A stretch of 64,000 bases of DNA, taken from Leptolyngbya sp. BC1307. Its GTDB lineage: Bacteria; Cyanobacteriota; Cyanobacteriia; Phormidesmidales; Phormidesmidaceae. The notes under the pieces were generated by a model. The model did no database searches and had not been told where the DNA came from. It saw only the letters and a list, made by a program, of their open reading frames with translations. Positions 1 through 64,000 of this stretch are shown one piece after another (the stretch's first letter is position 1; each line of letters opens with the position of its first letter). The stretch covers positions 1-64,000 of the forward strand of contig NZ_NRTA01000012.1 of the NCBI RefSeq assembly GCF_002286735.1, written 5' to 3'. A program made the position numbers and the translations under genes.

Positions 1-43
1 GCGATCGCTTTTACCAATCGCAATAATCCCCTTAATCCAATCG

Positions 44-397
44 TTGGGTACGAAGTTGGTTTCGTTCTTATGGGGGTGTTGTGGCTGGCACACTGAATTT
101 ATCTTTAGAGAGGCTAAACAGTTCACGGGCCTCACCGATTGTCAGGCACGCAGCGAACAGAAGCTTGACTTTCATTCCAACGCTGCTTTGACCGCGTTGA
201 ACTTGGCTAAATGGGAGGCTTACCAGCAGCGGAATACCGACGAGCCTTTTGTCTTTTCAATGGCCTCGTATAAACGCCGAAAACTCAATCACCATCTACT
301 GGAGCGGTTTATTCACAACTTAGCCCTGGACGAGACTTTGATTAAATCCCACCCCAACTACCAGAGCCTTTGTGACTACGGTAGTCTAGTCTCTTAG
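44..397 (+). pseudogene. C-terminal fragment of a DDE transposase (IS4-like)
   Basis: The translated product carries EFIFREAKQFTGLTDCQAR followed by a DFHSNAALTALNLAKWE stretch. This is the typical end of a cyanobacterial IS4-like DDE transposase, where the FxFREAKQ segment holds the last catalytic Glu. The frame is open back to the window edge, so the N-terminal part and the rest of the element lie outside or are lost. The stretch before EFIFREAKQ (LVSFLWGCCGWHT) does not look like the usual transposase sequence, so the fragment may itself be frameshifted. The stop at 395-397 directly abuts the stop of the broken GH13 gene on the other strand, so the element's right end must lie within about 20 bp. 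The terminal inverted repeat could not be identified. Confidence 0.6.
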
Positions 398-805
398 TTA
401 TGTCCGGAGTATTGAAAACCAGGGGTGGCGGTTAGAAGTGTGGCTCCACACCTGATCAATCATCACTTTGAGCCCGACGGAGTAGGCCACTGCGAGCAGC
501 TGATCAAAGACTTCAATATCGCCAAACGTCGGATCGATTCGGCGCATATCGGTGATGCCATAACCCAGATCGTTCATTGGCGACTCAAAGATCGGGCAGA
601 GCCAGATCGCATCAACGCCTAAGGCAACCAGGTAGTCTAGCTTTTCTACAACGCCTGCGAGGTCTTCTGTCCCATCGCCGTCGGTATCGAGAAAGCTGAG
701 CGGATTGATCTGATAGATGACGGCATTTTGCCACCAGGCTCCCTCGTGCTCTACCTCATTGGCGTCTTTCCAGGTCCAGTCCCAGTGGTTGATTGAGGAG
801 TTTCC
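398..805 (-). pseudogene. GH13 alpha-glucosidase/alpha-amylase, N-terminal remnant cut by the IS fragment
   Basis: Reading the minus strand gives AWWQNAVIYQINPLSFLDTD, then GVDAIWLCPIFESP, GYGITDMRRIDPTFGD and KVMIDQVWSHTSNRHPWF. These are the first beta-strands of a GH13 (alpha-glucosidase/oligo-1,6-glucosidase type) barrel, including conserved region I (D-x-V-x-x-H). After HPWF the protein continues with SILRT and stops at 398-400, exactly where the transposase fragment ends, so about three quarters of the enzyme is missing. At the 5' side a TGA at 806-808 precedes the open frame with no ATG in frame. An ATG at 828 reaches the same region in another frame, suggesting a second, single-base lesion. 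The product cannot be functional: catalytic residues in regions II-IV are absent. Confidence 0.85.
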
Positions 806-1042
806 TCACCAGTTAGTGTTAATGACATTCATGGGGTGCTGAGGCTTTTGACCAATTAAGTCGAAAGAAAATACTGCTTAAGAATTTGTTAATGTACAAC
901 CTAGAGCGTATCCATTACCGATGACTTCCCTCTGCGGTAATACAACAAATTAATCACAATGTAATGTTGCAATATTAAGTTTGGCAACGCTTAAAAGCTT
1001 TTCCAGCAGGCTTTTTTAGGTTCGCCTGCTCATTCCGCCTGC

Positions 1043-1879
1043 TCATTTCGTCTGTTCAAGGGATGGCCAGAACGTAGGATGAACAAACTGATAGCCGGTG
1101 CTTTTGAGCTTGGTATTAGAGACACGGACGTTATGGGTGCGTCGGCTGGGCTGGCTTTCATCCCATTGGACGGGGGCGAGATTTTGGCGATCGCACACCC
1201 TCCCAATCAATTCTCTCACCGTCAGAATTTCATCCTGAACGAGATTGTAAATGCCCGCTAGCCGCTGCTGGCACGCCCAGTCAATTGCCCCGACGATATC
1301 TTCTATGTGAATCCAGTTGCTGTACTCTGCGCCTTTACCAGGCCGAGTGGTGCCCGCAGCGCGCCCGTAAATGCTCTCGACGGTTCGCCCTGGGCCATAG
1401 ATGCCGCCTAGCCGCAAAACGCAGATCTGTCGCTGGGGGCTGGCGGATGCCAACAGCGTTTGCTCAGTTGCTGCCAGAATTTCTCCCTTTTCAGTGCTGG
1501 GCGCTGGCGGCATCATTTCGGTGACCCAAACGCCGTGATGCTGGCCATAGACGGCATAGCTGCTGGTGTAAATCAGCTGTCGAATGTCTGTTTCAGGTAG
1601 AACATTAGCCAGCGTTTGAGCCGTGTTTAGATAGGTCTCTACGTAGCTAGCGCCTCGTTTTGGCCCGACGCACAGCAGCGCTACCTGACAATCTGAGAGC
1701 GCTGCCCGCAGCTGGGCGGCATCTGTGCCAGTGAGGACTTTTACCTGATTTGCGACAGCCGAGAGTTCTGAAAGGCGATCGCTGCGAGTCGTGGTCGCTA
1801 GTACATCTACTCCCTGATCTTGCCAGCGTCGGGCCACTGCGGTGCCCACATACCCACAGCCAATAATGGCGGCTTTCAT
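1043..1879 (-). CDS. SDR-family NAD(P)-dependent epimerase/dehydratase (YeeZ-like)
   Basis: This 278-residue protein begins MKAAIIGCGYVGTAVARR. The GCGYVG is the GxGxxG dinucleotide-binding turn of an extended short-chain dehydrogenase. Further family marks are LLCVGPKRG near residue 70, YTSSYAVYG near 105-113 (with the Tyr of the active site), LRLGGIYGPGR near 155-165 and WIHIEDIVGAIDWA near 190. The YeeZ-like subgroup of nucleoside-sugar epimerase-like SDRs has this compact length and a GCGYVG start. The substrate is unknown in cyanobacteria. The gene stands alone, divergent from the ndhF3 operon, and ATG is a clear start. Confidence 0.85.
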   Translation of the reverse strand: MKAAIIGCGYVGTAVARRWQDQGVDVLATTTRSDRLSELSAVANQVKVLTGTDAAQLRAALSDCQVALLCVGPKRGASYVETYLNTAQTLANVLPETDIRQLIYTSSYAVYGQHHGVWVTEMMPPAPSTEKGEILAATEQTLLASASPQRQICVLRLGGIYGPGRTVESIYGRAAGTTRPGKGAEYSNWIHIEDIVGAIDWACQQRLAGIYNLVQDEILTVRELIGRVCDRQNLAPVQWDESQPSRRTHNVRVSNTKLKSTGYQFVHPTFWPSLEQTK

Positions 1880-2000
1880 CCTGTGCCTTCCTCAGATTTC
1901 TTGATCGTTTTAGCAGAATACGAGGACCGGTGTCTTCTGTAGACCCCTTCTGATCTGAAGGTGAACCCCGACAGCGGATGATAAGCAGCCTGTAGCAAAG

Positions 2001-2056
2001 TATTAAGATTTTTCAATGATTAACGTTGCCTAGATAGATAAAGAGGATGGTATATT
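2001..2056 (+). promoter_or_regulatory. Candidate LysR-type operator and promoter of the CO2-uptake operon
   Basis: The 334-bp gap between the SDR gene and ndhF3 holds an imperfect dyad CAATGATTAACGTTG (2014-2028) of the T-N11-A kind used by LysR regulators, inside TTA/TAA-rich sequence. A TATATT box lies at 2051-2056. In other cyanobacteria ndhF3-ndhD3-cupA-cupS is repressed by the LysR regulator NdhR/CcmR under high CO2. The match here to its reported TCAATG-N10-ATCAAT site is only partial. The function is an inference from position and gene content. Confidence 0.3.
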
Positions 2057-2213
2057 TTATGTATTGAGTAACTCCCTAGTTCTCATATTTTTCCATAGTC
2101 TTTCATCTATTTCTGCGATAGCGCAATCAGTGGTCTAAAATTCGCAGTCGGTGATTCAATCCGGCATCGCGGCAAGGCTAGTGGCGATTTACCCTCTTAT
2201 CTTGTTCACTTCC

Positions 2214-4076
2214 ATGATTAACGCCAATGTTATTGCCCAAACAAGCTGGCTAATTCCCTGCTATCCCCTGCTGGGGGCGATCGTCTCGGTTTTTTGGTCA
2301 CCGGCGCTGATCCGTCGCACTGGTCCCCGCCCGGTGGGGTATATCAACCTGGTGACAACGATTTTTGCTCTGGTTCACAGTGGTTTGGCTCTGGCAGAGG
2401 TGTGGCATCAGCCTGCTCAGTATCTATCGCTGTCGTGGTTGCAAGTCGCCGATCTCAATCTGACTTTACCGCTGGAGCTGTCCGCGCTGACGTTAGGGGC
2501 AACAGTCGTCATTGTGATCCTCAATCTGCTGGTGCAGGTCTACGCGGTGGGCTACCTGCAAATGGACTGGGGCTGGGGCCGCATGTACGCGCTGCTGGCT
2601 CTATTTGAGGCGGGTATGACGGCGCTGGTGCTGTGCGATTCGCTGTTCTTTAGCTATATTTTGCTGGAGATTTTAACGTTGGGAACTTACCTGATCGTCG
2701 GCTTTTGGTTTAACCAGTCGCTGGTGGTGACGGGGGCGCGAGATGCCTTTTTGACTAAGCGCGTGGGCGATCTGATTTTGCTGATGGGGGTGCTGGCGCT
2801 CTATCCGCTGGCAGGCACCTGGAACTTTAGCGAACTGGCGCAGTGGGCGCAGGCGAATCCTTCTATCGGGCAGACGCAGACGCTGACGTTGGCGCTGATT
2901 GGCACGGCGCTGGTGGCTGGCCCGGTGAGTAAGTGCGCTCAGTTTCCGCTGCATCTGTGGCTAGATGAGGCGATGGAAGGCCCGCTGCCCACTACTATTT
3001 TGCGTAATTCGGTGGTGGTTGCCACTGGGGCCTGGGTGCTGGTGAAGTTGGAGCCGGTAATTGCGCTGTCGCCCTGGGCTACAGGGTTAGCGATCGCCAT
3101 TGGCACTGTTTCTGCCCTCGGTGGCACGATGATTGCCGCTGCTCAAATCGATGCTAAACGGGTGCTCTCATATTTGGCCACTGCCTATATGGGGCTGATA
3201 TTTATCGCGATTGGCACGGGGCATGCAACAGCGGCCCTGCTGTTGGTCTTTACCCACGCGGCGGCGACGGCTGTGCTCCTGATGAGCACTGGCTCCGTGA
3301 TTCTGAGCGTCATTACGCAAGATATTACTCAGATGGGCGGGCTCTGGAGCCGTCGCCCGATCACGGGGCTATCATTTTTGGCGGGCATTGTAGGGCTGAT
3401 AGCACTGCCGCCTTTTGGTGGGTTTTGGTCGCTGATGGCTGTGCTAGAAGGGCTGCGGGCAGATGGCCGGTGGGGGTTAGTGCTGGTGGTACTGGTCGCG
3501 AATGGGGTGGCAGGCTTTGCCCTGGTGCGAATGTTTGGCCTGATGTTTGCGGGCGATCGCACTGCCATGACCGCCCGCGCACCCGAGCCGATCTGGTTGA
3601 TGGTGCTGCCGATGACGGTGATGGCTGGGTTAACTCTGCATCTGCCGCTGGTGATTAAAAATCTGTCACTGTTTCCCAGTGATCTAACCTTGCACTGGTC
3701 GCTGGGCTGGACGCTGTTTTTATCGAGCGTGGGGGGCATGGCGATCGCCAGTTTCTTCTATATATTCAATCGGGTTAAAAGCCCGGCTGAGCTACTGCCA
3801 CCCGTGCTCAATCGACTGCTGGCCTATGACTTTTATACGCCTAAGGTGTATGAGATGACGGCGATCGCCGCAGTCGATCTCATCTCTCAGCTCACCGATT
3901 GGCTAGATCGCTACGTTGTTGATGGATTAGTTAACTTTGTTGGACTGTCGTCACTGTTTAGCGGTGAAGCGCTGAAGTATGCAAACAGCGGTCGGATGCA
4001 AGCATACGCGCTAACGATCGCGTTTTTTGTTGCGGCCATCAGCATCTACCTGGCTTTGATCTCTCTACCTGCCTGA
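2214..4076 (+). CDS. ndhF3: NDH-1 subunit F, CO2-uptake type (NdhF3)
   Basis: This is a large proton-pumping antiporter-like subunit of cyanobacterial NDH-1. It has more than a dozen hydrophobic helices, the ND5 core (KRVGDLILLMGVLAL, GPVSKCAQFPLHLWLDEAMEGP with its conserved lysine and histidine region, and SYLATAYMGLIFIAIG), and a long C-terminal amphipathic/TM part. Genes followed by an ndhD and a CupA/ChpY gene belong to the NDH-1MS complex, which hydrates CO2 at the thylakoid membrane using electrons from ferredoxin. Association with a cupS-type gene makes this the F3 rather than the F4 form. Start chosen at ATG 2214 because MINANVIAQTSWLIPCY aligns with the normal NdhF3 N-terminus. An in-frame GTG at 2151 would add 21 residues. 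The stop overlaps a possible upstream ndhD3 start (TGATG). Confidence 0.93.
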   Translation: MINANVIAQTSWLIPCYPLLGAIVSVFWSPALIRRTGPRPVGYINLVTTIFALVHSGLALAEVWHQPAQYLSLSWLQVADLNLTLPLELSALTLGATVVIVILNLLVQVYAVGYLQMDWGWGRMYALLALFEAGMTALVLCDSLFFSYILLEILTLGTYLIVGFWFNQSLVVTGARDAFLTKRVGDLILLMGVLALYPLAGTWNFSELAQWAQANPSIGQTQTLTLALIGTALVAGPVSKCAQFPLHLWLDEAMEGPLPTTILRNSVVVATGAWVLVKLEPVIALSPWATGLAIAIGTVSALGGTMIAAAQIDAKRVLSYLATAYMGLIFIAIGTGHATAALLLVFTHAAATAVLLMSTGSVILSVITQDITQMGGLWSRRPITGLSFLAGIVGLIALPPFGGFWSLMAVLEGLRADGRWGLVLVVLVANGVAGFALVRMFGLMFAGDRTAMTARAPEPIWLMVLPMTVMAGLTLHLPLVIKNLSLFPSDLTLHWSLGWTLFLSSVGGMAIASFFYIFNRVKSPAELLPPVLNRLLAYDFYTPKVYEMTAIAAVDLISQLTDWLDRYVVDGLVNFVGLSSLFSGEALKYANSGRMQAYALTIAFFVAAISIYLALISLPA

Positions 4077-4120
4077 TGCCGGACTGTTCGTGTTGCAAAC
4101 TCTTCCCTCCATTAAAAAAC

Positions 4121-5638
4121 ATGCTAAGCCCTCTCATTTGGCTACCGACCATCGGCGGTCTGCTGCTTGCCTTCCTCCCTTTCAAGCTCACCGCCCAGCA
4201 GTCTCGAATCTCAGCCCTGACAGTGTCTGGCCTTGCGCTGCTGTGGACGATTTTGCTATTTACCCAGTTCGATCTGAGCGCTGCTGGCTTTCAGATGCGA
4301 GAGTTTATGCCGTGGCTACCGATGCTGGGGCTAAACTACGATCTCGGCCTGGATGGGCTCTCGCTGATGATGGTGGCACTCAACAGTCTGCTCACCTGGA
4401 TCGCAATTTACGGCAGCCGGGAGACTATGGAGCGTCCTCGATTTTTCTACGCGCTTATGCTCTTAGTCAGCGGCGGTGTAGCAGGCGCTTTTTTGGCCCA
4501 AAACCTGCTGCTGTTCTTTCTGCTGTTTGAGATTGAGCTGGTGCCGCTCTATTTTCTCATCTCTATTTGGGGAGGCGATAAGCGTGACTATGCGGCGACT
4601 AAGTTTTTGCTCTACACGGCGATCGCAGGCGCGTTTATTCTGGCCAGCTTTTTAGGGGCTGTCTGGCTAGGCGGCAGTGCTGACTTTTCTTACGATCAGG
4701 TGCTGCAAATTGAGCTGCCTCAGTCTACTCAAATTGTCTTGCTAGGGCTGATGCTGGTTGGCTTTGGCATTAAAATTCCGCTGGTGCCGTTTCACACCTG
4801 GCTACCGGATACCTATGTGGCGGCGTCTCCTTCAGTGGCGATTATGCTGGGTGGCGTTTTGGCCAAGCTGGGCACCTATGGCATCTTTCGCTTTGGGTTG
4901 GGGCTATTTCCTGATGCCTGGGCAGCGCTATCGCCTTTTCTCGCAGTGTGGGCGGCGGTGAGTGTGCTGTACGGGTCGGTGACGGCGATCGCGCAAAAAG
5001 ACATCAAGCGCATGGTGGCCTACAGCTCTATCGGCCACATGGGCTACGTCATGCTCGGCGGCGCGGCCTTTACCGAACTCAGCTTGGTTGGGGCCATCTC
5101 TCAAATGGTCTCTCACGGCCTAATTTTGGCGCTGCTGTTCCATCTTGTCGGCGTTGTTGAAGACAAAGTAGGCACTCGCCAACTCGATCAGCTCAATGGC
5201 CTGATGAATCCGCTGCGGGGTCTGCCTGTCGTCAGTGCCCTGTTAGTGCTCAGTGGCATGGCCAGCGCGGGCATTCCGGGGCTAGTCGGCTTCATCACAG
5301 AGTTTCTGGTCTTTCAGGGCAGCTACAGCGTCTTCCCGGTGCAGACTCTCCTCTGCGTGGTGGGTACAGGGTTGACGGCTGTGTACTTTGTCATCTTGAT
5401 CAACCGCACCTGCTTTGGTCGGCTGGACAATCAAAAAGCCCACTACGGCAAGGTCAGCCTTACTGAACAAGTACCGGCACTGATTTTGGCAACGCTGGTT
5501 GTTGTGCTGGGCCTTCAGCCTAACTGGTTAGTCCATTGGAGTGCTGCTAGCTCTAAAACATTAGTCGCCGCAGTGCCCATCCCAGAAACTCGCATTGCGC
5601 TTCAATCTGAACCTGCTGTCTTCTCACCGAAACTATAA
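4121..5638 (+). CDS. ndhD3: NDH-1 subunit D, CO2-uptake type (NdhD3)
   Basis: This is an ND4-type antiporter-like membrane subunit of about 505 residues. Landmarks are LLLFFLLFEIELVPLYFLI (with the conserved Glu of the proton channel), GIKIPLVPFHTWLPDTY (conserved Lys and His), KDIKRMVAYSSIGHMGYVML, and the GxPGLVGFITEFLVF end motif. It works with NdhF3 and CupA in the NDH-1MS complex. ATG 4121 gives MLSPLIWLPTIGG, the normal NdhD start. An ATG at 4076 overlapping the ndhF3 stop would add 15 residues rich in Cys and Pro and is less likely, though it would give direct translational coupling. The stop TAA shares one base with the cupA ATG. Confidence 0.93.
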   Translation: MLSPLIWLPTIGGLLLAFLPFKLTAQQSRISALTVSGLALLWTILLFTQFDLSAAGFQMREFMPWLPMLGLNYDLGLDGLSLMMVALNSLLTWIAIYGSRETMERPRFFYALMLLVSGGVAGAFLAQNLLLFFLLFEIELVPLYFLISIWGGDKRDYAATKFLLYTAIAGAFILASFLGAVWLGGSADFSYDQVLQIELPQSTQIVLLGLMLVGFGIKIPLVPFHTWLPDTYVAASPSVAIMLGGVLAKLGTYGIFRFGLGLFPDAWAALSPFLAVWAAVSVLYGSVTAIAQKDIKRMVAYSSIGHMGYVMLGGAAFTELSLVGAISQMVSHGLILALLFHLVGVVEDKVGTRQLDQLNGLMNPLRGLPVVSALLVLSGMASAGIPGLVGFITEFLVFQGSYSVFPVQTLLCVVGTGLTAVYFVILINRTCFGRLDNQKAHYGKVSLTEQVPALILATLVVVLGLQPNWLVHWSAASSKTLVAAVPIPETRIALQSEPAVFSPKL

Positions 5639-6930
5639 TGACTACTGCTACTCTCACTGCCACCTTGCCGCCGTCTACTCACGAATTCTCTGAAGTCATT
5701 CACCGATTGGAAGCCGGGGGCTCGATGCTGCCCGACACGCCCGACAACCTTAAACAGATCATCGGCATTTACAAAGCCTACGCCGTGCCGATGGACTTTT
5801 ACTGGCGAGATTTGCTCTACATTGCTGAGCAGGTCTTTCTCAACCCACTGCCCGCCTTCAAATACTTCATCTCCGAAGAATATCTAGACCGACCCAACGC
5901 CTATGCAGGCGATACCGCCGACTTACGGATCTGGCGCGGCGAAGCGGATGCCCACCCAGAGCTGAGAGCCTTTATGGAAAAAGGCGAGGTCAACCGCAAG
6001 CTGCCCAAGCTGCTGCACCATCTCTGGCACGACCGGGTCAATATGGAATTTGCCGAAGCCTGCATGGAAGCAATGCTGTGGCACGAAGATATCAACCCTG
6101 GCTTTAATGCTTATCTAGATAGTGAAGAGTATAAGCAGAATAGCGATCGCGCCATTCGCGCCTACTTCAAAGGCAACCCGGCTATGCTCGGCCTTTACAA
6201 ACTCTTTCCTGAGATGTTTCTAGAGCAGGTAAAAAAACTCTCTTACTACGCCAACTTAGGTTTGTTTTGGGAGGTGATGGCCCCGGTCTTCTTCGAGATG
6301 AGCGATCTGTACGACGAAGGCAAAATGACCACCGTACCTGAAGCGATGGAGTTTTTGGTCAATGGCATCTTTGCGGTAGCGGGTCGCCCGATCTATCACC
6401 ATGTTTATATCGATGGTGAATGCTACGAGATTATTCCTAAGTCTCAAGCGTTTACCTGGCTGTACGAAGCCGCTCTGCCCTATGTCGAAGCGGTCTTTTA
6501 TCGCACGGCTCCTTTTAGAGGTACCAAGTCTTACAACGCGCAGGCCGGACAGATTCCTGCCGATCAAAAAGACTTTCACTACGGCATTCTGTATGCCGAT
6601 GTCTTTCCGGTGGGCAGTGCGGGCATTCCGCCGACGCTGCTGATGCAAGATATGCTGCACTTTTTACCGGACTATCTGGTGGAAGAGTATCAAAAACACG
6701 GACGCGGCGAAGACGATATGCTGATTCAGCTCGGAATCACCTTCCAGCGATCTATGTACAATGTCACTTCAGCGGTGATTCAGGCCCTACGGACAGCGCT
6801 GCTCTATCCGTTAGATGACCCTAATCCTGAGCATTTAAAGGCTAACCGTCAGTTTTTTGAGCAACAGATTGATCGGTTCAAGCGTCCGGAAGCGAGATTG
6901 CGGGATGTGCAGGATCAGAGTTATCGGTAG
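5638..6930 (+). CDS. cupA: CO2 hydration protein CupA (ChpY)
   Basis: This 430-residue soluble subunit belongs to the ChpX/ChpY (CupB/CupA) family, found only in NDH-1 CO2-uptake complexes. Recognisable stretches are MDFYWRDLLYIAEQVF near 52-67, HHLWHDRVNMEFAEACMEAMLWHEDI near 130-155 (rich in His/Glu, suited to metal binding), and PIYHHVYIDGECYEIIPKSQ near 255. The family is thought to carry the Zn-dependent vectorial CO2-to-bicarbonate conversion at the membrane arm. CupA, as opposed to CupB, is inferred from the cupS gene next door. Its ATG overlaps the ndhD3 stop by one base, showing translational coupling. Confidence 0.93.
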   Translation: MTTATLTATLPPSTHEFSEVIHRLEAGGSMLPDTPDNLKQIIGIYKAYAVPMDFYWRDLLYIAEQVFLNPLPAFKYFISEEYLDRPNAYAGDTADLRIWRGEADAHPELRAFMEKGEVNRKLPKLLHHLWHDRVNMEFAEACMEAMLWHEDINPGFNAYLDSEEYKQNSDRAIRAYFKGNPAMLGLYKLFPEMFLEQVKKLSYYANLGLFWEVMAPVFFEMSDLYDEGKMTTVPEAMEFLVNGIFAVAGRPIYHHVYIDGECYEIIPKSQAFTWLYEAALPYVEAVFYRTAPFRGTKSYNAQAGQIPADQKDFHYGILYADVFPVGSAGIPPTLLMQDMLHFLPDYLVEEYQKHGRGEDDMLIQLGITFQRSMYNVTSAVIQALRTALLYPLDDPNPEHLKANRQFFEQQIDRFKRPEARLRDVQDQSYR

Positions 6931-6933
6931 GGC

Positions 6934-6977
6934 AGGAGACAGGAGACAGGAGACAGTTAATTCTGACTACTGACTAC
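6934..6977 (+). repeat. Heptameric tandem repeats (STRR-like) between cupA and cupS
   Basis: Three exact copies of AGGAGAC (6934-6954) are followed by two exact copies of TGACTAC (6964-6977). Short tandemly repeated heptamers are a known class of cyanobacterial intergenic repeat. They sit just after the cupA stop inside the CO2-uptake operon, before the cupS ribosome binding site. Confidence 0.75.
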
Positions 6978-7048
6978 TGAATTCTGCGAAACTCTCCCAC
7001 TTCGAGTTATCCCTTTAATTGTTCACGGATTTTCCCCAAGGAATTGCA

Positions 7049-7450
7049 ATGCCAAGTATTGTAGAGATTGCTGTTGAAACGGAAGGATTTTCCACGCTGG
7101 TTGCAGCCGTTCAAGCAGCGGGGCTAGTCGATGTGCTGGCGACGGGTGGACCCTTCACCGTGTTTGCGCCGACCGATGACGCTTTTGCAAAATTGCCGCC
7201 CGGCACGGTGCAAACGCTGGTAGACAATCCACCGCAGCTAGCGCGCATTTTGAAGTATCACGTTGTTGCTGGTTCCTGGCGGAAAGCCGATTTGTCTTCA
7301 ACTGATACCCTGACATCGCTCGAAAGTTCACCGATTCCTATTCGCACTGAGCCGAACTTTGAGGTTAAAAATTCAACGGTCGTGGCAGCAGATATTGAAG
7401 CTGACAACGGCGTTATTCATGTGATTGATAATGTGATTTTGATGGGTTAG
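7049..7450 (+). CDS. cupS: CupS, fasciclin (FAS1) domain protein of the CO2-uptake operon
   Basis: This 133-residue protein is a single FAS1 domain: [19 protein letters not shown], then the fasciclin signature [24 protein letters not shown] and the closing [11 protein letters not shown] box. In Synechocystis the fourth gene of the ndhF3-ndhD3-cupA operon (sll1735, CupS) encodes a small protein with a fasciclin-like fold that binds the NDH-1MS complex. Order, strand and fold all agree here. There is no signal peptide, unlike exported FAS1 proteins, which fits a cytoplasmic-side subunit. ATG 7049 is chosen because AAGGA lies 7 bases upstream. The in-frame TTG at 7019 lacks this. Confidence 0.88.
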
Positions 7451-7630
7451 CTGGGTTAGCTGGCGAGCATTTGACGGTCGTTGGCGTTCAGGTGGTGAGG
7501 TTCAGCAGTAATCGTATCTATATCTGGGGGGTGTTGTCATCGCGATCGCACAGCGCAGCAATTATCGTCGATGCTATAAAGCCTTAAGATGTAAAACCTT
7601 AAGACAAATACTGCTCCTCCTGCGCTTTCC

Positions 7631-8872
7631 ATGCTCTCCACCATTCAAAAGATCGCGACTAAGCTCTCACCCCGCATTATCGAAATTCGCCGCCACGTTC
7701 ACTCCCATCCCGAACTGAGCGGCCAAGAATATCAGACGGCTGCTTACATTTCGGGCGTGCTCTCTTCCTGCGGCTTTCATGTGCAGGAGATGGTCGGCAA
7801 GACGGGCGTTGTCGCTGAGCTAAAAGGCGAGACGCCGCCCAATCAGGACGTGCTAGCCATTCGCGCTGACATGGACGCGCTGCCGATTGTTGAAAAAACG
7901 GATCTGCCGTTCGTCTCTAAGAGTCCGGGGATTATGCATGCCTGTGGCCACGATGCGCACACGGCTGTTGGCCTCGGAACGGCGATGGTTTTAGCTGAGC
8001 TGGTCAATTCCAGCGAGCAGCTTTTTCCTAGCACGACTCGCTTTCTTTTTCAGCCCGCTGAAGAAACCTCTCAGGGGGCGAAGTGGATGATTGAAGACGG
8101 CGTTATGCAAGATGTTGCGGCTATTTTTGGCCTGCACGTATTTCCTAGCATTCCTGCTGGCGTGATTGGGCTGCGTCAGGGCGCGCTCACGGCTGCTGCC
8201 GATGATCTAGAAATTGTGATTTCGGGTGAATCTGGTCATGGTGCGCGCCCTCACGAAGCCATTGACGCTATTTGGATTGCGGCGCAGGTGATCACGCAGC
8301 TCCAGCAGTCAATTAGCCGGACGATTAACCCGCTGCACCCGGCTGTGATTACGATTGGTCAGATCTCGGGTGGTCGCGCGCCCAATGTGATTGCCGATCA
8401 GGTGCGTCTGACGGGGACAGTGCGATCGCTCCATGCCGACACCCACGCCCTGCTCCCAGAATGGATAGAGCGGATTGCAACCGACGTTTGTCACCTGCAT
8501 GGCGCGACCTGCACCGTCAACTATCGCCGTCGCTGTACCTCTGTGCTCAATGATCCTGATTTGACTCAGCTAGTGGCTGACTGTGCCAGTGAGGCGTTGG
8601 GCAGCGATCGCATTCAGTGGATCGCCGATGCCTCTATGGGCGCAGAAGATTTTGCTAACTACACCAGCCTCACCCGAGGGACGATGTTTCGCCTGGGCGT
8701 CGGCTTTGCAGGTCGCCACAACTATTCGCTACATCACTCGCAGTTTGAAATTGATGAGACGGCTCTGATATCTGGCGTGGTTACTATGGCGTATAGCGCT
8801 TATCGGTATTGGCAGTCTGGGAATGGGGAAACGGGGAACGGGGAAACGGGGAATGACCGGCTAGACCGCTGA
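7631..8872 (+). CDS. M20-family amidohydrolase (N-acyl amino acid/hippurate/IAA-amide hydrolase type)
   Basis: This 413-residue metallopeptidase-fold enzyme has the M20D marks: EIRRHVHSHPELSGQEY near 20-35, ALRADMDALP-type IRADMDALPI near 78, MHACGHDAHTA near 105-115 (metal His and Asp), QPAEETSQGAKWMIEDG near 140-155 (catalytic Glu pair), GLHVFP near 170, and SMGAEDFANY near 335 (metal Glu). The family removes acyl or aryl groups from amino acids, and peptidic substrates are also possible. The last dozen residues (GNGETGNGETGND) are encoded by a 15-bp tandem duplication and look like a recent, neutral extension. The preceding bases CTTTCC give no ribosome binding site. Confidence 0.9.
   Translation: MLSTIQKIATKLSPRIIEIRRHVHSHPELSGQEYQTAAYISGVLSSCGFHVQEMVGKTGVVAELKGETPPNQDVLAIRADMDALPIVEKTDLPFVSKSPGIMHACGHDAHTAVGLGTAMVLAELVNSSEQLFPSTTRFLFQPAEETSQGAKWMIEDGVMQDVAAIFGLHVFPSIPAGVIGLRQGALTAAADDLEIVISGESGHGARPHEAIDAIWIAAQVITQLQQSISRTINPLHPAVITIGQISGGRAPNVIADQVRLTGTVRSLHADTHALLPEWIERIATDVCHLHGATCTVNYRRRCTSVLNDPDLTQLVADCASEALGSDRIQWIADASMGAEDFANYTSLTRGTMFRLGVGFAGRHNYSLHHSQFEIDETALISGVVTMAYSAYRYWQSGNGETGNGETGNDRLDR
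8820..8855 (+). repeat. 15-bp in-frame minisatellite at the end of the M20 gene
   Basis: GGAATGGGGAAACGG (8820-8834) and GGAACGGGGAAACGG (8835-8849) are followed by a third partial unit (GGAATG). The 15-bp period keeps the reading frame and encodes two GNGET pentapeptides. Confidence 0.8.
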
Positions 8873-9026
8873 TTTTTAGATTCTGTTTTTAGAGAAAGGT
8901 TTCTTGCTTAAGCTTTGCCTTTTTTCAGTGATTGCTCTGATATTGCTCTGGGCAGAGGATATTTGAGAATCTATCTAAAGAAACTGATTGCTACTGATAT
9001 TTACTCTTTTAGAAGTGTTAGGTAAG

Positions 9027-9077
9027 CTACGGAATTTCGTAGTATGCAGTTTGATAGCGCTCGATAGATGGAGCGCT
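9027..9077 (+). promoter_or_regulatory. Two small dyads upstream of the lipoprotein gene
   Basis: CTACG-N6-CGTAG (9027-9042) and a perfect 7-bp dyad AGCGCTC-N8-GAGCGCT (9056-9077) lie 40-90 bases before the ATG at 9118. They could be an operator or a 5' leader structure. Nothing else was seen in the 245-bp gap. Confidence 0.3.
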
Positions 9078-9117
9078 GTGCTCTTCTTGTCGTCCAGCTA
9101 AGGAACATAGCAATACC

Positions 9118-9543
9118 ATGACGTTCTTTCAACGCAGCCGTCGCTGGCTCACAGCCCTAGCGCTAGTACTGCTGCTCACTGTTACTACCGGCTGTGCTAC
9201 GGCTACTCGTGAAGCTCCCACGGGAACTAATATCGGCTACGAGCAGCTACAGCGAGGCAACTCTACCGCTGGGCAAACCTATGGTGACTGGGTTGTCAGT
9301 GCAGCTCAAGGGCTGATCTCCGATGCCTACGTGCGCGATAACGACAAACTTGGCGTTGTTATCAGCGACTCGGTGCGGCCTAGCGAAGTGAAAGATCTTT
9401 CTCGATCTCTGCTTCAAGGCTTTCGCCAAAGCTTTCCTGATAAAGATTTGAAAGTACTGGTGTATGCCCCTGATAAGGAGCTGATTCTACAAGCTAACTA
9501 CGACTCGCAAACCCGGCAAGTCGAGTACGAACAGCCCGCATAA
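9118..9543 (+). CDS. Small predicted lipoprotein of unknown function
   Basis: This 141-residue protein starts with basic residues (QRSRRW), then a hydrophobic core (ALALVLLLTVTT) and a GC at residues 25-26 that can serve as lipobox (TTG-C). The mature part has a QTYGDWVV motif and ends with repeated short strands (LKVLVYAPDKELILQANYD). This suggests a small folded periplasmic domain anchored to a membrane by the lipidated cysteine. No family was recognised. AAGGAA lies 12 bases before the ATG. Confidence 0.7.
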   Translation: MTFFQRSRRWLTALALVLLLTVTTGCATATREAPTGTNIGYEQLQRGNSTAGQTYGDWVVSAAQGLISDAYVRDNDKLGVVISDSVRPSEVKDLSRSLLQGFRQSFPDKDLKVLVYAPDKELILQANYDSQTRQVEYEQPA

Positions 9544-9655
9544 CGGTTTGGTCAAGCCGGAGATGTCCAGACTGTTACCAGAACTTTAGGCAGTCTACGG
9601 TTCGCTTTGCTGGCACCATACCTACCAAACACTCATCAATTTGGAGTTTGCTCTC

Positions 9656-10168
9656 ATGTCTACAAGTGACAAATACAAGCGCGAGATCATGAAAGATCTC
9701 GCAGGCGGCAATAAAGAAGTCCTCAACGATAATGAAGCTTTAGGCGAAAAGTATCAGAGCTTCGATGACTTTGCTGATCGCTCTTCTCGCGATGAGCGGC
9801 ACGGTTTGCTCAAGCGGTCTTTCCATCCGGAGCGGGTGCCCGCGAGTCAGATGGACCCTGAGCTGAAGCAGGCGATCGCAAAAATCAAGCCAAACGAGCG
9901 CGATGATGTCGCTCGCGATTTCTTTAAGCATCTCAAAGAGCGAGGATTGAGCGATCGCGATCTAGAAAAGCAGCTGGGCCTTTCGACTCACAACCCCAAG
10001 AAAATGAATGCGGATGACGTGGGCAAGCTAGCGTCTTTTGCCTATACCGCTCACCCTGATGTCTTTCAAGATGTGCTAGCTGATCAGCCCGCTATTTTGA
10101 AGTTTTTGAGCAATCCGCTGGTAGGCGCGGCGATTGGGGCGATCGCGGCCAAGTGGCTTCATCGCTAA
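9656..10168 (+). CDS. Conserved hypothetical protein, acidic/basic helical with hydrophobic tail
   Basis: The 170-residue product is highly charged and mostly helical (KREIMKDLAGG, KIKPNERDDVARDFFKHLKERGLSDRDLEKQLGL), ending in a short hydrophobic segment (NPLVGAAIGAIAAKWLHR) that could touch a membrane or form a glycine-zipper helix. No catalytic motif is visible. ATG 9656 is preferred because GGAG lies 10 bases upstream. The in-frame TTG at 9641 overlaps that Shine-Dalgarno. A strong terminator follows, so it ends its own transcript. Confidence 0.75.
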   Translation: MSTSDKYKREIMKDLAGGNKEVLNDNEALGEKYQSFDDFADRSSRDERHGLLKRSFHPERVPASQMDPELKQAIAKIKPNERDDVARDFFKHLKERGLSDRDLEKQLGLSTHNPKKMNADDVGKLASFAYTAHPDVFQDVLADQPAILKFLSNPLVGAAIGAIAAKWLHR

Positions 10169-10217
10169 TGCAATTGGTTATTCTAAGGGCCTGAGCGCCT
10201 AGCTTAAGACCAATTTG

Positions 10218-10242
10218 AAGGGGTGCCTACGGGCACCTTTTT
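10218..10242 (+). terminator. Rho-independent terminator
   Basis: A GGTGCC/GGCACC stem (10222-10227 and 10232-10237) with a 4-base loop is extended by AAGG pairing with the following T run (TTTTT to 10242). It ends the 9656-10168 gene and overlaps an apparent upstream start of the next frame, which argues that the hydrolase starts later. Confidence 0.85.
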
Positions 10243-10298
10243 GCGTCAGGGCTGAGGGTAAACTGAACCTCAGTCCTGATTCATCGTCTACTCAGTTC

Positions 10299-11231
10299 AT
10301 GTTCACTCTTCATCTGTTTTCTCTGATCGCTATGGCTAGCTCCGCCGATAAAGCTATGAGCCCGCTACTGTTTGCCGGCAGCCTGACTGCTATTGCCTAT
10401 GCTGGCACCTGCCTTGCTCTCTATCACGCTCAGGCAAAGTTGATATTCCGTCCTTTGCCGCATCTGATGAGTACCCCAGCTGATAGCGGCTTGCCCTACG
10501 AAGACGTTTGGATACCGGTGAGTCAGGAGACTGGCGCAGATCTAGAAGCGGGTACGCTGCACGGCTGGTGGTTGCCTAATCCGGGCAGTCGTCAGGTGCT
10601 GCTGCTTTGCCACGGCAACTATGGCAATATCAGCTATAACTTAGAGCGCATTCGCTTTTATTACAATCTGGGCTTTTCGGTATTTGCCTTTGACTATCGC
10701 GGCTATGGTCAAAGCACTGGCGTTGGCCCCACCGAGCAAACCACCTATGCCGATGCTGAGATGGCGTGGCAATGCCTGACAGCAGTGCGCCAGATTGCGC
10801 CAGAGCAAATCACCGTTTGCGGCCACTCAATGGGCGGGGCGATCGCCATTCACCTGGCAACCCAACAGCCCCGCATGGCCAATCTCATCGTCAAAAGCTC
10901 ATTTACTGCCATGAAAGACGTGGTAAAGGGCAGAGCGATCTATCGCTTTTTTCCTATAGAGCAGTTGCTGACCCATCCTTTCGACTCTCTCAGTAAAGTC
11001 AGCCAGCTCAAAGTGCCCGTTCTCTACGTGCATGGCGATCAAGATCGAGATGTTCCGTCTTTCATGAGCGAGCATCTGTACAGGGCATCTCCTGATCCCA
11101 AAGAGATCTGGCTGGCAAAGGGTGCTAATCACAACAACATCGCCACCCTACTCGGAAACGCATATGGCGAAACGGTCAAAGCCTTCTGCTCAAACGCTTG
11201 GCTGCAATCAGCTCGGCAAAGCTTTGGTTAA
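10299..11231 (+). CDS. Alpha/beta hydrolase (BEM46/YfhR-like), membrane-anchored
   Basis: An N-terminal hydrophobic helix (SPLLFAGSLTAIAYAGTCLAL) precedes an alpha/beta-hydrolase domain with oxyanion motif LLCHGNYGNI, the FAFDYRGYGQSTG loop, nucleophile elbow CGHSMGGA (catalytic Ser), an acid in HGDQDRDVP, and His in GANHNN near the C-terminus. Length and anchor match the BEM46/YfhR (DUF-type serine hydrolase) family, whose natural substrates are unknown. ATG 10299 is chosen because the frame upstream of it crosses the terminator at 10218-10242. Confidence 0.88.
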   Translation: MFTLHLFSLIAMASSADKAMSPLLFAGSLTAIAYAGTCLALYHAQAKLIFRPLPHLMSTPADSGLPYEDVWIPVSQETGADLEAGTLHGWWLPNPGSRQVLLLCHGNYGNISYNLERIRFYYNLGFSVFAFDYRGYGQSTGVGPTEQTTYADAEMAWQCLTAVRQIAPEQITVCGHSMGGAIAIHLATQQPRMANLIVKSSFTAMKDVVKGRAIYRFFPIEQLLTHPFDSLSKVSQLKVPVLYVHGDQDRDVPSFMSEHLYRASPDPKEIWLAKGANHNNIATLLGNAYGETVKAFCSNAWLQSARQSFG

Positions 11232-11306
11232 TTGAAAAACAGAGATCTCCGCTAGAAATCTCCGCCACGGGTCGTCGTTAGTTTTTTAAAACCTTGCCTA
11301 ACCGTC

Positions 11307-11534
11307 CTACGTGGGCGTCTGCTGCAAATCTGGCTTTTCTTCCGGTAAAATTGCGCCTTCTACCGGGCAGACCTGTAGGCAGATGCCGCAGTCAATGCAG
11401 GTATCAAAATCAATCCAGTACCAGTCGGTGCCTTTTTTGTTTTTACCTGGCCCTTCGTGAATGCAGGCGACAGGGCAAGCATCGACGCAGTCGGCAACGC
11501 CTTCACACACGTTGGTCACAATGGAATGGGCCAC
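11307..11534 (-). CDS. Bacterial-type ferredoxin with two cluster motifs
   Basis: This 75-residue protein carries cysteines at 10, 16, 20 and 24 (C-x5-C-x3-C-x3-C) and at 46, 49, 52 and 56 (CIDCGICLQVCP). The second set is a standard [4Fe-4S] site. The first has the spacing of seven-iron/eight-iron ferredoxins with Cys20-Pro. It resembles the small bacterial-type ferredoxins of cyanobacteria, which act as alternative low-potential electron carriers. Start is GTG (GTG-GCC-CAT). It lies 36 bases downstream of hisZ on the same strand and is probably co-transcribed, with no obvious functional link to histidine synthesis. Confidence 0.88.
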   Translation of the reverse strand: MAHSIVTNVCEGVADCVDACPVACIHEGPGKNKKGTDWYWIDFDTCIDCGICLQVCPVEGAILPEEKPDLQQTPT

Positions 11535-11569
11535 AGGAGAGTCTCACTTTGAAAAGGGGCTTATCTAGC

Positions 11570-12826
11570 TTAGTTAACTATTTCGATTTCGGGCAAGCCC
11601 TGATCGGCAATCCAGGCGATGCGGCTGATGTTGCGTTTGCGGGCGATCGCTCTCACTTCCTCTACCGACTGCTCTAGGTCTAAGCTCATCTCTACCCGCA
11701 CCGTGTTCTCTGACTGGCGGGCCTTTTGCGCATAGGCCATGGCTGCCACCGCCGCCGATTCGCTCTTCGGCACAATCAGCCAGTCCGTCGGGGGAAGTTC
11801 GCCCGGTAGCTGACCGCTCGGCACTAGCTCCTGATGCAGCCGCTCAATATTTAAGACAAAGCCAATGCCCGGAAAGCCGTGACTGCCCGCAGCGGCATCG
11901 TAGACCGCCAGTAAATTGTCGTAGCGACCGCCCTGCCCTAGTATCTGGCGGCTAGCACTCACCACCTCAAAAACGATGCCCGTATAGTAACCAAAGGGCC
12001 GAATGAGGCTGAGATCTAAGACAATTGGCGGCACCGCAATGCCCTGCTGACGCTCCTGCTCAAACAGCGCTGTCAGAGACTTGAGCTGATAGGCGATCAC
12101 CTGCTGCTGCTCATCTAGATCAAACTCGCTTAGCTTCGCTAGCACAGTCTTAGGCTCGCCGCGTAAGTCCATCAGCTGCAGCGCCAGCGTCCGCAGTTCA
12201 GCAGGCAGCGTCATTTCTTCTAGCGCCACCCGGTCTAACGTCGCAATGTAGTGGCTTACCTGGTCGCGCATCGTCTCTGGAAAAGGCGACAGCAGCGAAT
12301 AGGTCAGGGCCGCTTCGCCCAGCACGAGCGTCGCATCGGACAGATTTAGCGTGCTCAGACAGGCCGAGACCAGCAGCACGGCTTCTGCATCGGCTACCAG
12401 ACCGCTGGCCCCGAGCAGCTCAATACCTGCCTGGTGATATTCCTGCTGGCCGCCCCGACTGCCCTGCGCCGAGCGCCGAAACACATTGGCATTGTAATAG
12501 AGCCGCTGCGGGTAAGTCACCGAAGCCAGCCGGGTCACCGCCGCTCGAGCAATCGAAGCGGTCAGCTCAGGGCGCAGACCTAGCCGCTGCTCGCCCACCT
12601 GCCCAATCTGTAGCTCGATCACCTCAGTTCGCTCAATGGCTCCGCCCGCCATCAGCGTATCCATCGTCTCTACCGTCGAGGTGATGATGCGATGGTAGCC
12701 CCACCGATGAAAGACCTGCTCCAAGCGGTCTTCAATCCAATGCTTTTGGACGACATCGAGCGGGAGTAAGTCGCGGCCACCGGTGGGGGGCTGGTATGTA
12801 TTTCCTACTGGGTTTCCTGCGGGCAT
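11570..12826 (-). CDS. hisZ: ATP phosphoribosyltransferase regulatory subunit HisZ
   Basis: This 418-residue class II aminoacyl-tRNA-synthetase-like protein has the HisZ/HisS core: GGRDLLPLDV near the N-terminus, VFHRWGYHRIITSTVE, GLRPELTASIARAAVTRLA (motif 2 region), RLYYNANVFRR and a RPFGYYTGIVFEV motif followed by GGRYDNLLAVY. It lacks a real anticodon-binding domain. HisZ activates the short form of HisG in the first step of histidine synthesis and binds histidine for feedback. The ATG immediately follows the TAG of the J-domain gene, with no spacer, so the two are translationally linked. Confidence 0.92.
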   Translation of the reverse strand: MPAGNPVGNTYQPPTGGRDLLPLDVVQKHWIEDRLEQVFHRWGYHRIITSTVETMDTLMAGGAIERTEVIELQIGQVGEQRLGLRPELTASIARAAVTRLASVTYPQRLYYNANVFRRSAQGSRGGQQEYHQAGIELLGASGLVADAEAVLLVSACLSTLNLSDATLVLGEAALTYSLLSPFPETMRDQVSHYIATLDRVALEEMTLPAELRTLALQLMDLRGEPKTVLAKLSEFDLDEQQQVIAYQLKSLTALFEQERQQGIAVPPIVLDLSLIRPFGYYTGIVFEVVSASRQILGQGGRYDNLLAVYDAAAGSHGFPGIGFVLNIERLHQELVPSGQLPGELPPTDWLIVPKSESAAVAAMAYAQKARQSENTVRVEMSLDLEQSVEEVRAIARKRNISRIAWIADQGLPEIEIVN

Positions 12827-13711
12827 CTATGCTTTCTTTCCACCAAACAATCCGCTCAAAAGACCGCCGCCTTTGGCTTCCTTCGCAGCGCTTGCGACTT
12901 TGGCTGACTTGGCACCGAGCTGAGTTTGCACTGCTTTGGCCATGTCGTTGTCGGGGTCAAAGGTGAGGGCTTGCTTGGCGTGAATCTTAGCCAGGGTGGC
13001 TTGTCCGGCCTTGAGATAGAGGCTGGACAGGTAGCCGTGACAGAGGGCGCTTTGCGGGTGGGCGGCGATCGCTTCTCGCAGTTCTAAAATAGCGCGAGAG
13101 TAGTCCCGTTTATAGTCAAATTCTTTGGCGCGGCTCAAATAGCTTTCAATGATGACCTCGTGACGGGGGCGACGAGGGGTGTCTACGGGTTCAGCAGGAG
13201 CGGTGTCAGCGATCGCGCTGCGGGTGGTTTTTTCGCCTATATTCCCTTTGCGCGTCAGGTAGACTGCATTGAGTTCGCTGATTTCGCCAATGGCGGTTTC
13301 CACCTGAGCTAGATCGTCAAACTGAGTATCAGCAATTTTTTTGAGCGCCGCCGTATAGTCGGCTTCCAGATTGCCAGTGCCTAGCAGTCTTTTCGCGGCC
13401 TCGCACTTGGCTGTAAATAAAATCGGTCTGGCGATGAGCTGCTGCTGCTTCATTTTCAGCAAAATATAGTGCTCCGTCATCGATTTCTCCTGAGTCAGCG
13501 CCTCATAAGCTGGATTCACCCTTTTTGAGAGCAGCTCGCTCGCTCGCTGTCTCTGCGCCTCGGGCATCTCTCTCAGGCTGTCAGGATGGAGCCGTCGGGC
13601 GACCTTGAGATAGCGTTTGCGCACCTGCTTGGGGTCGGCTGCTAGAGAAAATCCGAGCACGGCATGATGGTCAGTCACGTCGAGTTTAAAGAGCCCTTCG
13701 GTGATGGTCAT
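12827..13711 (-). CDS. J-domain protein with C-terminal TPR-like repeats
   Basis: A DnaJ-type J domain occupies roughly residues 10-75, with HPD in RRLHPDSLRE. It is followed by a helical middle and TPR-like helices (RAILELREAIAAHPQSALCHGYLSSLYLKAG and AKIHAKQALTFDPDNDMA). A lysine/glycine tail (GGGLLSGLFGGKKA) ends the protein. There is no Gly/Phe or zinc-finger region, so it is a class III J protein that would recruit Hsp70 (DnaK) to a specific client. ATG 13711 is chosen because the J domain begins soon after. An upstream in-frame start at 13765 would add 18 unconserved-looking residues. Confidence 0.85.
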   Translation of the reverse strand: MTITEGLFKLDVTDHHAVLGFSLAADPKQVRKRYLKVARRLHPDSLREMPEAQRQRASELLSKRVNPAYEALTQEKSMTEHYILLKMKQQQLIARPILFTAKCEAAKRLLGTGNLEADYTAALKKIADTQFDDLAQVETAIGEISELNAVYLTRKGNIGEKTTRSAIADTAPAEPVDTPRRPRHEVIIESYLSRAKEFDYKRDYSRAILELREAIAAHPQSALCHGYLSSLYLKAGQATLAKIHAKQALTFDPDNDMAKAVQTQLGAKSAKVASAAKEAKGGGLLSGLFGGKKA

Positions 13712-13779
13712 AGCTAGTTTGTAAAGGTGGGATAAAGGTCGCAGGCTCAGAATGCCCGCAATCATCCTTCATAAACGCT

Positions 13780-14574
13780 TCATCGCAGCGGCCACCACGA
13801 CACCTTATCTCTAGTCGCCCCATAAACTGCCTTCATCCCTTCTGGATCGCAGACTTGAACAATATCTGTCGCTTCAGATTTGGCATGGCTTTTGAGCAGC
13901 CCTACTTTGACCATGCCCTTGAGCACCTGTTCGACTGTGCGGTGGTTGAGCTGCGCGGCTCTGGCGATGATGTCTATCGGTAGATCAAAGCTGAAGGTGC
14001 TGTCGTCTTCGGGCTGATTGCCCAGCGATCGCTCCTGATAAATCAGCGCTCTCAGTAGCGCTGCCACTGCCTGAGGCGGATAGGTACTGCAGTTGAGCAG
14101 GTGATATTGAAATTTTTCGCGCAGTTCAAATAGCAGGCTATAGCGAGACTGAAACTCTGAGCTGTTTTGATAGAGCGCTTGAACGTTAGCGCGGGGAATC
14201 TTGACAACGTCAGTCGTTTTATAAGCCTCTACCAGGCTAGGAAATCCGTGGTAAACCTGGCCGTAGCTAAAGTCCAGATTTAACATGCCAAAGCAGCCGC
14301 CCGGATAAGTCAGGGCAATCACCCGGTCTAGAGGGGCGCTGCGAGCGATCACCGGGCCGCCGCTGACAATGGCGTAGAGGTGATCGAGCGGAGCATCGGG
14401 CAGGTAAGCCGTGTAAACAGGCCGACTGGAGTAAAGCTTTTCGAGCGAGCAGTCTTCTAGAGTCAAGTATTGAGCTACCTGATCGGTATCGAGCCCCCGA
14501 AATAAAAAATTTGTCTGCGTCAGCTCTGTCATCCAATCGGGCGAGGAAGGAGCCTGCACGGTTTGTTTAGCCAT
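13780..14574 (-). CDS. Crp/Fnr-family transcription regulator
   Basis: This 264-residue protein has an N-terminal cyclic-nucleotide-binding-like barrel (LDHLYAIVSGGPVIARSA, VIALTYPGGCFGMLNLDF), a dimerisation helix, and a C-terminal winged helix (DIIARAAQLNHRTVEQVLKGMVKVGLLK). The barrel lacks the GE...R phosphate-binding cassette of CRP, so it probably does not bind cAMP. Its effector is unknown. It heads a same-strand series: regulator, J-domain protein, hisZ, ferredoxin. A 68-base gap separates it from the J-domain gene. Confidence 0.82.
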   Translation of the reverse strand: MAKQTVQAPSSPDWMTELTQTNFLFRGLDTDQVAQYLTLEDCSLEKLYSSRPVYTAYLPDAPLDHLYAIVSGGPVIARSAPLDRVIALTYPGGCFGMLNLDFSYGQVYHGFPSLVEAYKTTDVVKIPRANVQALYQNSSEFQSRYSLLFELREKFQYHLLNCSTYPPQAVAALLRALIYQERSLGNQPEDDSTFSFDLPIDIIARAAQLNHRTVEQVLKGMVKVGLLKSHAKSEATDIVQVCDPEGMKAVYGATRDKVSWWPLR

Positions 14575-14762
14575 CTCGACTTCTCCTGCAAGGCTTTCAC
14601 TTTTCTATTCTGTCACGTAGCCCAGGGTGGGTAGATATAAACTGAAAATGAATTTGAAAACATTCTTGATTCGTATTCAGCTTACTGATGTAGAATTTTG
14701 AGCAGGCAAAACTTAGATTGCTGGGCACTTATTACCTGCCACTTAGCTTTTAGGAAATTCAC

Positions 14763-16664
14763 ATGCGTCTGGCTCTGTTTCATCGGCGATATCGGGTTCA
14801 GCGGTGGTTGGTTTTGGGCGCTCTGCTGGGAGCTGGTCTGGTTTTCAGCTTAGGTGCCGCCTTCTGGGGGGCTGGCAGTATTTTGGCTGGTTCGCTCTCC
14901 TGGCAGGGTTGGTTGGCGATCGCCGTCACCATTGCCGCTTTCTTAGGCAATGCACTAACAGCGCTACCGGCTGAAATTGTGTTTTTGGGAGCAGCGGCAG
15001 TTCTCTTTTTAAGCGGCGTTTTAGATGAAAAAGCGGCTCTCTCGGGTTTCAGCAACTCGGGCATGATCACCGTAGGCGTGCTCTACATGGTAGTAACCGG
15101 ATTGCAGCAAACCGGAGCCTTACAGTGGGTGTCGCAACAGGTGTTAGGAATGCCCAAAACGCCTAGCAGAGCGCTGGTACGCCTAATGCTGCCGGTGATG
15201 GGTGCGAGCGCTTTTCTCAACAACACGCCGGTTGTCGCCATGTTTATTCCGGTGGTGAATGATTGGTGCCGCAAGCTGCGCTTTAGTCCGTCTAAGCTGA
15301 TGATTCCGCTGAGCTATGCGGCGATTTTTGGTGGGCTGTGCTCGCTGATTGGCACGAGTACCAATCTGGTGGTCAACGGTTTGCTGATTGACGCTACAGG
15401 AGAAAGCGGTCTCAGGCTGTTTGATATTGCTTGGGTTGGACTGCCCTGCGGTCTGGTGGGCTTTTTGTTTTTGTTTTTTGCGCAGCGGTGGCTGTTGCCT
15501 GATCGTCAGGCAGTCCTCAGCGACACGGATGATCTGCGTGAGTACACCGTCGAGATGAGCGTCATCCCCGAGAGTCCGCTGGTGGGCAAAACGGTAGAAA
15601 AGGCGGGGCTGCGGCATCTGCCTGACCTGTATTTAGCTGAGGTTCGGCGGGGCCCACAGGTATTAGCAGCAGTCGGCCCGCAAGAGATTTTGCAGAGTGG
15701 TGATCAGCTGTTGTTTGTGGGGGTGGTCGATTCTATTCTGGACTTGCAGCGCATTCGCGGATTGCAGCCTGCGACCGATCAGGTGTTTAAGCTAGACAGC
15801 GATCGCACCGAGCGCAGTCTGATTGAGGCGGTGGTCTCTAATACCTGTCCGCTGGTGGGGCAGACCATTCGTGAAAGCAAGTTTCGCAGCCGGTATAACG
15901 CGGTGGTGGTGGCAGCGGCACGCAATGGCGATCGCCTCTTCGGAAAAATTGGTGATATTCGCCTTCAGGCGGGCGACACGCTGCTGTTAGAAGCTTCTCC
16001 CGCCTTTGTCGATGAGCGTCGGATCTCGCGTGACTTTTATCTGGTTAGCACCATTCCTAACTCGGAGCCGATTCGCCACGAGAAATCGCTGTGGGCATTT
16101 GGCCTGACGGTGATGATGGTGGTTCTAGCAGCGGTGGGTTGGCTGAGTATGCTGCAAGCGGCGGTGCTGGCAGCGGTGGGAATGCTGGTTTTGGGCTGCT
16201 GCTCTCCGGCCCAGGCGCTGCGAAGTATTGACTGGTCGGTGCTGCTGGTGATTGCAGCGGCACTGGCGCTGGGTGAGGCGCTGGGTTCTACCGGGGCGGC
16301 TGAGGCGATCGCCACTGGCTTCATCAGCTTAGCGGGCAATAATCCTTGGCTAGTCTTAGCGGCCATCTACGCTGTCACTACTATTCTCACTGAGATTATT
16401 ACCAACAACGCGGCAGCAGCACTGATTTTCCCGATTGCGCTCTCTTTAGCAAATCAGCTCGGCGTCAGCTATCTGCCCTTTGTAATTGGCATTATGATTG
16501 CGGCTTCTGCCAGCTTTGCGACGCCCATCGGCTATCAGACAAACCTGATGGTCTGCGGGCCAGGCGGCTATAAATTCTCCGACTTTCTGCGAATCGGCGT
16601 GCCGCTTAATATTTTGTATGGTGTGGTGACCGTCGCCTTAACGCCCTTCATCTATCCTTTTTAG
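14763..16664 (+). CDS. SLC13-family anion permease with two RCK_C (TrkA-C) domains
   Basis: This is a 633-residue inner-membrane transporter. The two halves of the divalent-anion:Na+ symporter fold carry the matching signatures SAFLNNTPVVAMFIP with GTSTNLVVNGLL near residues 150-215, and EIITNNAAAALIFPIAL with FATPIGYQTNLMVCGPGGY near 540-600. Between them are two cytoplasmic RCK_C domains (VIPESPLVGKTVEKAGL, and NTCPLVGQTIRESKFRSRYNAVVVA). This layout is that of SAC1/SLT-like sulfate carriers and of cyanobacterial relatives. Sulfate is the likely but unproven substrate. AGGAAA precedes the ATG by 6 bases. Confidence 0.9.
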   Translation: MRLALFHRRYRVQRWLVLGALLGAGLVFSLGAAFWGAGSILAGSLSWQGWLAIAVTIAAFLGNALTALPAEIVFLGAAAVLFLSGVLDEKAALSGFSNSGMITVGVLYMVVTGLQQTGALQWVSQQVLGMPKTPSRALVRLMLPVMGASAFLNNTPVVAMFIPVVNDWCRKLRFSPSKLMIPLSYAAIFGGLCSLIGTSTNLVVNGLLIDATGESGLRLFDIAWVGLPCGLVGFLFLFFAQRWLLPDRQAVLSDTDDLREYTVEMSVIPESPLVGKTVEKAGLRHLPDLYLAEVRRGPQVLAAVGPQEILQSGDQLLFVGVVDSILDLQRIRGLQPATDQVFKLDSDRTERSLIEAVVSNTCPLVGQTIRESKFRSRYNAVVVAAARNGDRLFGKIGDIRLQAGDTLLLEASPAFVDERRISRDFYLVSTIPNSEPIRHEKSLWAFGLTVMMVVLAAVGWLSMLQAAVLAAVGMLVLGCCSPAQALRSIDWSVLLVIAAALALGEALGSTGAAEAIATGFISLAGNNPWLVLAAIYAVTTILTEIITNNAAAALIFPIALSLANQLGVSYLPFVIGIMIAASASFATPIGYQTNLMVCGPGGYKFSDFLRIGVPLNILYGVVTVALTPFIYPF

Positions 16665-16707
16665 CGTCCTCTGCTCTGTTTACGAATCTGTTTACGAAGA
16701 AAGGGTT

Positions 16708-18801
16708 CTACAGAGCTTCAGCAGTCGCTGCTTCCACTGGCTGAGCCGCACTGACTAGCGAGAGCAGCGGCCCCATTTGTTCTTGTCCGGTCAGGGCGAG
16801 ATCGCTGTGGCACAAAAATATGCGCGCTTGAGTTCGGCCGGCAAGGTCTCGCAAAGTGCGGCTGAGCTGAGCTTCGTTGGCTGCTTCAATTTCCGCTGGC
16901 GTAATGGGGCGACCGGGCCAGCTCTGCAAAAAGATGGGTGCGCCAAACAGTTCTCCGGCACTCATTCCCCACAGCGGTGAACCCGCATCTAGCCAAAACT
17001 GCCAGCGATGCGTAAGGCGCTGGACGCGGTACTGATAGATGGTTGAAAGCGTGACGCCCTGACGGTCAGGAGCCAGCGGCTTCACCGGATAGGGATTGGC
17101 AGAAACCGTGCCCTTTTGCAGAAGCTGGATAAAGCGACCGACTGCGCTCAGGGCTGTTTTCTCGGAAGGGCCATCGACCAGGCGCAACCGCTCTTCTACT
17201 TCCCAGAAGTGCTGGGCCGTTTCGGTCAGTTCGCGCAGGGTGGCGAGCTGATCGTAGGGCAGATGATTACCGCGCCACAAAAAGTCTTGAATGATGCGAT
17301 CAATAGAGATGACGGGGTTGAAGGTGAGCCGCTGTTGGCGCAGCTGGTTTTGCGTATGAATCCATGCCAACAGGCGGCTGTAGGCAGCGGCGGCCCGGTG
17401 CCCTAGCTTATCCCAGCGGGCGAAGGTGTTGGCGGGCAGCAGGTGAGGATTTTCGACATCGGGGACGAAGCAGTGATCGGCGATCAGTTCGGCGCGGACG
17501 GGGTCGATGGCGACCAGATCAAACCAGGGGGGGGAGGCGCTGGTGCTGGGAGTAAGAGAGAGATTTTGGCTGAGGACGACGAGCATTTCGGCGATCGCAT
17601 CCCGGTCTACTAGCCGTCCTAACCCCGGATAGATTAAAGCCAGCAGCGATAGCAGTGCTCGCACCATCGGCGAACTCACTAAGGGCCGCTGGTCGCTGAG
17701 CGATTCTAGGGCGATCCCTCGGCTGCTGAGAATTTCGATCAGGCTGTAGCGGCCAATGGCGTCTAGACCGGGGCCAATGACGGCAATTTCGCTGGGCTGG
17801 GCCTGGCCGCTTTCAATCGCTTGGGCGATCGCCTCAGCCGTCGTTCGCAGCATGTGCCCGCGTGAGGTTTCCTGAATGAGCGATACCTGCTCAGGGAGGT
17901 CGGGCATGGCCAGCGGATCTTCTACCCAGTGGGCAAAGCGATCGCCAAACCGGGCTAAAGAATCAGTGCGGGGCGATTCTAGCTCGATTACTTGACAGCG
18001 GTCAGCGAGCGGTAGCAGCGCCTCTGGGTCAGCGCCTAAGCCCAAACGCACTTTACCCTGAGGGCTATAGGTAAAGGCGCAGGGCCGCTCAGCGTCTAAA
18101 AAAACAGAGAATAGGGGGCGAGCGATCGCTGGATATTCATCCACATCGTCAGCCAGCAGACCGCTAAACCGGGACAGTAGCTGCGTTTGGTATTGCGGCG
18201 TGGGCAGCAGGTGCCGCCAGTACAGCGTACTCATCAGCCCGTAGGTCAGTAGCCCTCTTTGCAGGCACCAGTCTCGCCATTCGACCAGCGCTGCACCCAC
18301 GGTTTGCCATACGGCAGAGGGCGCTATTAGGCCAGATATGCCCGTTTGCAGCCGGGCCGGAATCTCTTCAATTGGCACGCCTGCTTGGGCCGCAAGCTGT
18401 AAAAAGTCGAGGGTGCGGCGTACCGTGCGGCTCTCTCGCCAGCCTTCTACTTGTAGGGTGCCGTCGTCAAGTCGGGGCTGCCAGAGCTGAGTGGCCAGCA
18501 CCTGCTCATTTTCGGGGCGGAGCTTGAGCGGAAACTGAGCCTGAAGGGTTAACTGCTGCACGAGCAGCGGCCAAAATAGAATAACTTCGTCTTGAATGAA
18601 CCCAGCCGGGGTGGTAGTGAGAGTGGCCACGCGATCGCGCAAAGCTTCACCCAGCCGACTGGCCAACACCATGCGATTGTCCCCATTTGCCGCAAAGACA
18701 ATCAGGGGCTGACGCTGCTCGGCTCCGGTAGTCTGAGCAAAGTCGATGAGCTGATGGGTTTTGCCGCTGCGAGTCGGGCCAGATATCCAGAGCGCGACCA
18801 T
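16708..18801 (-). CDS. P-loop ATPase, helicase/AddB-like (often annotated recombinase)
   Basis: This 697-residue protein begins MVALWISGPTRSGKTHQL, a Walker A motif at residues 8-15. Later segments resemble the UvrD/AddB helicase core: GLLADDVDEYPAIARPLF (a Walker B-like DDVDE), SEIAVIGPGLDAIGRYSLIEIL, and SLSDQRPLVSSPMVRALLSLLALIYPG. This is the arrangement of the AddB-type family in which the second RecA half is degraded. A cyanobacterial family with this start is annotated as recombinase. A role in DNA repair or end processing is inferred. No nuclease cysteine cluster was seen. It is convergent with the SLC13 gene. Confidence 0.72.
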   Translation of the reverse strand: MVALWISGPTRSGKTHQLIDFAQTTGAEQRQPLIVFAANGDNRMVLASRLGEALRDRVATLTTTPAGFIQDEVILFWPLLVQQLTLQAQFPLKLRPENEQVLATQLWQPRLDDGTLQVEGWRESRTVRRTLDFLQLAAQAGVPIEEIPARLQTGISGLIAPSAVWQTVGAALVEWRDWCLQRGLLTYGLMSTLYWRHLLPTPQYQTQLLSRFSGLLADDVDEYPAIARPLFSVFLDAERPCAFTYSPQGKVRLGLGADPEALLPLADRCQVIELESPRTDSLARFGDRFAHWVEDPLAMPDLPEQVSLIQETSRGHMLRTTAEAIAQAIESGQAQPSEIAVIGPGLDAIGRYSLIEILSSRGIALESLSDQRPLVSSPMVRALLSLLALIYPGLGRLVDRDAIAEMLVVLSQNLSLTPSTSASPPWFDLVAIDPVRAELIADHCFVPDVENPHLLPANTFARWDKLGHRAAAAYSRLLAWIHTQNQLRQQRLTFNPVISIDRIIQDFLWRGNHLPYDQLATLRELTETAQHFWEVEERLRLVDGPSEKTALSAVGRFIQLLQKGTVSANPYPVKPLAPDRQGVTLSTIYQYRVQRLTHRWQFWLDAGSPLWGMSAGELFGAPIFLQSWPGRPITPAEIEAANEAQLSRTLRDLAGRTQARIFLCHSDLALTGQEQMGPLLSLVSAAQPVEAATAEAL

Positions 18802-18880
18802 AGAGAGTGCTAATACATCTGCACTTGTACTATACGCTGAGGTGACTTAGCCTGACCGCATCTCTACAGACGCAGCGAGC

Positions 18881-18907
18881 AAAAAAGCCCGCTGATGAGC
18901 GAGCTTT
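18881..18907 (-). terminator. Rho-independent terminator of psb34
   Basis: Read on the minus strand, AAAGCTCGCT-CATC-AGCGGGCTTTTTT forms a 10-bp stem with one mismatch and a T run. It lies 50 bases after the psb34 stop. Confidence 0.85.
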
Positions 18908-18957
18908 CAAGGAAAGATAAATTAGTAGCCAGTCTGAGGACTCTGGCCGAGAAGTGA

Positions 18958-19128
18958 CTAGGAGACGGAAGCAGCGATCGCGAATAAGCCCACTACCAAG
19001 CTAGCGGCAACGCTTCCTAAAATAATATAGTTCCGCTTCTCATTGCCGCTCGGGGGCTCAGCTTCGTACATTTTGGGCTCAACCGCAAAATTGTTCAGCA
19101 AGCCGGTTTCGTCTTCGGTATAACGCAT
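18958..19128 (-). CDS. psb34: Photosystem II assembly protein Psb34
   Basis: This 56-residue protein reads MRYTEDETGLLNNFAVEPKM, then YEAEPPSGNEKRNYII, then one C-terminal transmembrane helix (LGSVAASLVVGLFAIAASVS). The LNNFAxEPKxYxAEPP pattern is the signature of Psb34 (Synechocystis ssl1498), a single-helix protein that binds CP47 during late photosystem II assembly and exchanges with HliP proteins. ATG 19128 is chosen as the conserved start. Another ATG four codons upstream is possible. An AT-rich stretch with a TAATAT box precedes it by about 30 bases. Confidence 0.9.
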   Translation of the reverse strand: MRYTEDETGLLNNFAVEPKMYEAEPPSGNEKRNYIILGSVAASLVVGLFAIAASVS

Positions 19129-19279
19129 AGTAGTTATCACTCATTTAATGTGAAGTTATATTAACAAATTAACGGTTATTTTTCCAGTGCTTAGTCAATA
19201 AATCTGCCATAGGAAAGAAACAGTTCGCAAAAATCAGCACCTACTGCTCAAATTTCCGCTACAGCGGGTAACACAAACT

Positions 19280-19609
19280 ATGAACGACCTCAAGATTGCT
19301 ATTGAAGGAGCGGCTGCGCAGGAGGCAGCGATCGCTCTTTTTGAAATTGATGGGCTCACAGGCGAATATGAGCGCGACCCGGAGGCAACGCGCGATGGCG
19401 GGCTGACGGTGGTAGCGACTGTATTGGGTATTGTCGGCGGCACGATGGCGATAGCGGAGCAGATTCGGCAGTGGTATGTGGCCTACCGGGAGCGGCAGGG
19501 TGTGAAGAAGATTGAAAAGGTGCTGATTGTCACTCCGAAAGGGCGTTTTCTGCTTGAAGATGCCACTATTGAGGAAATTGCTAGGGCGCTAGAGCCGCTG
19601 GCGAAATAG
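19280..19609 (+). CDS. Small one-helix protein resembling effector-associated constant component 1 (EACC1)
   Basis: The 109-residue product has an N-terminal helix/strand region (LFEIDGLTGEYERDPEA), a glycine-rich hydrophobic helix (LTVVATVLGIVGGTMAIAEQI) near residues 43-63, a tryptophan-containing turn (QWYVAYRER) and a final strand-turn-helix (KVLIVTPKGRFLLEDATIEEI). This order matches what I know of EACC1, the small constant protein found next to effector/NTPase genes in bacterial conflict systems. The assignment is by pattern only. It lies 33 bp upstream of the CHAT-STAND-TPR gene, same strand and GC-rich, so the two form a likely operon. It may be the membrane-proximal partner or regulator of that protein. 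Confidence 0.6.
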   Translation: MNDLKIAIEGAAAQEAAIALFEIDGLTGEYERDPEATRDGGLTVVATVLGIVGGTMAIAEQIRQWYVAYRERQGVKKIEKVLIVTPKGRFLLEDATIEEIARALEPLAK

Positions 19610-19642
19610 CGTTTTTGAGTTTTGACTGCTCGCCCGGCTGCT

Positions 19643-22600
19643 ATGCAAATTCTCCATATTGACCTGCGATCGCTCGATGTTGACTATGCCGATTTGCGCT
19701 ACAGCGGCGAGAATCTGAATGCCTTTGCTGAGCGGTGGCTGCCCCTCGCAGAGATTCAAGACCTGATAGACCTGATGGAGCGCGACTATTACGTGGCGCT
19801 GCCGGAAGGCTCCGTGAAGACCGGGCGGCGACTGTACGAATGGCTGGATGGGAGCGATCGCTGGCTGTCTTCTTTACTCGGGTCAGGCTCGGCGGTGCTA
19901 GCCATAGCTACAGGTGAGCGGCTGGCGCATTTGCCCTGGGAGGTGATGCACGATGGGCAGGGCTTTTTGGTGGGGCGATCGCAGCCCGTTGTCCCCGTGC
20001 GGTGGCAGGGTGAGCGGCTGACCTGGCAGACGGCGGCAGTGCCAAATCGACCGCTGCAACTGCTGTTTATGGCGACTTCGCCTGTGGGGGTGAAGCCGGT
20101 TTTAGATTTTGAGGCGGAGGAGGGGCGCATTCTCACGGCGACGGCAAGGCAGCCTTTGACGCTGGCGGTGGAGGAGAGCGGCTGCTTGTCTGAGCTGGCG
20201 GAGCTGCTAACTTCCTATGGTCCTGACTATTTTGACGTGGTGCATTTGAGTGGTCATGCCTCGATTAGTGACAAGGGGCCGCGCTTTATTACGGAGACGG
20301 AGACGGGCGATCGCTACGATGCGAGCCCGCAGGATATTGCCAAAACGCTTCAGTTTCGCTTTCCGCCGTTGGTGTTTTTGTCGGGGTGCCATACGGGGCA
20401 GGCGGGGCGCAGAGGCGAGGTACCGAGTATGGCAGCGGCGGTGCTGGAAGCTGGGGCAGGCGCGGTGCTGGGCTGGGGGCGTCCGGTGCGAGATGTGGAT
20501 GGCATTTTGGCGGCGGAGGCGCTGTATAAGGCTTTGGCGGGCGCGGGGAGTTTGCCGGAGGCGCTGGCAAAAACCTACCAGGCGATGATTGAGGCTGAGG
20601 CGCGAGATTGGCACTTGCTGCGGCTGTATGTGGCGGGGGCGATGCCGCGAAATTTGGTGACGCCGCTGAAGACGAAGGGGCGGCAGAGAGCACAAAAGCC
20701 TTCGATGGCGACGGACTTTTTGGATGCTGAGCAAAAGGTGAAGGTGCCCAAGCGGGAGAGCTTTGTAGGTAGGCGGAGACCGTTGCAGGCTTGTTTGCGG
20801 GCGCTGCGAGACCTAGAGAGTACGGGCGTGTTGATTCATGGCATGGGTGGGCTGGGTAAGAGCAGTTTGGCGGCTAGGTTGTGCGATCGCCTATCGGACT
20901 TTGAGCGGGTGGTGTGGTTTGGCCCGTTGGATGAGGCGGGGCTGGTGAATAAGCTGGCGGAGCGGGTGCGCGACCCGAACTTGCGTCAGCAGGTGCAAGA
21001 TCACAGTCAGCCACTGAAGTATCGGCTGCGCGATTTGTTTGAGGCGGCAGAGCGGGACTTTTTGCTGGTGCTGGATGATTTTGAGGCGAACCTGGAGCCG
21101 GTGGGTCAGGGGTTTCGGCTGAAGGCGAGTAAGCCAGAGAGCCCGGCGCAGAATCCGGCGCGGGCCATGGAGGCGCTGATGTGGGCGCTTGAAGCGGCGG
21201 AGCGGGGGCACCGGGTGGTGATTACCTGCCGGTATGATTTTGAGTTTGATGGGCTGAGGCGGGTTTATAAGCAGCCTTTGGAGGGGCTAGCGGGTGCGGA
21301 CTTGCGTAAAAAGCGTCAACAGCTTGCGGCGTTCAGGGATAAGTCTGCGATTGAGAAGCCGCTACAGGAGCGGGCGCTGCGGTTAGCGGATGGGAATCCG
21401 AGACTGTTGGAGTGGTTAGATAAGATACTGTGCAATCCGGCGGAGTTGGGAGCGGGCAGCGTAGTGGCAGTGTTGGATGAGCTGGAGCGTAAGCCGAAGG
21501 AATTGCGGGAGCGAGTGCTGGCGGCGGTGCTAGTGCAACAGATGGATGAGTCGATGCGGAAGATGTTGGCGCGGGCGAGGGTGTACGAGCTGCCAGTGCC
21601 TAGAGAAGCAATTGCTGTCGTTTGCGAGGGGATTTTACAAGTAGAAAATCTTATAAATCAAGCCATAGCCATTGGGCTATTAGAGAAAGGCTGGAACGAA
21701 GAACTACGAGTGCCGAGAATCTTACCTCTCGAATTGATTTATGAAGAAAATTTATTAGGAAAAGCCGCAAGAAAACTTGCGCAAACGTGGTCAGGCGATG
21801 CCGTTGATGGAGAAGCTAAAGTTCTTGAGATTCACAGAATAGCTATGAAAGGGAAAGAGCATGAGCTATCTGTATCAACTGCGGTAGTGTTATCACAAAG
21901 ATGGCTGATGAGAGGGCAAGCTCGTGAGACTATTTCAATGTGTGAAAAGGCATTCTACATGACTGAGCATCCTCAGCTCCTGCTGAACATTGCAATTGCC
22001 AAAAGCACTTTGGGATTAAAAGAAGAATCGCTTAGTCTTTATAAAAGAACATCAGAGATGCTAAAGACTTCGGAAATTTGCAAGGAAGGAACAGAGTCAT
22101 ATCTATATATTCAGCTCGAAATAAATAATAGACTATCTGATCTATACGATCAGCAAGGACAGACAGAACAGGCACTGGCTGGCTATCTAAAGAGCCTAGT
22201 AATTTCAGGAAGATTAAGGAATAAAGAAGCAAAAGCAGGTGCATATAGAAAGGTTGCTGGTGCATATGCAGATATAGGCAAACTAGATAAAGCAATTACG
22301 TCTTATAAAAAAGCTCTCTGGCTCGTAGAAAATAATGAAAACTCGGTTATGAGAGGAAGTATCCTTCACGATATAGCAAGGGTATACTTTCTCGTAGGCG
22401 ACATTAACTTGGCGATGGATTTTTTCAATTTGGCATTAGCCCACTTTAAAAAAGTTGGTGACTTGTCAGGATTTCATCTCGCGCTGCATGAACTTGGAAG
22501 AGTCTTTATTCAGCAAGAAAAATACGGCGAAGTTTTACCCCTACTGGAAAAATGTCTCAATTTCTTTGAATCTGCTGGGGACGTCAGAGCAGAAGCGAAG

Positions 22601-23119
22601 TCATTGCACGAAATCGGACATGTTCTCTTGAAGCAAGGCAAAGCTAAGAAAGCAATCGTATATTTAAAGAAGGCTTTGAAGATTGAGACTCAGCAAGGGG
22701 ATCTCTGTGACCAAGTAATCACCTTTAACACCTTGGCTGGTGCCTATCTAGAATTAAAATTCGTGAAAAAGAGCTCTAAATATGTAAAAAAATCGTTGCA
22801 CCTTATCGAGAGATTTCCAGGAGGTTTTTCTGCAAAAGCAGATACGTTCGGTATGTGGGGAGCTATTCAACTACTGAATGGTTCTGGAAGAGATGCAATC
22901 GACGCTTTTCGAGCTTCACGTGAATACTTTTTGAAAGCAGGCAATAGCATTGGCGCAGCCCTAGCTGCTGGTGCTATAGGCAATATACTATATGAGCACT
23001 TTAAAGAATCAGAAGGTGCTCTAGAGCACCTAGAGGAATGCCTCAGAACATTAGACGAGCTAGATTCGCCCAAGAAGGAAGCAATCAAAGAAAGAATTCT
23101 GTTCATAAGAAGCCAATGA
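19643..23119 (+). CDS. CHAT protease-STAND NTPase-TPR protein, candidate defence/conflict effector
   Basis: This protein is about 1158 residues. N-terminal CHAT (caspase-like) domain: His in VVHLSGHAS and Cys in VFLSGCHTG, near residues 205 and 249, both in their expected strands. Central NB-ARC/STAND-like NTPase: IHGMGGLGKSSLAARL (Walker A near 400), DFLLVLDDFEANL (Walker B near 475) and RVVITCRYDF (sensor-like). The C-terminal half is at least eight TPR-like helical pairs (for example GAYADIGKLDKAITSYKKAL, LHELGRVFIQQEKYGEVLPL). Known relatives keep the protease silent until the TPR part senses a trigger and the NTPase oligomerises. ATG 19643 is chosen over an in-frame TTG at 19622; neither has a clear Shine-Dalgarno. 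Base composition changes abruptly near 21.6 kb, at the NTPase-TPR boundary. Confidence 0.88.
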   Translation: MQILHIDLRSLDVDYADLRYSGENLNAFAERWLPLAEIQDLIDLMERDYYVALPEGSVKTGRRLYEWLDGSDRWLSSLLGSGSAVLAIATGERLAHLPWEVMHDGQGFLVGRSQPVVPVRWQGERLTWQTAAVPNRPLQLLFMATSPVGVKPVLDFEAEEGRILTATARQPLTLAVEESGCLSELAELLTSYGPDYFDVVHLSGHASISDKGPRFITETETGDRYDASPQDIAKTLQFRFPPLVFLSGCHTGQAGRRGEVPSMAAAVLEAGAGAVLGWGRPVRDVDGILAAEALYKALAGAGSLPEALAKTYQAMIEAEARDWHLLRLYVAGAMPRNLVTPLKTKGRQRAQKPSMATDFLDAEQKVKVPKRESFVGRRRPLQACLRALRDLESTGVLIHGMGGLGKSSLAARLCDRLSDFERVVWFGPLDEAGLVNKLAERVRDPNLRQQVQDHSQPLKYRLRDLFEAAERDFLLVLDDFEANLEPVGQGFRLKASKPESPAQNPARAMEALMWALEAAERGHRVVITCRYDFEFDGLRRVYKQPLEGLAGADLRKKRQQLAAFRDKSAIEKPLQERALRLADGNPRLLEWLDKILCNPAELGAGSVVAVLDELERKPKELRERVLAAVLVQQMDESMRKMLARARVYELPVPREAIAVVCEGILQVENLINQAIAIGLLEKGWNEELRVPRILPLELIYEENLLGKAARKLAQTWSGDAVDGEAKVLEIHRIAMKGKEHELSVSTAVVLSQRWLMRGQARETISMCEKAFYMTEHPQLLLNIAIAKSTLGLKEESLSLYKRTSEMLKTSEICKEGTESYLYIQLEINNRLSDLYDQQGQTEQALAGYLKSLVISGRLRNKEAKAGAYRKVAGAYADIGKLDKAITSYKKALWLVENNENSVMRGSILHDIARVYFLVGDINLAMDFFNLALAHFKKVGDLSGFHLALHELGRVFIQQEKYGEVLPLLEKCLNFFESAGDVRAEAKSLHEIGHVLLKQGKAKKAIVYLKKALKIETQQGDLCDQVITFNTLAGAYLELKFVKKSSKYVKKSLHLIERFPGGFSAKADTFGMWGAIQLLNGSGRDAIDAFRASREYFLKAGNSIGAALAAGAIGNILYEHFKESEGALEHLEECLRTLDELDSPKKEAIKERILFIRSQ

Positions 23120-23210
23120 AGATAGAAAAGGGCTGTCTTGAGCTGTTTGATAACCTACTTAGCAGTCAACCGAGGCGATATATCTGACACAAGAACACCT
23201 CGCTATATGG

Positions 23211-23408
23211 CTATATGGCATCTGCTGGCGGTTTCATGTTCAATAAAGGCTCGGAAATCGGCTCTAGCATTAGCTGAATGGCATCTTTTAGATTAGTGAT
23301 CGTCTTTTCTTTGTCCTCTCCAAAAGAAGACACATAGTTTAACTCTGGGCAAGTCGCCGAATACGCCTACGCCTCATCATCCCACTCTAAAATTGCTCGA
23401 ACCGCCAT
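23211..23408 (-). pseudogene. HicB-like antitoxin with an in-frame TAG
   Basis: The minus strand reads MAVRAILEWDDEA, then TAG (23367-23369), then AYSATCPELNYVSSFGEDKE and TNLKDAIQLMLEPISEPLL. This is a complete HicB-type antitoxin domain (about 65 codons) except for the amber codon at position 14. In relatives that position is normally a lysine or similar, so one base change (AAG to TAG) would explain it. No HicA toxin gene is present in the neighbouring bases. TAG is used as an ordinary stop by intact genes here, so read-through is not assumed. Confidence 0.8.
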
Positions 23409-23615
23409 CTAGCAGCCTCTGCAAAAGAACGAACGCAATATTTATTAGTATACTATGACCAACAATCGGCAAATTAGTCTACCGATGCGAATACTGCCAC
23501 TACCTAGCAATTTTGAGTACGGCCCTACTGACCACCAGCAGTTCCCCTACCTGCAAAGCGATAGAATAGAATCTGATAGAAACGCTTGACTAACTTTTTA
23601 GCTAGACGGTAAGCC

Positions 23616-23879
23616 GTGTTCAATCAGCTCACAATTTCTCAAGCACAGGCACAGCTACCAAAGCTCTCTAAAACGCTCAAAAACCAGCCTGCCATCATTA
23701 CAGAGGAAGGTTCTCCTGCGATGATCGTGTTTGGTATTGACGATTTTTTGTCGTATTTTGAAACGGCTGAAATTGTGGCAGATACCGAGTTTTTAGAGCA
23801 TCTGCAAGCAGGTATTCAACAAGCAGACAAAGAAGAATACTTCGACTTAGCAGACGTAGAAGCCGAGCTAGCACTTTAG
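23616..23879 (+). CDS. Type II antitoxin, Phd/YefM-like
   Basis: This 87-residue protein begins MFNQLTISQAQAQLPKL with GTG as start, followed by QPAIITEEGSPAMIVFGIDDFLSY. This is the Phd/YefM fold that binds the operator and, through an acidic C-terminal tail (ADKEEYFDLADVEAELAL), a RelE/ParE toxin. Upstream spacing is unremarkable. The cognate toxin gene starts 138 bp downstream rather than overlapping, and it is frameshifted. The antitoxin may therefore persist without a target. Confidence 0.82.
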   Translation: MFNQLTISQAQAQLPKLSKTLKNQPAIITEEGSPAMIVFGIDDFLSYFETAEIVADTEFLEHLQAGIQQADKEEYFDLADVEAELAL

Positions 23880-23881
23880 TA

Positions 23882-23995
23882 TCGCAACAAGCGGAGCCTA
23901 CTCGCATAGAAGGAAACGCCTACGTTTGTTGCGAGTCACTTTGATCTTTGTTTTACAAGGATTTCAGTCAATGTTAATAGTGAAAGCAAAGTGAC
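23882..23995 (+). repeat. Two abutting inverted repeats between antitoxin and toxin
   Basis: The first pair is TCGCAACAA (23882-23890) with TTGTTGCGA (23926-23934), extendable with one mismatch. The second is GTCACTTTG (23935-23943) with CAAAGTGAC (23987-23995). The two hairpins touch without a spacer and fill almost the whole gap. They look like an inserted palindromic (MITE/REP-like) element or regulatory structure. Confidence 0.6.
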
Positions 23996-24017
23996 CAAAG
24001 CTATAGATGCCCAATAA

Positions 24018-24361
24018 ATGACTTACAGAGTTGTATTAACGGCTGAAGCAAAGCAACTGCTTGCCAAAGTAAAAGATCGCAGAGAGCAGGAGCTGCTAAT
24101 TGCCAGACTCAAACGGTTATCTGAAAGTCCTGAGCAGCAGGGAAAACCACTCAAAGCCGACCTAGCAGACTATCGCAGTATTCGAGCGGTTGGGCAGCGA
24201 TACCGAATTGTTTACCATATCAAGGAGGAGGCTGTATTGGTATTGTGGTGGCTTTGGGGAGAAGGAAAGAAGGTGACCGTAAAGATGTGTATCAGCTAGC
24301 GCAAAAACTCGTACAAGCCCTTCAACTCGAACAGTTCTCCAGTGACGATGCTGAGGATTAG
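24018..24361 (+). pseudogene. RelE/ParE-family toxin, frameshifted
   Basis: The protein starts MTYRVVLTAEAKQLLAKV and runs through a RelE/ParE core (RLKRLSESPEQQGKPLKADL, DYRSIRAVGQRYRIVYHI). After VLVL near 24245 the frame goes to WWLWGEGKKVTV and stops at 24299. Shifting by one base from 24248 restores the family's ending: VALGRRKEGDRKDVYQLAQKL, then VQALQLEQ, to a TAG at 24359-24361. Loss of a single G in a TTG(G)TGGTGG run explains this. The missing end includes the last strand and helix that carry active-site residues in RelE toxins, so activity is doubtful. Confidence 0.8.
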
Positions 24362-25081
<720 letters not shown>

Positions 25082-25090
25082 TTATTCTTC

Positions 25091-27097
25091 TCAGCTATTA
25101 ACCGTACCCGTCGTCGGAGAGCTAGCGCTGGCAAAAGCTTTGACCGGAATGCGTCCGGCCCTGTAGGCGAGCCGTCCGGCTTGTGTAGCCATGCCCATAG
25201 CCTGACCCATCGCCACCGGGTCTCTGGCAAGCGCGATCGCACTATTAATCAGCAGCGCATCCGCTCCTAATTCCATTGAATAAGCCGCCTCGCTCGGCGT
25301 CCCAATCCCTGCATCGACTACCACCGGAATGCCAGCGTTTTCAATAATGATCTGAATGTTGGCAGCGTTGCGAATGCCCTGCCCCGAGCCAATCGGCGAA
25401 CCGAGCGGCATCACCGTCGCACAGCCGACTTCTTCTAGGCGCTTAGCTAGCAGCGGATCGGCGTTGATATAGGGCAGCACCGCAAATCCTTCTTTAACGA
25501 GCTGCTCGGCGGCTTTGAGCGTATCTATCGGGTCGGGTAGCAGATACTTAGCGTCGGGGATCACTTCCAGCTTGACGAAGTTATTGTCCTCTTGGCCCAG
25601 CAGCTTGGCCATTTCCCTTCCCAGTCGGGCCACGCGAATGGCTTCTTCAGCATCGGTGCAGCCCGCCGTATTCGGCAGCATCCAAACCTTTTGCCAGTCA
25701 ATCGCTTCAGCGAGTCCTTCATGACCGGGGGCGTTAGTCTGCACTCGACGAACGGCTACCGTGACAATTTCACTACCGCTAGCGGCGAAGCTACGGCGCA
25801 TCGTGTCCAAATTGCTGAACTTGCCGGTGCCAGTCATCAGCCGGGAGCGAAAGGATTTACCGGCAATTGTCAAAATGTCTTGGTCAATCGACTTTTCGAG
25901 GATAGTGGGACGAGGCGTTTCGGTTAGCGGCATAGAAAGTTGGGGGCTGGAGAGCGGGTGGTTAGAAAGTGAAGCTGGATTAGCAGGCTGGGCAGGCTGG
26001 CGAAAGCGCTGATAGCTAAAGGCGGTGAGCAGGTCAGTCAGCGGCGCATCGAGCGTGCCTTGCAGATGCCCAGCGATTAATTTGGCAGTAATAGGAGCCA
26101 GCAAAATACCGTTGCGATAGTGACCGGTCGCCAGCGTCAGGTTTTCGCAGGGGCCAGCGCCTAAGATCGGCAGCTCGTCTGGAGTCGCGGGCCGAAAGCC
26201 CCACCAGCATTCTTCAATCGGGAAATTTTTTAGTTCGGGATAGAGGGCGATCGCCGCATTTAGCAACTGAGCTACCCCGGCTGGCGTATTATGCGGTGTA
26301 AAGCCAACCTCTTCAACGGTCGCTCCTAAAACAATGCGACCGTCGCGTCTGGGCACGATGTATATCTTTTCGCCATAGAGCACCCGCTGCAAAGGCTGGG
26401 TTTGGCCATAGCCAGGCGGCACCCGTACAGAGAGCATCTGCCCTTTGCGAGGCGTCACTGGGATGGGCAGCAGCTCACCTGACCAGGCACCTGTGGCTAA
26501 TATGTAGTGCGCCGCCTGCTTTTCTCCGGCAGACGTGCGCAGCCCAACAACTCTTTGCTGCCGCTGCACAAAGCCTTCAACAGTGACCCCAGTTTGAATA
26601 TCGACGCCCAAATCTCTCGCTGCTGACCTCAAAACCTGCATCAGGGCGCGATTGTCTACCTGAGCATCTTCTGGGTAAAAGCGACCGCCAGTGATCTCTG
26701 GGCTGAGACCGGTCTGATAGCTGTGCAGGGCGGCGGCGCTGAGGCCAGGCATAGCCCGATGAGAGCTGGCCCGATGAGAGCTGACCAGAGGGGCGTCTGA
26801 TTGAAGCTGAGGCGCTAAAATGCCGCACGGCCAGTAGCCGCTATCAGCCCCCGTGCGATCCTCTAGCTTACTGACCCAGTCGGGATACAGCGCCAGGCTG
26901 CGCTGGCAGAGGTCTGCCATCGGACCAGGGGCAATCTGCTCGGCCCCAGGCGCTAGCATCCCGGCGGCGGCGTGGCCAGCGGCAGCTTCAAAGTCGCGGC
27001 TGAGAACGGTGACCTGAAGGCCCTGCTGCTGGAGTTCGAGTGCGATCGCCAGACCGATCACACCTCCCCCTACGACCAATGCGTCTGCTTGCCCCAT
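25091..27097 (-). CDS. thiO/thiG: Bifunctional glycine oxidase ThiO / thiazole synthase ThiG
   Basis: Residues 1 to about 370 are a DAO-type flavoprotein: [19 protein letters not shown] (Rossmann FAD site), [14 protein letters not shown], and [15 protein letters not shown]. After a linker, about 400-668 is Thi[31 protein letters not shown] with the Schiff-base lysine, [15 protein letters not shown] and [15 protein letters not shown]. ThiO makes iminoacetate (dehydroglycine) from glycine, and ThiG condenses it with deoxyxylulose phosphate and ThiS-thiocarboxylate to form the thiazole of thiamin. Fusion of the two is common in cyanobacteria and allows direct transfer of the unstable imine. ATG 27097 is preferred over a TTG at 27136. 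No TPP riboswitch was seen upstream. Confidence 0.93.
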
Positions 27098-27182
27098 AGC
27101 CGTACTGTTAGCTGAACTGTCAGAGTGAACGGTCAAATCAAAAGGTCAAATTAAACGATGAGCTGAACGGGTCGAAAGTCCC

Positions 27183-27653
27183 TCACCAAAGGGCAGGCAC
27201 TGCAGGTGCAGGGGTCGGTGTTGGGGTGGTTGAGCCAGGATCATCGACGACCTCGGGCTGAGTCGGTTGAGGATTATTGATAGTGTCGCTACTTTGAGCG
27301 ACGGGGAAGCTGTCATTGTTAGACGGACTCATCTCTACAGCTGAACCGGCCACCGCTGCATCTGGGTCGATGCTCTGCTGCCGCTGGATATAGGTGCCCG
27401 CTTCTTCTAACGGCAGCAGATCGACGTTTGAGTCGTCAGCTTGGCTAATAATCTGACCGTCTGCTGAGCGGTTGGATTGAGCGTCAGGTGAAAGAGCCCC
27501 GTTGGTGTTGTTCGCGTTGACTGCGACGATCCGGTCTTCTGCAGCGGTCTCTGACGTTGACTGAGTGAGCCAGTTCAGAGCGCGGTTGACGCCAAAAATA
27601 GCCAGCAAGAAAATACTCAGAACTGCGCCGCCAAGCGTGTACTTGTTAACCAT
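27183..27653 (-). CDS. Single-pass membrane protein with low-complexity periplasmic tail
   Basis: This 156-residue protein has an N-terminal transmembrane helix (GGAVLSIFLLAIFGVNRAL) followed by an Asn/Ser/Asp-rich region and a Pro-Thr tail (TTPTPTPAPAVPALW). No enzyme motif is present. It sits 85 bases downstream of the thiO/thiG start and on the same strand but upstream in transcription, so it could share that transcript. ATG 27653 is chosen over GTG 27668. Function unknown. Confidence 0.6.
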   Translation of the reverse strand: MVNKYTLGGAVLSIFLLAIFGVNRALNWLTQSTSETAAEDRIVAVNANNTNGALSPDAQSNRSADGQIISQADDSNVDLLPLEEAGTYIQRQQSIDPDAAVAGSAVEMSPSNNDSFPVAQSSDTINNPQPTQPEVVDDPGSTTPTPTPAPAVPALW

Positions 27654-27931
27654 GAACTTTGCCCTCACGTTGCCTTGCTTACGTTGCCCTTAAAAGCTGA
27701 AGTCGGTACTTTGTTGGCCCTGATTTTTGCAAATCGCTGCCCTGGTCTTTTCAGCCGAAAACCACCGAAAATTGAGAAATTGAGTTCATGCAAGAAATTC
27801 CATAGTAACGTCCTCAATCGCCTTTGCGTGACTGGCTAGGGCGCTTGTGCATCGGATATCACTGTTCGGCGTCTTTGCTCTGCGGTAAGCTCTTTAATCA
27901 AGCGTACCGCCAAGCGGTCGATTACTTAACT

Positions 27932-28705
27932 ATGCAACTTTGGACCTGGCATACCTGGCAAGAGAGGTCTTTTCTCACCTGCAGTTTGCTGCCTCAGCCT
28001 CACGGATTTTTTACGCGCCACTTTTACCCGGCGGCTCCAGAAGCACTGGTAAAAGTAATCTCTCCCGCTATGCAGGTATACCGGGTGAAGCAGGTACACA
28101 GTGGCGATGTGCTCACCCCTACCGAAATTGAAGCGAGTCCGAAACTGCTACCGCTAGCAGACGGCATTATTACCGAGCGGCCTGAGCAGGCGGTATGGGC
28201 TTGCTCGGCTGACTGTACTCCGGCTCTAGTAAGCGATGTCATCACAGGCCAGGTAGCAGCAGTCCATGCTGGCTGGCGCGGCACAGCCCAAAAAATTTTG
28301 CCAGCGGCGGTGGCGCGGTTTCAGGCTCAAGGCAGCCAGCTTGAAAATCTGCGGTTTGTGCTTGGGCCAGCCATTGACGGTAGCGTTTATCAGGTAGGTC
28401 GTGATGTTGCTGCTGAAGTGGTTCTCAGTATTGAAGCAGGGATCTCCTCAGAGCCTTTGACGGGCGATGCTCTGATCGAGGCGGTGAGGGCGATCAAAAA
28501 TCCGCCGCTGCTCAGCGATCCCCAGCCCGACCGACTGCGTTTGGATGTGAGACGAGTCAATCAGATTCAGCTTGAGCAGATGGGAATTGAGCCTGAGCAG
28601 ATAGCGATCGCTCCTTACTGCACCTATCAAGATCCGGCTAACTTCTTTTCCTACCGCCGCACGCATGAGAAAAAAGTGCAGTGGTCAGGCATCGTCAGCC
28701 GCTAA
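27932..28705 (+). CDS. pgeF: Peptidoglycan editing factor PgeF (YfiH, Cu-oxidase_4/laccase domain)
   Basis: This 257-residue protein has the YfiH fold: QPHGFFTRHFYP near 25-36, VKQVHSGDVL near 60 (His), WACSADCTPALVSD near 95 (Cys), and AAVHAGWRGTAQKILPAA near 115 with the His that completes the zinc-like Cys-His-His site. It ends with ANFFSYRRTHEKKVQWSGIVS. PgeF removes L-serine wrongly added to peptidoglycan precursors in place of L-alanine, and laccase activity has been reported in some members. ATG 27932 is chosen; the frame is open 36 codons further upstream but without matching sequence. Confidence 0.9.
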   Translation: MQLWTWHTWQERSFLTCSLLPQPHGFFTRHFYPAAPEALVKVISPAMQVYRVKQVHSGDVLTPTEIEASPKLLPLADGIITERPEQAVWACSADCTPALVSDVITGQVAAVHAGWRGTAQKILPAAVARFQAQGSQLENLRFVLGPAIDGSVYQVGRDVAAEVVLSIEAGISSEPLTGDALIEAVRAIKNPPLLSDPQPDRLRLDVRRVNQIQLEQMGIEPEQIAIAPYCTYQDPANFFSYRRTHEKKVQWSGIVSR

Positions 28706-28750
28706 TTCTGAGTCGCTGCCCAAGCAGTCCGGTTGCCCAAGCCCAATCCT

Positions 28751-29626
28751 CTAAGCCTGATCGTCTACTGGCGGCTGGCCAAAGACCGGCGTCAAAAAAG
28801 CCACCAGCGCGCCGATTAAGAAGCCCGACACGTTGCGAATAACCGGCAGTAGCTCAGGCGTGCGAGTCACTACTGGCCCCAGGCCAAAGGCGAAAAACAA
28901 GATCCCCCACAGCGGCGAAAACAGCAGCGCCCACTGCCAGGCGATCCCCTGTCCGGCTTTGCGTGGCTGCGCGGCGAATCCACAGATCACCCCGCCCAAA
29001 ATAGAGGTAATCAGCGTCAAAATCCACTGCTCGCGGGGCAATCCAGGCACCACCACGCAGCCCCCCCGGTTGAGACAGGTCTCAAGCGCGCTAATCGCCC
29101 CCAGCACCGCCCCGTCTTCACCGTTGTCTCGGACAAAAAACTGGTTGCCAAAGCGCGTCTGCAGCTCAATCCAAAACGTTCGCGGCAGCAGCGGAAAAAG
29201 CTGGTCTCCCACGCTGAAGTTGAGCAGGTTGCCTCCCCGAGGATCGGCTACTAGCATGATGCTTTTATCGTCGAGTCCCCAAAAGCCCTTTACCGCGCGT
29301 CCAGGCGTTTGATCAAACTGAGTGAGTACCCGCAGCTTCCAGCCAGTTTCTGCTTCAAAGACAGATAGGTGCTCGTTGAGATAGTCTTCTTGGGCCTCGT
29401 TCAAAATGCGAGCTAGGTCGATTACTACAGTCGGCTCATCGGGTAGTAGCTCAGGATTGTTAAACGCCAGCGCAGGTGCAGTGGGTGACCAGGCCAACAC
29501 CGCCAGGCAGCACACCACAGCGCACCTGATTGCCCAGTTGAAGAGCTGGGCAATAGCTTTTTGCTCCGCCGGATTTTTTGCTCGGTGGGTAGCTTGCCCA
29601 GGCACAGTCATGAAGCGCGTTTTCAT
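28751..29626 (-). CDS. TPM-domain membrane protein (Psb32/TLP18.3-like)
   Basis: This 291-residue protein starts with a long signal/anchor (AIRCAVVCCLAVLAWSPTAPALA). A TPM domain follows: NPELLPDEPTVVIDLARIL, ETGWKLRVLTQFDQTPG, DDKSIMLVADPRGGNLLNF and PRTFWIELQTRFGNQFFVRD. The C-terminal part has two or three hydrophobic helices (ILTLITSILGGVICGFA, WALLFSPLWGILFFAFGLGPV, VSGFLIGALVAFLTPVF). TPM proteins such as Psb32 and plant TLP18.3 help photosystem II repair and have weak acid phosphatase activity. The helices would anchor the domain in the thylakoid or inner membrane, with the TPM domain outside. Confidence 0.85.
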   Translation of the reverse strand: MKTRFMTVPGQATHRAKNPAEQKAIAQLFNWAIRCAVVCCLAVLAWSPTAPALAFNNPELLPDEPTVVIDLARILNEAQEDYLNEHLSVFEAETGWKLRVLTQFDQTPGRAVKGFWGLDDKSIMLVADPRGGNLLNFSVGDQLFPLLPRTFWIELQTRFGNQFFVRDNGEDGAVLGAISALETCLNRGGCVVVPGLPREQWILTLITSILGGVICGFAAQPRKAGQGIAWQWALLFSPLWGILFFAFGLGPVVTRTPELLPVIRNVSGFLIGALVAFLTPVFGQPPVDDQA

Positions 29627-29724
29627 TAGTTAAAGCCGAAGGCAATGACGCCTCTGTTTACAGTTGTTTACCTAATTTTAAGATAACAGAAGCAAAGGAG
29701 AAAGCCCTCGCCGCCAGGCAGGAT

Positions 29725-30333
29725 TTAGTCAAACCTGGGACTATGGTCCGGATCGCTCAGCTGCTCAGTGTTTGGCGGCGTTAGCGCAGGTGGCTTTTGA
29801 ACAGTGGGGTGGGCAGTCAGCGGCTCCGAAGAATAAGGCGCTGGCGCTGGCAAGCCAGCACTTATGGAGTCTGGCTTGCCAGGCTGCTGAGAAATTGAGT
29901 GATCCCCAGATTTATGAGAGTGAGTTTTGATGGGGGGGCGACGGGTGGGCGGACGGCGACGGCGACGAGGTGGGCCGGTCAGTACGCGCAGGGCAGCAGT
30001 AGCCCCTACCCAGAGGCTACGTGTGGTGACTTGGGCTTTTTGGGCCTGAGCTTTGGCCTCTAATAAACCCTGGTCGACTTGCTGTACGACGCTGCGGGCA
30101 CTTTGCATGCTGCCGCTGACTTCGTCAGTCAGCCCAGAAATGTCTTTGCCAGTGAGGCGCAGATCTTGCAGCGTCGCCGGTAGCTCACGATTGAGGTTAT
30201 CTAAGAGCTTTTCGGCACTTCTAGCCGCTCGGGCCAGCTCTTGCAGGGTCAAAATCGCTACGGTTAGCAGGGCCGTCAGGCTGATCGCCACCAGCAAAAT
30301 AGAAAGACCGAGCCAGAAGAAAGGGTTGTTCAC
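29725..30333 (-). CDS. DUF948-type membrane protein with basic Pro/Arg-rich tail
   Basis: An N-terminal transmembrane helix (FFWLGLSILLVAISLTALLTVAILTL) is followed by a coiled-coil-like helical region (RSAEKLLDNLNRELPATLQDLRLTGKDIS...) typical of DUF948. Then comes a strongly basic stretch (GPPRRRRRPPTRRPPIK near 122-138) and a disordered Pro/Ser tail. Start is GTG. It follows the YtxH gene by 39 bases on the same strand, and the two families are frequently adjacent. Function unknown. A role in envelope or stress is inferred from the pairing. Confidence 0.75.
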   Translation of the reverse strand: MNNPFFWLGLSILLVAISLTALLTVAILTLQELARAARSAEKLLDNLNRELPATLQDLRLTGKDISGLTDEVSGSMQSARSVVQQVDQGLLEAKAQAQKAQVTTRSLWVGATAALRVLTGPPRRRRRPPTRRPPIKTHSHKSGDHSISQQPGKPDSISAGLPAPAPYSSEPLTAHPTVQKPPALTPPNTEQLSDPDHSPRFD

Positions 30334-30372
30334 AGCGGCTGTGTATAGGCACTAGGTAAAGGCAAATGGCAG

Positions 30373-30717
30373 CTATGCGCCATGTGAATCTTTGGTGGGG
30401 GCAGTCGGAATAGGGTCGCTATAAGTTTGCTGTTCCCACTCGTGGCGGCTGGCGGCTTGCCCTGCGATCACCGCTTCCCGCAGACGCCCCAGGGTGTGCT
30501 CCCAGTTGCCCAGAGCGGTTTCTGAGAGCCGGTCAGCTTGGAAGTGAATGCTGGTGGCCAGATCTTCGGCTAGCTCAGGGAGAGCGTCGGCGGATTTTCT
30601 TAGAATGCGGCGAGTCTCTTGACCGGTACGCGGCGCGGCTAAGAGTCCGGCTACTGCGCCAAGGGCCGCGCCGATGATCACGCCGCCGATGAGTGCATCT
30701 GATTTGCTGTCTGCCAT
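30373..30717 (-). CDS. YtxH-domain protein
   Basis: This 114-residue protein starts with ALIGGVIIGAALGAVAGLLAAPRTGQETR, the classic YtxH glycine-rich helix plus LLAAPxSG/RTG motif. An amphipathic helical region follows (LPELAEDLATSIHFQADRLSE). YtxH proteins are general-stress membrane-associated proteins of unknown mechanism. AGGA lies 10 bases before the ATG. It is the middle member of a three-gene minus-strand group. Confidence 0.8.
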   Translation of the reverse strand: MADSKSDALIGGVIIGAALGAVAGLLAAPRTGQETRRILRKSADALPELAEDLATSIHFQADRLSETALGNWEHTLGRLREAVIAGQAASRHEWEQQTYSDPIPTAPTKDSHGA

Positions 30718-30813
30718 GGCTACTGTCCTGGAATGAGGGGCTGTCTGACTGTGTGCGCCTATGTGTATGCCTGTATTTTAGGCCGGCGGTCTTGAGCTGA
30801 GGGGGCTAATAAT

Positions 30814-31125
30814 CTAGCGCCGGGCTGCCCGGTAAAGCAGCAGCAGACGCAGGAATTTGGCAAATTGTAAAACCTGGCGGGTTTGCCTTGAGCGCAGCTG
30901 CCATTGAGCTATCCCTAGCCGAGCTTCTGCTAGCTGAACCCGCTTGAGCGCGATCGCATACCCCAAGTCTCCTGTATATAGCGGGGCCGAGGCGGTGTGC
31001 CGCAGCCAGTTAGTCAGCTGAGTAAGCCAGCAGCGCCACCGCCACAGGCGATAGGTTAGCCATCCTGTCAGCACCGCCAGCAGGCAGTTGAGGCCGATAA
31101 CGCTCAGCATAGAGCTTTCACTCAT
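30814..31125 (-). CDS. Small membrane protein of unknown function
   Basis: This 103-residue protein has one N-terminal hydrophobic helix (MLSVIGLNCLLAVLTGWLTYRLW) and a basic helical remainder (KRVQLAEARLGIAQWQLRSRQTRQVLQF). It is the first gene of a minus-strand trio with the YtxH and DUF948 proteins, with a 96-base gap. An ATG five codons in would also fit. No family was recognised. Confidence 0.6.
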   Translation of the reverse strand: MSESSMLSVIGLNCLLAVLTGWLTYRLWRWRCWLTQLTNWLRHTASAPLYTGDLGYAIALKRVQLAEARLGIAQWQLRSRQTRQVLQFAKFLRLLLLYRAARR

Positions 31126-31210
31126 TTCAAGTCCACTTTACGCAATTATGTCAGGTACGCAATTATGTCAGGGCTCTGACTTTAGAAAGGCACTTCTTCA
31201 GGGCATTCCT

Positions 31211-32932
31211 TCACTCCCATTCCACCGCATAGCTCATAATCAGCGGCGCTAGCCCCAATTCCTCTGGTGGTTTTGCCTGCGCTTCAAAAAAAGCAATCAC
31301 CTCTTTAGCCGTTGGTCTGCCGCGTTTGCTGCCGGTTGCACCCGTGGCAATGATACAGCCGCAGCAGCTATTGTTATCAGCGCTGTCTTGAGCCCACTTA
31401 TCTAACGCTTGAATATCTAAAGGGTTGTCCATTTCGTATTCGTTAAAGAGATGTAGCTGTCCTTGCGCGGTTTGTAGCAGCCCGACTTGAAATACCTGAG
31501 CGCTGACCGGGTCGCTGCCTGGGTTAAAGCAGATGGCCTGAATGCCCCCTTCTTGCTGCAGTCGCTCAATCAGTATCTGAGCTTTGGGCCGGGTGGTTTG
31601 AATGGTGAGAACGGGCCATTCGGTCTGCGTATCGGGGATCTGTGCAGGGGGCTTGAGCAGGCGCTGATAGTAGATGCGATCGCTCTGCTTTAAAGGCGCA
31701 AGCTCTTCGTCTGTGTAGCTGCTCAGCATGATCAGCGATCCCTCTGGTACGCTGTCGTCTACTAGCGTGGTGAGGTCAGTCTCCTCAGGCGACGCGAGGG
31801 TTTCTTCCAAAAAAGCGGCTGAGACTTCGGGCATCGTCGAGATTTTGACGCTGAGAGTATCAGGAGCAGCTGCTAGCCCAGATGGTGGTGCCTCCTCCGC
31901 CTGAACTTTATCGGCTTTATCGGCCTTAGCACCCCGCTTGCGGCTTTTAGGTGAAAGGTTCGCTCTGGCGGGGTTGGCAATTCTAAAGCGGCTGGTAGTC
32001 GGCTTTAGGGCAAAATCTTCAGCGCCCAAGTCGTGCTTTTTAAAGAAGCGATGCAGCGCCTCGAAGACCACGACCAGGCTGGCAGCTTCTTCTTCGGCAA
32101 GCTGCGATCGCAGTCCTTCTAACGGATGCAGGCTGCCAAACTCGTACTCCACCGCGCGCGCTGACTGGGTTTGGCCCAGCGTTGGCAGCGGAATGACATC
32201 ATTGACTGGGTTGAAGTTAATAAACAGGCAGTTTTGCTCTAAAAAAGCCTGCTGCATCCCGTCAGAAAAGTCTTCGCTGTTGAGCAGCTTATGGCGGAAC
32301 TGCTGCAGCGAAGCCAGATCGCGATAGAACAGCAAGCCATATTCCATCCCCGCTAGCCCCAGCACCGATAGGTAAAGCGTTTCTATCTCCCAGCAATTGA
32401 GTTCAATCGCTAAAATCTCTTGCTCACTCAAGTAGTCCCAGGGGGCATCTTGCCAGAGCAGGGCGGCTTTCTCTAGCAGTACTTCCTCAAACGCCTTGGG
32501 CAGCTTTGTCCTGGGTATGTCTGGCGTCTGCAGCTTTTCAAAGACTTCGTCAATCACCGGCAGCGCTGGCATGTGCTCCACCGGAATATCTAAATCCTGG
32601 AGCGCTCCTCGCAAGAAAAACTGAATCTCGCGATCGCACACCACGACCTTACGGGGACGCGCCGGTTCGACGCCCCCCTGCGGCGCTTCAATCGCCTGCA
32701 GCAGCGCTCTGACAATGGCCTCGTGGCCGGTTTCTTTGGGCACTACGCTCAGTCCCCGCACCACACCTTGCAGGCTGTCTACCCAGATAATGCAGTCTCC
32801 TTGTGCCGCCTCTGCGCTGTCTGTCGGCGCGTAGCCCGCAGTCGACAGCGGACGGCGATCGCACTCCCAAACGCTAGTCAGCCGGGGCAGCTGATTCAGG
32901 CGACGACAGGTAAATGGACTCAGTTGATGCAT
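31211..32932 (-). CDS. Conserved cyanobacterial protein of unknown function
   Basis: This 573-residue protein appears soluble. Its N-terminal ~250 residues resemble proteins annotated as cyanobacterial domains of unknown function (CIIWVDSLQGVVRGLSVVPK; IPVEHMPALPVIDEVFEKLQ). A charged, alanine-rich linker with basic KSRKRGAKADKADK lies near 325-345. The C-terminal part has VLTIQTTRPKAQILIERLQQ and GCIIATGATGSKRGRPTAKE. Cysteine pair NNSCCGC lies near the end. No catalytic motif could be identified. It is divergent from sufA. Confidence 0.7.
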   Translation of the reverse strand: MHQLSPFTCRRLNQLPRLTSVWECDRRPLSTAGYAPTDSAEAAQGDCIIWVDSLQGVVRGLSVVPKETGHEAIVRALLQAIEAPQGGVEPARPRKVVVCDREIQFFLRGALQDLDIPVEHMPALPVIDEVFEKLQTPDIPRTKLPKAFEEVLLEKAALLWQDAPWDYLSEQEILAIELNCWEIETLYLSVLGLAGMEYGLLFYRDLASLQQFRHKLLNSEDFSDGMQQAFLEQNCLFINFNPVNDVIPLPTLGQTQSARAVEYEFGSLHPLEGLRSQLAEEEAASLVVVFEALHRFFKKHDLGAEDFALKPTTSRFRIANPARANLSPKSRKRGAKADKADKVQAEEAPPSGLAAAPDTLSVKISTMPEVSAAFLEETLASPEETDLTTLVDDSVPEGSLIMLSSYTDEELAPLKQSDRIYYQRLLKPPAQIPDTQTEWPVLTIQTTRPKAQILIERLQQEGGIQAICFNPGSDPVSAQVFQVGLLQTAQGQLHLFNEYEMDNPLDIQALDKWAQDSADNNSCCGCIIATGATGSKRGRPTAKEVIAFFEAQAKPPEELGLAPLIMSYAVEWE

Positions 32933-33057
32933 TAAAAAAGGATGCTAAAAATTAATCGGTGGGCAGGCGCTCTCAGCGGGTTACGGACTTTAAAGTCTAT
33001 CGATGACTCAAAACCTGCCCGGTAACCCTATCGAGTGATCTCAGGCGGTTTACGCCT

Positions 33058-33107
33058 GCTTGACACCCGCTTGACACCCTAGACTAGAAAGAATAGTTCT
33101 CTAGTCT
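33058..33107 (+). promoter_or_regulatory. Duplicated -35-like element and 8-bp dyad upstream of sufA
   Basis: Two abutting exact copies of GCTTGACACCC (33058-33068, 33069-33079) each hold TTGACA. A perfect dyad AGACTAGA-N11-TCTAGTCT (33081-33107) follows. No good -10 box was seen at 17 bases from either copy. The region lies in a 322-bp gap between divergent genes and could be an operator. Nothing else stands out in the gap. Confidence 0.4.
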
Positions 33108-33254
33108 TTAATTCTACCTAGTTAGCGGCACCTGAAGAGAGCCTAGCTGACTTTACCGCTTGATATCTGGTATCTTGCCTGCTACCGGCTGCAGACCGAT
33201 GCGCCAAATTGATGAGTTAGACTATAGATACCTAATCAACCTACCTCAACCCTT

Positions 33255-33656
33255 ATGATTCAAGCCAATTCTTCTCCCGCCGTTACCAACGAAGCGCCTC
33301 CTGCCTCGACGGCTACCAACGCTAGTCAGGGCATTCTCATGTCAGAGGCGGCTCTAGCTCATGTCAAAGCGCTGCGCGACAAGCAGGGCAACGATCTGTG
33401 TTTGCGTGTAGGCGTGCGTCAGGGCGGCTGCTCAGGCATGTCTTACATGATGGACTTTGAAGATATCGGCAATGTCGGTGAGCACGATGAAGTGTACGAT
33501 TACGACGGCTTTAAAGTGGTCTGCGATCGCAAGAGCCTGCTCTATTTATATGGTCTCATGCTCGACTACAGCGACGCGCTGATTGGCGGTGGCTTTCAGT
33601 TTACTAACCCCAACGCCAGCCAAACCTGCGGCTGCGGCAAGTCATTTGGCACCTGA
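33255..33656 (+). CDS. sufA: A-type iron-sulfur carrier (SufA/IscA)
   Basis: This 133-residue HesB/IscA-family protein has the three conserved cysteines at 59 ([14 protein letters not shown]) and at 125 and 127 (CGCGKSF). It carries iron or Fe-S clusters from the SUF scaffold to target proteins. The first 26 residues (Ser/Pro/Ala/Thr-rich) are a disordered extension before the domain. [18 protein letters not shown] matches the cyanobacterial SufA/IscA1 form. A TPR gene follows 55 bases later on the same strand. Confidence 0.9.
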
Positions 33657-33711
33657 TCTACTCACCTAATCCATTCACTTAATATTCAGCGACTGGTTTA
33701 CTTTAGCCCCT

Positions 33712-34131
33712 ATGCAAACGCTAGAAACTCGATTTGAAGAAGGCATTGCCCGCTACAAAGCAGGCGATTCTGCTGAGTCTTTGCTACCCACCTTCAAAGA
33801 CATCTGCCAGCAAGCGCCCAAAAACAGCGCCGCTCAGACCTGCCTGGCCTGGCTCTATCTGCTGGCAGATAAGCCCAACGCTGCCTATAAAGCCGCTCAG
33901 CGGGCCGTTAAGCTCGCGCCCACAGACCCTCAGGCCCGGGTCAACCTGTCGATTGCCATGTTAGAGACCGGTAAAAGCGGCGTGCGTGCGCAGGTAGAGC
34001 AGGTGGGTCAGGTTTTATACGCCGTAGATGAACTTAAAGCTGAGATAGCAGAGAATCTTGAAGAAGGATTACGAAGAAAGCCAGACTGGAAGAGTTTGAA
34101 GCGCATTCAGGCATGGCTCTTTGAAAGCTGA
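33712..34131 (+). CDS. Small TPR-repeat protein
   Basis: This 139-residue protein has TPR-like pairs (TRFEEGIARYKAGDSAESLL, AAQTCLAWLYLLADKPNAAYKAAQRAVKLAPTDPQARVNLS). It ends in a helical region and IQAWLFES. It is downstream of sufA with a 55-bp spacer, so co-expression is likely. A role in Fe-S assembly is only inferred. A strong dyad with T-rich tail follows. Confidence 0.82.
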   Translation: MQTLETRFEEGIARYKAGDSAESLLPTFKDICQQAPKNSAAQTCLAWLYLLADKPNAAYKAAQRAVKLAPTDPQARVNLSIAMLETGKSGVRAQVEQVGQVLYAVDELKAEIAENLEEGLRRKPDWKSLKRIQAWLFES

Positions 34132-34230
34132 TATCCCTTAGCCCATAAGGCATTAGCCCAAAATCAGTTGGTTGAGACCGAGTTAGAGCCTTAGTCTAAC
34201 TTAATGAACTAATGCAACAGATCTGAGACA

Positions 34231-34278
34231 AAGGCGACGGAAATCGGTGCTATTACCGATCTTCGTCGCCTTCTTTAA
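34231..34278 (+). terminator. Long imperfect terminator hairpin after the TPR gene
   Basis: AAGGCGACG..ATCGGT (34231-34248) pairs with ACCGAT..CGTCGCCTT (34255-34272), an 18-bp arm with two mismatches, followed by CTTT. It lies about 100 bases after the TPR stop, and would end the sufA-TPR transcript. Confidence 0.75.
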
Positions 34279-34420
34279 TGGCTTTTGTAGTGCGGGTTTG
34301 AGTCACCTCAGGAGGCTGTTTTTCTTTTTCAAGAGAGTAGCCAATCGGCTGAAACAATAACTTAACGAGCGATCCCCGCTGCGACTGATAAGCTTGTGTA
34401 AAGAGTTCAATAAGCCTTAC
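34253..34420 (-). other. Open minus-strand frame without a start codon, possible gene remnant
   Basis: Between the TPR gene and the 64-residue gene the minus strand is open for 55 codons: LIELFTQAYQSQRGSLVKL, LFQPIGYSLEKEKQPPEVTQ, TRTTKAIKEGDEDR, then TAA at 34253-34255. The residues look protein-like, but a TAA precedes it at 34421-34423 and no ATG or GTG lies in frame. It overlaps the terminator hairpin. It may be the tail of a decayed gene or chance. The rest of this 357-bp gap holds nothing else recognisable. Confidence 0.2.
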
Positions 34421-34488
34421 TTAAGTGTTCGGGTTTTTTAACTCCAGTATCTACCTGCTACTTACTTTATTTTTGGGAGTCACTCATT

Positions 34489-34683
34489 ATGAATCGCCAA
34501 TCTGTTGGAATCAAGCCAGAAACACGAAATCACAAGGGCTTCTTTATTCAAAACGCGGCCTATACTTTCGTTGAAATTGACAAGTCTGGCTGGGCTTTGA
34601 TCTGCGTTGATGATGCCGTATGCCATTACGTTGACCCTGATAATCTGCTAGGCGCAGAAGTCCATTTGAATGAAGCTGTATAG
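34489..34683 (+). CDS. Small conserved-type protein of unknown function
   Basis: This 64-residue protein reads GIKPETRNHKGFFIQNAAYT, then FVEIDKSGWALICVDDAVCH and YVDPDNLLGAEVHLNEAV. It looks like a compact beta-rich fold with no membrane segment. A near-ideal GGGAG sits 8 bases before the ATG and a perfect terminator follows, which supports it as a real single-gene unit. Confidence 0.65.
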   Translation: MNRQSVGIKPETRNHKGFFIQNAAYTFVEIDKSGWALICVDDAVCHYVDPDNLLGAEVHLNEAV

Positions 34684-34734
34684 GACTGCCCCTTAGTACA
34701 AAGGGTTTGTAATTTAATGATCATGCTCAGAAAG

Positions 34735-34766
34735 TGGCTGCTTCTCCGACGAAGCAGCCATCTTTT
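34735..34766 (+). terminator. Rho-independent terminator
   Basis: A perfect 10-bp stem TGGCTGCTTC (34735-34744)/GAAGCAGCCA (34751-34760), with a 6-base loop, is followed by TCTTTT. It ends the 34489-34683 gene. Confidence 0.9.
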
Positions 34767-34895
34767 GTAAGTATTTAATTTGTGAGCATTTAAACTAATA
34801 TCTGTGTAGTGCCGGTGTCTTGATTAACCTGGTTTGACGATCAGCATCGGGTCTCAAACAAGCGCCTTTTTCTTTGAAAAGATTTTGTTTTAACT

Positions 34896-35141
34896 ATGAA
34901 AGATCGCCTGCTCGATGGATTAAACACAGCGCTGATGTTTAATCTATTTTTTGTTTTATTCTGCTTTGTCTGGTTTGCTGTCGCTTTAATCGGACGCTCT
35001 ACCCACGTCGATTTGGGCTTTGACCTGTGGTACAGCCTGTGGGATCCGCTGATCATGCCAGCTATTGGTATTTTGATGGCCGGAGCCATCGTGAGCGGGG
35101 TCTCTAGCTGGGTAGGCAAAAAGTTCCTGAGAGATTCTTAG
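34896..35141 (+). CDS. Small two-helix membrane protein
   Basis: This 81-residue protein has hydrophobic helices at about 14-33 (MFNLFFVLFCFVWFAVALIG) and 50-70 (PLIMPAIGILMAGAIVSGVS) joined by a short loop (RSTHVDLGFDLWYSLWD) and ending in a basic tail. No family was recognised. It is convergent with yvcK, 24 bases apart. Confidence 0.6.
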   Translation: MKDRLLDGLNTALMFNLFFVLFCFVWFAVALIGRSTHVDLGFDLWYSLWDPLIMPAIGILMAGAIVSGVSSWVGKKFLRDS

Positions 35142-35165
35142 TGCGGCTATCTGAATGCCAAAGCG

Positions 35166-36497
35166 CTATTGCCAGCTGCCTCGGGTGCGCTCGTACCACT
35201 TCACCAGTACCCGTGCCAGTCGTTTGGGGTCGTGACGAACGGCGTGATTGGTTTCACTCATGACATTGGCAATGACAATGCGGCGGCCTGAATCGATCAC
35301 GGTTTTACGATCTAGCGTCACTGGTGTGGAACCTTCTTTGCGATAGCGCTCAATGGCTGCTTCGGAAGGCAGCTTTTTTTGGACTAAAACCGCATTGAAT
35401 AACGATCGTCCGCAGGCACGATCAATCGCCTGAATGTGATCAGATACCTGATAGCTCTGGGTTTCACCTGGCTCGGTCATAATGTTGCAGATATAGATGC
35501 AGGGAATGCGGCGGGCCGCGATCGCCTCTACTAGCTCTGGCACCAGCAGATTAGGAATGATGCTGGTGTACAGGCTGCCGGGGCCAATCACGATGTAGTC
35601 TGCGCCATTGATGGCTTCTACCGCCTGCGGCAGGGCGGGCGGCGCAGCGGGCAGACAGCCAATCTCGGTGATGCTGCCCCTGGCCTTAGTAATGTTTGAT
35701 TCGCCTTCGATCCGGCGACCGTCGCTGAGAGTGGCCCACAGGCTGACATCGCTCAGCGTTGCGGGCAATACCCGCCCTCGAATGGCCAATACCTGAGAGC
35801 TAGCGGCGATCGCCTTCTCCCAATCGCCCGTAATTTCATTCATTGCCGATAAAAACAGATTGCCAAAGCTGTGGCCGCTGAGCCCACTGCTCCCCTCAAA
35901 CCGATACTGAAAAAGCTCAGTTAGCAGTTTTTCCTCGTCGGCCAGGGCCGTCAGACAGTTGCGAATGTCACCGGGGGGAATGCCGCCCATCTCTCGCCGC
36001 AGTCGCCCGGATGAACCCCCATCGTCAGCGACCGTTACGATCGCCGTGATATTGGCGCTATAGTGCTTGAGCCCGCGCAGCAGCGTAGATAACCCAGTGC
36101 CGCCACCAATCACGACAATTCTGGGCCCCCGATGCAGGCGGCGATGGTTGGCAATGGCATCCCACAGATTGTCTTCGCCGTTGGCAGGCAGCAGCACTTC
36201 GGTAATCAATCCCAGCGTGCGGGTCTGCCCCCAAACAATCAGCAGTAGCCCGCCCAAGACTGCCAGCGGGCCGCTGACGTAGTTAGGCACTAGCTGAGTA
36301 ATCCAGTTGAGCAAATTGCCGACAAACCGCACCGTATAAAAGACCGGCGTCAGCTTTAGCCAGACCATGGTGCCAATGCCAACGGCAAAAATGCCGACCG
36401 CACTCAAAAACATCCAGCGTTTGACAAACAGGCCGGGCCTTAGCCATCTCATCCAGCGTTTGGGTCTGGTGTATAACTTTTTGTAGTTTGGGCGCAT
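35166..36497 (-). CDS. yvcK: YvcK-family (CofD-like) gluconeogenesis factor with N-terminal membrane helices
   Basis: This 443-residue protein has two N-terminal hydrophobic helices ([35 protein letters not shown]). The CofD-like domain follows: [61 protein letters not shown] and [12 protein letters not shown]. YvcK binds UDP-sugars and is required for growth on gluconeogenic carbon and for cell shape in Bacillus and mycobacteria. The membrane extension is typical of the cyanobacterial form. The start [15 protein letters not shown] is an ATG. Confidence 0.9.
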
Positions 36498-36883
36498 GAC
36501 GATAGCTAGCAGTGAGACCAGGCTGAAAAAAGCAGGATCCAGGCTCTGACGCAGGCGGGATCATGCCTTAGGGTTATACAGCAAAAGGGTTGGCAGTCGT
36601 TAGAGTTTACGGCAGGTAGCGAACCCTCAAGCGCTGCTGCTGTGGCCTCAGCCGCCGGTAGCTGCTCCCGATTGACAGCAGTTGACAGACATAAATTGAT
36701 AGTATTGATAGAGATTAGAAAGATCATCAAGCCCTATCTGGCTGTATGGGCCATCGGCCTCTTCACTCGGGTTTGGGTGAGGGCGTCTCAACTCACGGGA
36801 TTTTTAATATCTAAATCGCTCGACGGCGTTCAGTAGGATATAGATTAGGTGTTAGCCGACCTGGGTTCAATCGTTAGGTTCTC
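36498..36883. other. 386-bp intergenic region between divergent yvcK and mlaF-like genes
   Basis: No gene, tRNA or terminator is supported. Short open frames here lack coding character. The spacer must hold the two divergent promoters, but no convincing -10/-35 pair was seen. Confidence 0.5.
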
Positions 36884-37702
36884 ATGTTCTCATCTCACGC
36901 TGCCCCATTCGAGTCTCCCCGCGACAAAGTGCCTTTGATCGAGCTTCGGGGGATTTCTAAACAGTTTGGCAATACGCGCGTGCTAGACCGGATTGATTTT
37001 TCCCTGAATGCGGGCGAGGCGATCGCTATTATTGGGCCTTCAGGCACCGGCAAATCTACCATTCTGCGGATCATTGCTGGCCTGCTAGCCGCCGACGAGG
37101 GAGAGATTTGGGTAGGCGGTCAAAAGCGCCTTGGCCTGATCGAAGACGCGCCCGATCCCTTAGGAATTGGTATGGTCTTTCAGCAGGCTGCTCTATTTGA
37201 TTCGCTGACAGTTGCCGAGAATGTGGGTTTTTTACTCTATCAGCACTCTCGCCTCTCTCGCCGCGAGATTAAAAGGCTGGTCTCCGAAGCGCTAGCCATG
37301 GTCGGGCTTCCAGATGTTTCTAATAGCTACCCGGCTGAGCTATCGGGCGGTATGCGCAAGCGGGTGAGCTTTGCGCGGGCAGTGATGTCTAATCCGCATA
37401 AGCCGACTGACCGGCCCAGCTTGCTGCTGTACGATGAGCCGACAGCGGGGCTCGACCCCATTGCCTCAACGGTGATTGAGGACTTGATTCGAGAAATTCA
37501 CAGTGGTCAAGCCTGTAGCTCCTACTTGATCGTGACCCACCAGGAGAGCACCATTCGCCGTACGGCAGACTGGGTTGTCTTTCTCCACGCGGGGCGGGTG
37601 CAGTGGTTTGGCCGCGTTGATGAAATTGATTCAACTGACAACCCGTTTGTGCGTCAGTTTTTTAGCGCTCAAGTTGAAGGCCCCATTCATGTGGCAGGAT
37701 AA
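36884..37702 (+). CDS. mlaF: ABC transporter ATPase, MlaF-like lipid transport
   Basis: This 272-residue ATPase has Walker A GPSGTGKST near 52-60, Q-loop MVFQQAALFDSL, signature ELSGGMRKRVSFARA and Walker B LLLYDEPTAGLDP with a His switch in IVTHQES. The LSGGMRKR signature (rather than LSGGQ) is diagnostic for the Mla/Mce ATPases, which drive phospholipid transport between inner and outer membranes. The next gene is an MCE protein. The permease MlaE is not in this cluster and must be encoded elsewhere, as is usual in cyanobacteria. Confidence 0.9.
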   Translation: MFSSHAAPFESPRDKVPLIELRGISKQFGNTRVLDRIDFSLNAGEAIAIIGPSGTGKSTILRIIAGLLAADEGEIWVGGQKRLGLIEDAPDPLGIGMVFQQAALFDSLTVAENVGFLLYQHSRLSRREIKRLVSEALAMVGLPDVSNSYPAELSGGMRKRVSFARAVMSNPHKPTDRPSLLLYDEPTAGLDPIASTVIEDLIREIHSGQACSSYLIVTHQESTIRRTADWVVFLHAGRVQWFGRVDEIDSTDNPFVRQFFSAQVEGPIHVAG

Positions 37703-37758
37703 AAAACCAGGTCAGGAAGCGCATCGGTCAACCAGGCCAATCAAACTTTAGGAAACTC

Positions 37759-39123
37759 ATGCGGGCACGAACAATTCGGGAAGGTTCTGTGGGACTGCTG
37801 ATCTTATTAGGGATCGGCTTGTTTGGCGGTTTGGTGCTCTGGCTGCGAGGCTTCAACCCTACCAATCGTCCTTACCGGCTACTGGCTGAGTTTGACAATG
37901 CGACCGGTGTCCAGCTAGGGACACCGGTGCTCTATCGAGGCGTGCCTGTGGGCCGAGTAGCCTCAATTGCGCCGCTCTCTAATGGCGTAGAGGTGGGCTT
38001 AGAAATCACCCAAAAGGATCTGCGAATGCCCAACGATGTGCGGGTCGAAACGGTGGAGTCAGGGCTGATTGGGGAGATGTCGATTGAGATTACGCCGTTG
38101 GTTCGGCTAGCGACCAGTGCGGCTGAGATTAGCCCAACCGCAGAGGACTGCAATAGCGAGGTGATTCTCTGTGCGGGCGATCGCCTCATGGGCATTACCG
38201 GGCCAAGCTATGAAGAGCTGCTGCGCTCGGCAACCGAGGTCGCCGACTTGCTAGCTGACCCTGAGCTGATTGCTCAGCTCAAAGCCACTTTAGAAAACAT
38301 CTCGCAGACAACCAGCAATGCGGGCGAATTGGCTCAAGCCGCGACTGCGCTAACCCAGCAGGCCCAAGCTGAAATTGGCCCCCTTTCTGAGTCAGCCCAA
38401 GCGGCAGTCAATTCAGCGACGCGCACCGCTCGCCAGTTTGAGGGCACTGCGCAGCAGTTTTCGCTGACGGCTACAGATATCAACAGCCTGATTGGTGAAA
38501 ATCGCGGCACGCTGGTAGATACGCTGGGCAATGTACAAGCTGCCAGTGTGCAATTGCGGACTGCCGCCGATACGCTCGGGCCGACTTTTCAGAACGGAGA
38601 GCTAGTCAGAAATCTGGAGGCTTTAGTCAGCAACGCGGCAGCGGCAACGACCGACTTGCAGGCGGTGACGGCTTCGCTCAATACGCCCGCTAACTTAGTG
38701 CTGCTTCAGCAGACGTTAGAGTCTGCCCGAGATGCGCTGGCCAGCGCCCAAAAAGTCATGGCCGATGTTGATGAAATTACCGGCGACCCGGCAGTTCGCG
38801 AGCAGCTGCGTAACTTAATCAATGGCTTAGGCGATCTGGTTTCATCCACGCAGTCTCTAGAGCAGCAGTCTGAAGTTGCCCGCGTGCTGGCCCCCTTTGG
38901 TCAAACGGCGGCTCAAACGGCAGACCAAACGGCGGCTAACCGCGAATCTCGCCCTGCCAGCTCGGGGCCGGTAGCTGACGTTGCCCGTACCAATTCTGAT
39001 CAGCCTGCCAATCAGTTGGTGCTGGTCTTTGATGGAGAGCGCTACATTCTCAAGCAGCAGGTCGCTGAGGGGGTGCGTCCGGGCGTTGATAGTCGCCGAA
39101 ATAAGGGAGTTGCCCGAGACTGA
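37759..39123 (+). CDS. mlaD: MCE-domain protein, MlaD-like
   Basis: An N-terminal transmembrane helix (GSVGLLILLGIGLFGGLVLWL) anchors an MCE domain (YRLLAEFDNATGVQLGTPVLYRG, VGRVASIAPLSNGVEVGLEIT). A long helical region follows (repeated Gln/Ala/Thr helices, about residues 150-350), then a disordered tail (AQTADQTAANRESRPASSG). MCE hexamers form the periplasmic lipid tunnel fed by MlaE/MlaF. A long coiled C-terminal region is common in cyanobacterial and chloroplast (TGD2) homologues. AGGAAA lies before the ATG. It is separated from mlaF by 56 bases. Confidence 0.9.
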   Translation: MRARTIREGSVGLLILLGIGLFGGLVLWLRGFNPTNRPYRLLAEFDNATGVQLGTPVLYRGVPVGRVASIAPLSNGVEVGLEITQKDLRMPNDVRVETVESGLIGEMSIEITPLVRLATSAAEISPTAEDCNSEVILCAGDRLMGITGPSYEELLRSATEVADLLADPELIAQLKATLENISQTTSNAGELAQAATALTQQAQAEIGPLSESAQAAVNSATRTARQFEGTAQQFSLTATDINSLIGENRGTLVDTLGNVQAASVQLRTAADTLGPTFQNGELVRNLEALVSNAAAATTDLQAVTASLNTPANLVLLQQTLESARDALASAQKVMADVDEITGDPAVREQLRNLINGLGDLVSSTQSLEQQSEVARVLAPFGQTAAQTADQTAANRESRPASSGPVADVARTNSDQPANQLVLVFDGERYILKQQVAEGVRPGVDSRRNKGVARD

Positions 39124-39175
39124 TAATGAGACTGATAGTCTGGCTGGCCCTTTTCTGCACTAGCGCGGTTAGCCC

Positions 39176-39811
39176 TTAGCCATCGGCCTCAGCCGTGCGC
39201 ATGTCCCACGGCACGATAGAGAAGAAAAACAGGGTCAGCCCCATGACCAATCCGCTGATCAAAAACTGTGAGCCTGGCTGTAGACAGAGCCAAACCATCG
39301 CCAAGCCATGAACCCCGCTAGCCGCGCTAAAGCAGTGCGATCGCATTCCCCAAGCCATCGCCCCATATCCTACAGCGCACAGGGCCAGCCACAGCACGCA
39401 CAAATTCGCCAAGATCACCCCGACACCGCCAAAAATACCGCCAGCGGTGACGATCATGCCAGCCATCATCAGCACGGCCCAAAGACAAACGACCCATCGC
39501 AGCCTGGCTTCGCAAGCAATCAGCCAGGTGAGTCCGGCGGTGCCCGCAATGCCTGCGCCAGTCAAAGCCGCGTCGATGACGGCTTGGGTTGTCCAGCTCA
39601 GCTGTGAAAATTCGCCCAAGGAGAAAACTGCCAGTGCGATCGCTCCCCACAGGACAAAAGCTTGGTCAAGCTCGCTCAGGTGAAACCAGTGGCGCAGATG
39701 AGCAAACCGTCGCCTCAGCTCATGAGATCTCAATGGTCTTGTGAGATCTTGCAAACTGAGGGCTTCAGTATCAGATGACAGGGCTGAGGTGATCAGGTCA
39801 AAAGAAGTCAT
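39176..39811 (-). CDS. Polytopic membrane protein of unknown function
   Basis: This 211-residue protein has a ~45-residue soluble N-terminus (SLQDLTRPLRSHELRRRFAH) and about five or six hydrophobic helices (FVLWGAIALAVFSLGEF, AALTGAGIAGTAGLTWLIA, WVVCLWAVLMMAGMIVTAGGIFGGVGVIL, FLISGLVMGLTLFFFSIV). No transport signature was found. It is convergent with mlaD and divergent from the ABC-2 exporter genes. Confidence 0.68.
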   Translation of the reverse strand: MTSFDLITSALSSDTEALSLQDLTRPLRSHELRRRFAHLRHWFHLSELDQAFVLWGAIALAVFSLGEFSQLSWTTQAVIDAALTGAGIAGTAGLTWLIACEARLRWVVCLWAVLMMAGMIVTAGGIFGGVGVILANLCVLWLALCAVGYGAMAWGMRSHCFSAASGVHGLAMVWLCLQPGSQFLISGLVMGLTLFFFSIVPWDMRTAEADG

Positions 39812-39938
39812 GCTGGCCGATGTTGCCTATTTACTACGCTGACCCGATTGATTAAGAATGCTTAACAGTCGGGTAGTTATAGAATTGTAACAGAATATTA
39901 AAAGAGTGTTATTTTCTATCATATATCTGGGAGCACTT

Positions 39939-40079
39939 ATGCGCTTCGAATCTCTTCGTCAGCGCCCATGTCTCTGGTCCTTCTATCTGGTTCTTCTATC
40001 TGGCGCTAGAGACTATCCAGCCCGCCTACCAGCTCAGGCGCGTTACCATGGCTCTTGGCCCCTGTTTAATTTAAGATGA
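39939..40079 (+). CDS. Possible 46-residue leader ORF overlapping the ABC ATPase start
   Basis: An ATG at 39939, with GGGAG 7 bases upstream, opens a 46-codon frame (MRFESLRQRPCLWSFYLVLL...) whose TGA shares bases with the ATG of the ABC ATPase (ATGA at 40076-40079). It contains a 13-bp tandem duplication (39973-39998, one mismatch). Stop/start overlap and a Shine-Dalgarno favour translation, which could couple expression of the exporter. The peptide has no recognised family, and chance is not excluded. Confidence 0.4.
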   Translation: MRFESLRQRPCLWSFYLVLLSGARDYPARLPAQARYHGSWPLFNLR

Positions 40080-41140
40080 CGCCTCCCGATATTTCTATTC
40101 CCTCATCTGCGACTGCTGCTGGAGGCGATCGCTCAGCCAATATGCCAAATCAGCGGCCAGTTCAGAACTTAGAGGCGTCTTCAGCAGCGACCAGCTTGCC
40201 AGCGCTCGATGCTCATCAATTAAGAAAGCGCTATGGCCGAGGGAAGCGACAATTTGAGGCAGTACGCGGTGTTTCGCTGACGATTTTGCCGGGGCAGGTA
40301 CTGGCGTTCTTGGGGCCGAATGGCGCAGGTAAGACAACGACGATCAAAATGATTGCTGGCCTGATTCGCCCGGATGCGGGCTGGGTAAGGATTGCGGGCT
40401 GCGACCCGCACCGGCAGCCGCAGGCGCTGCGAGGTGTAGGCGCTGTATTAGAAGGCAATCGCAACCTGTACTGGCGGCTGACCCCTTTAGAGAACTTGGA
40501 GTACTTTGGCGTGCTGCGGCAGGTGCCTCGGCGAGCGGCCAGAGATCGCGGTCAGGCGCTGCTAAAGGAGTTTGGCCTGTGGGATAAGCGGCAGGTGCCG
40601 GTACAAAAGCTCTCTAGAGGAATGCAGCAAAAGCTGGCGATCGCCGTTGCCCTAATCCACCAGCCTAAGCTGCTGCTGCTCGACGAACCCACGCTAGGGC
40701 TAGACGTAGAAGCAGGAGAAACCGTAAAGGGTTTGGTGCGACAGGTGGCCGCTTCTGGCTGCGCGGTTTTGCTGACGACCCACCAGCTTAACGTGGCCGA
40801 AGAACTCTCTGACCGGGTGGCGGTGATTCGCCAGGGTGAGATTGTCGCCGAGCAGCAGACTCAGGATTTAATTCGGCAGTTTTCAAAGGCGATGACCTAC
40901 CAAATTGAGTTTGAAGGAGAGTTAGCGGCGCGCCAAAAAGATGCCATTGTCCGGCTAGGTGCGACGGTGAGCGATCGCTACATTCACTATCACCCAAGTG
41001 ACCAGCCGCCAGAGACGCTGCCATCCTCTGCCACGCTCTACAAAATTTTGAGCCTTCTAGACCCTCTGCCACTGGTAGAAGTGCGCCAGGATCGGGCTGA
41101 TTTGACCGACGTATTTTTGCAGCTTGTGCGCAATGATTGA
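40076..41140 (+). CDS. ABC exporter ATPase (ABC-2/DrrA type)
   Basis: This 354-residue protein has a ~50-residue disordered N-terminus, then Walker A GPNGAGKTT near 82-90, Q-loop GAVLEGNRNLYWRLTPLENLEYFG, signature KLSRGMQQKLAIAVAL, Walker B LLLLDEPTLGLD and the His switch LTTHQLN. A C-terminal 70-residue domain follows. The ATPase class matches DrrA/NodI-type exporters of drugs, lipids or polysaccharides. It overlaps the permease start by 8 bases. The substrate cannot be told from sequence. Confidence 0.9.
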   Translation: MTPPDISIPSSATAAGGDRSANMPNQRPVQNLEASSAATSLPALDAHQLRKRYGRGKRQFEAVRGVSLTILPGQVLAFLGPNGAGKTTTIKMIAGLIRPDAGWVRIAGCDPHRQPQALRGVGAVLEGNRNLYWRLTPLENLEYFGVLRQVPRRAARDRGQALLKEFGLWDKRQVPVQKLSRGMQQKLAIAVALIHQPKLLLLDEPTLGLDVEAGETVKGLVRQVAASGCAVLLTTHQLNVAEELSDRVAVIRQGEIVAEQQTQDLIRQFSKAMTYQIEFEGELAARQKDAIVRLGATVSDRYIHYHPSDQPPETLPSSATLYKILSLLDPLPLVEVRQDRADLTDVFLQLVRND

Positions 41141-41906
41141 TCTACTGATTGGCGAATTTAAGCGCACTTGGGTGCAGACGCTGCGGTATCCCACGGAGGT
41201 GGTCGGCGGCATTGTCATTCTGACGACGGTGTTTTACGGCATTTTCTTAAGCACTCAATATATGGCAGGGCCAGCCAGCACCTTTGGCGACCGGCTCGAT
41301 GCGGTAGTCGTGGGCTATGTGATCTGGACGCTGGTGCTCTATATCGTCAATGACATTGCCAACAATCTGCAGCAGGAGGCGCAAACCGGCACGTTAGAGC
41401 AGGTGTTTCTCTCCCCATTTGGCGCTCCACGGGTCTTTCTGGCGCGGGCGATCGCCAGTCTGACGCTGCGACTATTGCTGATCTTGATCGTGCTGGCCAT
41501 CATCATTGCGATGACGGGCAGCCAGCTCGCCTTTCCAGCGCTACTGCTGCTGCCGCTATCGACCCTGCTCTTAAGCGCTTACGGGCTGGCCTTCTTCATC
41601 GGCTCTTTTGCCCTGGTCTTTAAGAAAGTGCAGCAGCTTCTAGGTCTATTTCAGTTTGTGCTGCTATTTTTGCTCGCCGCCCCAACAGAAGACTGGAGCG
41701 GCCCGGCCCGGTGGGTGGCTCACCTGCTGCCGATTTTGCCGAGTACGGGTCTGCTGCGTGACCTGATGGCTAGAGAGCAGCCGCTGGATTGGGGAATGTG
41801 GGCGATCGCGCTGGCCAATGGCATCGTCTACTTCACGCTAGGCACGCTCGTCTTTCGCTGGGCCGAGCGGCAGGCTAAGCGCCAGGGCACGCTGGGCGGC
41901 TACTAA
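41133..41906 (+). CDS. ABC-2 type membrane permease
   Basis: This 257-residue protein has six hydrophobic helices in the ABC-2 arrangement (VVGGIVILTTVFYGIFLST, VVVGYVIWTLVLYIVNDIA, LRLLLILIVLAIIIAMTG, LLLPLSTLLLSAYGLAFFIG, LGLFQFVLLFLLAAP, ALANGIVYFTLGTLVFRW), including the NLQQEAQTGTLEQVFLSP segment typical of the family. It pairs with the ATPase at 40076 to form an exporter. ATG 41133 is taken as start. An in-frame TTG lies three codons before it. Confidence 0.88.
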   Translation: MIDLLIGEFKRTWVQTLRYPTEVVGGIVILTTVFYGIFLSTQYMAGPASTFGDRLDAVVVGYVIWTLVLYIVNDIANNLQQEAQTGTLEQVFLSPFGAPRVFLARAIASLTLRLLLILIVLAIIIAMTGSQLAFPALLLLPLSTLLLSAYGLAFFIGSFALVFKKVQQLLGLFQFVLLFLLAAPTEDWSGPARWVAHLLPILPSTGLLRDLMAREQPLDWGMWAIALANGIVYFTLGTLVFRWAERQAKRQGTLGGY

Positions 41907-41925
41907 ACTGCCCCCTCCGCTGCTA

Positions 41926-42588
41926 TCAAACCTGTTGAATCCAGCTGCGCACCGCTCGAATCACCTGATTTTCACCCTGAGTCTGTCGCAGCGTCAAAAA
42001 ATCATTGAGCCGGTCTGCGGTTAGCTGTGGCAAGGCGACACTTGTTTCGGTTTTCGCGTAATCATTTGCCTGCAGCTGATAGATTTCTAGTCCCTGTCGC
42101 TTGGTATATCGCCAGACTTCAGAGATTCCTAATGTCTGGTAAATCGCCATGCGCTGGTTTGAAGGGCTGGTAATATCCACTTCAATTACCAAATCGGGCG
42201 GTAAGTCTGGCGGAATCTCAGGATCTAGACCCTCTAATCTATAGGCATTTTGAATGTAAAAGCCGGTGTCTGGCTCAGCCCCTTTTTCCAAGTCATCGCG
42301 CTCTAGCGTAGTTGAGCCGACGTTGATTACTTCCAACCCTAGTTCTTCGGTTAGGGTCGCCACAATGCGAGCCAACAGCCGATTGACAATCTCATGAAAT
42401 TTAGAAGGCACTTTTAGCGTGAGTACCCCTTGGTTGTAAGCAACCCGCGCTGCCCGATGGTCGCCCATATCAGCTAACACGGCTTGATAGGTCTGCCAGC
42501 TGATATGAGATAACACCACTGTTTGAGTGAGCTGACCGTCAAAATTATCCAGGTCAAGCTCGCTAGCTTGGGTAGATAGCATCACCAT
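41926..42588 (-). CDS. Uma2-family (DUF820) nuclease-fold protein
   Basis: This 220-residue protein has the Uma2 pattern: a beta strand with YNQGVLTLKVPSKFHEIVNRLLARIV, GAEPDTGFYIQN (acidic residue of the PD-(D/E)xK core) and PDLVIEVDITSPSNQRM, whose E-x-D completes the active site. Uma2 proteins are very abundant in cyanobacteria, often in multi-gene families. Function is unproven. It lies alone, convergent with the ABC-2 genes. Confidence 0.88.
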   Translation of the reverse strand: MVMLSTQASELDLDNFDGQLTQTVVLSHISWQTYQAVLADMGDHRAARVAYNQGVLTLKVPSKFHEIVNRLLARIVATLTEELGLEVINVGSTTLERDDLEKGAEPDTGFYIQNAYRLEGLDPEIPPDLPPDLVIEVDITSPSNQRMAIYQTLGISEVWRYTKRQGLEIYQLQANDYAKTETSVALPQLTADRLNDFLTLRQTQGENQVIRAVRSWIQQV

Positions 42589-42665
42589 GACAAGCGCTTT
42601 TTATGAGGTGAGTTAATCCTAACGCTGATGAGCGATCGCTTTCCAGCAACATAGGACGACTCACC

Positions 42666-43961
42666 CTACCGATTATCCCATTCATCGGCGGCATCGGCGA
42701 CGGCCTGGTCAACAGTTTTGTCGCCTAGCATGGCGGCTTGCAAATTGTCGTAGATAATCTTTTGTAGCTCTTTCACGTCTTCCATCGCCGGAATTAAAAC
42801 GGCGGCATCGTCTAGCTGACTAGCGCTAACAGAGCGGGCGACTTCTACAGGCGTTGCGTCCGGCGGCACATCGGTAAAGTAGCTGTCTTCCATTGCCCCG
42901 ACTGTAGAGGGTAGCACGTTAGCGGCTTTGGCAAAAGAAAGCTGATTGGCGTCGTTCGTCACGTAGGTAGCAAACTTCAGCGCCGCTGCTTCTACATCCG
43001 TTGCCTGTGGAATCACCAGATCCATCGCGGCGACGTTCTTTTTGCCGGTGCTGCCGCTAATTTGCGGCGCGCTCTTAGTGGCAGCGGCAATATCTGGGGC
43101 ATTGGTGGCGATGGTATCGAGAAACTCTGCGCCCGATGCTAATATCGCCGTCTCACCCGACTGATAGAGCTGAATCGCCTGCTGGTGACCCTGCGTCAGC
43201 ACTTCTTTAGGCAGCAGCTCCTGCTGATAGAGATCCGTCCAATACTGAAATACCTGCTTGCCTGCTGGCGTATTAAAAGCAGCGTTGCCTTCGTCATCTA
43301 CCAGCGGCACCCCCATCTGAATAAACGACTGCAGCACATCAGCCGCGTCCTCTGGCACAAAGCTGATAAAGAAAGCGTATTTGCCCGTTTCTTCTTTAAT
43401 CTGCTTCGCGACTGCCGCCAGTTCTTCAAAAGTGGCGGGCGGTTCAGCAATGCCTGCGGCCTGAAAGATATCTGTGTTGTACAGCGTCACTCGGGCGGTG
43501 AGATACCAGGGAAAGCCAAAGCTGTCGCCATTCAGCTGAGTGGCCTGCCAAACTTTGGGCAGGTAAACAGCCTGCTCCGCTTCTGAGAGTTTGTCATCTA
43601 ATGTAAGCCAAGCGCCTTTAGCCGCTAGCTGAGAGGCAAAGTTGGGGTTGAGATTGACCACATCCGGCGCGTTGCCAGCCGAGACCGCCGCCAAAATTTT
43701 GGTCTCCATATCCGCCCAGGGCACATCGACCCACTTCACCGTGATGTCCGGATTTTCTGCCTCAAAGTCGGCAATCAGCTGGTTGAAATAGTCGTCAAAC
43801 TTAGGCGAAAGCTGCATCGTCCAAAATTCGACTTCGGCTGTGCCTGCGCTCTCGCCTGTAGCCTCGTCGGAGGGAGCATTGCCGCAGCTAATCAGCCAGG
43901 TTGAGAGTAGCCCCACTAAGACCAGGGCCAAAAACCGTTTCCAATGGCGAATTAAAAACAT
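42666..43961 (-). CDS. Sugar-type ABC transporter solute-binding lipoprotein (family 1)
   Basis: This 431-residue protein begins with a lipoprotein signal (FLALVLVGLLSTWLISC, with lipid-bearing Cys at ~27). The mature part has family 1 features: AEVEFWTMQLSPKFDDYFNQLI, NPDITVKWVDVPWADMETKI and GNAPDVVNLNPNFASQLAAKG. Such proteins deliver sugars or sugar alcohols such as trehalose or glucosylglycerol to MalFG-like permeases. No permease or ATPase gene is near, so it is an orphan in this window. Confidence 0.9.
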   Translation of the reverse strand: MFLIRHWKRFLALVLVGLLSTWLISCGNAPSDEATGESAGTAEVEFWTMQLSPKFDDYFNQLIADFEAENPDITVKWVDVPWADMETKILAAVSAGNAPDVVNLNPNFASQLAAKGAWLTLDDKLSEAEQAVYLPKVWQATQLNGDSFGFPWYLTARVTLYNTDIFQAAGIAEPPATFEELAAVAKQIKEETGKYAFFISFVPEDAADVLQSFIQMGVPLVDDEGNAAFNTPAGKQVFQYWTDLYQQELLPKEVLTQGHQQAIQLYQSGETAILASGAEFLDTIATNAPDIAAATKSAPQISGSTGKKNVAAMDLVIPQATDVEAAALKFATYVTNDANQLSFAKAANVLPSTVGAMEDSYFTDVPPDATPVEVARSVSASQLDDAAVLIPAMEDVKELQKIIYDNLQAAMLGDKTVDQAVADAADEWDNR

Positions 43962-44352
43962 GGCAAAAGCAAAAATAAATAGACGAAAGCTGACAGCGCA
44001 ATCTGCTGTCTTGTGACTCTACAGCACAGGCCGTCGGTTTGGGCGAGCGGGGTAGACAGATTTTTGCTGTCTATCAAGGCTGTTTGTTGTATGGGGGCGA
44101 TGGGCAAACTGCACTGTCAGCAGATTTCTAACAGCGTATTCCATCATTTTCCCTTTGGCTTCATCAACACTAGGCCCATTAGTAAAGAACCGGTATGCAG
44201 CGTTTGCACGCCTGTGTCACAGCACAACAAAGACTGTATTGCAAGCGTAAAAGTACTTAAGTCTTGATTTTGTGATTGTAATTTTAGTTTGAGATTTGGG
44301 CAATCTAGGGGCGAAATTCGGATCTATCATCACTCACCGGGCAAGCGCAGTC
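43962..44352. other. 391-bp intergenic region upstream of pilM
   Basis: The spacer is between the divergent solute-binding protein gene and pilM. Short open frames on both strands have no coding character. It should hold the pil operon promoter, but no convincing box pair was identified. Confidence 0.4.
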
Positions 44353-45444
44353 GTGAACAGACTCAAGTCTTTAATTTCTAGAAAATCGCCAGGGATTGGC
44401 ATTGAGCTAACCTCGGAGCGCATTAATATTGCTCGCCTGAAAAAACAGGGGCAAAAACTCAAGCTGGAAACTTTGATAACCGCTGAAATTCCTGAGGGCG
44501 TTTTTGAAGAAGGGCAGATTATTGATAGCAGCACGATGGCTGAGATTATTCAGTCGACGCTGGCTGAAAACAAGATTAAGGTCAGTCGGGCGGCAACGGC
44601 TGTGCCGGGTCGGGCAGTGGCCCGGGTAATTCCGGTGCCAGCAGAGCTAGATGATAACGAGCTACGGGAGATGGTGCTCAACCAGGAAGCCAGCCTGTAT
44701 CTGCCGTTTCCGCGTGACGAGGCGGATGTGGACTACCAAAAGCTGGGCTTCTTTGTCGATGAAGACGGCATTGAAAAGGTGCAGGTGCTGCTGGTTGCCG
44801 TCAAAAAAGAGATTACTAATACCTACGCTGAGACCTTTGCTCAAGCGGGCATCACTCTGAGCGTGCTGGAGACTAGCAGCTTTGCGCTAATTCGTACCAT
44901 TCGCGAACAGCTGCGGCAGTTTACCTCGCAAGAGGCGGTGGCGATTGTCGATATCCAGTACGAGAGTACTGAAATTTCGATTGTGGTCGATGGCATTCCG
45001 CACTTTTCGCGCACCGTGCCGCTGGGTACCCGTCAAATTCAGAGTGCCTTGAGCCGGGCGATGAACCTACCGCCCTCCCGGAGCGCTGATTTGCTAGAGG
45101 GCATGTCTGTTCCGGCGGGGCCGCTGACTGGCAGTGCTAAATCGGGGATGAATCCTGGGGCGGCGGCAATGCTGCGGGTATTGAGTGAACTCTCTGATGA
45201 GCTGCGGCGGTCAATTGATTTTTATCTCAATCAGGGAGAAGACATGGAAGTGGTGCAGCTATTTCTGGCTGGGCCGGGCAGCATGATTGGCAACCTGGAT
45301 GAGTTTTTTGCTCAGCGCTTGGGACTGGTGGCTGTGGTGATTGATCCTTTGGAGTCCCTAGCGATTGAGCTAGAGGAAGAGATGACACCCGCGCAGCGGT
45401 CAGGACTAGCCACGGTGCTCGGTTTAGGCCTGAGAGAAATTTAG
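44353..45444 (+). CDS. pilM: Type IV pilus assembly protein PilM
   Basis: This 363-residue actin-like cytoplasmic protein has GIGIELTSERINIARLKKQ (nucleotide-binding loop), AATAVPGRAVARVIPVPAEL, NQEASLYLPFP, AVAIVDIQYESTEISIVVDG (phosphate-2 region) and LFLAGPGSMI near the end. PilM binds ATP and the N-terminus of PilN. GTG 44353 is chosen because MNRLKSLISRKSPGIGIEL matches the usual start. The frame is open to TTG 44296. It begins pilMNOQ, needed for type IV pili, motility and natural DNA uptake. Confidence 0.9.
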   Translation: MNRLKSLISRKSPGIGIELTSERINIARLKKQGQKLKLETLITAEIPEGVFEEGQIIDSSTMAEIIQSTLAENKIKVSRAATAVPGRAVARVIPVPAELDDNELREMVLNQEASLYLPFPRDEADVDYQKLGFFVDEDGIEKVQVLLVAVKKEITNTYAETFAQAGITLSVLETSSFALIRTIREQLRQFTSQEAVAIVDIQYESTEISIVVDGIPHFSRTVPLGTRQIQSALSRAMNLPPSRSADLLEGMSVPAGPLTGSAKSGMNPGAAAMLRVLSELSDELRRSIDFYLNQGEDMEVVQLFLAGPGSMIGNLDEFFAQRLGLVAVVIDPLESLAIELEEEMTPAQRSGLATVLGLGLREI

Positions 45445-45455
45445 AGGAGGTTGCC

Positions 45456-46250
45456 ATGTACGGGATTGACATTAACTTTTTAAATGATCGGGCTGAGCGC
45501 TCAGCAGATGCGCTTGTCGCCGTTAACCGACCGGCGGTGAGCACGGCCGGGAAAATGCCTTTACTGATTGGGCTGGCCTGTGCGATCGCTGCCATTGCCG
45601 GTGTCGGCGGCTACTGGATAATTTTGCAAGGTCAGCAAAAAAATCTGATGGCTCAGCAAGCTCAGCTCGATGCCCAGCTCAGCGAACTGCAGCAAAAGCT
45701 AGCTCAAGTAGACACTGTACGACAGCAGACCGACGCGATTGAAACTGAAATTCAGGCCCTAGCCGGGGTCTTTGAGCGCATTAGGCCCTGGTCTGCCATC
45801 GTCCGTGACGTTCAGGGCCGGATTCCTAGCCGCGCCCAAATCTCTAGCCTGACTCAGACGGCGGCAGTTGAAGCGACTGCAGAGGTTGCCAGCGAAGCGA
45901 CTGGAGCGGTGGCTAGCGGCAGTGAGTCGGCTGCTGGTGGCGTCGAGATTGCGGGCAACGCCTGCTCATTTAACGATGTCAATGACTTTTTGCTGACGCT
46001 GCAAAACTCACCTTTTTTAGAGTCTAGCTCTGTAAAAATTACCGATGCCACCCTTAGCGACCCCGTGCCCGGTCGCTGCCCTGGCGAGGCCGACAATGGC
46101 AAGCCGCTGTCGCTAGTGAGCTACACGCTGACTGGCGACATTAAGAGCATCCCGGCCACGGTGCTGCTCTATGAACTAAACCGCCAGCAAGAATCGACCG
46201 GACTGGCTGCGCGGATTCGTGCCCTTCAATCAACAGGAGCAATTGAGTAA
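45456..46250 (+). CDS. pilN: Type IV pilus assembly protein PilN
   Basis: This 264-residue protein begins MYGIDINFLNDR, the PilM-binding INLLPxR-like motif of PilN in its cyanobacterial form. A transmembrane helix follows (LIGLACAIAAIAGVGGYWIIL), then a coiled coil (MAQQAQLDAQLSELQQKLAQ) and a periplasmic domain. An Ala/Ser-rich spacer (AVEATAEVASEATGAVASGS) lies near 130-150. AGGAGG sits 7 bases before the ATG. Its stop overlaps pilO by one base. Confidence 0.9.
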   Translation: MYGIDINFLNDRAERSADALVAVNRPAVSTAGKMPLLIGLACAIAAIAGVGGYWIILQGQQKNLMAQQAQLDAQLSELQQKLAQVDTVRQQTDAIETEIQALAGVFERIRPWSAIVRDVQGRIPSRAQISSLTQTAAVEATAEVASEATGAVASGSESAAGGVEIAGNACSFNDVNDFLLTLQNSPFLESSSVKITDATLSDPVPGRCPGEADNGKPLSLVSYTLTGDIKSIPATVLLYELNRQQESTGLAARIRALQSTGAIE

Positions 46251-47098
46251 TGACTGCCTTTGGAGATTTTGTTCCCCCTAATGATGCCGATCTGATTGAT
46301 GAACCGATTAACCCGGTGGTGTTTGGGATTGAGCTGTCGCCTCAGATTCTAGGTGTGCTGATTGCGCTGGTAGGGCTAGGCGGTGCGATCTATCTATTTG
46401 TCAAAGTGGTGCAGCCGGTCGCCGCCACAAACGCTACGCTGCGCGCCGATATCGCTACCAAAGAAGGTCAGCTAGTCTCTCAGTCTCAAGAGCTAGAAAA
46501 TATTGCACAACTTGAGGCAGCGCTCGCCGCCGCGATGGATCGCCGCCGCCAGGTCTATTCGCTCTTTGCCAGTGAAGCGACGATGGACACGCTGCTGCTA
46601 GACATTAACCAGCGGATCGAAAGCAGCAATGCCTCTCTCAACGGGGTGCGCAATCAGGTGCGATCGCGAGGGATTCCGGCCCTCTTAGTAGAAGCCAAGT
46701 TAGAAACCTTTAAGCCAGGCGAGCAAGCTGTGATTACAGACGGTTCTCTCGGCGAAGCCGTCAACAACAAGCTCAAACGTGAAACTTACTCCGTGAGCTT
46801 TTCGGGTGACTACGCTCAGACCCAATCGATCTTGCGCAATCTGGAGCGTTTGGAGCCACTGCTGCTCATCCGTAACTTTAAAGTTACCAGCGGTGATCCG
46901 GTAGCCGAAACGGTGATTGGCGCTGGGGGGCAGGTGGTGGTGCAGCCTAAAGTGCCGCTAACGACCTCTTTTGAAGTCGATGCGCTGCTGCCGACTGCTG
47001 ACGCCGATGTGCCCCCAGAGATTGCACCACCTGAGCCGGTTGAGCCGATTGATCCGGCGGCGACGGGCGAACCTGTCCCCCCGCCGGAAGGCGGCTAA
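46250..47098 (+). CDS. pilO: Type IV pilus assembly protein PilO
   Basis: This 282-residue protein has a transmembrane helix near 27-47 (QILGVLIALVGLGGAIYLFV), a coiled coil and a PilO-type periplasmic domain (AVNNKLKRETYSVSFSGDYA). It ends in a Pro/Glu-rich tail (PPEIAPPEPVEPIDPAATGE). PilN and PilO form the alignment complex that connects PilM to the secretin. A separate PilP is absent, as in other cyanobacteria, so the PilO tail may serve as the link to PilQ. Confidence 0.88.
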   Translation: MTAFGDFVPPNDADLIDEPINPVVFGIELSPQILGVLIALVGLGGAIYLFVKVVQPVAATNATLRADIATKEGQLVSQSQELENIAQLEAALAAAMDRRRQVYSLFASEATMDTLLLDINQRIESSNASLNGVRNQVRSRGIPALLVEAKLETFKPGEQAVITDGSLGEAVNNKLKRETYSVSFSGDYAQTQSILRNLERLEPLLLIRNFKVTSGDPVAETVIGAGGQVVVQPKVPLTTSFEVDALLPTADADVPPEIAPPEPVEPIDPAATGEPVPPPEGG

Positions 47099-47165
47099 CA
47101 GCCTAACTTTTATCTGATTTGTCTGCGCTGCATTTTCGATCTGCTGCTGATTTATCGCTACCGAT

Positions 47166-47193
47166 CCACCGCTACTGACCCACCGCTACTGAC
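47166..47193 (+). repeat. 14-bp direct duplication upstream of pilQ
   Basis: CCACCGCTACTGAC occurs twice in tandem (47166-47179, 47180-47193), just before the pilQ Shine-Dalgarno (AAGGAG). A variant (CTACCGATCCACCG) precedes it. Confidence 0.75.
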
Positions 47194-47207
47194 CCAAGGA
47201 GTGACCC

Positions 47208-49367
47208 GTGAAACGCCGTCTTAATTTTAAAAGTTTAATAGCTGGGAGTGCCGTTGCTGTACTGGCTGGCCCTTTGGCTGCTGTGCCTGCTAGTGCGGCG
47301 ACTACCATCGAGGGCATTAGCCTACGCAAAACTCAGGCTGGCCTGGCGCTCACGCTAGAGACGACCGGGGATACGCCTCAGGTGATCACGGCTCGCTCTG
47401 GTAAAGTCTTGCAGGCTGATGTGGCCCACGCTCAGCTACAGCTACCTCAAGGCAAAAGCTTTACGCAAAAAAATCCGGCTCCTGGAATTGCCTCGGTGGA
47501 GTTAGTGGCTATTTCCCCCAACCATGTGCGGCTCACGGTCAATGGCTCAGAGCAAGCGCCCATCAGCGATATCAAAAAAACGGGCGATGAAAGTGTTTTG
47601 ATCAACCTGGATGCGCGTCCGGGAGCAAAGGCCGTCCCTTCTGATCTGCCCGAGACGATCCGCTTGAGGCCAGAGGCAGTGGGTGCTGGTGACGCGGCTG
47701 CCCAAGCACCTGCCCGAACACCTGTGAGACTGGCTCAAGCTGGGCAAAGTGAAGAGATTCCAGACATTTTGGTCCCTAGCCCAAGCGTGGTGATTGATGG
47801 AGTCCCCGTCACGTCGCCTACGCTGAATGCTCCTCCCTTTCTGCCTAGAGCGATCGCGCCACCGGTCGGCGATATCTCTGTTTCTGACATCGATTCCAGC
47901 CTGGATACTGTCGATCTGGGTACGGCTGAGCGAGTTCCCCGGCTGGTCTTACGAGATGCGTCCGCTCGTGAAGTTCTATCTCTGTTAGCGCGGGCGGCGG
48001 GTCTGAACCTGGCCTTTACCAATGCTGATAATGGCGAGGCTACTGGCGAAGATGTCAAAGTCTCTATCGATATTGAAAACGAGCCGGTACAAAACGTTTT
48101 CAACTACGTGCTACAGATTTCTGGGCTGGAGGCCAACCGGGTGGGCCGGACGATTTTTGTCGGCCCTCGCCTGCCGAATAGCGCTCGCAATGTCTTAGTT
48201 CGCAGCGTGCGGCTCAATCAGGTAGATGTGGCTAGCGCCCTCAACTTCTTGGTGGCGATGGGCGCTGAGACGGCGGTTTCTAGAGAGCGCCTGGTAACTA
48301 GCGTCAACGCAGTGGCCGTTGGCGACGGTACCGATGTGAGCGAATCTCAAACGACCACTGAATCGAGGGTTGAAAACCAGCGAGCTGATTTTGAAGATTC
48401 TAACCCGCTGCTGAGAGGACTGCAGGTAATTGGCGACGAGCGCACTAACGCGCTGACGCTGATTGGCACCCCTCGTCAGATTGAGATTGCCACCTCTCAG
48501 CTGATTCAGCTCGATTTGCGTCGTCGTCAGGTTGCTGTGAACTTGCGAGTGATTGATGTCAATCTGAATGCGATTGATGCTTTTGGCACAAGTTTTTCCT
48601 TTGGGACAGGCGATACCAGTCTGATTCAAACGGGAGGTCTTGGCCTGGTTAACTTTGGCGGCAGTCCAGCTTCGACTGGGCTAGTCCCTACTCAGGTCGG
48701 TCGAGGCCTTGCGACTGTCTTCGGTTCTGTCCCTTTTAATGTCGCTTCTCAGTTTTTAGCGCAGTTGCAAGCGGTGATTACCAACGGTCAGGCTAAGATC
48801 GTAACTGACCCCACGCTGGTGGTTCAAGAAGGGCAGACCGCCGCTGTGCAGCTCACTCAAGAGGTTGTCACCAATATCACCATTGAGCGAGAAACTACCG
48901 AGACGGGTACTTTGCTGACAACCTCTTTCGAAAAAGAAGATGCCGGACTGAACCTGCAGGTGCAGATTGATCGAATCGACGACAATGGCTTTGTCAATTT
49001 GGCGGTTGCCCCTAGCATTTCAGCGCCTACTGACACCTTCCAGGTCGGCGATGCGGGAACTGCCATTCTCCTAGCCAAGCGTCAGCTTACCTCTGGTCAG
49101 ATTCGCGTCAGAGACGGACAGACGCTGGTGCTCTCTGGAATCATTCAAGAATCAGATAGAACGACGACTTCTAAAGTGCCAATCTTGGGCGATATCCCGA
49201 TACTCGGGGCGCTGTTTAGAAGCACGAACCGCACCAATGAACGGCGAGAGCTGATCGTCTTGCTGACTCCGCAGATTATCGATGACTCTGATTCGAGCGT
49301 TTATGGCTATAGCTATACGCCCGGTGAAGATGTCCAAGAGCTGCTAGAGGAGCGGCAAAATCGGTAA
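47208..49367 (+). CDS. pilQ: Type IV pilus secretin PilQ
   Basis: This 719-residue outer-membrane protein has a signal peptide (LIAGSAVAVLAGPLAAVPASAA), then an AMIN domain (about 32-140: GISLRKTQAGLALTLETTGD), then STN/N1 domains (ASAREVLSLLARAAGLNLAF, VLVRSVRLNQVDVASALNFL). The C-terminal secretin beta-barrel follows (GQAKIVTDPTLVVQEGQTA, SGQIRVRDGQTLVLSGIIQE, KVPILGDIPILGALFRSTN, NERRELIVLLTPQII). PilQ forms the gated pore for the pilus fibre. AAGGAG lies 7 bases before the GTG-GTGAAA region. A strong terminator follows. Confidence 0.93.
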   Translation: MKRRLNFKSLIAGSAVAVLAGPLAAVPASAATTIEGISLRKTQAGLALTLETTGDTPQVITARSGKVLQADVAHAQLQLPQGKSFTQKNPAPGIASVELVAISPNHVRLTVNGSEQAPISDIKKTGDESVLINLDARPGAKAVPSDLPETIRLRPEAVGAGDAAAQAPARTPVRLAQAGQSEEIPDILVPSPSVVIDGVPVTSPTLNAPPFLPRAIAPPVGDISVSDIDSSLDTVDLGTAERVPRLVLRDASAREVLSLLARAAGLNLAFTNADNGEATGEDVKVSIDIENEPVQNVFNYVLQISGLEANRVGRTIFVGPRLPNSARNVLVRSVRLNQVDVASALNFLVAMGAETAVSRERLVTSVNAVAVGDGTDVSESQTTTESRVENQRADFEDSNPLLRGLQVIGDERTNALTLIGTPRQIEIATSQLIQLDLRRRQVAVNLRVIDVNLNAIDAFGTSFSFGTGDTSLIQTGGLGLVNFGGSPASTGLVPTQVGRGLATVFGSVPFNVASQFLAQLQAVITNGQAKIVTDPTLVVQEGQTAAVQLTQEVVTNITIERETTETGTLLTTSFEKEDAGLNLQVQIDRIDDNGFVNLAVAPSISAPTDTFQVGDAGTAILLAKRQLTSGQIRVRDGQTLVLSGIIQESDRTTTSKVPILGDIPILGALFRSTNRTNERRELIVLLTPQIIDDSDSSVYGYSYTPGEDVQELLEERQNR

Positions 49368-49471
49368 AGCTATGTGGTTTTCGATCCGCTACGGTGCTTG
49401 ATCGGCTGACTATGAGGATTTTCTGGCTAGCCAGATGATTCCAGCAGGTACATAAAACGAAAGAAAACTAG

Positions 49472-49509
49472 CCGATGCTTCCAAATTCGCCAGGAAGCAT
49501 CGGTTTTTT
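49472..49509 (+). terminator. Rho-independent terminator of the pil operon
   Basis: A perfect 11-bp stem CCGATGCTTCC (49472-49482)/GGAAGCATCGG (49493-49503) with a 10-base loop is followed by TTTTTT. It lies about 105 bases after the pilQ stop. Confidence 0.95.
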
Positions 49510-49765
49510 GTCAAGACAGAATCTTTAATTCTTTTCTAGAAAACTATGAACTTTATTAAAAATCCCTGCAATCCATATAAATTCAAGGTTTTATCTGTTC
49601 AGATTGACCGGGTACCCCTTAGAATGGGGCAGTAAAAATCATGAGGTTTCGGGGGTTTCAGCGATTGCTGATTTACTCTCCTCATCCAAACTTTAAATCT
49701 TGCCATCGGGCAATGTGTAGTCCACTTAGATCAAAGTAATCCAATCATCCGCCAAGGAGATCAGC
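49510..49765. other. 256-bp region upstream of the HU gene
   Basis: AT-rich at the start, then a small dyad CCCCTTAGAATGGGG near 49616-49630. It should hold the HU promoter. No box pair could be assigned with confidence, and no gene is seen. Confidence 0.4.
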
Positions 49766-50047
49766 ATGAATAAAGGTGAACTCGTCGATACAGTTGCAGA
49801 AAAGTCTTCAGTGACAAAGAAGCAGGCTGATGCAGTCATTTCAGCGGCTGTAGAGTCCATTATGGAAGCCGTGTCTAAAGGTGAAAAGGTAACGCTAGTG
49901 GGCTTTGGGTCGTTTGAGCCGCGTGCCCGTAAAGAGCGCGAAGGCCGTAACCCCAAAACTGGCGACACCATGGTCATTCCCGCGACTACGGTGCCTGCTT
50001 TTTCTGCCGGTAAGCAGTTTAAGGAAATGGTGGCAGGTAAGAAGTAG
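49766..50047 (+). CDS. hup: HU-family DNA-binding protein
   Basis: This 93-residue protein matches HU end to end: MNKGELVDTVAEKSSVTKKQ, VTLVGFGSFEPRARKEREGRN (the beta-arm with the Arg-Asn that inserts into DNA), PKTGDTMVIPA and a lysine-rich end (MVAGKK). It compacts DNA and bends it as a dimer. GGAGATCAGC precedes the ATG. There is a good start and normal length. Confidence 0.95.
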   Translation: MNKGELVDTVAEKSSVTKKQADAVISAAVESIMEAVSKGEKVTLVGFGSFEPRARKEREGRNPKTGDTMVIPATTVPAFSAGKQFKEMVAGKK

Positions 50048-50073
50048 AGTTTCTGTCTATACCTGATCGTTCT

Positions 50074-51186
50074 ATGTCTAGACCAGTTCACGGGGGTAAT
50101 TTGGCTTGGGCCGCTCGGCTCGCCCGCTGCGCTCCTGCTGAACTGCTAGATTTTTCCGCTAGTATTAGTCCGCTCGGGCCGCCTTGCTCTGTCAGTGAGG
50201 CGATCCGGGCGGCTTTTTCGTCTGTGGTGGCTTACCCTGATCCGGACTATGGTGAGCTGAGAGAAGCGATCGCCCATCACCACCAGCTCTCGCCAGACTG
50301 GGTATTGCCTGGCAACGGCGCGGCTGAACTGCTCACCTGGGCAGCCCGTGACTTAGCTGAGCTGCCGGGCGGCTGCCTGCGACTAACGCCAACTTTTAGT
50401 GACTATGATCGGGCGCTGCGAGCGTTTGGCTGTGAGCCGATTGACTTGCCCTTATTGGATTCCCTAGATCCGCAGCAGGGCTGGAATTTTGACAGTTGGG
50501 AAAAGTCGCTGCTACAAACCGATCTCAACCGATATGGGCTGCTGCTGAATAATCCTCACAATCCGACCGGCGCACTCTTTGCGAAATCAAGACTGCGGCC
50601 TTTGCTGCCTAAGTTTGGTCTGGTCGTTGTCGATGAAGCGTTTATGGATTTTTTGCCGCCAGCGCGATCGCAGAGTGTGATTGACTGGGTGAGCGAACTG
50701 CCTAATCTGGTGGTGATTCGCTCGCTGACCAAGTTTTACAGTATGCCGGGGGTGCGGTTGGGGTATGTGATCGCCCGTCCTGAAACCCTTCAGCGCTGGC
50801 AAACCTGGCGTGACCCCTGGGCGGTCAACGTGCTGGCAGCAGCGGCGGGCGTAGCGGCTATCCAAGACACCGATTTTCAGCAGCGCACCTGGGACTGGCT
50901 GACGGCGGCCAATACTCAGCTCTATGAAGGGCTCACTCAACTGCCGGGGCTGAGTCCGCTGCCGGGCTGTGTGAATTTTTTGCTGGTTGCCTGTGAGGGG
51001 TCGGCGACGGCGCTACAAACTGAGCTGCTTCAACGTCATCAGATTTATATTCGTGACTGTATGAGTTTTGCGGAGCTGGGCGATCGCTATTTCCGCATCG
51101 CCGTTAAAACCACAGATGACAACCAGCGACTGCTTGATGCGCTAGCCAATGTGCTGCCCGATTTGGAAGTCGCCCATGCCTACTGA
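50074..51186 (+). CDS. cobD: L-threonine-O-3-phosphate decarboxylase CobD
   Basis: This 370-residue PLP enzyme begins VHGGNLAWAARLARCAPAEL, then LDFSASISPLGPP, the hallmark start of CobD. LNNPHNPTGALF (PLP ring), VVDEAFMDFLP (Asp-Glu-Ala-Phe) and SLTKFYSMPGVRLGY (Schiff-base Lys) follow. It makes (R)-1-amino-2-propanol O-phosphate for the nucleotide loop of cobalamin. Related fold I histidinol-phosphate aminotransferases differ in the first motif. Its end overlaps the next gene by 11 bases. Confidence 0.88.
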   Translation: MSRPVHGGNLAWAARLARCAPAELLDFSASISPLGPPCSVSEAIRAAFSSVVAYPDPDYGELREAIAHHHQLSPDWVLPGNGAAELLTWAARDLAELPGGCLRLTPTFSDYDRALRAFGCEPIDLPLLDSLDPQQGWNFDSWEKSLLQTDLNRYGLLLNNPHNPTGALFAKSRLRPLLPKFGLVVVDEAFMDFLPPARSQSVIDWVSELPNLVVIRSLTKFYSMPGVRLGYVIARPETLQRWQTWRDPWAVNVLAAAAGVAAIQDTDFQQRTWDWLTAANTQLYEGLTQLPGLSPLPGCVNFLLVACEGSATALQTELLQRHQIYIRDCMSFAELGDRYFRIAVKTTDDNQRLLDALANVLPDLEVAHAY

Positions 51187-52501
51187 CTACGATTTGGTCA
51201 TTTTAGGCGGCACGGCTGAAGGCCGAACAGCGGCGCTGACGGCGGCAGGCTATGGCGCTCGGGTCGCGCTAGTAGAGCCCTCCGACCTGTTTGCTCAAAG
51301 GCAGCAAGAACGCTTTTTGCTCCAGGGTTTGCAGCAGCTAGGAGAAAGCTCACAGCGACAGGCTGTTAGCGCGTATTTTGGTCAGTCTGGTGGCCCTGCC
51401 GCTGACCTGACCTGGGAGGCGCTGTGGGAATGGAGTGCGATCGCAGCTCAAACTCAGTCGGCAGCGCGATCGCCAGCCGTTATGAGTGCTAGCGGTGTAG
51501 ATGTAGTTTTGGAGAAGTACCAGCGGCTGTCGCGGCGGCTAGTGGTAACAACGGCCCACAGGCGACTGAGCACGCGGGCTATTTTGATCGCTGCTGGAAC
51601 GATGCCCGTGGCGCTGGAGGCTCTGTTTAGGCTGCGTGCGCTGCCTGAAACCGTGAAAATTGTCGGGGGCTCTCCTCAAGCGATTTTATGGGCGGAGGCT
51701 TTTTGTCGGTTGGGTACTCGGGTGACGCTGGTCGCTGAGCAGTTTATGCCGGGTATGGATAGCGATATTCGGCGGTTAGTGCGATCGCAGCTCATTGCAT
51801 CGGGTGTGGTGCTTTCTCAACTTGATCGCCATCAGACACCTCCTGACTGCACGCTAGTTCTAGAGCCCGCCCCAGCAGCAATTGTGTTGCCGAGTTTTGT
51901 TTATGGTCGGCCTAGAGTGCGCTCCTTAAAGGTCAACCGCCAATTGCAGACGGCTCACCCTCGCGTGTTTGCCTGTGGCCCCATTTTGGGCGGCGTGATG
52001 GATGCGGCGATCGCGGAGTATGAGGCAAAAGTAGCGGTGCGCAATGCGCTATTTGTGCCCAACTGCCGGGTTGACTATGGGGCGATCGCTCAAGGGCATC
52101 ACCGATTTGCCAGCGCCGGTCTTACCCAGTCCCAAGCAGAGCAGCGCTACGGCGGCGCGACTCAAATATGGACGGCCAGCAGCGCCAACAGTGCCGATTT
52201 GAGTCAGCTTGATCCTCGTCCTCTCTATTGCAAGCTAGTCTGCGACAACCAACGGCTGTTAGGCATTCATCTTCTCGGTTCTGGGGCCAATGAGCTAATC
52301 TATCCGCTAGCCTCCCTGATCGGCGAATCTGTCAGCGCGTTAACCGATGCCAACCGCTTTCCTTTCTCTCCTCAAACCGCTCAAAATCTGGCAGGTCTGG
52401 TTCGCTCAGCGGCTAGCCAGTCACAACAATCTCGCTGGCAGATTGGGCACTGGCGGAGAGACTGGGCCGAGAACTGGTTTAACTGGCGGCGTAGTCGTTA
52501 G
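51176..52501 (+). CDS. Pyridine nucleotide-disulfide oxidoreductase-like flavoprotein lacking redox cysteines
   Basis: This 441-residue protein has YDLVILGGTAEGRTAALTAAGYGARVALVE (degenerate FAD site: GGTAEG instead of GxGxxG), NAD-site sequence KIVGGSPQAILWAEAFCRLGTRVTLVAE and TAHPRVFACGPILGG, and a C-terminal dimerisation domain (RPLYCKLVCDNQRLLGIHLLG, SGANELIYPLASLI). The active-site CxxxxC after the first strand is absent. Class I relatives (lipoamide dehydrogenase, mercuric reductase) need it. The gene starts inside cobD, so the two are translationally coupled. The substrate and role are unknown. An oxidase, reductase or non-catalytic use of the fold is possible. Confidence 0.78.
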   Translation: MPTDYDLVILGGTAEGRTAALTAAGYGARVALVEPSDLFAQRQQERFLLQGLQQLGESSQRQAVSAYFGQSGGPAADLTWEALWEWSAIAAQTQSAARSPAVMSASGVDVVLEKYQRLSRRLVVTTAHRRLSTRAILIAAGTMPVALEALFRLRALPETVKIVGGSPQAILWAEAFCRLGTRVTLVAEQFMPGMDSDIRRLVRSQLIASGVVLSQLDRHQTPPDCTLVLEPAPAAIVLPSFVYGRPRVRSLKVNRQLQTAHPRVFACGPILGGVMDAAIAEYEAKVAVRNALFVPNCRVDYGAIAQGHHRFASAGLTQSQAEQRYGGATQIWTASSANSADLSQLDPRPLYCKLVCDNQRLLGIHLLGSGANELIYPLASLIGESVSALTDANRFPFSPQTAQNLAGLVRSAASQSQQSRWQIGHWRRDWAENWFNWRRSR

Positions 52502-52600
52502 CCTGCCCTCTGATTTGATACCAGATCACAACGTCGGAGAACTGGGCTTTGCCTCTTCTTTGTGAGAGCATAACCTAGCGTAGTCAGCTTTTCTGTATTT

Positions 52601-52978
52601 ATGCCAGCAAACGATTCTGAGCTAAAAGCTCAGGCACAGAAGATTTTAGACGAAATTGCTTTTACGCCTTTTGAAGTCGGTCTGCCGCTTGATCGCAAGT
52701 TTGGAAATGTTCCTATGCGTCCTGGTATCTATGCCATTAGGCACAGAACTGATGGATTGCTTTACATCGGAAAAACTAAGAATCTGCGAAGCCGTTTCAG
52801 CGGTGGGCACAAAGCTTTTCTATGGGCGTGGTTAGACAAATACCATGACAGCGACATTCGGATCGCATTGCAGCCTCTTCCTTACTGGCAAAGTCCCGCG
52901 CTATTATTGGAGCTAGAAGCCATTATCTTAAGAGCAACTGAGCCTCCTTACAACGTTCAAATTCCACCTGAAAGGTAA
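52601..52978 (+). CDS. GIY-YIG nuclease-domain protein
   Basis: This 125-residue protein has the GIY-YIG core: PGIYAIRHRTDGLLYIGKTKN, with GIY at 42-44 and YIG at 55-57, and Arg residues at 63 and 65 (NLRSRF). A Glu (105 or 107) in LLLELEAIILRATEPPYN completes the catalytic set. The domain is complete and the N-terminal 35 residues are a helical extension. It is followed by a small gene after 5 bases. GIY-YIG nucleases act in repair, mobile elements and defence. Function here is not known. Confidence 0.88.
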   Translation: MPANDSELKAQAQKILDEIAFTPFEVGLPLDRKFGNVPMRPGIYAIRHRTDGLLYIGKTKNLRSRFSGGHKAFLWAWLDKYHDSDIRIALQPLPYWQSPALLLELEAIILRATEPPYNVQIPPER

Positions 52979-52983
52979 ATGCT

Positions 52984-53199
52984 ATGCAAACTAAGCTTCA
53001 GGAGCAGTTGGCTCCCGCTGATGCCGAAGTTATTTTGAACTGTTTGCCAAAAAGAATTCGAGAGGCTTTGATTGCTCGTGCTATTGAAATTGAGTATCCT
53101 GTTGAAGCTGTGGTCGAAATGGCGATCGCTAGCTTTTTAGATACAGAAGCGCTGGGCTTTGCTGACTGCAAACCAGGACGTGGACAGTCTACAACGTAG
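52984..53199 (+). CDS. Small helical protein paired with the GIY-YIG nuclease
   Basis: This 71-residue protein (EQLAPADAEVILNCLPKRIR, ALIARAIEIEYPVEAVVEMA) is helical and acidic with a short tail. It follows the nuclease with a 5-base gap, so it is in the same operon and could be its partner or antidote. No family was recognised. The short spacing and compact size are the only grounds for a functional link. Confidence 0.7.
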   Translation: MQTKLQEQLAPADAEVILNCLPKRIREALIARAIEIEYPVEAVVEMAIASFLDTEALGFADCKPGRGQSTT

Positions 53200-53291
53200 A
53201 AAAGTTCTCCGCTAAGTTTTATGAGTGACTTACAGATCGAAGCGAGCGTTCGCTACCTCTCATTGAGCAAAAGCAAGGTGGCCTCAACGCC

Positions 53292-53545
53292 AAGCAGCAA
53301 ATTGTCGAGGCTTAGCAGCAAATGTTTGAGCGATCGCAATAAACCATCAAGTCTTAGCAGCAGATGTTTGAGCGATCGCAATAAACCATCAAGGCTTAGC
53401 AGCAAATCATTGAGCGATCGCAATAAACTATCAAGTCTTAGCAGCAACTGTTTGAGCGATCGCCCCAACCCATCAAAGCCAAGCAACAAACACCCGTGTC
53501 ATAGCAGCAAATGTTTGAGCGATCGCCCTACTACGCTAAGCCTTA
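53292..53545 (+). repeat. 42-bp tandem repeat, about 5.5 units, each with a HIP1 octamer
   Basis: Units begin CTTAGCAGCA at 53311, 53353, 53395 and 53437, then a diverged unit at 53479 and a half-unit at 53500. Each contains TTTGAGCGATCGC-like sequence (the HIP1 palindrome GCGATCGC) except in the diverged unit. The period splits into two 21-bp half-units. A 21-bp half-unit also precedes the array from about 53292. The array lies just past the end of the CheB-CheR kinase gene. Apparent frames across it (for example 53221-53730) are repeat by-products. Confidence 0.85.
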
Positions 53546-53553
53546 ACGCTGTA

Positions 53554-56500
53554 TTAGGTATTGCTCTGATTAAGAGACCTATACTGCTCAATCAAATTCT
53601 TGAGCTGATCGAGATTCACAGGCTTAGTAAAGTGCTCATCAAACCCGGCGGCGCTGGCTTTGACTTTATCTTCTGGCTGGCCGTAGCCGCTATTGGCAAT
53701 CAAATAAACAGCGTCCAGTGCCGGATCTGAGCGAATGGCGCGGGCGAGGGCATAGCCATCCATCGCAGCGGTCAGGCCAATGTCGCTGATGATGACATCT
53801 GGCTGAAGCTGCCTGGCCAATGATAGTCCTTGCTCACCATTGTTTGCTATATCTATCTGGTAGCCCAAATCTTCTAGAAAAAGCTGTAGAAGAAAGGCCG
53901 AATCTTCGTTGTCTTCAACGATTAAGATATGTTGGGACCCGCTTGCTGCCACAGATGAAGCGCAAACAGCATCTGACGGAGGAGGCAAAACCTCGGTGGC
54001 TCCTATCAACTGGGGTAGCCTGATCATGACAGCAGTGCCTTGCCCTATCCCTGCACTCTCTGCCCAAATTTGCCCCTCATGAAACTCGATAATGCCCTTC
54101 GCTAAGGGTAATCCTAAGCCCAATCCACCGCTGCGAGCCAAACTGCGATCTTCCTGGCTAAACGCTGTGAAAATGCGAGTGAGCGCTTCTACTTCCATGC
54201 CAATGCCCGTATCAGTAGTTCGGGTGGTGATATGCTCTGACTCCACTTGGGTAGAGATCTCAATATGTCCATCGAGATCCGAGAACTTGATCGCATTTTG
54301 TAAGACATTGGTGAAAGCCTGCATCAGGCGAGCCGTGTCTCCATTGACCCAAATAACGGCCTCAGGCAGCACAGCATTGAGCGTAAGCCTTTTCTCTGAT
54401 ACAGCGCTCTCAGCATCTGTAACTAGATCTCGGAGCAGCTGCGTCAGATCCATTTGCTGCCGGTGTAGCTGAATCTTTTGGTAGGCAACTCGCGAAACAT
54501 CAAGCAAGTCATCTACCAGGCGAGTGAGCTGGGTGAGCTGGCGACTGGCGACGGCATGAAGCTGCCCGGCGCGCTGGTGAAGCTGCTCATGCGATTCATC
54601 GCGAGAGGCTGTCTCTGTAAAATCTGCTTCTTCCAGGGTTTGCATCAGCGTAATGCTGTTGCTAATCGCGTTGAGCGGGTTGCGCAGTTCATGCCCTAAG
54701 GCCGCCAAGAAGTCGTCCTTACGGCGGTCAGCGGCTTTTAGCTCCGCTTCATTTTGCTTGCGCTCAGTAATGTCTTCAATTGCCAGCAAAATCATGTCGG
54801 CGTTGTCTTCTCGTTGCAGCCTGCAAGCATTTAGCAGCAGTGTTTTTTGCCCAATTTGCTCGAAATTATGCTCCACATCCAGATCCTGAATCGGACGATG
54901 ATTGATCAGCATTTCTTCGAGAGCTAATCGCAGTGCGGGAACATTCCACTGCCCGTTGCCGAGTTCAAACAAAGAGACCTGCTCGGTGGCTGAAGCGGAC
55001 ACCTGAAACGTTTTGTAGAAGGCTCGATTGGCGGTGTTGACTTGCAAATCGGCATCGAGCGCCACCAGCGGGATTTGCACGGTTTCGACGATCGCTTCGG
55101 CATAGTTGCGGGCAGCTTCTAAGGTAGCAGAATGGCGTTTGAGCGCGTCAATGTCCATAAATACCAGCGTCACGCCGTCGATTTGGTTTTCCGTGGTGCG
55201 ATAGGGACGAATGCGGAGGCTGTACCAATGACCCTCTTGGGTTTGAAGCTCCTGTTCTTGGGTGTTGAGGGTTTCCAGCACCTCTAAAATCATCGGTTCT
55301 AGCTGGGAAACATCGAAGTTGGCGTGGAGGTCGCTAAACGGTCGCCCGACATCGGTCGGAATAAAATTGAATAGGCGCTGGGCGGTGGGGGTAAAGCGGC
55401 GAATCCTTAAGTCGTTGGTCAGCATGACAATCGGCACACTGATGCTGGCAACAAAGTTGTTCAGGTCGCTGTTGTCACGGTTTTGTTGCAGGTTGCGGCT
55501 GCGAAGTTCGTCGTTGGTAGTCGAGAGTTCTTCATTGGTGGCTTGAATCTCTTCCTTTGCCGTTTGCAGTTCTTCGTTGGTGCTTTGCAGTTCCTCGTTG
55601 CTAGATAGGATTTCTTCGTTGGCCACCCGCAGGCTTTGGTTCAGTTGGTTTTGCTCCTGAATCACCGCTTGCAGGTGAGCTTGCGCCGAGAGTTCTCGTT
55701 GGGTTGCGGCGGCCAGTGATTCCCGCAACTGCATATTTTCCCGCTCTAGATCGGCTGGCTCTTGGCTGGAGATCGAGGCAGGGCTGAGGGCAGGGGCGGT
55801 GGGTGAAACGGTTTCCAACACGACCAGAAAATAGAGCGCGTCCGTCGTGGTTGGACGAAACGGCATCACTTCTAGATTGAGCCAGTGCGGTTGCTCCCCC
55901 GCTTCTAGCTGAATCTGTTCTTGGCGCACGACCGCGTTTTCGGTCTGGGCCTGATACAGGGCAGTGCGAAGGACAATCGCTAAGCTTTCCCGTGCCATCA
56001 GCAGCAGGTTTAGCTCGGTGGTTCCCGGTATCAATTCCATATAGGGGTTGAGATCGCCGCGCATTTGCAAAATCTGCATCTGGTCATCCACCACGACGGA
56101 TAGCGGCGCGTAGCGGTTTGAGATCAGTTGGCTCACTTCTTGCGCTAGATCAACCGGACTGACGAAGCTTTCAGAGATGCGTTGCGGACTGTTAGCGCTG
56201 GAGGCAGGTTGAGTCGTCGTAAACGAAAATAAGGGACGAGTCGAGGTCAATTTGCGGGCATAGAGCTTGCAGGATTCATCCACAGTCGCAAACAAATCTG
56301 AGGCGTTTTTGACGGTTTCAGACGTGCCCAGCAGCAGCAAGCCGGTTAAGTTGAGACTGTAATGAAACAGCGACATCAGGCGTTTTTGCAGCGGGTCTGA
56401 CAAATAAATCAGCACGTTGCGACAGCTAATTAGATCGAGATTGGAGAAGGGGGGGTCGCCTACTAAGTTATGACGGGCAAACACACACAGTCCGCGGATA

Positions 56501-57768
56501 GCGCTGCTAATTTGATACCCACCGCTAGGTAAGGACACAAAGAAGCGGCGTTGACGCTCCGGTGAAACCCCTTTCATCTCGCTGTCTAAATAGAAGCCGG
56601 ATCTGGCTTTGCTAATGGCCGTTTCGCTGATGTCGGTGGCAAAAATCTGAATCGGCGGCACGGTCGCCTGATCGTCGAAAAACTCTAGCAGGCAAACGGC
56701 GATCGAATATACTTCTTGCCCAGTGGAGCAGCCTGCCACCCAGATCCGCAGCGGCGCATCGAGCGATTTGTTTTCGCTAATCTTGGGGAAAATCTGCACC
56801 TTCAATTGTTCAAAGACTTGGGGATCGCGGAAGAAACTGGTGACGTGGATCAGAATTTCTTCATACAATGCCTGCACTTCTTCCGGATGCGCTTGCAGAT
56901 ATTCAGCGTACTCTTCCAGGCTTTCGAGTTGATACAACACCATCCGGCGCTGCATCCGGCGATTTAAAGTGTTCGGTTTGTAGCGCGTGAAATCAACCCC
57001 GGTTGTTGTCCGCAAGAGCGCAAAGATTTTCGCCAACGCATCACCCGGCGGGGGCGGCACCTCCTTCACCGCTTGGATTAGATCTGCGGCAAACAACAAG
57101 GGGCTGCGGCTCAGTTTGGTTAGTTCTGCGGCGATTTGTTCCGGCGGCAGCACAAAATCCACGTTGCCCGTCGCCACTGCCGTATTTGGCATACTGTCGA
57201 ACTTGGCTGTACTTTCGCACTGAGCAAAGGTGACGCCGCCAGCCACCTTGACCGCTTTCAACCCATGGGAACCATCGCCATCGGTGCCGGATAACACGAC
57301 GGCGATCGCTTTAGTGCCGCGATCAAGCGCTAACGACTCAAAAAACGCATCTCCCGGATGATGTTTCCCATTAGTTTTCTGTCGCGGAACTAGATGTAGC
57401 AGTCCGTCCTCCAGCGTCATCTGGGTGCCGGGCGGAATCACGTAGATTTCGTTTGGCTCGACTGTCATCCGGTCTGTCACCTGCTGCACAGGCATGGTGG
57501 TAGCTCTGCCCAAAATTTCAGACAGCAAGCTTTCGTGGTCAGGCGATAAATGCTGAATCAGCACGAACGCCATGCCCGTATCGGTGGGCAGGTGACAGAT
57601 CAGTTCCGTAAATGCCTCTAATCCTCCGGCGGAAGCGGCAATACCCACTACTGGAAAGGGAGCATCGGTTTTGAAGGATTGCTCCGAGTCCATGGTTTTA
57701 ATCGCAACCGCTTGTGAGTCACTCGCAACGAGCGCGCCAGATGAATTGTCTTCGGAGGGGGACATCAT
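53554..57768 (-). CDS. CheB-CheR-PAS-histidine kinase-receiver hybrid protein
   Basis: This 1404-residue protein has an N-terminal CheB methylesterase domain at about 38-225 with Ser46 (GIAASAGGLEAF), His73 (QHLSPDHES) and Asp165 (LSGTDGDG). A CheR methyltransferase domain follows (near 250-510, VAGCSTGQEVYSIAV), then a coiled coil (NEEILSSNEELQSTNEELQT), two PAS-like domains, a histidine kinase (LGHELRNPLNAIS H-box; NVLQNAIKFS N-box; GGLGLGLPLAKG) and a C-terminal receiver (ILIVEDNEDSAF, IISDIGL with the phospho-Asp, FTKPVNL). It lacks a CheB receiver. Such fusions are signal integrators. No receptor or CheA partner is nearby. The start MMSP at 57768 has a second ATG at codon 2. Confidence 0.92.
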   Translation of the reverse strand: MMSPSEDNSSGALVASDSQAVAIKTMDSEQSFKTDAPFPVVGIAASAGGLEAFTELICHLPTDTGMAFVLIQHLSPDHESLLSEILGRATTMPVQQVTDRMTVEPNEIYVIPPGTQMTLEDGLLHLVPRQKTNGKHHPGDAFFESLALDRGTKAIAVVLSGTDGDGSHGLKAVKVAGGVTFAQCESTAKFDSMPNTAVATGNVDFVLPPEQIAAELTKLSRSPLLFAADLIQAVKEVPPPPGDALAKIFALLRTTTGVDFTRYKPNTLNRRMQRRMVLYQLESLEEYAEYLQAHPEEVQALYEEILIHVTSFFRDPQVFEQLKVQIFPKISENKSLDAPLRIWVAGCSTGQEVYSIAVCLLEFFDDQATVPPIQIFATDISETAISKARSGFYLDSEMKGVSPERQRRFFVSLPSGGYQISSAIRGLCVFARHNLVGDPPFSNLDLISCRNVLIYLSDPLQKRLMSLFHYSLNLTGLLLLGTSETVKNASDLFATVDESCKLYARKLTSTRPLFSFTTTQPASSANSPQRISESFVSPVDLAQEVSQLISNRYAPLSVVVDDQMQILQMRGDLNPYMELIPGTTELNLLLMARESLAIVLRTALYQAQTENAVVRQEQIQLEAGEQPHWLNLEVMPFRPTTTDALYFLVVLETVSPTAPALSPASISSQEPADLERENMQLRESLAAATQRELSAQAHLQAVIQEQNQLNQSLRVANEEILSSNEELQSTNEELQTAKEEIQATNEELSTTNDELRSRNLQQNRDNSDLNNFVASISVPIVMLTNDLRIRRFTPTAQRLFNFIPTDVGRPFSDLHANFDVSQLEPMILEVLETLNTQEQELQTQEGHWYSLRIRPYRTTENQIDGVTLVFMDIDALKRHSATLEAARNYAEAIVETVQIPLVALDADLQVNTANRAFYKTFQVSASATEQVSLFELGNGQWNVPALRLALEEMLINHRPIQDLDVEHNFEQIGQKTLLLNACRLQREDNADMILLAIEDITERKQNEAELKAADRRKDDFLAALGHELRNPLNAISNSITLMQTLEEADFTETASRDESHEQLHQRAGQLHAVASRQLTQLTRLVDDLLDVSRVAYQKIQLHRQQMDLTQLLRDLVTDAESAVSEKRLTLNAVLPEAVIWVNGDTARLMQAFTNVLQNAIKFSDLDGHIEISTQVESEHITTRTTDTGIGMEVEALTRIFTAFSQEDRSLARSGGLGLGLPLAKGIIEFHEGQIWAESAGIGQGTAVMIRLPQLIGATEVLPPPSDAVCASSVAASGSQHILIVEDNEDSAFLLQLFLEDLGYQIDIANNGEQGLSLARQLQPDVIISDIGLTAAMDGYALARAIRSDPALDAVYLIANSGYGQPEDKVKASAAGFDEHFTKPVNLDQLKNLIEQYRSLNQSNT

Positions 57769-57976
57769 GATTTAAGGGTGGCGATCAGCTCGGCAGGGTG
57801 AATTCAACGGTCTTTTGTAAAGTCTGGCTAGCCGTTGAGTTCACTACGACGCAGCCGACGCCAATACTTTTTTGTCAGTCAGCCAGGTGGAAACCGCTTG
57901 TTTCCTACCTTACTACTTTTTTTGCGAGGAGACTCGTGAGGGAAAAATCGATAAAGCAGCCATTACGCACAGCTTT

Positions 57977-58138
57977 CTACCAGCAGCTTTCTACCAGCAG
58001 CTTGCGAATCACCTGCGCATGGGACTTTGATATCTGCGATCGCTCTTCACACACCTGCGCCGACTGGCAGCGATCGCGCCCCTCTGCGTTTCTGGCCATC
58101 ACCAGCGCCACATTAGCGCGCTCTTCCATCGCTCTCAT
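57977..58138 (-). CDS. Possible 53-residue helical protein downstream of dcd
   Basis: ATG 58138 opens MRAMEERANVALVMARNAEG, then RDRCQSAQVCEERSQISKSH, then AQVIRKLLVESCW. The composition is a plausible amphipathic helix. It begins 30 bases after the dcd stop on the same strand. A 14-bp tandem duplication (AGCTTTCTACCAGC, 57971-57998) lies at its end. Without one copy the protein would finish LLVESCA. No family was recognised, and it may be a small real gene or chance. Confidence 0.4.
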   Translation of the reverse strand: MRAMEERANVALVMARNAEGRDRCQSAQVCEERSQISKSHAQVIRKLLVESCW

Positions 58139-58167
58139 TACACTAAGCGCTTTTTGCCCAATGCCCT

Positions 58168-58767
58168 TTAAACGCGAGCAATGGTGACGGCTTCAGGCTG
58201 GTCTTGATACTTACCGCGCCGGGCTTCGTAGCTGACCTGGCAGGGCTCGCCTTCTAAAAACAACAGTTGCACGACGCCTTCGTTGGCATAGATCCGGCAG
58301 TCAGCGCTAGAAGAATTAGAAAACTCCAGCGTCAAGTAGCCGCGCCACCCAGCCTCAGCGGGCGTCAGATTAGCGATGATGCCACAGCGAGCGTAGGTGC
58401 TCTTACCAATGCAGACAGTGGTGATATTGTCGGGCATTTGCAGCCGCTCCAAAGCCACGCCGAGCCCGTAAGAATGCGCGGGCAAAATAAAATAGCTGCC
58501 GTTCTCATCTTGCTTGAGCTTAGTCGGCTCCAGATTTTCAGGATTGAAGTTCTTAGGATCGATCACCGTGCCGGGCACATGGCGAAAGATGCGAAACTCA
58601 TTTGGCGATAGGCGAATATCGTAGCCGTAGGAGGAGAGGCCATAGCTAATCACCGGCGTCTCGTGAGGCTGAGATGAAAGCTGCGCCCGGCGAATCAGCG
58701 ACGGCTCAAAAGGCGCAATTAGGCCCTGGCCAGCCGCTGTTTTAATCCACGCATCGTTTTTGATCAT
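58168..58767 (-). CDS. dcd: dCTP deaminase
   Basis: This 199-residue protein has the Dcd fold: YGLSSYGYDIRLSPNEFRIF near 40-60, VCIGKSTYARCGII near 118 and LTPAEAGWRGYLTLEFSN near 130-150 (with the catalytic Glu region). VVQLLFLEGEPCQVSYE closes it. It converts dCTP to dUTP for dTMP synthesis, or to dUMP in bifunctional forms. GGAGAC lies 9 bases before the ATG. Normal length for Dcd. Confidence 0.93.
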   Translation of the reverse strand: MIKNDAWIKTAAGQGLIAPFEPSLIRRAQLSSQPHETPVISYGLSSYGYDIRLSPNEFRIFRHVPGTVIDPKNFNPENLEPTKLKQDENGSYFILPAHSYGLGVALERLQMPDNITTVCIGKSTYARCGIIANLTPAEAGWRGYLTLEFSNSSSADCRIYANEGVVQLLFLEGEPCQVSYEARRGKYQDQPEAVTIARV

Positions 58768-58832
58768 TTGAATGTCTCCTACTACTTAAAAGCTGTGTGT
58801 ATACGCTGACGAGGCTAAGCTAAACCACAGTC

Positions 58833-59384
58833 CTAAACCACATAGTTTCGCCGAAATTCTGTAATCTGATCGGCGACTACCAGCAGCGAATCGGGCATCT
58901 GCGGCCCGGTCAAAATCACTTCTACATGAGCGGGGCGATGCTTGAGCAGATTTAATACTTCGTTTTCTTTAATCAGGCCAAAGTCAATCGCCAGGCTCAG
59001 CTCATCGAGCACGATCAGCCCGTATTTACCTTCGTTGACGACAGCTTGAGTGTGCTGCCACAGGGCCAGTAGCGCGGTCTGAGCCTCGGCAGTCACTTCA
59101 GGCCCGCTAATGCACTCACAGCATCCACATCTGATCCAGTCGAGGTTTTGACCCATCTGCGCCGGATGCTCCGGGCCCTGACCAATGCCCCCCTTTAAGA
59201 ACTGAACCACTAAGACAGGCACACCCTGTTCGGCCACGCGCATCGCCTGCACCATCACATTGGTAAAAAAGGTGCGGTGCTGCGAGATAAAGACCTGCAC
59301 CGTACCTTCGATGGCGTGAAGCATGGGATGGCGACGGACAGGGGGGAAGGGGTCGCCGGGCAATGCTCTAAGCTGGGGAACCAT
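58833..59384 (-). CDS. CobO/BtuR-like protein with a degenerate P-loop
   Basis: The 183-residue product matches cob(I)alamin adenosyltransferase CobO in its core: VMVQAMRVAEQGVPVLVVQFLKGGIGQG, GKYGLIVLDELSLAIDFGLI (Walker B-like) and VILTGPQMPDSLLVVAD. The Walker A sequence of BtuR (GNGKGKTT) is replaced by SQHRTFFTN, without lysine. From memory, cyanobacterial relatives share this. ATP binding and activity are therefore uncertain, although B12 chemistry is suggested by the fold and by cobD at 50 kb. ATG 59384 is chosen over TTG 59411. Confidence 0.75.
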   Translation of the reverse strand: MVPQLRALPGDPFPPVRRHPMLHAIEGTVQVFISQHRTFFTNVMVQAMRVAEQGVPVLVVQFLKGGIGQGPEHPAQMGQNLDWIRCGCCECISGPEVTAEAQTALLALWQHTQAVVNEGKYGLIVLDELSLAIDFGLIKENEVLNLLKHRPAHVEVILTGPQMPDSLLVVADQITEFRRNYVV

Positions 59385-59555
59385 AGGGCCGTAAGACGGA
59401 TGACCAACCAAATATAGCGTATTAGGGCGATGATCTAGCGACGATTACGCTACATGTTGCAAATTAGCCCTGTGGTATGGCAAAGGACGAATTACGAGGT
59501 ACATGCCCTACTGAACGGTCTATGCTGAACGGTGGTAGCTATGTAGTGACTCCTT

Positions 59556-60278
59556 ATGGCCTGGCAACGCCCCGACAACCGACAGCCCGATCAGCTGCGA
59601 CCCGTTAAGTTTGAACGACAGTTTACCCAGTATGCAGCGGGGTCTGTGCTGGCTCACTGTGGCAATACGCGGGTGTTGTGTACTGCTTCTGTAGAGGAGG
59701 GGGTGCCGCGCTTTCTCAAAGGTTCTGGCCAGGGCTGGTTGACGGCTGAATACCGGATGCTGCCGGGGGCGACGCAGACGCGCAAGTCGCGTGAATTTAT
59801 GAAGCTGTCGGGGCGCACTCAAGAAATTCAGCGGCTGATTGGGCGCAGCCTGCGGGCGGCGCTAGATTTGTCGGCGCTCGGTGAACGGACTATCACCATT
59901 GATGCCGATGTGCTGCAAGCGGATGGGGGTACACGTACGACGGCGATTACCGGGGCTTATGTGGCGCTCGAAGATGCGATCGCCCATCTCCTCAAATCCA
60001 ACGCGATCGCCGCTTCCCCCCTCCGCCACCAGATCGCCGCCATTTCTGTGGGCCTGCTAGAGGGCAAACCGTTTTTAGACCTCAACTATCCTGAAGACTT
60101 TGCCGCCGACATTGACTTTAACGTGGTACTCAACGAAAAGCTGGAATTCATTGAAGTGCAGGGTACCGCCGAGGCCGGTAGCTTTACCCGCGCTCAGCTC
60201 AATGCCATGCTCGACTACGCCGAAAAGGGTATTGGCGAACTGATGCAGCTACAAAAAGCGACCTTAGCGGGTGCATAA
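59556..60278 (+). CDS. rph: Ribonuclease PH
   Basis: This 240-residue phosphorolytic 3'-5' exoribonuclease trims tRNA 3' ends. It has [38 protein letters not shown] (conserved Arg residues), [20 protein letters not shown] (phosphate-binding) and a C-terminal [20 protein letters not shown]. Length and motifs are normal. It is 171 bases from the divergent CobO-like gene and upstream of ubiD with a 104-base gap. Confidence 0.95.
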
Positions 60279-60382
60279 ACCCAAAAGCTCATTGGTTCAA
60301 ATCCGCTCAGAAAAATTGGTATCACCCGCTATAAGTGTTAAATTCTCTCCATAATTAATACCGGCCTTTATACGGTTCCACC

Positions 60383-61894
60383 ATGGCGAAGGATCTACGA
60401 GATTTTCTCAAAACAGTTAGGGCGCGCGGGCAGCTCATTACCGTCCAGGCGCAGGTAGATCCCGATCTGGAAATCGCCGAGATTGCTAACCGCCTCTTGC
60501 AGGCCGGGGGGCCAGCAGTCCTGTTTGAAAATGTCAAAGGATCGCCCTATCCGGTTGTCGTCAATCTGCTAGGAACCGTCGAGCGGGTGTGCTGGGCGAT
60601 GGGTATGGAGCACCCAGAAGAGCTAGAGGTGCTAGGTAAAAAACTGGGCATGTTGCAGCAGCCTAAGCCACCGAAAAAAATCTCTCAGGCGATTGACCTG
60701 GGCAAGGTGCTGTTTGACGTGGTGAAAGCTAAGCCCTCCCGCGACTGGATGCCGGTCTGCCAGCAGGTAGTCACGCTAGACGACAAAGTAGACCTGACCA
60801 AGATTCCGATGATCCGCCCCTACCCTAAAGACGGCGGAAAGGTGGTGACGCTGGGTCTGGTGATTACTAAAGACTGTGAGACCGGTGTGCCCAATGTGGG
60901 GGTCTATCGCTTGCAGTTACAGTCTGCCAATACGATGACGGTGCAGTGGCTCTCGGTGCGGGGCGGGGCCAGACATCTGCGCAAGGCGGCAGAGCAGGGA
61001 AAAAATCTGGAAGTGGCGATCGCCATCGGCGTAGACCCATTAATCATTCTAGCGGCGGCTACCCCCATCCCAGTAGATCTTTCAGAGTGGCTATTTGCGG
61101 GTCTGTACAGCGGCAAAGGCATTTCGCTAGCCAAGTGCAAAACGGTCGATCTAGAAGTCCCTTCGATGTCGGAGTTTGTGCTAGAGGGCACCATCACCCC
61201 GGGTGAGACCGCAGCCGATGGCCCCTTTGGCGATCACATGGGCTACTACGGCGGGGTGAATGACGCGGCGCCGCTGATTCGCTTTCACTGTATGACCCAT
61301 CGTAAAGCGCCGATATACCTCACTACCTTCAGCGGTCGCCCGCCCAAAGAAGAAGCGATGATGGCGATCGCCCTCAACCGCATCTATACGCCGATACTTC
61401 GTCAGCAAGTGACAGAAATTGTCGATTTTTTCTTGCCGATGGAAGCCCTCAGCTACAAAGCGGCCATTATCTCCATTGACAAGTCCTATCCGGGACAGGC
61501 CCGCCGTGCGGCGATGGCGTTTTGGACGGCGCTACCCCAGTTCACCTACACCAAATTTGTGATCGTCGTGGACAAAGATATCAACATTCGCGATCCGCGC
61601 CAGGTAGTGTGGGCAGTAACTTCTAAGGTAGACCCAATCCGTGACGTGTTTATCTTGCCCGACAGTCCGTTTGACTCTTTAGACTTTGCTAATGAACGGC
61701 TAGGGTTAGGCAGCCGCATGGGCATTGACGCCACTACCAAAGTATCGCCAGAAACCGACCATGAATGGGGAGAGCAGCTGGAATCTGACCCAGAGATGGC
61801 AGCACTGGTCTCGCAGCGCTGGCAGGAGTACGGCCTCGGTGATATTCAGCTCGGCGAAGCCGACGCCAATGTATTTGGCTACGATATGCATTAA
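60383..61894 (+). CDS. ubiD: UbiD-family decarboxylase
   Basis: This 503-residue protein has an N-terminal DLRDFLKTVRARGQLITVQA, VCWAMGMEHPEELE, NVGVYRLQLQSANTMTVQWL (prenyl-FMN site Arg/Asn), a Glu-rich DGPFGDHMGYYGG loop and ELESDPE at the end. Family members use prenylated FMN made by UbiX to decarboxylate 4-hydroxybenzoate-derived precursors. In cyanobacteria this step leads to plastoquinone. Length and order are normal for UbiD. Confidence 0.92.
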   Translation: MAKDLRDFLKTVRARGQLITVQAQVDPDLEIAEIANRLLQAGGPAVLFENVKGSPYPVVVNLLGTVERVCWAMGMEHPEELEVLGKKLGMLQQPKPPKKISQAIDLGKVLFDVVKAKPSRDWMPVCQQVVTLDDKVDLTKIPMIRPYPKDGGKVVTLGLVITKDCETGVPNVGVYRLQLQSANTMTVQWLSVRGGARHLRKAAEQGKNLEVAIAIGVDPLIILAAATPIPVDLSEWLFAGLYSGKGISLAKCKTVDLEVPSMSEFVLEGTITPGETAADGPFGDHMGYYGGVNDAAPLIRFHCMTHRKAPIYLTTFSGRPPKEEAMMAIALNRIYTPILRQQVTEIVDFFLPMEALSYKAAIISIDKSYPGQARRAAMAFWTALPQFTYTKFVIVVDKDINIRDPRQVVWAVTSKVDPIRDVFILPDSPFDSLDFANERLGLGSRMGIDATTKVSPETDHEWGEQLESDPEMAALVSQRWQEYGLGDIQLGEADANVFGYDMH

Positions 61895-62049
61895 TTTTTT
61901 AGCTAGGTATAGACCCAGCCCCTATAGTCTATGTTCTGCGACATACGACAAGCTGAGTGGGGTAGTGGAGTATTAGATCAGGCGCAGCCAACCGGATATG
62001 CCATAGCATTGGCGTTGTCGCTATTTTTCTATCCCTGTCTATTAGCCTT

Positions 62050-63336
62050 ATGGATGACAAGCTAGTCTTTTACATTGCCTTTGGAATGGCGGTGCTCGGC
62101 CTGACCTGGTTGCCGAATCTTCGTGGGGCTCGCTTTATTAATGTGCCGCTGATTTACTTTCTGCTAGCCCTACTTCTGTTCAGCCAGGCTTTGGGCCTAC
62201 CCGAACTCGACCCGGTCGATAATGAAACTCACACTATTGTCGTCGAGTACCTGACCGAAATTATTGTCATTATCTCCCTCGCTGGAGCCGGATTAGCAAT
62301 TGACCGGACGTTTCGGCTGCGCGGTTGGGAGTCAACCTGGCGGCTGCTCGGTATAGCGATGCCCCTCTCAATCAGCGCGGCGGCGCTATTAGGTCACTGG
62401 CTGTTTGGCTTGCCGCTGGCAGATGCGATTTTACTAGGGGCTTGTCTGGCACCCACCGATCCGGTGATGGCTAGCAGTGTACAGGTGGGGCCCCCCAATG
62501 AAGGTGGCGAAGACCCGGTACGCTTTGGCCTGACAACTGAAGCGGGGCTCAATGACGGGCTGGCCTTTCCGTTTGTTTACCTGGCCTTAGGCGTTGTTGA
62601 CCACAAAGGTCAACTAGGCCCCTGGCTGTTTGAGTGGGCTGCCTATGACCTGGGCTATAGAGTAGTGATGGGCGTCATCGTTGGGATCGGCGTCGGCTGG
62701 CTGATAGGCCACTATGCGTTTCGTGTTTCCGATGAAGCGGTGCGCGAAGAATCCCGCGAAGGGCTGTTCGTCACAGCCGCTATCTTTTTGTCTTATGGGC
62801 TGGCCGAAGCACTGCACGGCTATGGCTTCTTGGCGGTGTTTGCAGCAGCGGTGGCCAGTCGGCAATACTTTTCAAAAAACCATGAGTATCACCGCAAACC
62901 CTATCAGTTTGCCACTCAGCTAGAGCGCATTTTTGCGGGGCTGCTGCTGCTGGCATTGGGTGGCTTTGTCGCAACCGCTGATCTGGGGTTGCTCACCTGG
63001 AAAAACTTTGCTTTTGCGGCGCTGTTTATGCTAGTAGCTAGACCAGTGGCGGGGTTGGTTTCGCTGGCCGGGCTGAAGATGAGAGGACTAGAGCGTGTGG
63101 CAATCTCCTTTTTAGGCATTCGTGGCTTTGGCTCGTTTTACTACTTGGCCTATGCTCAAAACAATGGATCTTTTCCTAATATGGATCTGCTCTGGAGCAT
63201 TGTCACGCTAACGGTGCTGGCGTCGCTGCTGATTCACGGCAACAGCGCTAATCTGGCGCTGACATGGATAGACAATCGGTACTATCACGGTCGAAAACGG
63301 TTGTCTAGTTCGCCCAAAAAAACTCGCCGTCAGTGA
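62050..63336 (+). CDS. Cation:proton antiporter (CPA1/NhaP type)
   Basis: This 428-residue polytopic protein has the CPA core: a helix with LLGACLAPTDPVMASSVQVG near 137-155, and LTTEAGLNDGLAFPFVYLAL near 163-185, whose ND is the ion-binding pair of electroneutral NhaP antiporters. FLGIRGFGSFYYLAYA is a later conserved helix. A short basic cytoplasmic tail follows (KRLSSSPKKTRRQ). It exchanges Na+ or K+ for H+. ATG 62050. Confidence 0.9.
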   Translation: MDDKLVFYIAFGMAVLGLTWLPNLRGARFINVPLIYFLLALLLFSQALGLPELDPVDNETHTIVVEYLTEIIVIISLAGAGLAIDRTFRLRGWESTWRLLGIAMPLSISAAALLGHWLFGLPLADAILLGACLAPTDPVMASSVQVGPPNEGGEDPVRFGLTTEAGLNDGLAFPFVYLALGVVDHKGQLGPWLFEWAAYDLGYRVVMGVIVGIGVGWLIGHYAFRVSDEAVREESREGLFVTAAIFLSYGLAEALHGYGFLAVFAAAVASRQYFSKNHEYHRKPYQFATQLERIFAGLLLLALGGFVATADLGLLTWKNFAFAALFMLVARPVAGLVSLAGLKMRGLERVAISFLGIRGFGSFYYLAYAQNNGSFPNMDLLWSIVTLTVLASLLIHGNSANLALTWIDNRYYHGRKRLSSSPKKTRRQ

Positions 63337-63354
63337 CTTCAAGCCAGCTAGCCA

Positions 63355-64000
63355 TCAAATCAGACGGCTCTGTACCAGGGTTTGGTTTTGCTCTAGAGAT
63401 AGCTGCAACTCTGAAAGCTGGCTCAGGTAGGTCTTGATGCCTTCGGCCTGCTTTTGGGCGGCGACTTTACGATGCAGGGCAGCGCGGGCGAGATCTTCTC
63501 GGCCTTTGGCTAGGGCGCGCTGGGCTACCCGGTGCCAGGCCAGGGTGTCGTCGGTGGCCGCTTCGTATTGGGGCAATAGGGTGCGAGTGGCGATCGCTAC
63601 ATTACTCAGTGCCTCCTGAAACAGGAGCATAGTCTGCTCAGGCGGCTCACCTTGAGCGGCGCGATTGACCAGGTCGCTGACTTGAGGCTGCTTAATCTGA
63701 CTGGGGTCGAGGCCAAAGTTGCTGAGCTGAATGCACTCGCTGCGGCCCGTCTTGCACCAGTTGGCAAAATGCTCGCAGTTATTAAAAAATAAGTCGTACT
63801 GGCGCTCACCCAGACGGCTTTCGGCCCGTCCAATGACCACCTCGGGGATAAAGGCAGTCGCTGGCTGCGCTTTGACATAAACCCGGCTGCCTCGGGCAAA
63901 TCTGTCTCGGGGCGTGCGGGCAACGGTGGCCTCGCCGACTTTGCTGTAGTGAATAACGCCCTCACTGCCGCAGTCAATCCCGTGGTGCTCGTAAGGAATG
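63355..64000 (-). CDS. LRAT-domain (NC-like) protein, partial at window edge
   Basis: The minus frame is open through 64000 and contains the LRAT/NlpC-P60-like core: IPYEHHGIDCGSEGVIHYSK (the H-box His) at the edge, RGSRVYVKAQPATAFIPE, then FFNNCEHFANWCKTG with the catalytic Cys in N-C-E-H-F. The C-terminal half is helical, with two amphipathic segments (VSDLVNRAAQGEPPEQTMLL; AAQKQAEGIKTYLSQLSELQ). LRAT-like proteins move acyl chains between lipids or between lipids and proteins. The N-terminal end, including the start, lies outside the window. Confidence 0.85.
   Translation of the reverse strand, partial: IPYEHHGIDCGSEGVIHYSKVGEATVARTPRDRFARGSRVYVKAQPATAFIPEVVIGRAESRLGERQYDLFFNNCEHFANWCKTGRSECIQLSNFGLDPSQIKQPQVSDLVNRAAQGEPPEQTMLLFQEALSNVAIATRTLLPQYEAATDDTLAWHRVAQRALAKGREDLARAALHRKVAAQKQAEGIKTYLSQLSELQLSLEQNQTLVQSRLI

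Follow-up and report, generated by a model that had tools for sequence, protein, structure and literature searches.

Intergenic tandem repeats of more than one kind are known in cyanobacteria. The heptanucleotide repeats of this phylum go by the name of STRR, and the LTRR, whose unit measures 37 bp, are present at several places of their genome. Heptanucleotide repeats, including the G-rich GGGGA(C/T)T, are described as intergenic tandem repeats (PMC4692102), and the LTRR (long tandemly repeated repetitive sequences) of Anabaena PCC 7120 as intergenic with units of tens of bases (PMC2408588). The array analyzed here lies at positions 53248-53541 of a 64,000-nucleotide stretch, hereafter the window, that opens contig NZ_NRTA01000012.1 of Leptolyngbya sp. 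BC1307, a draft assembly of 4.92 Mb in 222 contigs. It resembles the heptanucleotide repeats in being intergenic, tandem and cyanobacterial, but it lacks 14-, 28- and 35-bp periodicity (lag identity 0.25, 0.25 and 0.23), and we rejected its identification as an STRR because it contains no 7-bp unit. Compared by description only, the LTRR share with it an intergenic tandem arrangement and units of tens of bases; they recur in their genome, however, whereas the array and its unit occur a single time in theirs. Its head-to-tail units fall within the roughly 10-100 bp characteristic of bacterial intergenic minisatellites. A CRISPR array was discarded as a candidate, since the units abut, both halves repeat and there are no unique spacers.

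The array comprises 14 half-units of 21 bp, all in one register (53248-53541), which are distributed over a nearly uniform core and two edges, with identities given relative to the consensus of half a or half b:

53248-53310, no strand assigned: decayed upstream edge, with half-units at 53248 (a-like, 12/21), 53269 (b-like, 10/21) and 53290 (a-like, 15/21)
53311-53478, no strand assigned: array core of four abutting 42-bp units, each made of half a, CTTAGCAGCAAATGTTTGAGC, and half b, GATCGCAATAAACCATCAAGT, of 21 bp each
53479-53541, no strand assigned: downstream edge, with half-units at 53479 (11/21 to a and to b), 53500 (a, 20/21) and 53521 (b-like, 12/21)

The core units start at 53311, 53353, 53395 and 53437 and vary at 11 of their 42 columns, bearing out an earlier, sequence-only account of this DNA (the preliminary description) that had recognized 42-bp units made of two 21-bp halves; four of these are contiguous and the edges are decayed. 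Edge half-units retain 10-15 of 21 positions of the a or b consensus, with the exception of the one at 53500, and those upstream keep the 21-bp register of the core. The order of half-units is a-like, b-like, a-like, four a-b pairs, mixed, a, b-like, so that the alternation is interrupted twice by neighboring a-type half-units (53290/53311 and 53479/53500). Tandem Repeats Finder (TRF) scores the array at 264 for period 42, with 3.6 copies of the 42-bp (2 x 21) unit, and at 275 for period 84; these are the top scores among its 15 rows for the window and place the array far beyond chance. Self-identity over 53248-53541 is 0.46, 0.60 and 0.53 at lags 21, 42 and 63, as against about 0.23 at lags 20, 22, 41 and 43, and its maxima at 21, 42, 63, 84, 105 and 126 reveal a register unbroken by indels, none of which is found across the 294 bp. 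Halves a and b are identical at 10 of 21 positions (P of about 0.02 by comparison with 21-mers taken at random from the window), a likeness that is suggestive of a 21-bp ancestor without amounting to proof.

The genes on either side of the array end towards each other, leaving a gap of 354 bp (53200-53553) within which the array is contained:

52984-53199, plus strand: left flanking small gene of 71 aa, paired with a GIY-YIG gene at 52601-52978
53554-57768, minus strand: right flanking gene of 1404 aa, encoding a CheB-CheR-PAS-histidine kinase-response regulator, with its end about 12 bp from the array

The array is intergenic by the flank test of the survey detailed below. Two further frames are open across the core, on the plus strand (53221-53730) and on the minus strand (53253-53489). 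The pair formed by the GIY-YIG gene and the small gene (52601-53199) also occurs elsewhere in the genus, in no fewer than two genomes (L052 5955-6740 and L053 6500-7286); there the second gene encodes 135 aa, and the 71-aa copy of the window has no Pfam match. No array accompanies this pair in two genomes of the same genus, nor does one lie beside the nearest relatives of the kinase gene, likewise in two same-genus genomes. The kinase gene itself is duplicated, 53546-57817 matching 7824-12095 of locus L049 on contig C20 with 92% DNA identity over 4.3 kb. The similarity starts at 53546, just past the array, and extends little beyond the gene; the C20 copy has no array alongside, the sequence on that side being unrelated. 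It is preceded by a gene (L049 5870-7255) that we take to be transposase-like.

The description of the repeat as HIP1-bearing was accurate. Five copies of this palindrome occur in the array, the first being:

53330-53337, no strand assigned: HIP1 site GCGATCGC, followed by others at 53372, 53414, 53456 and 53519

These sites are spaced by 42, 42, 42 and 63 bp. The whole window is rich in HIP1, with 84 occurrences of the motif against 2.2 expected, and only inside the array do three or more fall within 200 bp; HIP1 is generally dispersed, whereas the array carries one per 42-bp unit. A search for three HIP1 sites within allowed gaps returned matches in 100 of 386 genomes, and a few of the matches listed correspond to tandem repeats in which HIP1 recurs at a different period, about 30 bp in the case of G420; of the six triples in the genome of the array, two belong to the array itself. 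Small mobile repeats of the SDR5 type are reported to insert between the third and fourth base of HIP1 (PMC4390886); we rejected such an element here, all five HIP1 sites of the array being uninterrupted.

In one forward frame, which we term the Gln-frame and in which stops are read as glutamine, the units alternate between TAG or AAG at one position and TAA or CAA at another, the pattern that had drawn attention to the locus and that was found as described. Its eight stops are five TAG (53313, 53355, 53397, 53439 and 53502, with AAG at 53292 and 53481) and three TAA (53340, 53382 and 53424, with CAA at the matching position of the fourth unit). Recoding of TAG and TAA as glutamine was considered and rejected, given that the small gene ends normally with TAG and the GIY-YIG gene with TAA. 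The 7-residue periodicity of the frame follows from the unit length, because any 21-bp array reads with a 7-residue period in all six frames.

The preliminary description had proposed looking for a homologous coding repeat with CAG or CAA at these positions in related genomes; the search yielded no relative of the Gln-frame in 63 genomes of the order or 386 of the phylum, two sets that overlap and that each contain the own genome, and of 32 pattern matches in GTDB contigs not one could be confirmed as a relative. Three GTDB contigs carrying the degenerate unit pattern were set aside, as each holds one copy with no surrounding tandem repeat. Protein searches with the Gln-frame matched, apart from the frame itself, 18 places spread over 10 other genomes and, in a second search, six others at E <= 0.01. 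None of the 13 of these 24 weak matches that were inspected is a homologous open frame; these comprise DNA repeats of 7 or 21 bp, one further repeat (L060) and a Gln/Lys/Leu-rich coding repeat (L062). At the DNA level, the 63 genomes of the order contain no relative of the array, apart from matches of 22-28 bp at or overlapping HIP1. Four of these (L002-L005) were rejected as relatives, all of them sitting in other sequence: L003 and L004 in one single flavoprotein-like gene, presumably UbiX-like, and L002 and L005 in other open frames.

Tandem arrays were surveyed with TRF in 2.5 Mb from six cyanobacterial genomes, comprising 519 kb of the own genome and 400 kb, always the beginning of a contig, from each of G055 (same genus), G003 (same family) and G130, G126 and G229 (same class). 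Arrays were retained if they had a period of at least 15, at least three copies and flanks mostly without ORFs of 100 aa. The commonest unit among the 32 resulting intergenic arrays is 21 bp, with 15 arrays; period 42 accounts for two, including that of the window, period 20 for one and period 22 for none. G130, G126 and G229 had been pre-selected through their matches in the Gln-frame search, which inflates their share. The period-21 arrays lie in G130 (10 in 400 kb, L126-L145) and G229 (five in 400 kb, L196-L215, plus one of 42 bp), with units of many different sequences, and the sampled parts of G126, G055, G003 and the own genome contain none; as far as sampled, the array is thus alone of its kind in its family and genus. 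The intergenic arrays of G126 at L191 (9565-13222) and L193 (3264-5397), of 81 and 121 bp, have a common block around CCTGGACATCCTGATTCAGACAA. Like the array of the window, the other 21-bp-register arrays (for instance L133 10151-10437, L141 3628-3886, L145 6596-6885 and L212 8715-8941) are intergenic tandem repeats of 21-bp units in a nearly constant register; some form 42-bp higher-order dimers, as at L133, where the 21-bp halves have also diverged, and their 7-residue periodic frames occur with and without stops. They differ in that their unit sequences are unrelated as far as compared, HIP1 is mostly absent and they are far denser in some genomes. The existence of 21-bp arrays devoid of HIP1 makes the term HIP1-based, used in the preliminary description for a non-coding minisatellite with an incidental frame, too strong; its non-coding and incidental components are supported.

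Four readings of the array were weighed. In an unlikely one, it is the fossil of a coding repeat made of Gln-rich, coiled-coil-like heptads; this repeat would have diverged while coding, its stops arising and spreading later by amplification. The Gln-frame has the only positive codon score of the six frames over the array, at about 0.098 (true-frame mean 0.15, wrong-frame mean -0.17, wrong-frame 99th percentile 0.104), and reaches 0.121 in the upstream edge; of 18 other intergenic arrays in 21-bp register, nonetheless, 15 have a best frame, often one with stops, that equals or exceeds the array-wide score. When random 42-mers of the own genome are each taken as a repeated unit, 84% likewise have a best frame at or above the single-unit Gln-frame score of 0.058. 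In codon usage the Gln-frame is hence unremarkable when set against the best of the six frames of comparable arrays. The frame also runs without indels over 294 bp, and its unit differences look conservative (M/I/L, F/I/V, S/A), with a BLOSUM sum, stops taken as Gln, of 6, the sole positive value against -14 to -39 in the other frames; yet when the same column changes were placed at random columns with the same base, 19% of 5000 trials did as well (P = 0.19), which is within chance. By codon phase of the Gln-frame, the 11 variable core columns divide 1/5/5, with one at the second position. Codon phase is absent from substitutions across the 19 arrays of period 21, 42 or 63, including that of the window, for which the fullest phases hold 65 against 68.9 expected (P = 0.90); the count for the window's array pools the two kinds of half and is not informative when taken alone. 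Against a fossil also stand the eight stops and the absence of relatives in the genomes and contigs searched, and, if amplification of the unit carried the stops along, selection in the Gln-frame cannot have acted on the differences that arose afterwards. The decay by C-to-T changes invoked for such a gene fits the TAA/CAA position; at the TAG position, the AAG of two edge half-units (53292 and 53481) makes A-to-T simpler than decay from CAG. The decayed coiled-coil gene is not supported, with no homologous open frame among the genomes and contigs searched, phase conservatism short of significance and codon usage that the best frame of most similar arrays matches.

Somewhat less probable still is an RNA or DNA element that shapes the kinase transcript at its 3' end, on the minus strand, or clusters methylatable HIP1 sites. 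None of 200 shuffles folds as well as the minus strand (z -2.77), and the five HIP1 sites, 42 or 63 bp apart, are found in a genome that encodes one C5-cytosine methyltransferase domain, for which HIP1 is a putative target. The fold of the plus strand, however, is ordinary (z -0.90), the array contains neither a terminator-like site nor an Rfam family, a single chance-level miRNA match lying elsewhere, and it is missing at the C20 kinase copy and at relatives; palindrome-bearing repeats may, moreover, produce such folding without function. As to a real small gene in one of the two open frames, both are indeed open across the core, and at least one open frame is present in each of the 19 arrays of period 21, 42 or 63, as expected for a 21-bp unit. 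We consider such a gene highly improbable: codon scores over the array are -0.31 for the plus frame, below the wrong-frame mean, and -0.10 for the minus frame, within one standard deviation, there is no Pfam match, the minus frame has no relative in the 62 other genomes of the order, and the plus ORF overlaps the end of the kinase gene by 177 bp.

We favor, with a probability of roughly 0.8, a non-coding intergenic minisatellite. A 21-bp segment would have been tandemly duplicated, its copies diverging into halves a and b, and the resulting 42-bp dimer would then have been amplified to four copies while leftover half-units at the edges decayed. We infer both this order of events and the agent, which may have been unequal crossing-over or replication slippage, the latter typically recognized by unit numbers that change among strains. 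Stop codons and HIP1 palindrome alike would be passengers copied along with the unit, and the array would be tolerated because it lies between two genes ending towards each other, with no function required of it. Several observations speak for this minisatellite: the register of 21 bp is perfect, the halves alternate, divergence increases away from a nearly uniform core, the genome contains no second such array, none lies next to the relatives of the neighboring genes, and other genomes have arrays of similar construction; the lone positive codon score and BLOSUM sum of the Gln-frame and the single variable column at second positions count against it, as does the fold of the minus strand, which a functional element might use.

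More tentatively, and with doubts that outweigh our confidence, the array could be an outlier in a widespread class of intergenic minisatellites of cyanobacteria, with units fixed at 21 bp (or 42, as 2 x 21) but differing in sequence, indifferent to codon phase and with a length set at the DNA level rather than by translation. No description of a 21-bp class was found in the parts of the literature that our search reached. Twenty-one base pairs correspond to two turns of B-DNA and to three heptamers, a correspondence under which a DNA-level process would set the unit length; helical phasing, a slippage step or a bound protein would be candidates. The single array is ordinary and this wider class is of greater interest. 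The array illustrates how readily a 21-bp repeat in constant register passes for a heptad protein interrupted by stops, which can mislead annotation as well as hunts after genes that are recoded or in decay. Should the 21-bp class prove real across cyanobacteria, it would pose a testable question, namely what fixes the unit length of a non-coding minisatellite.
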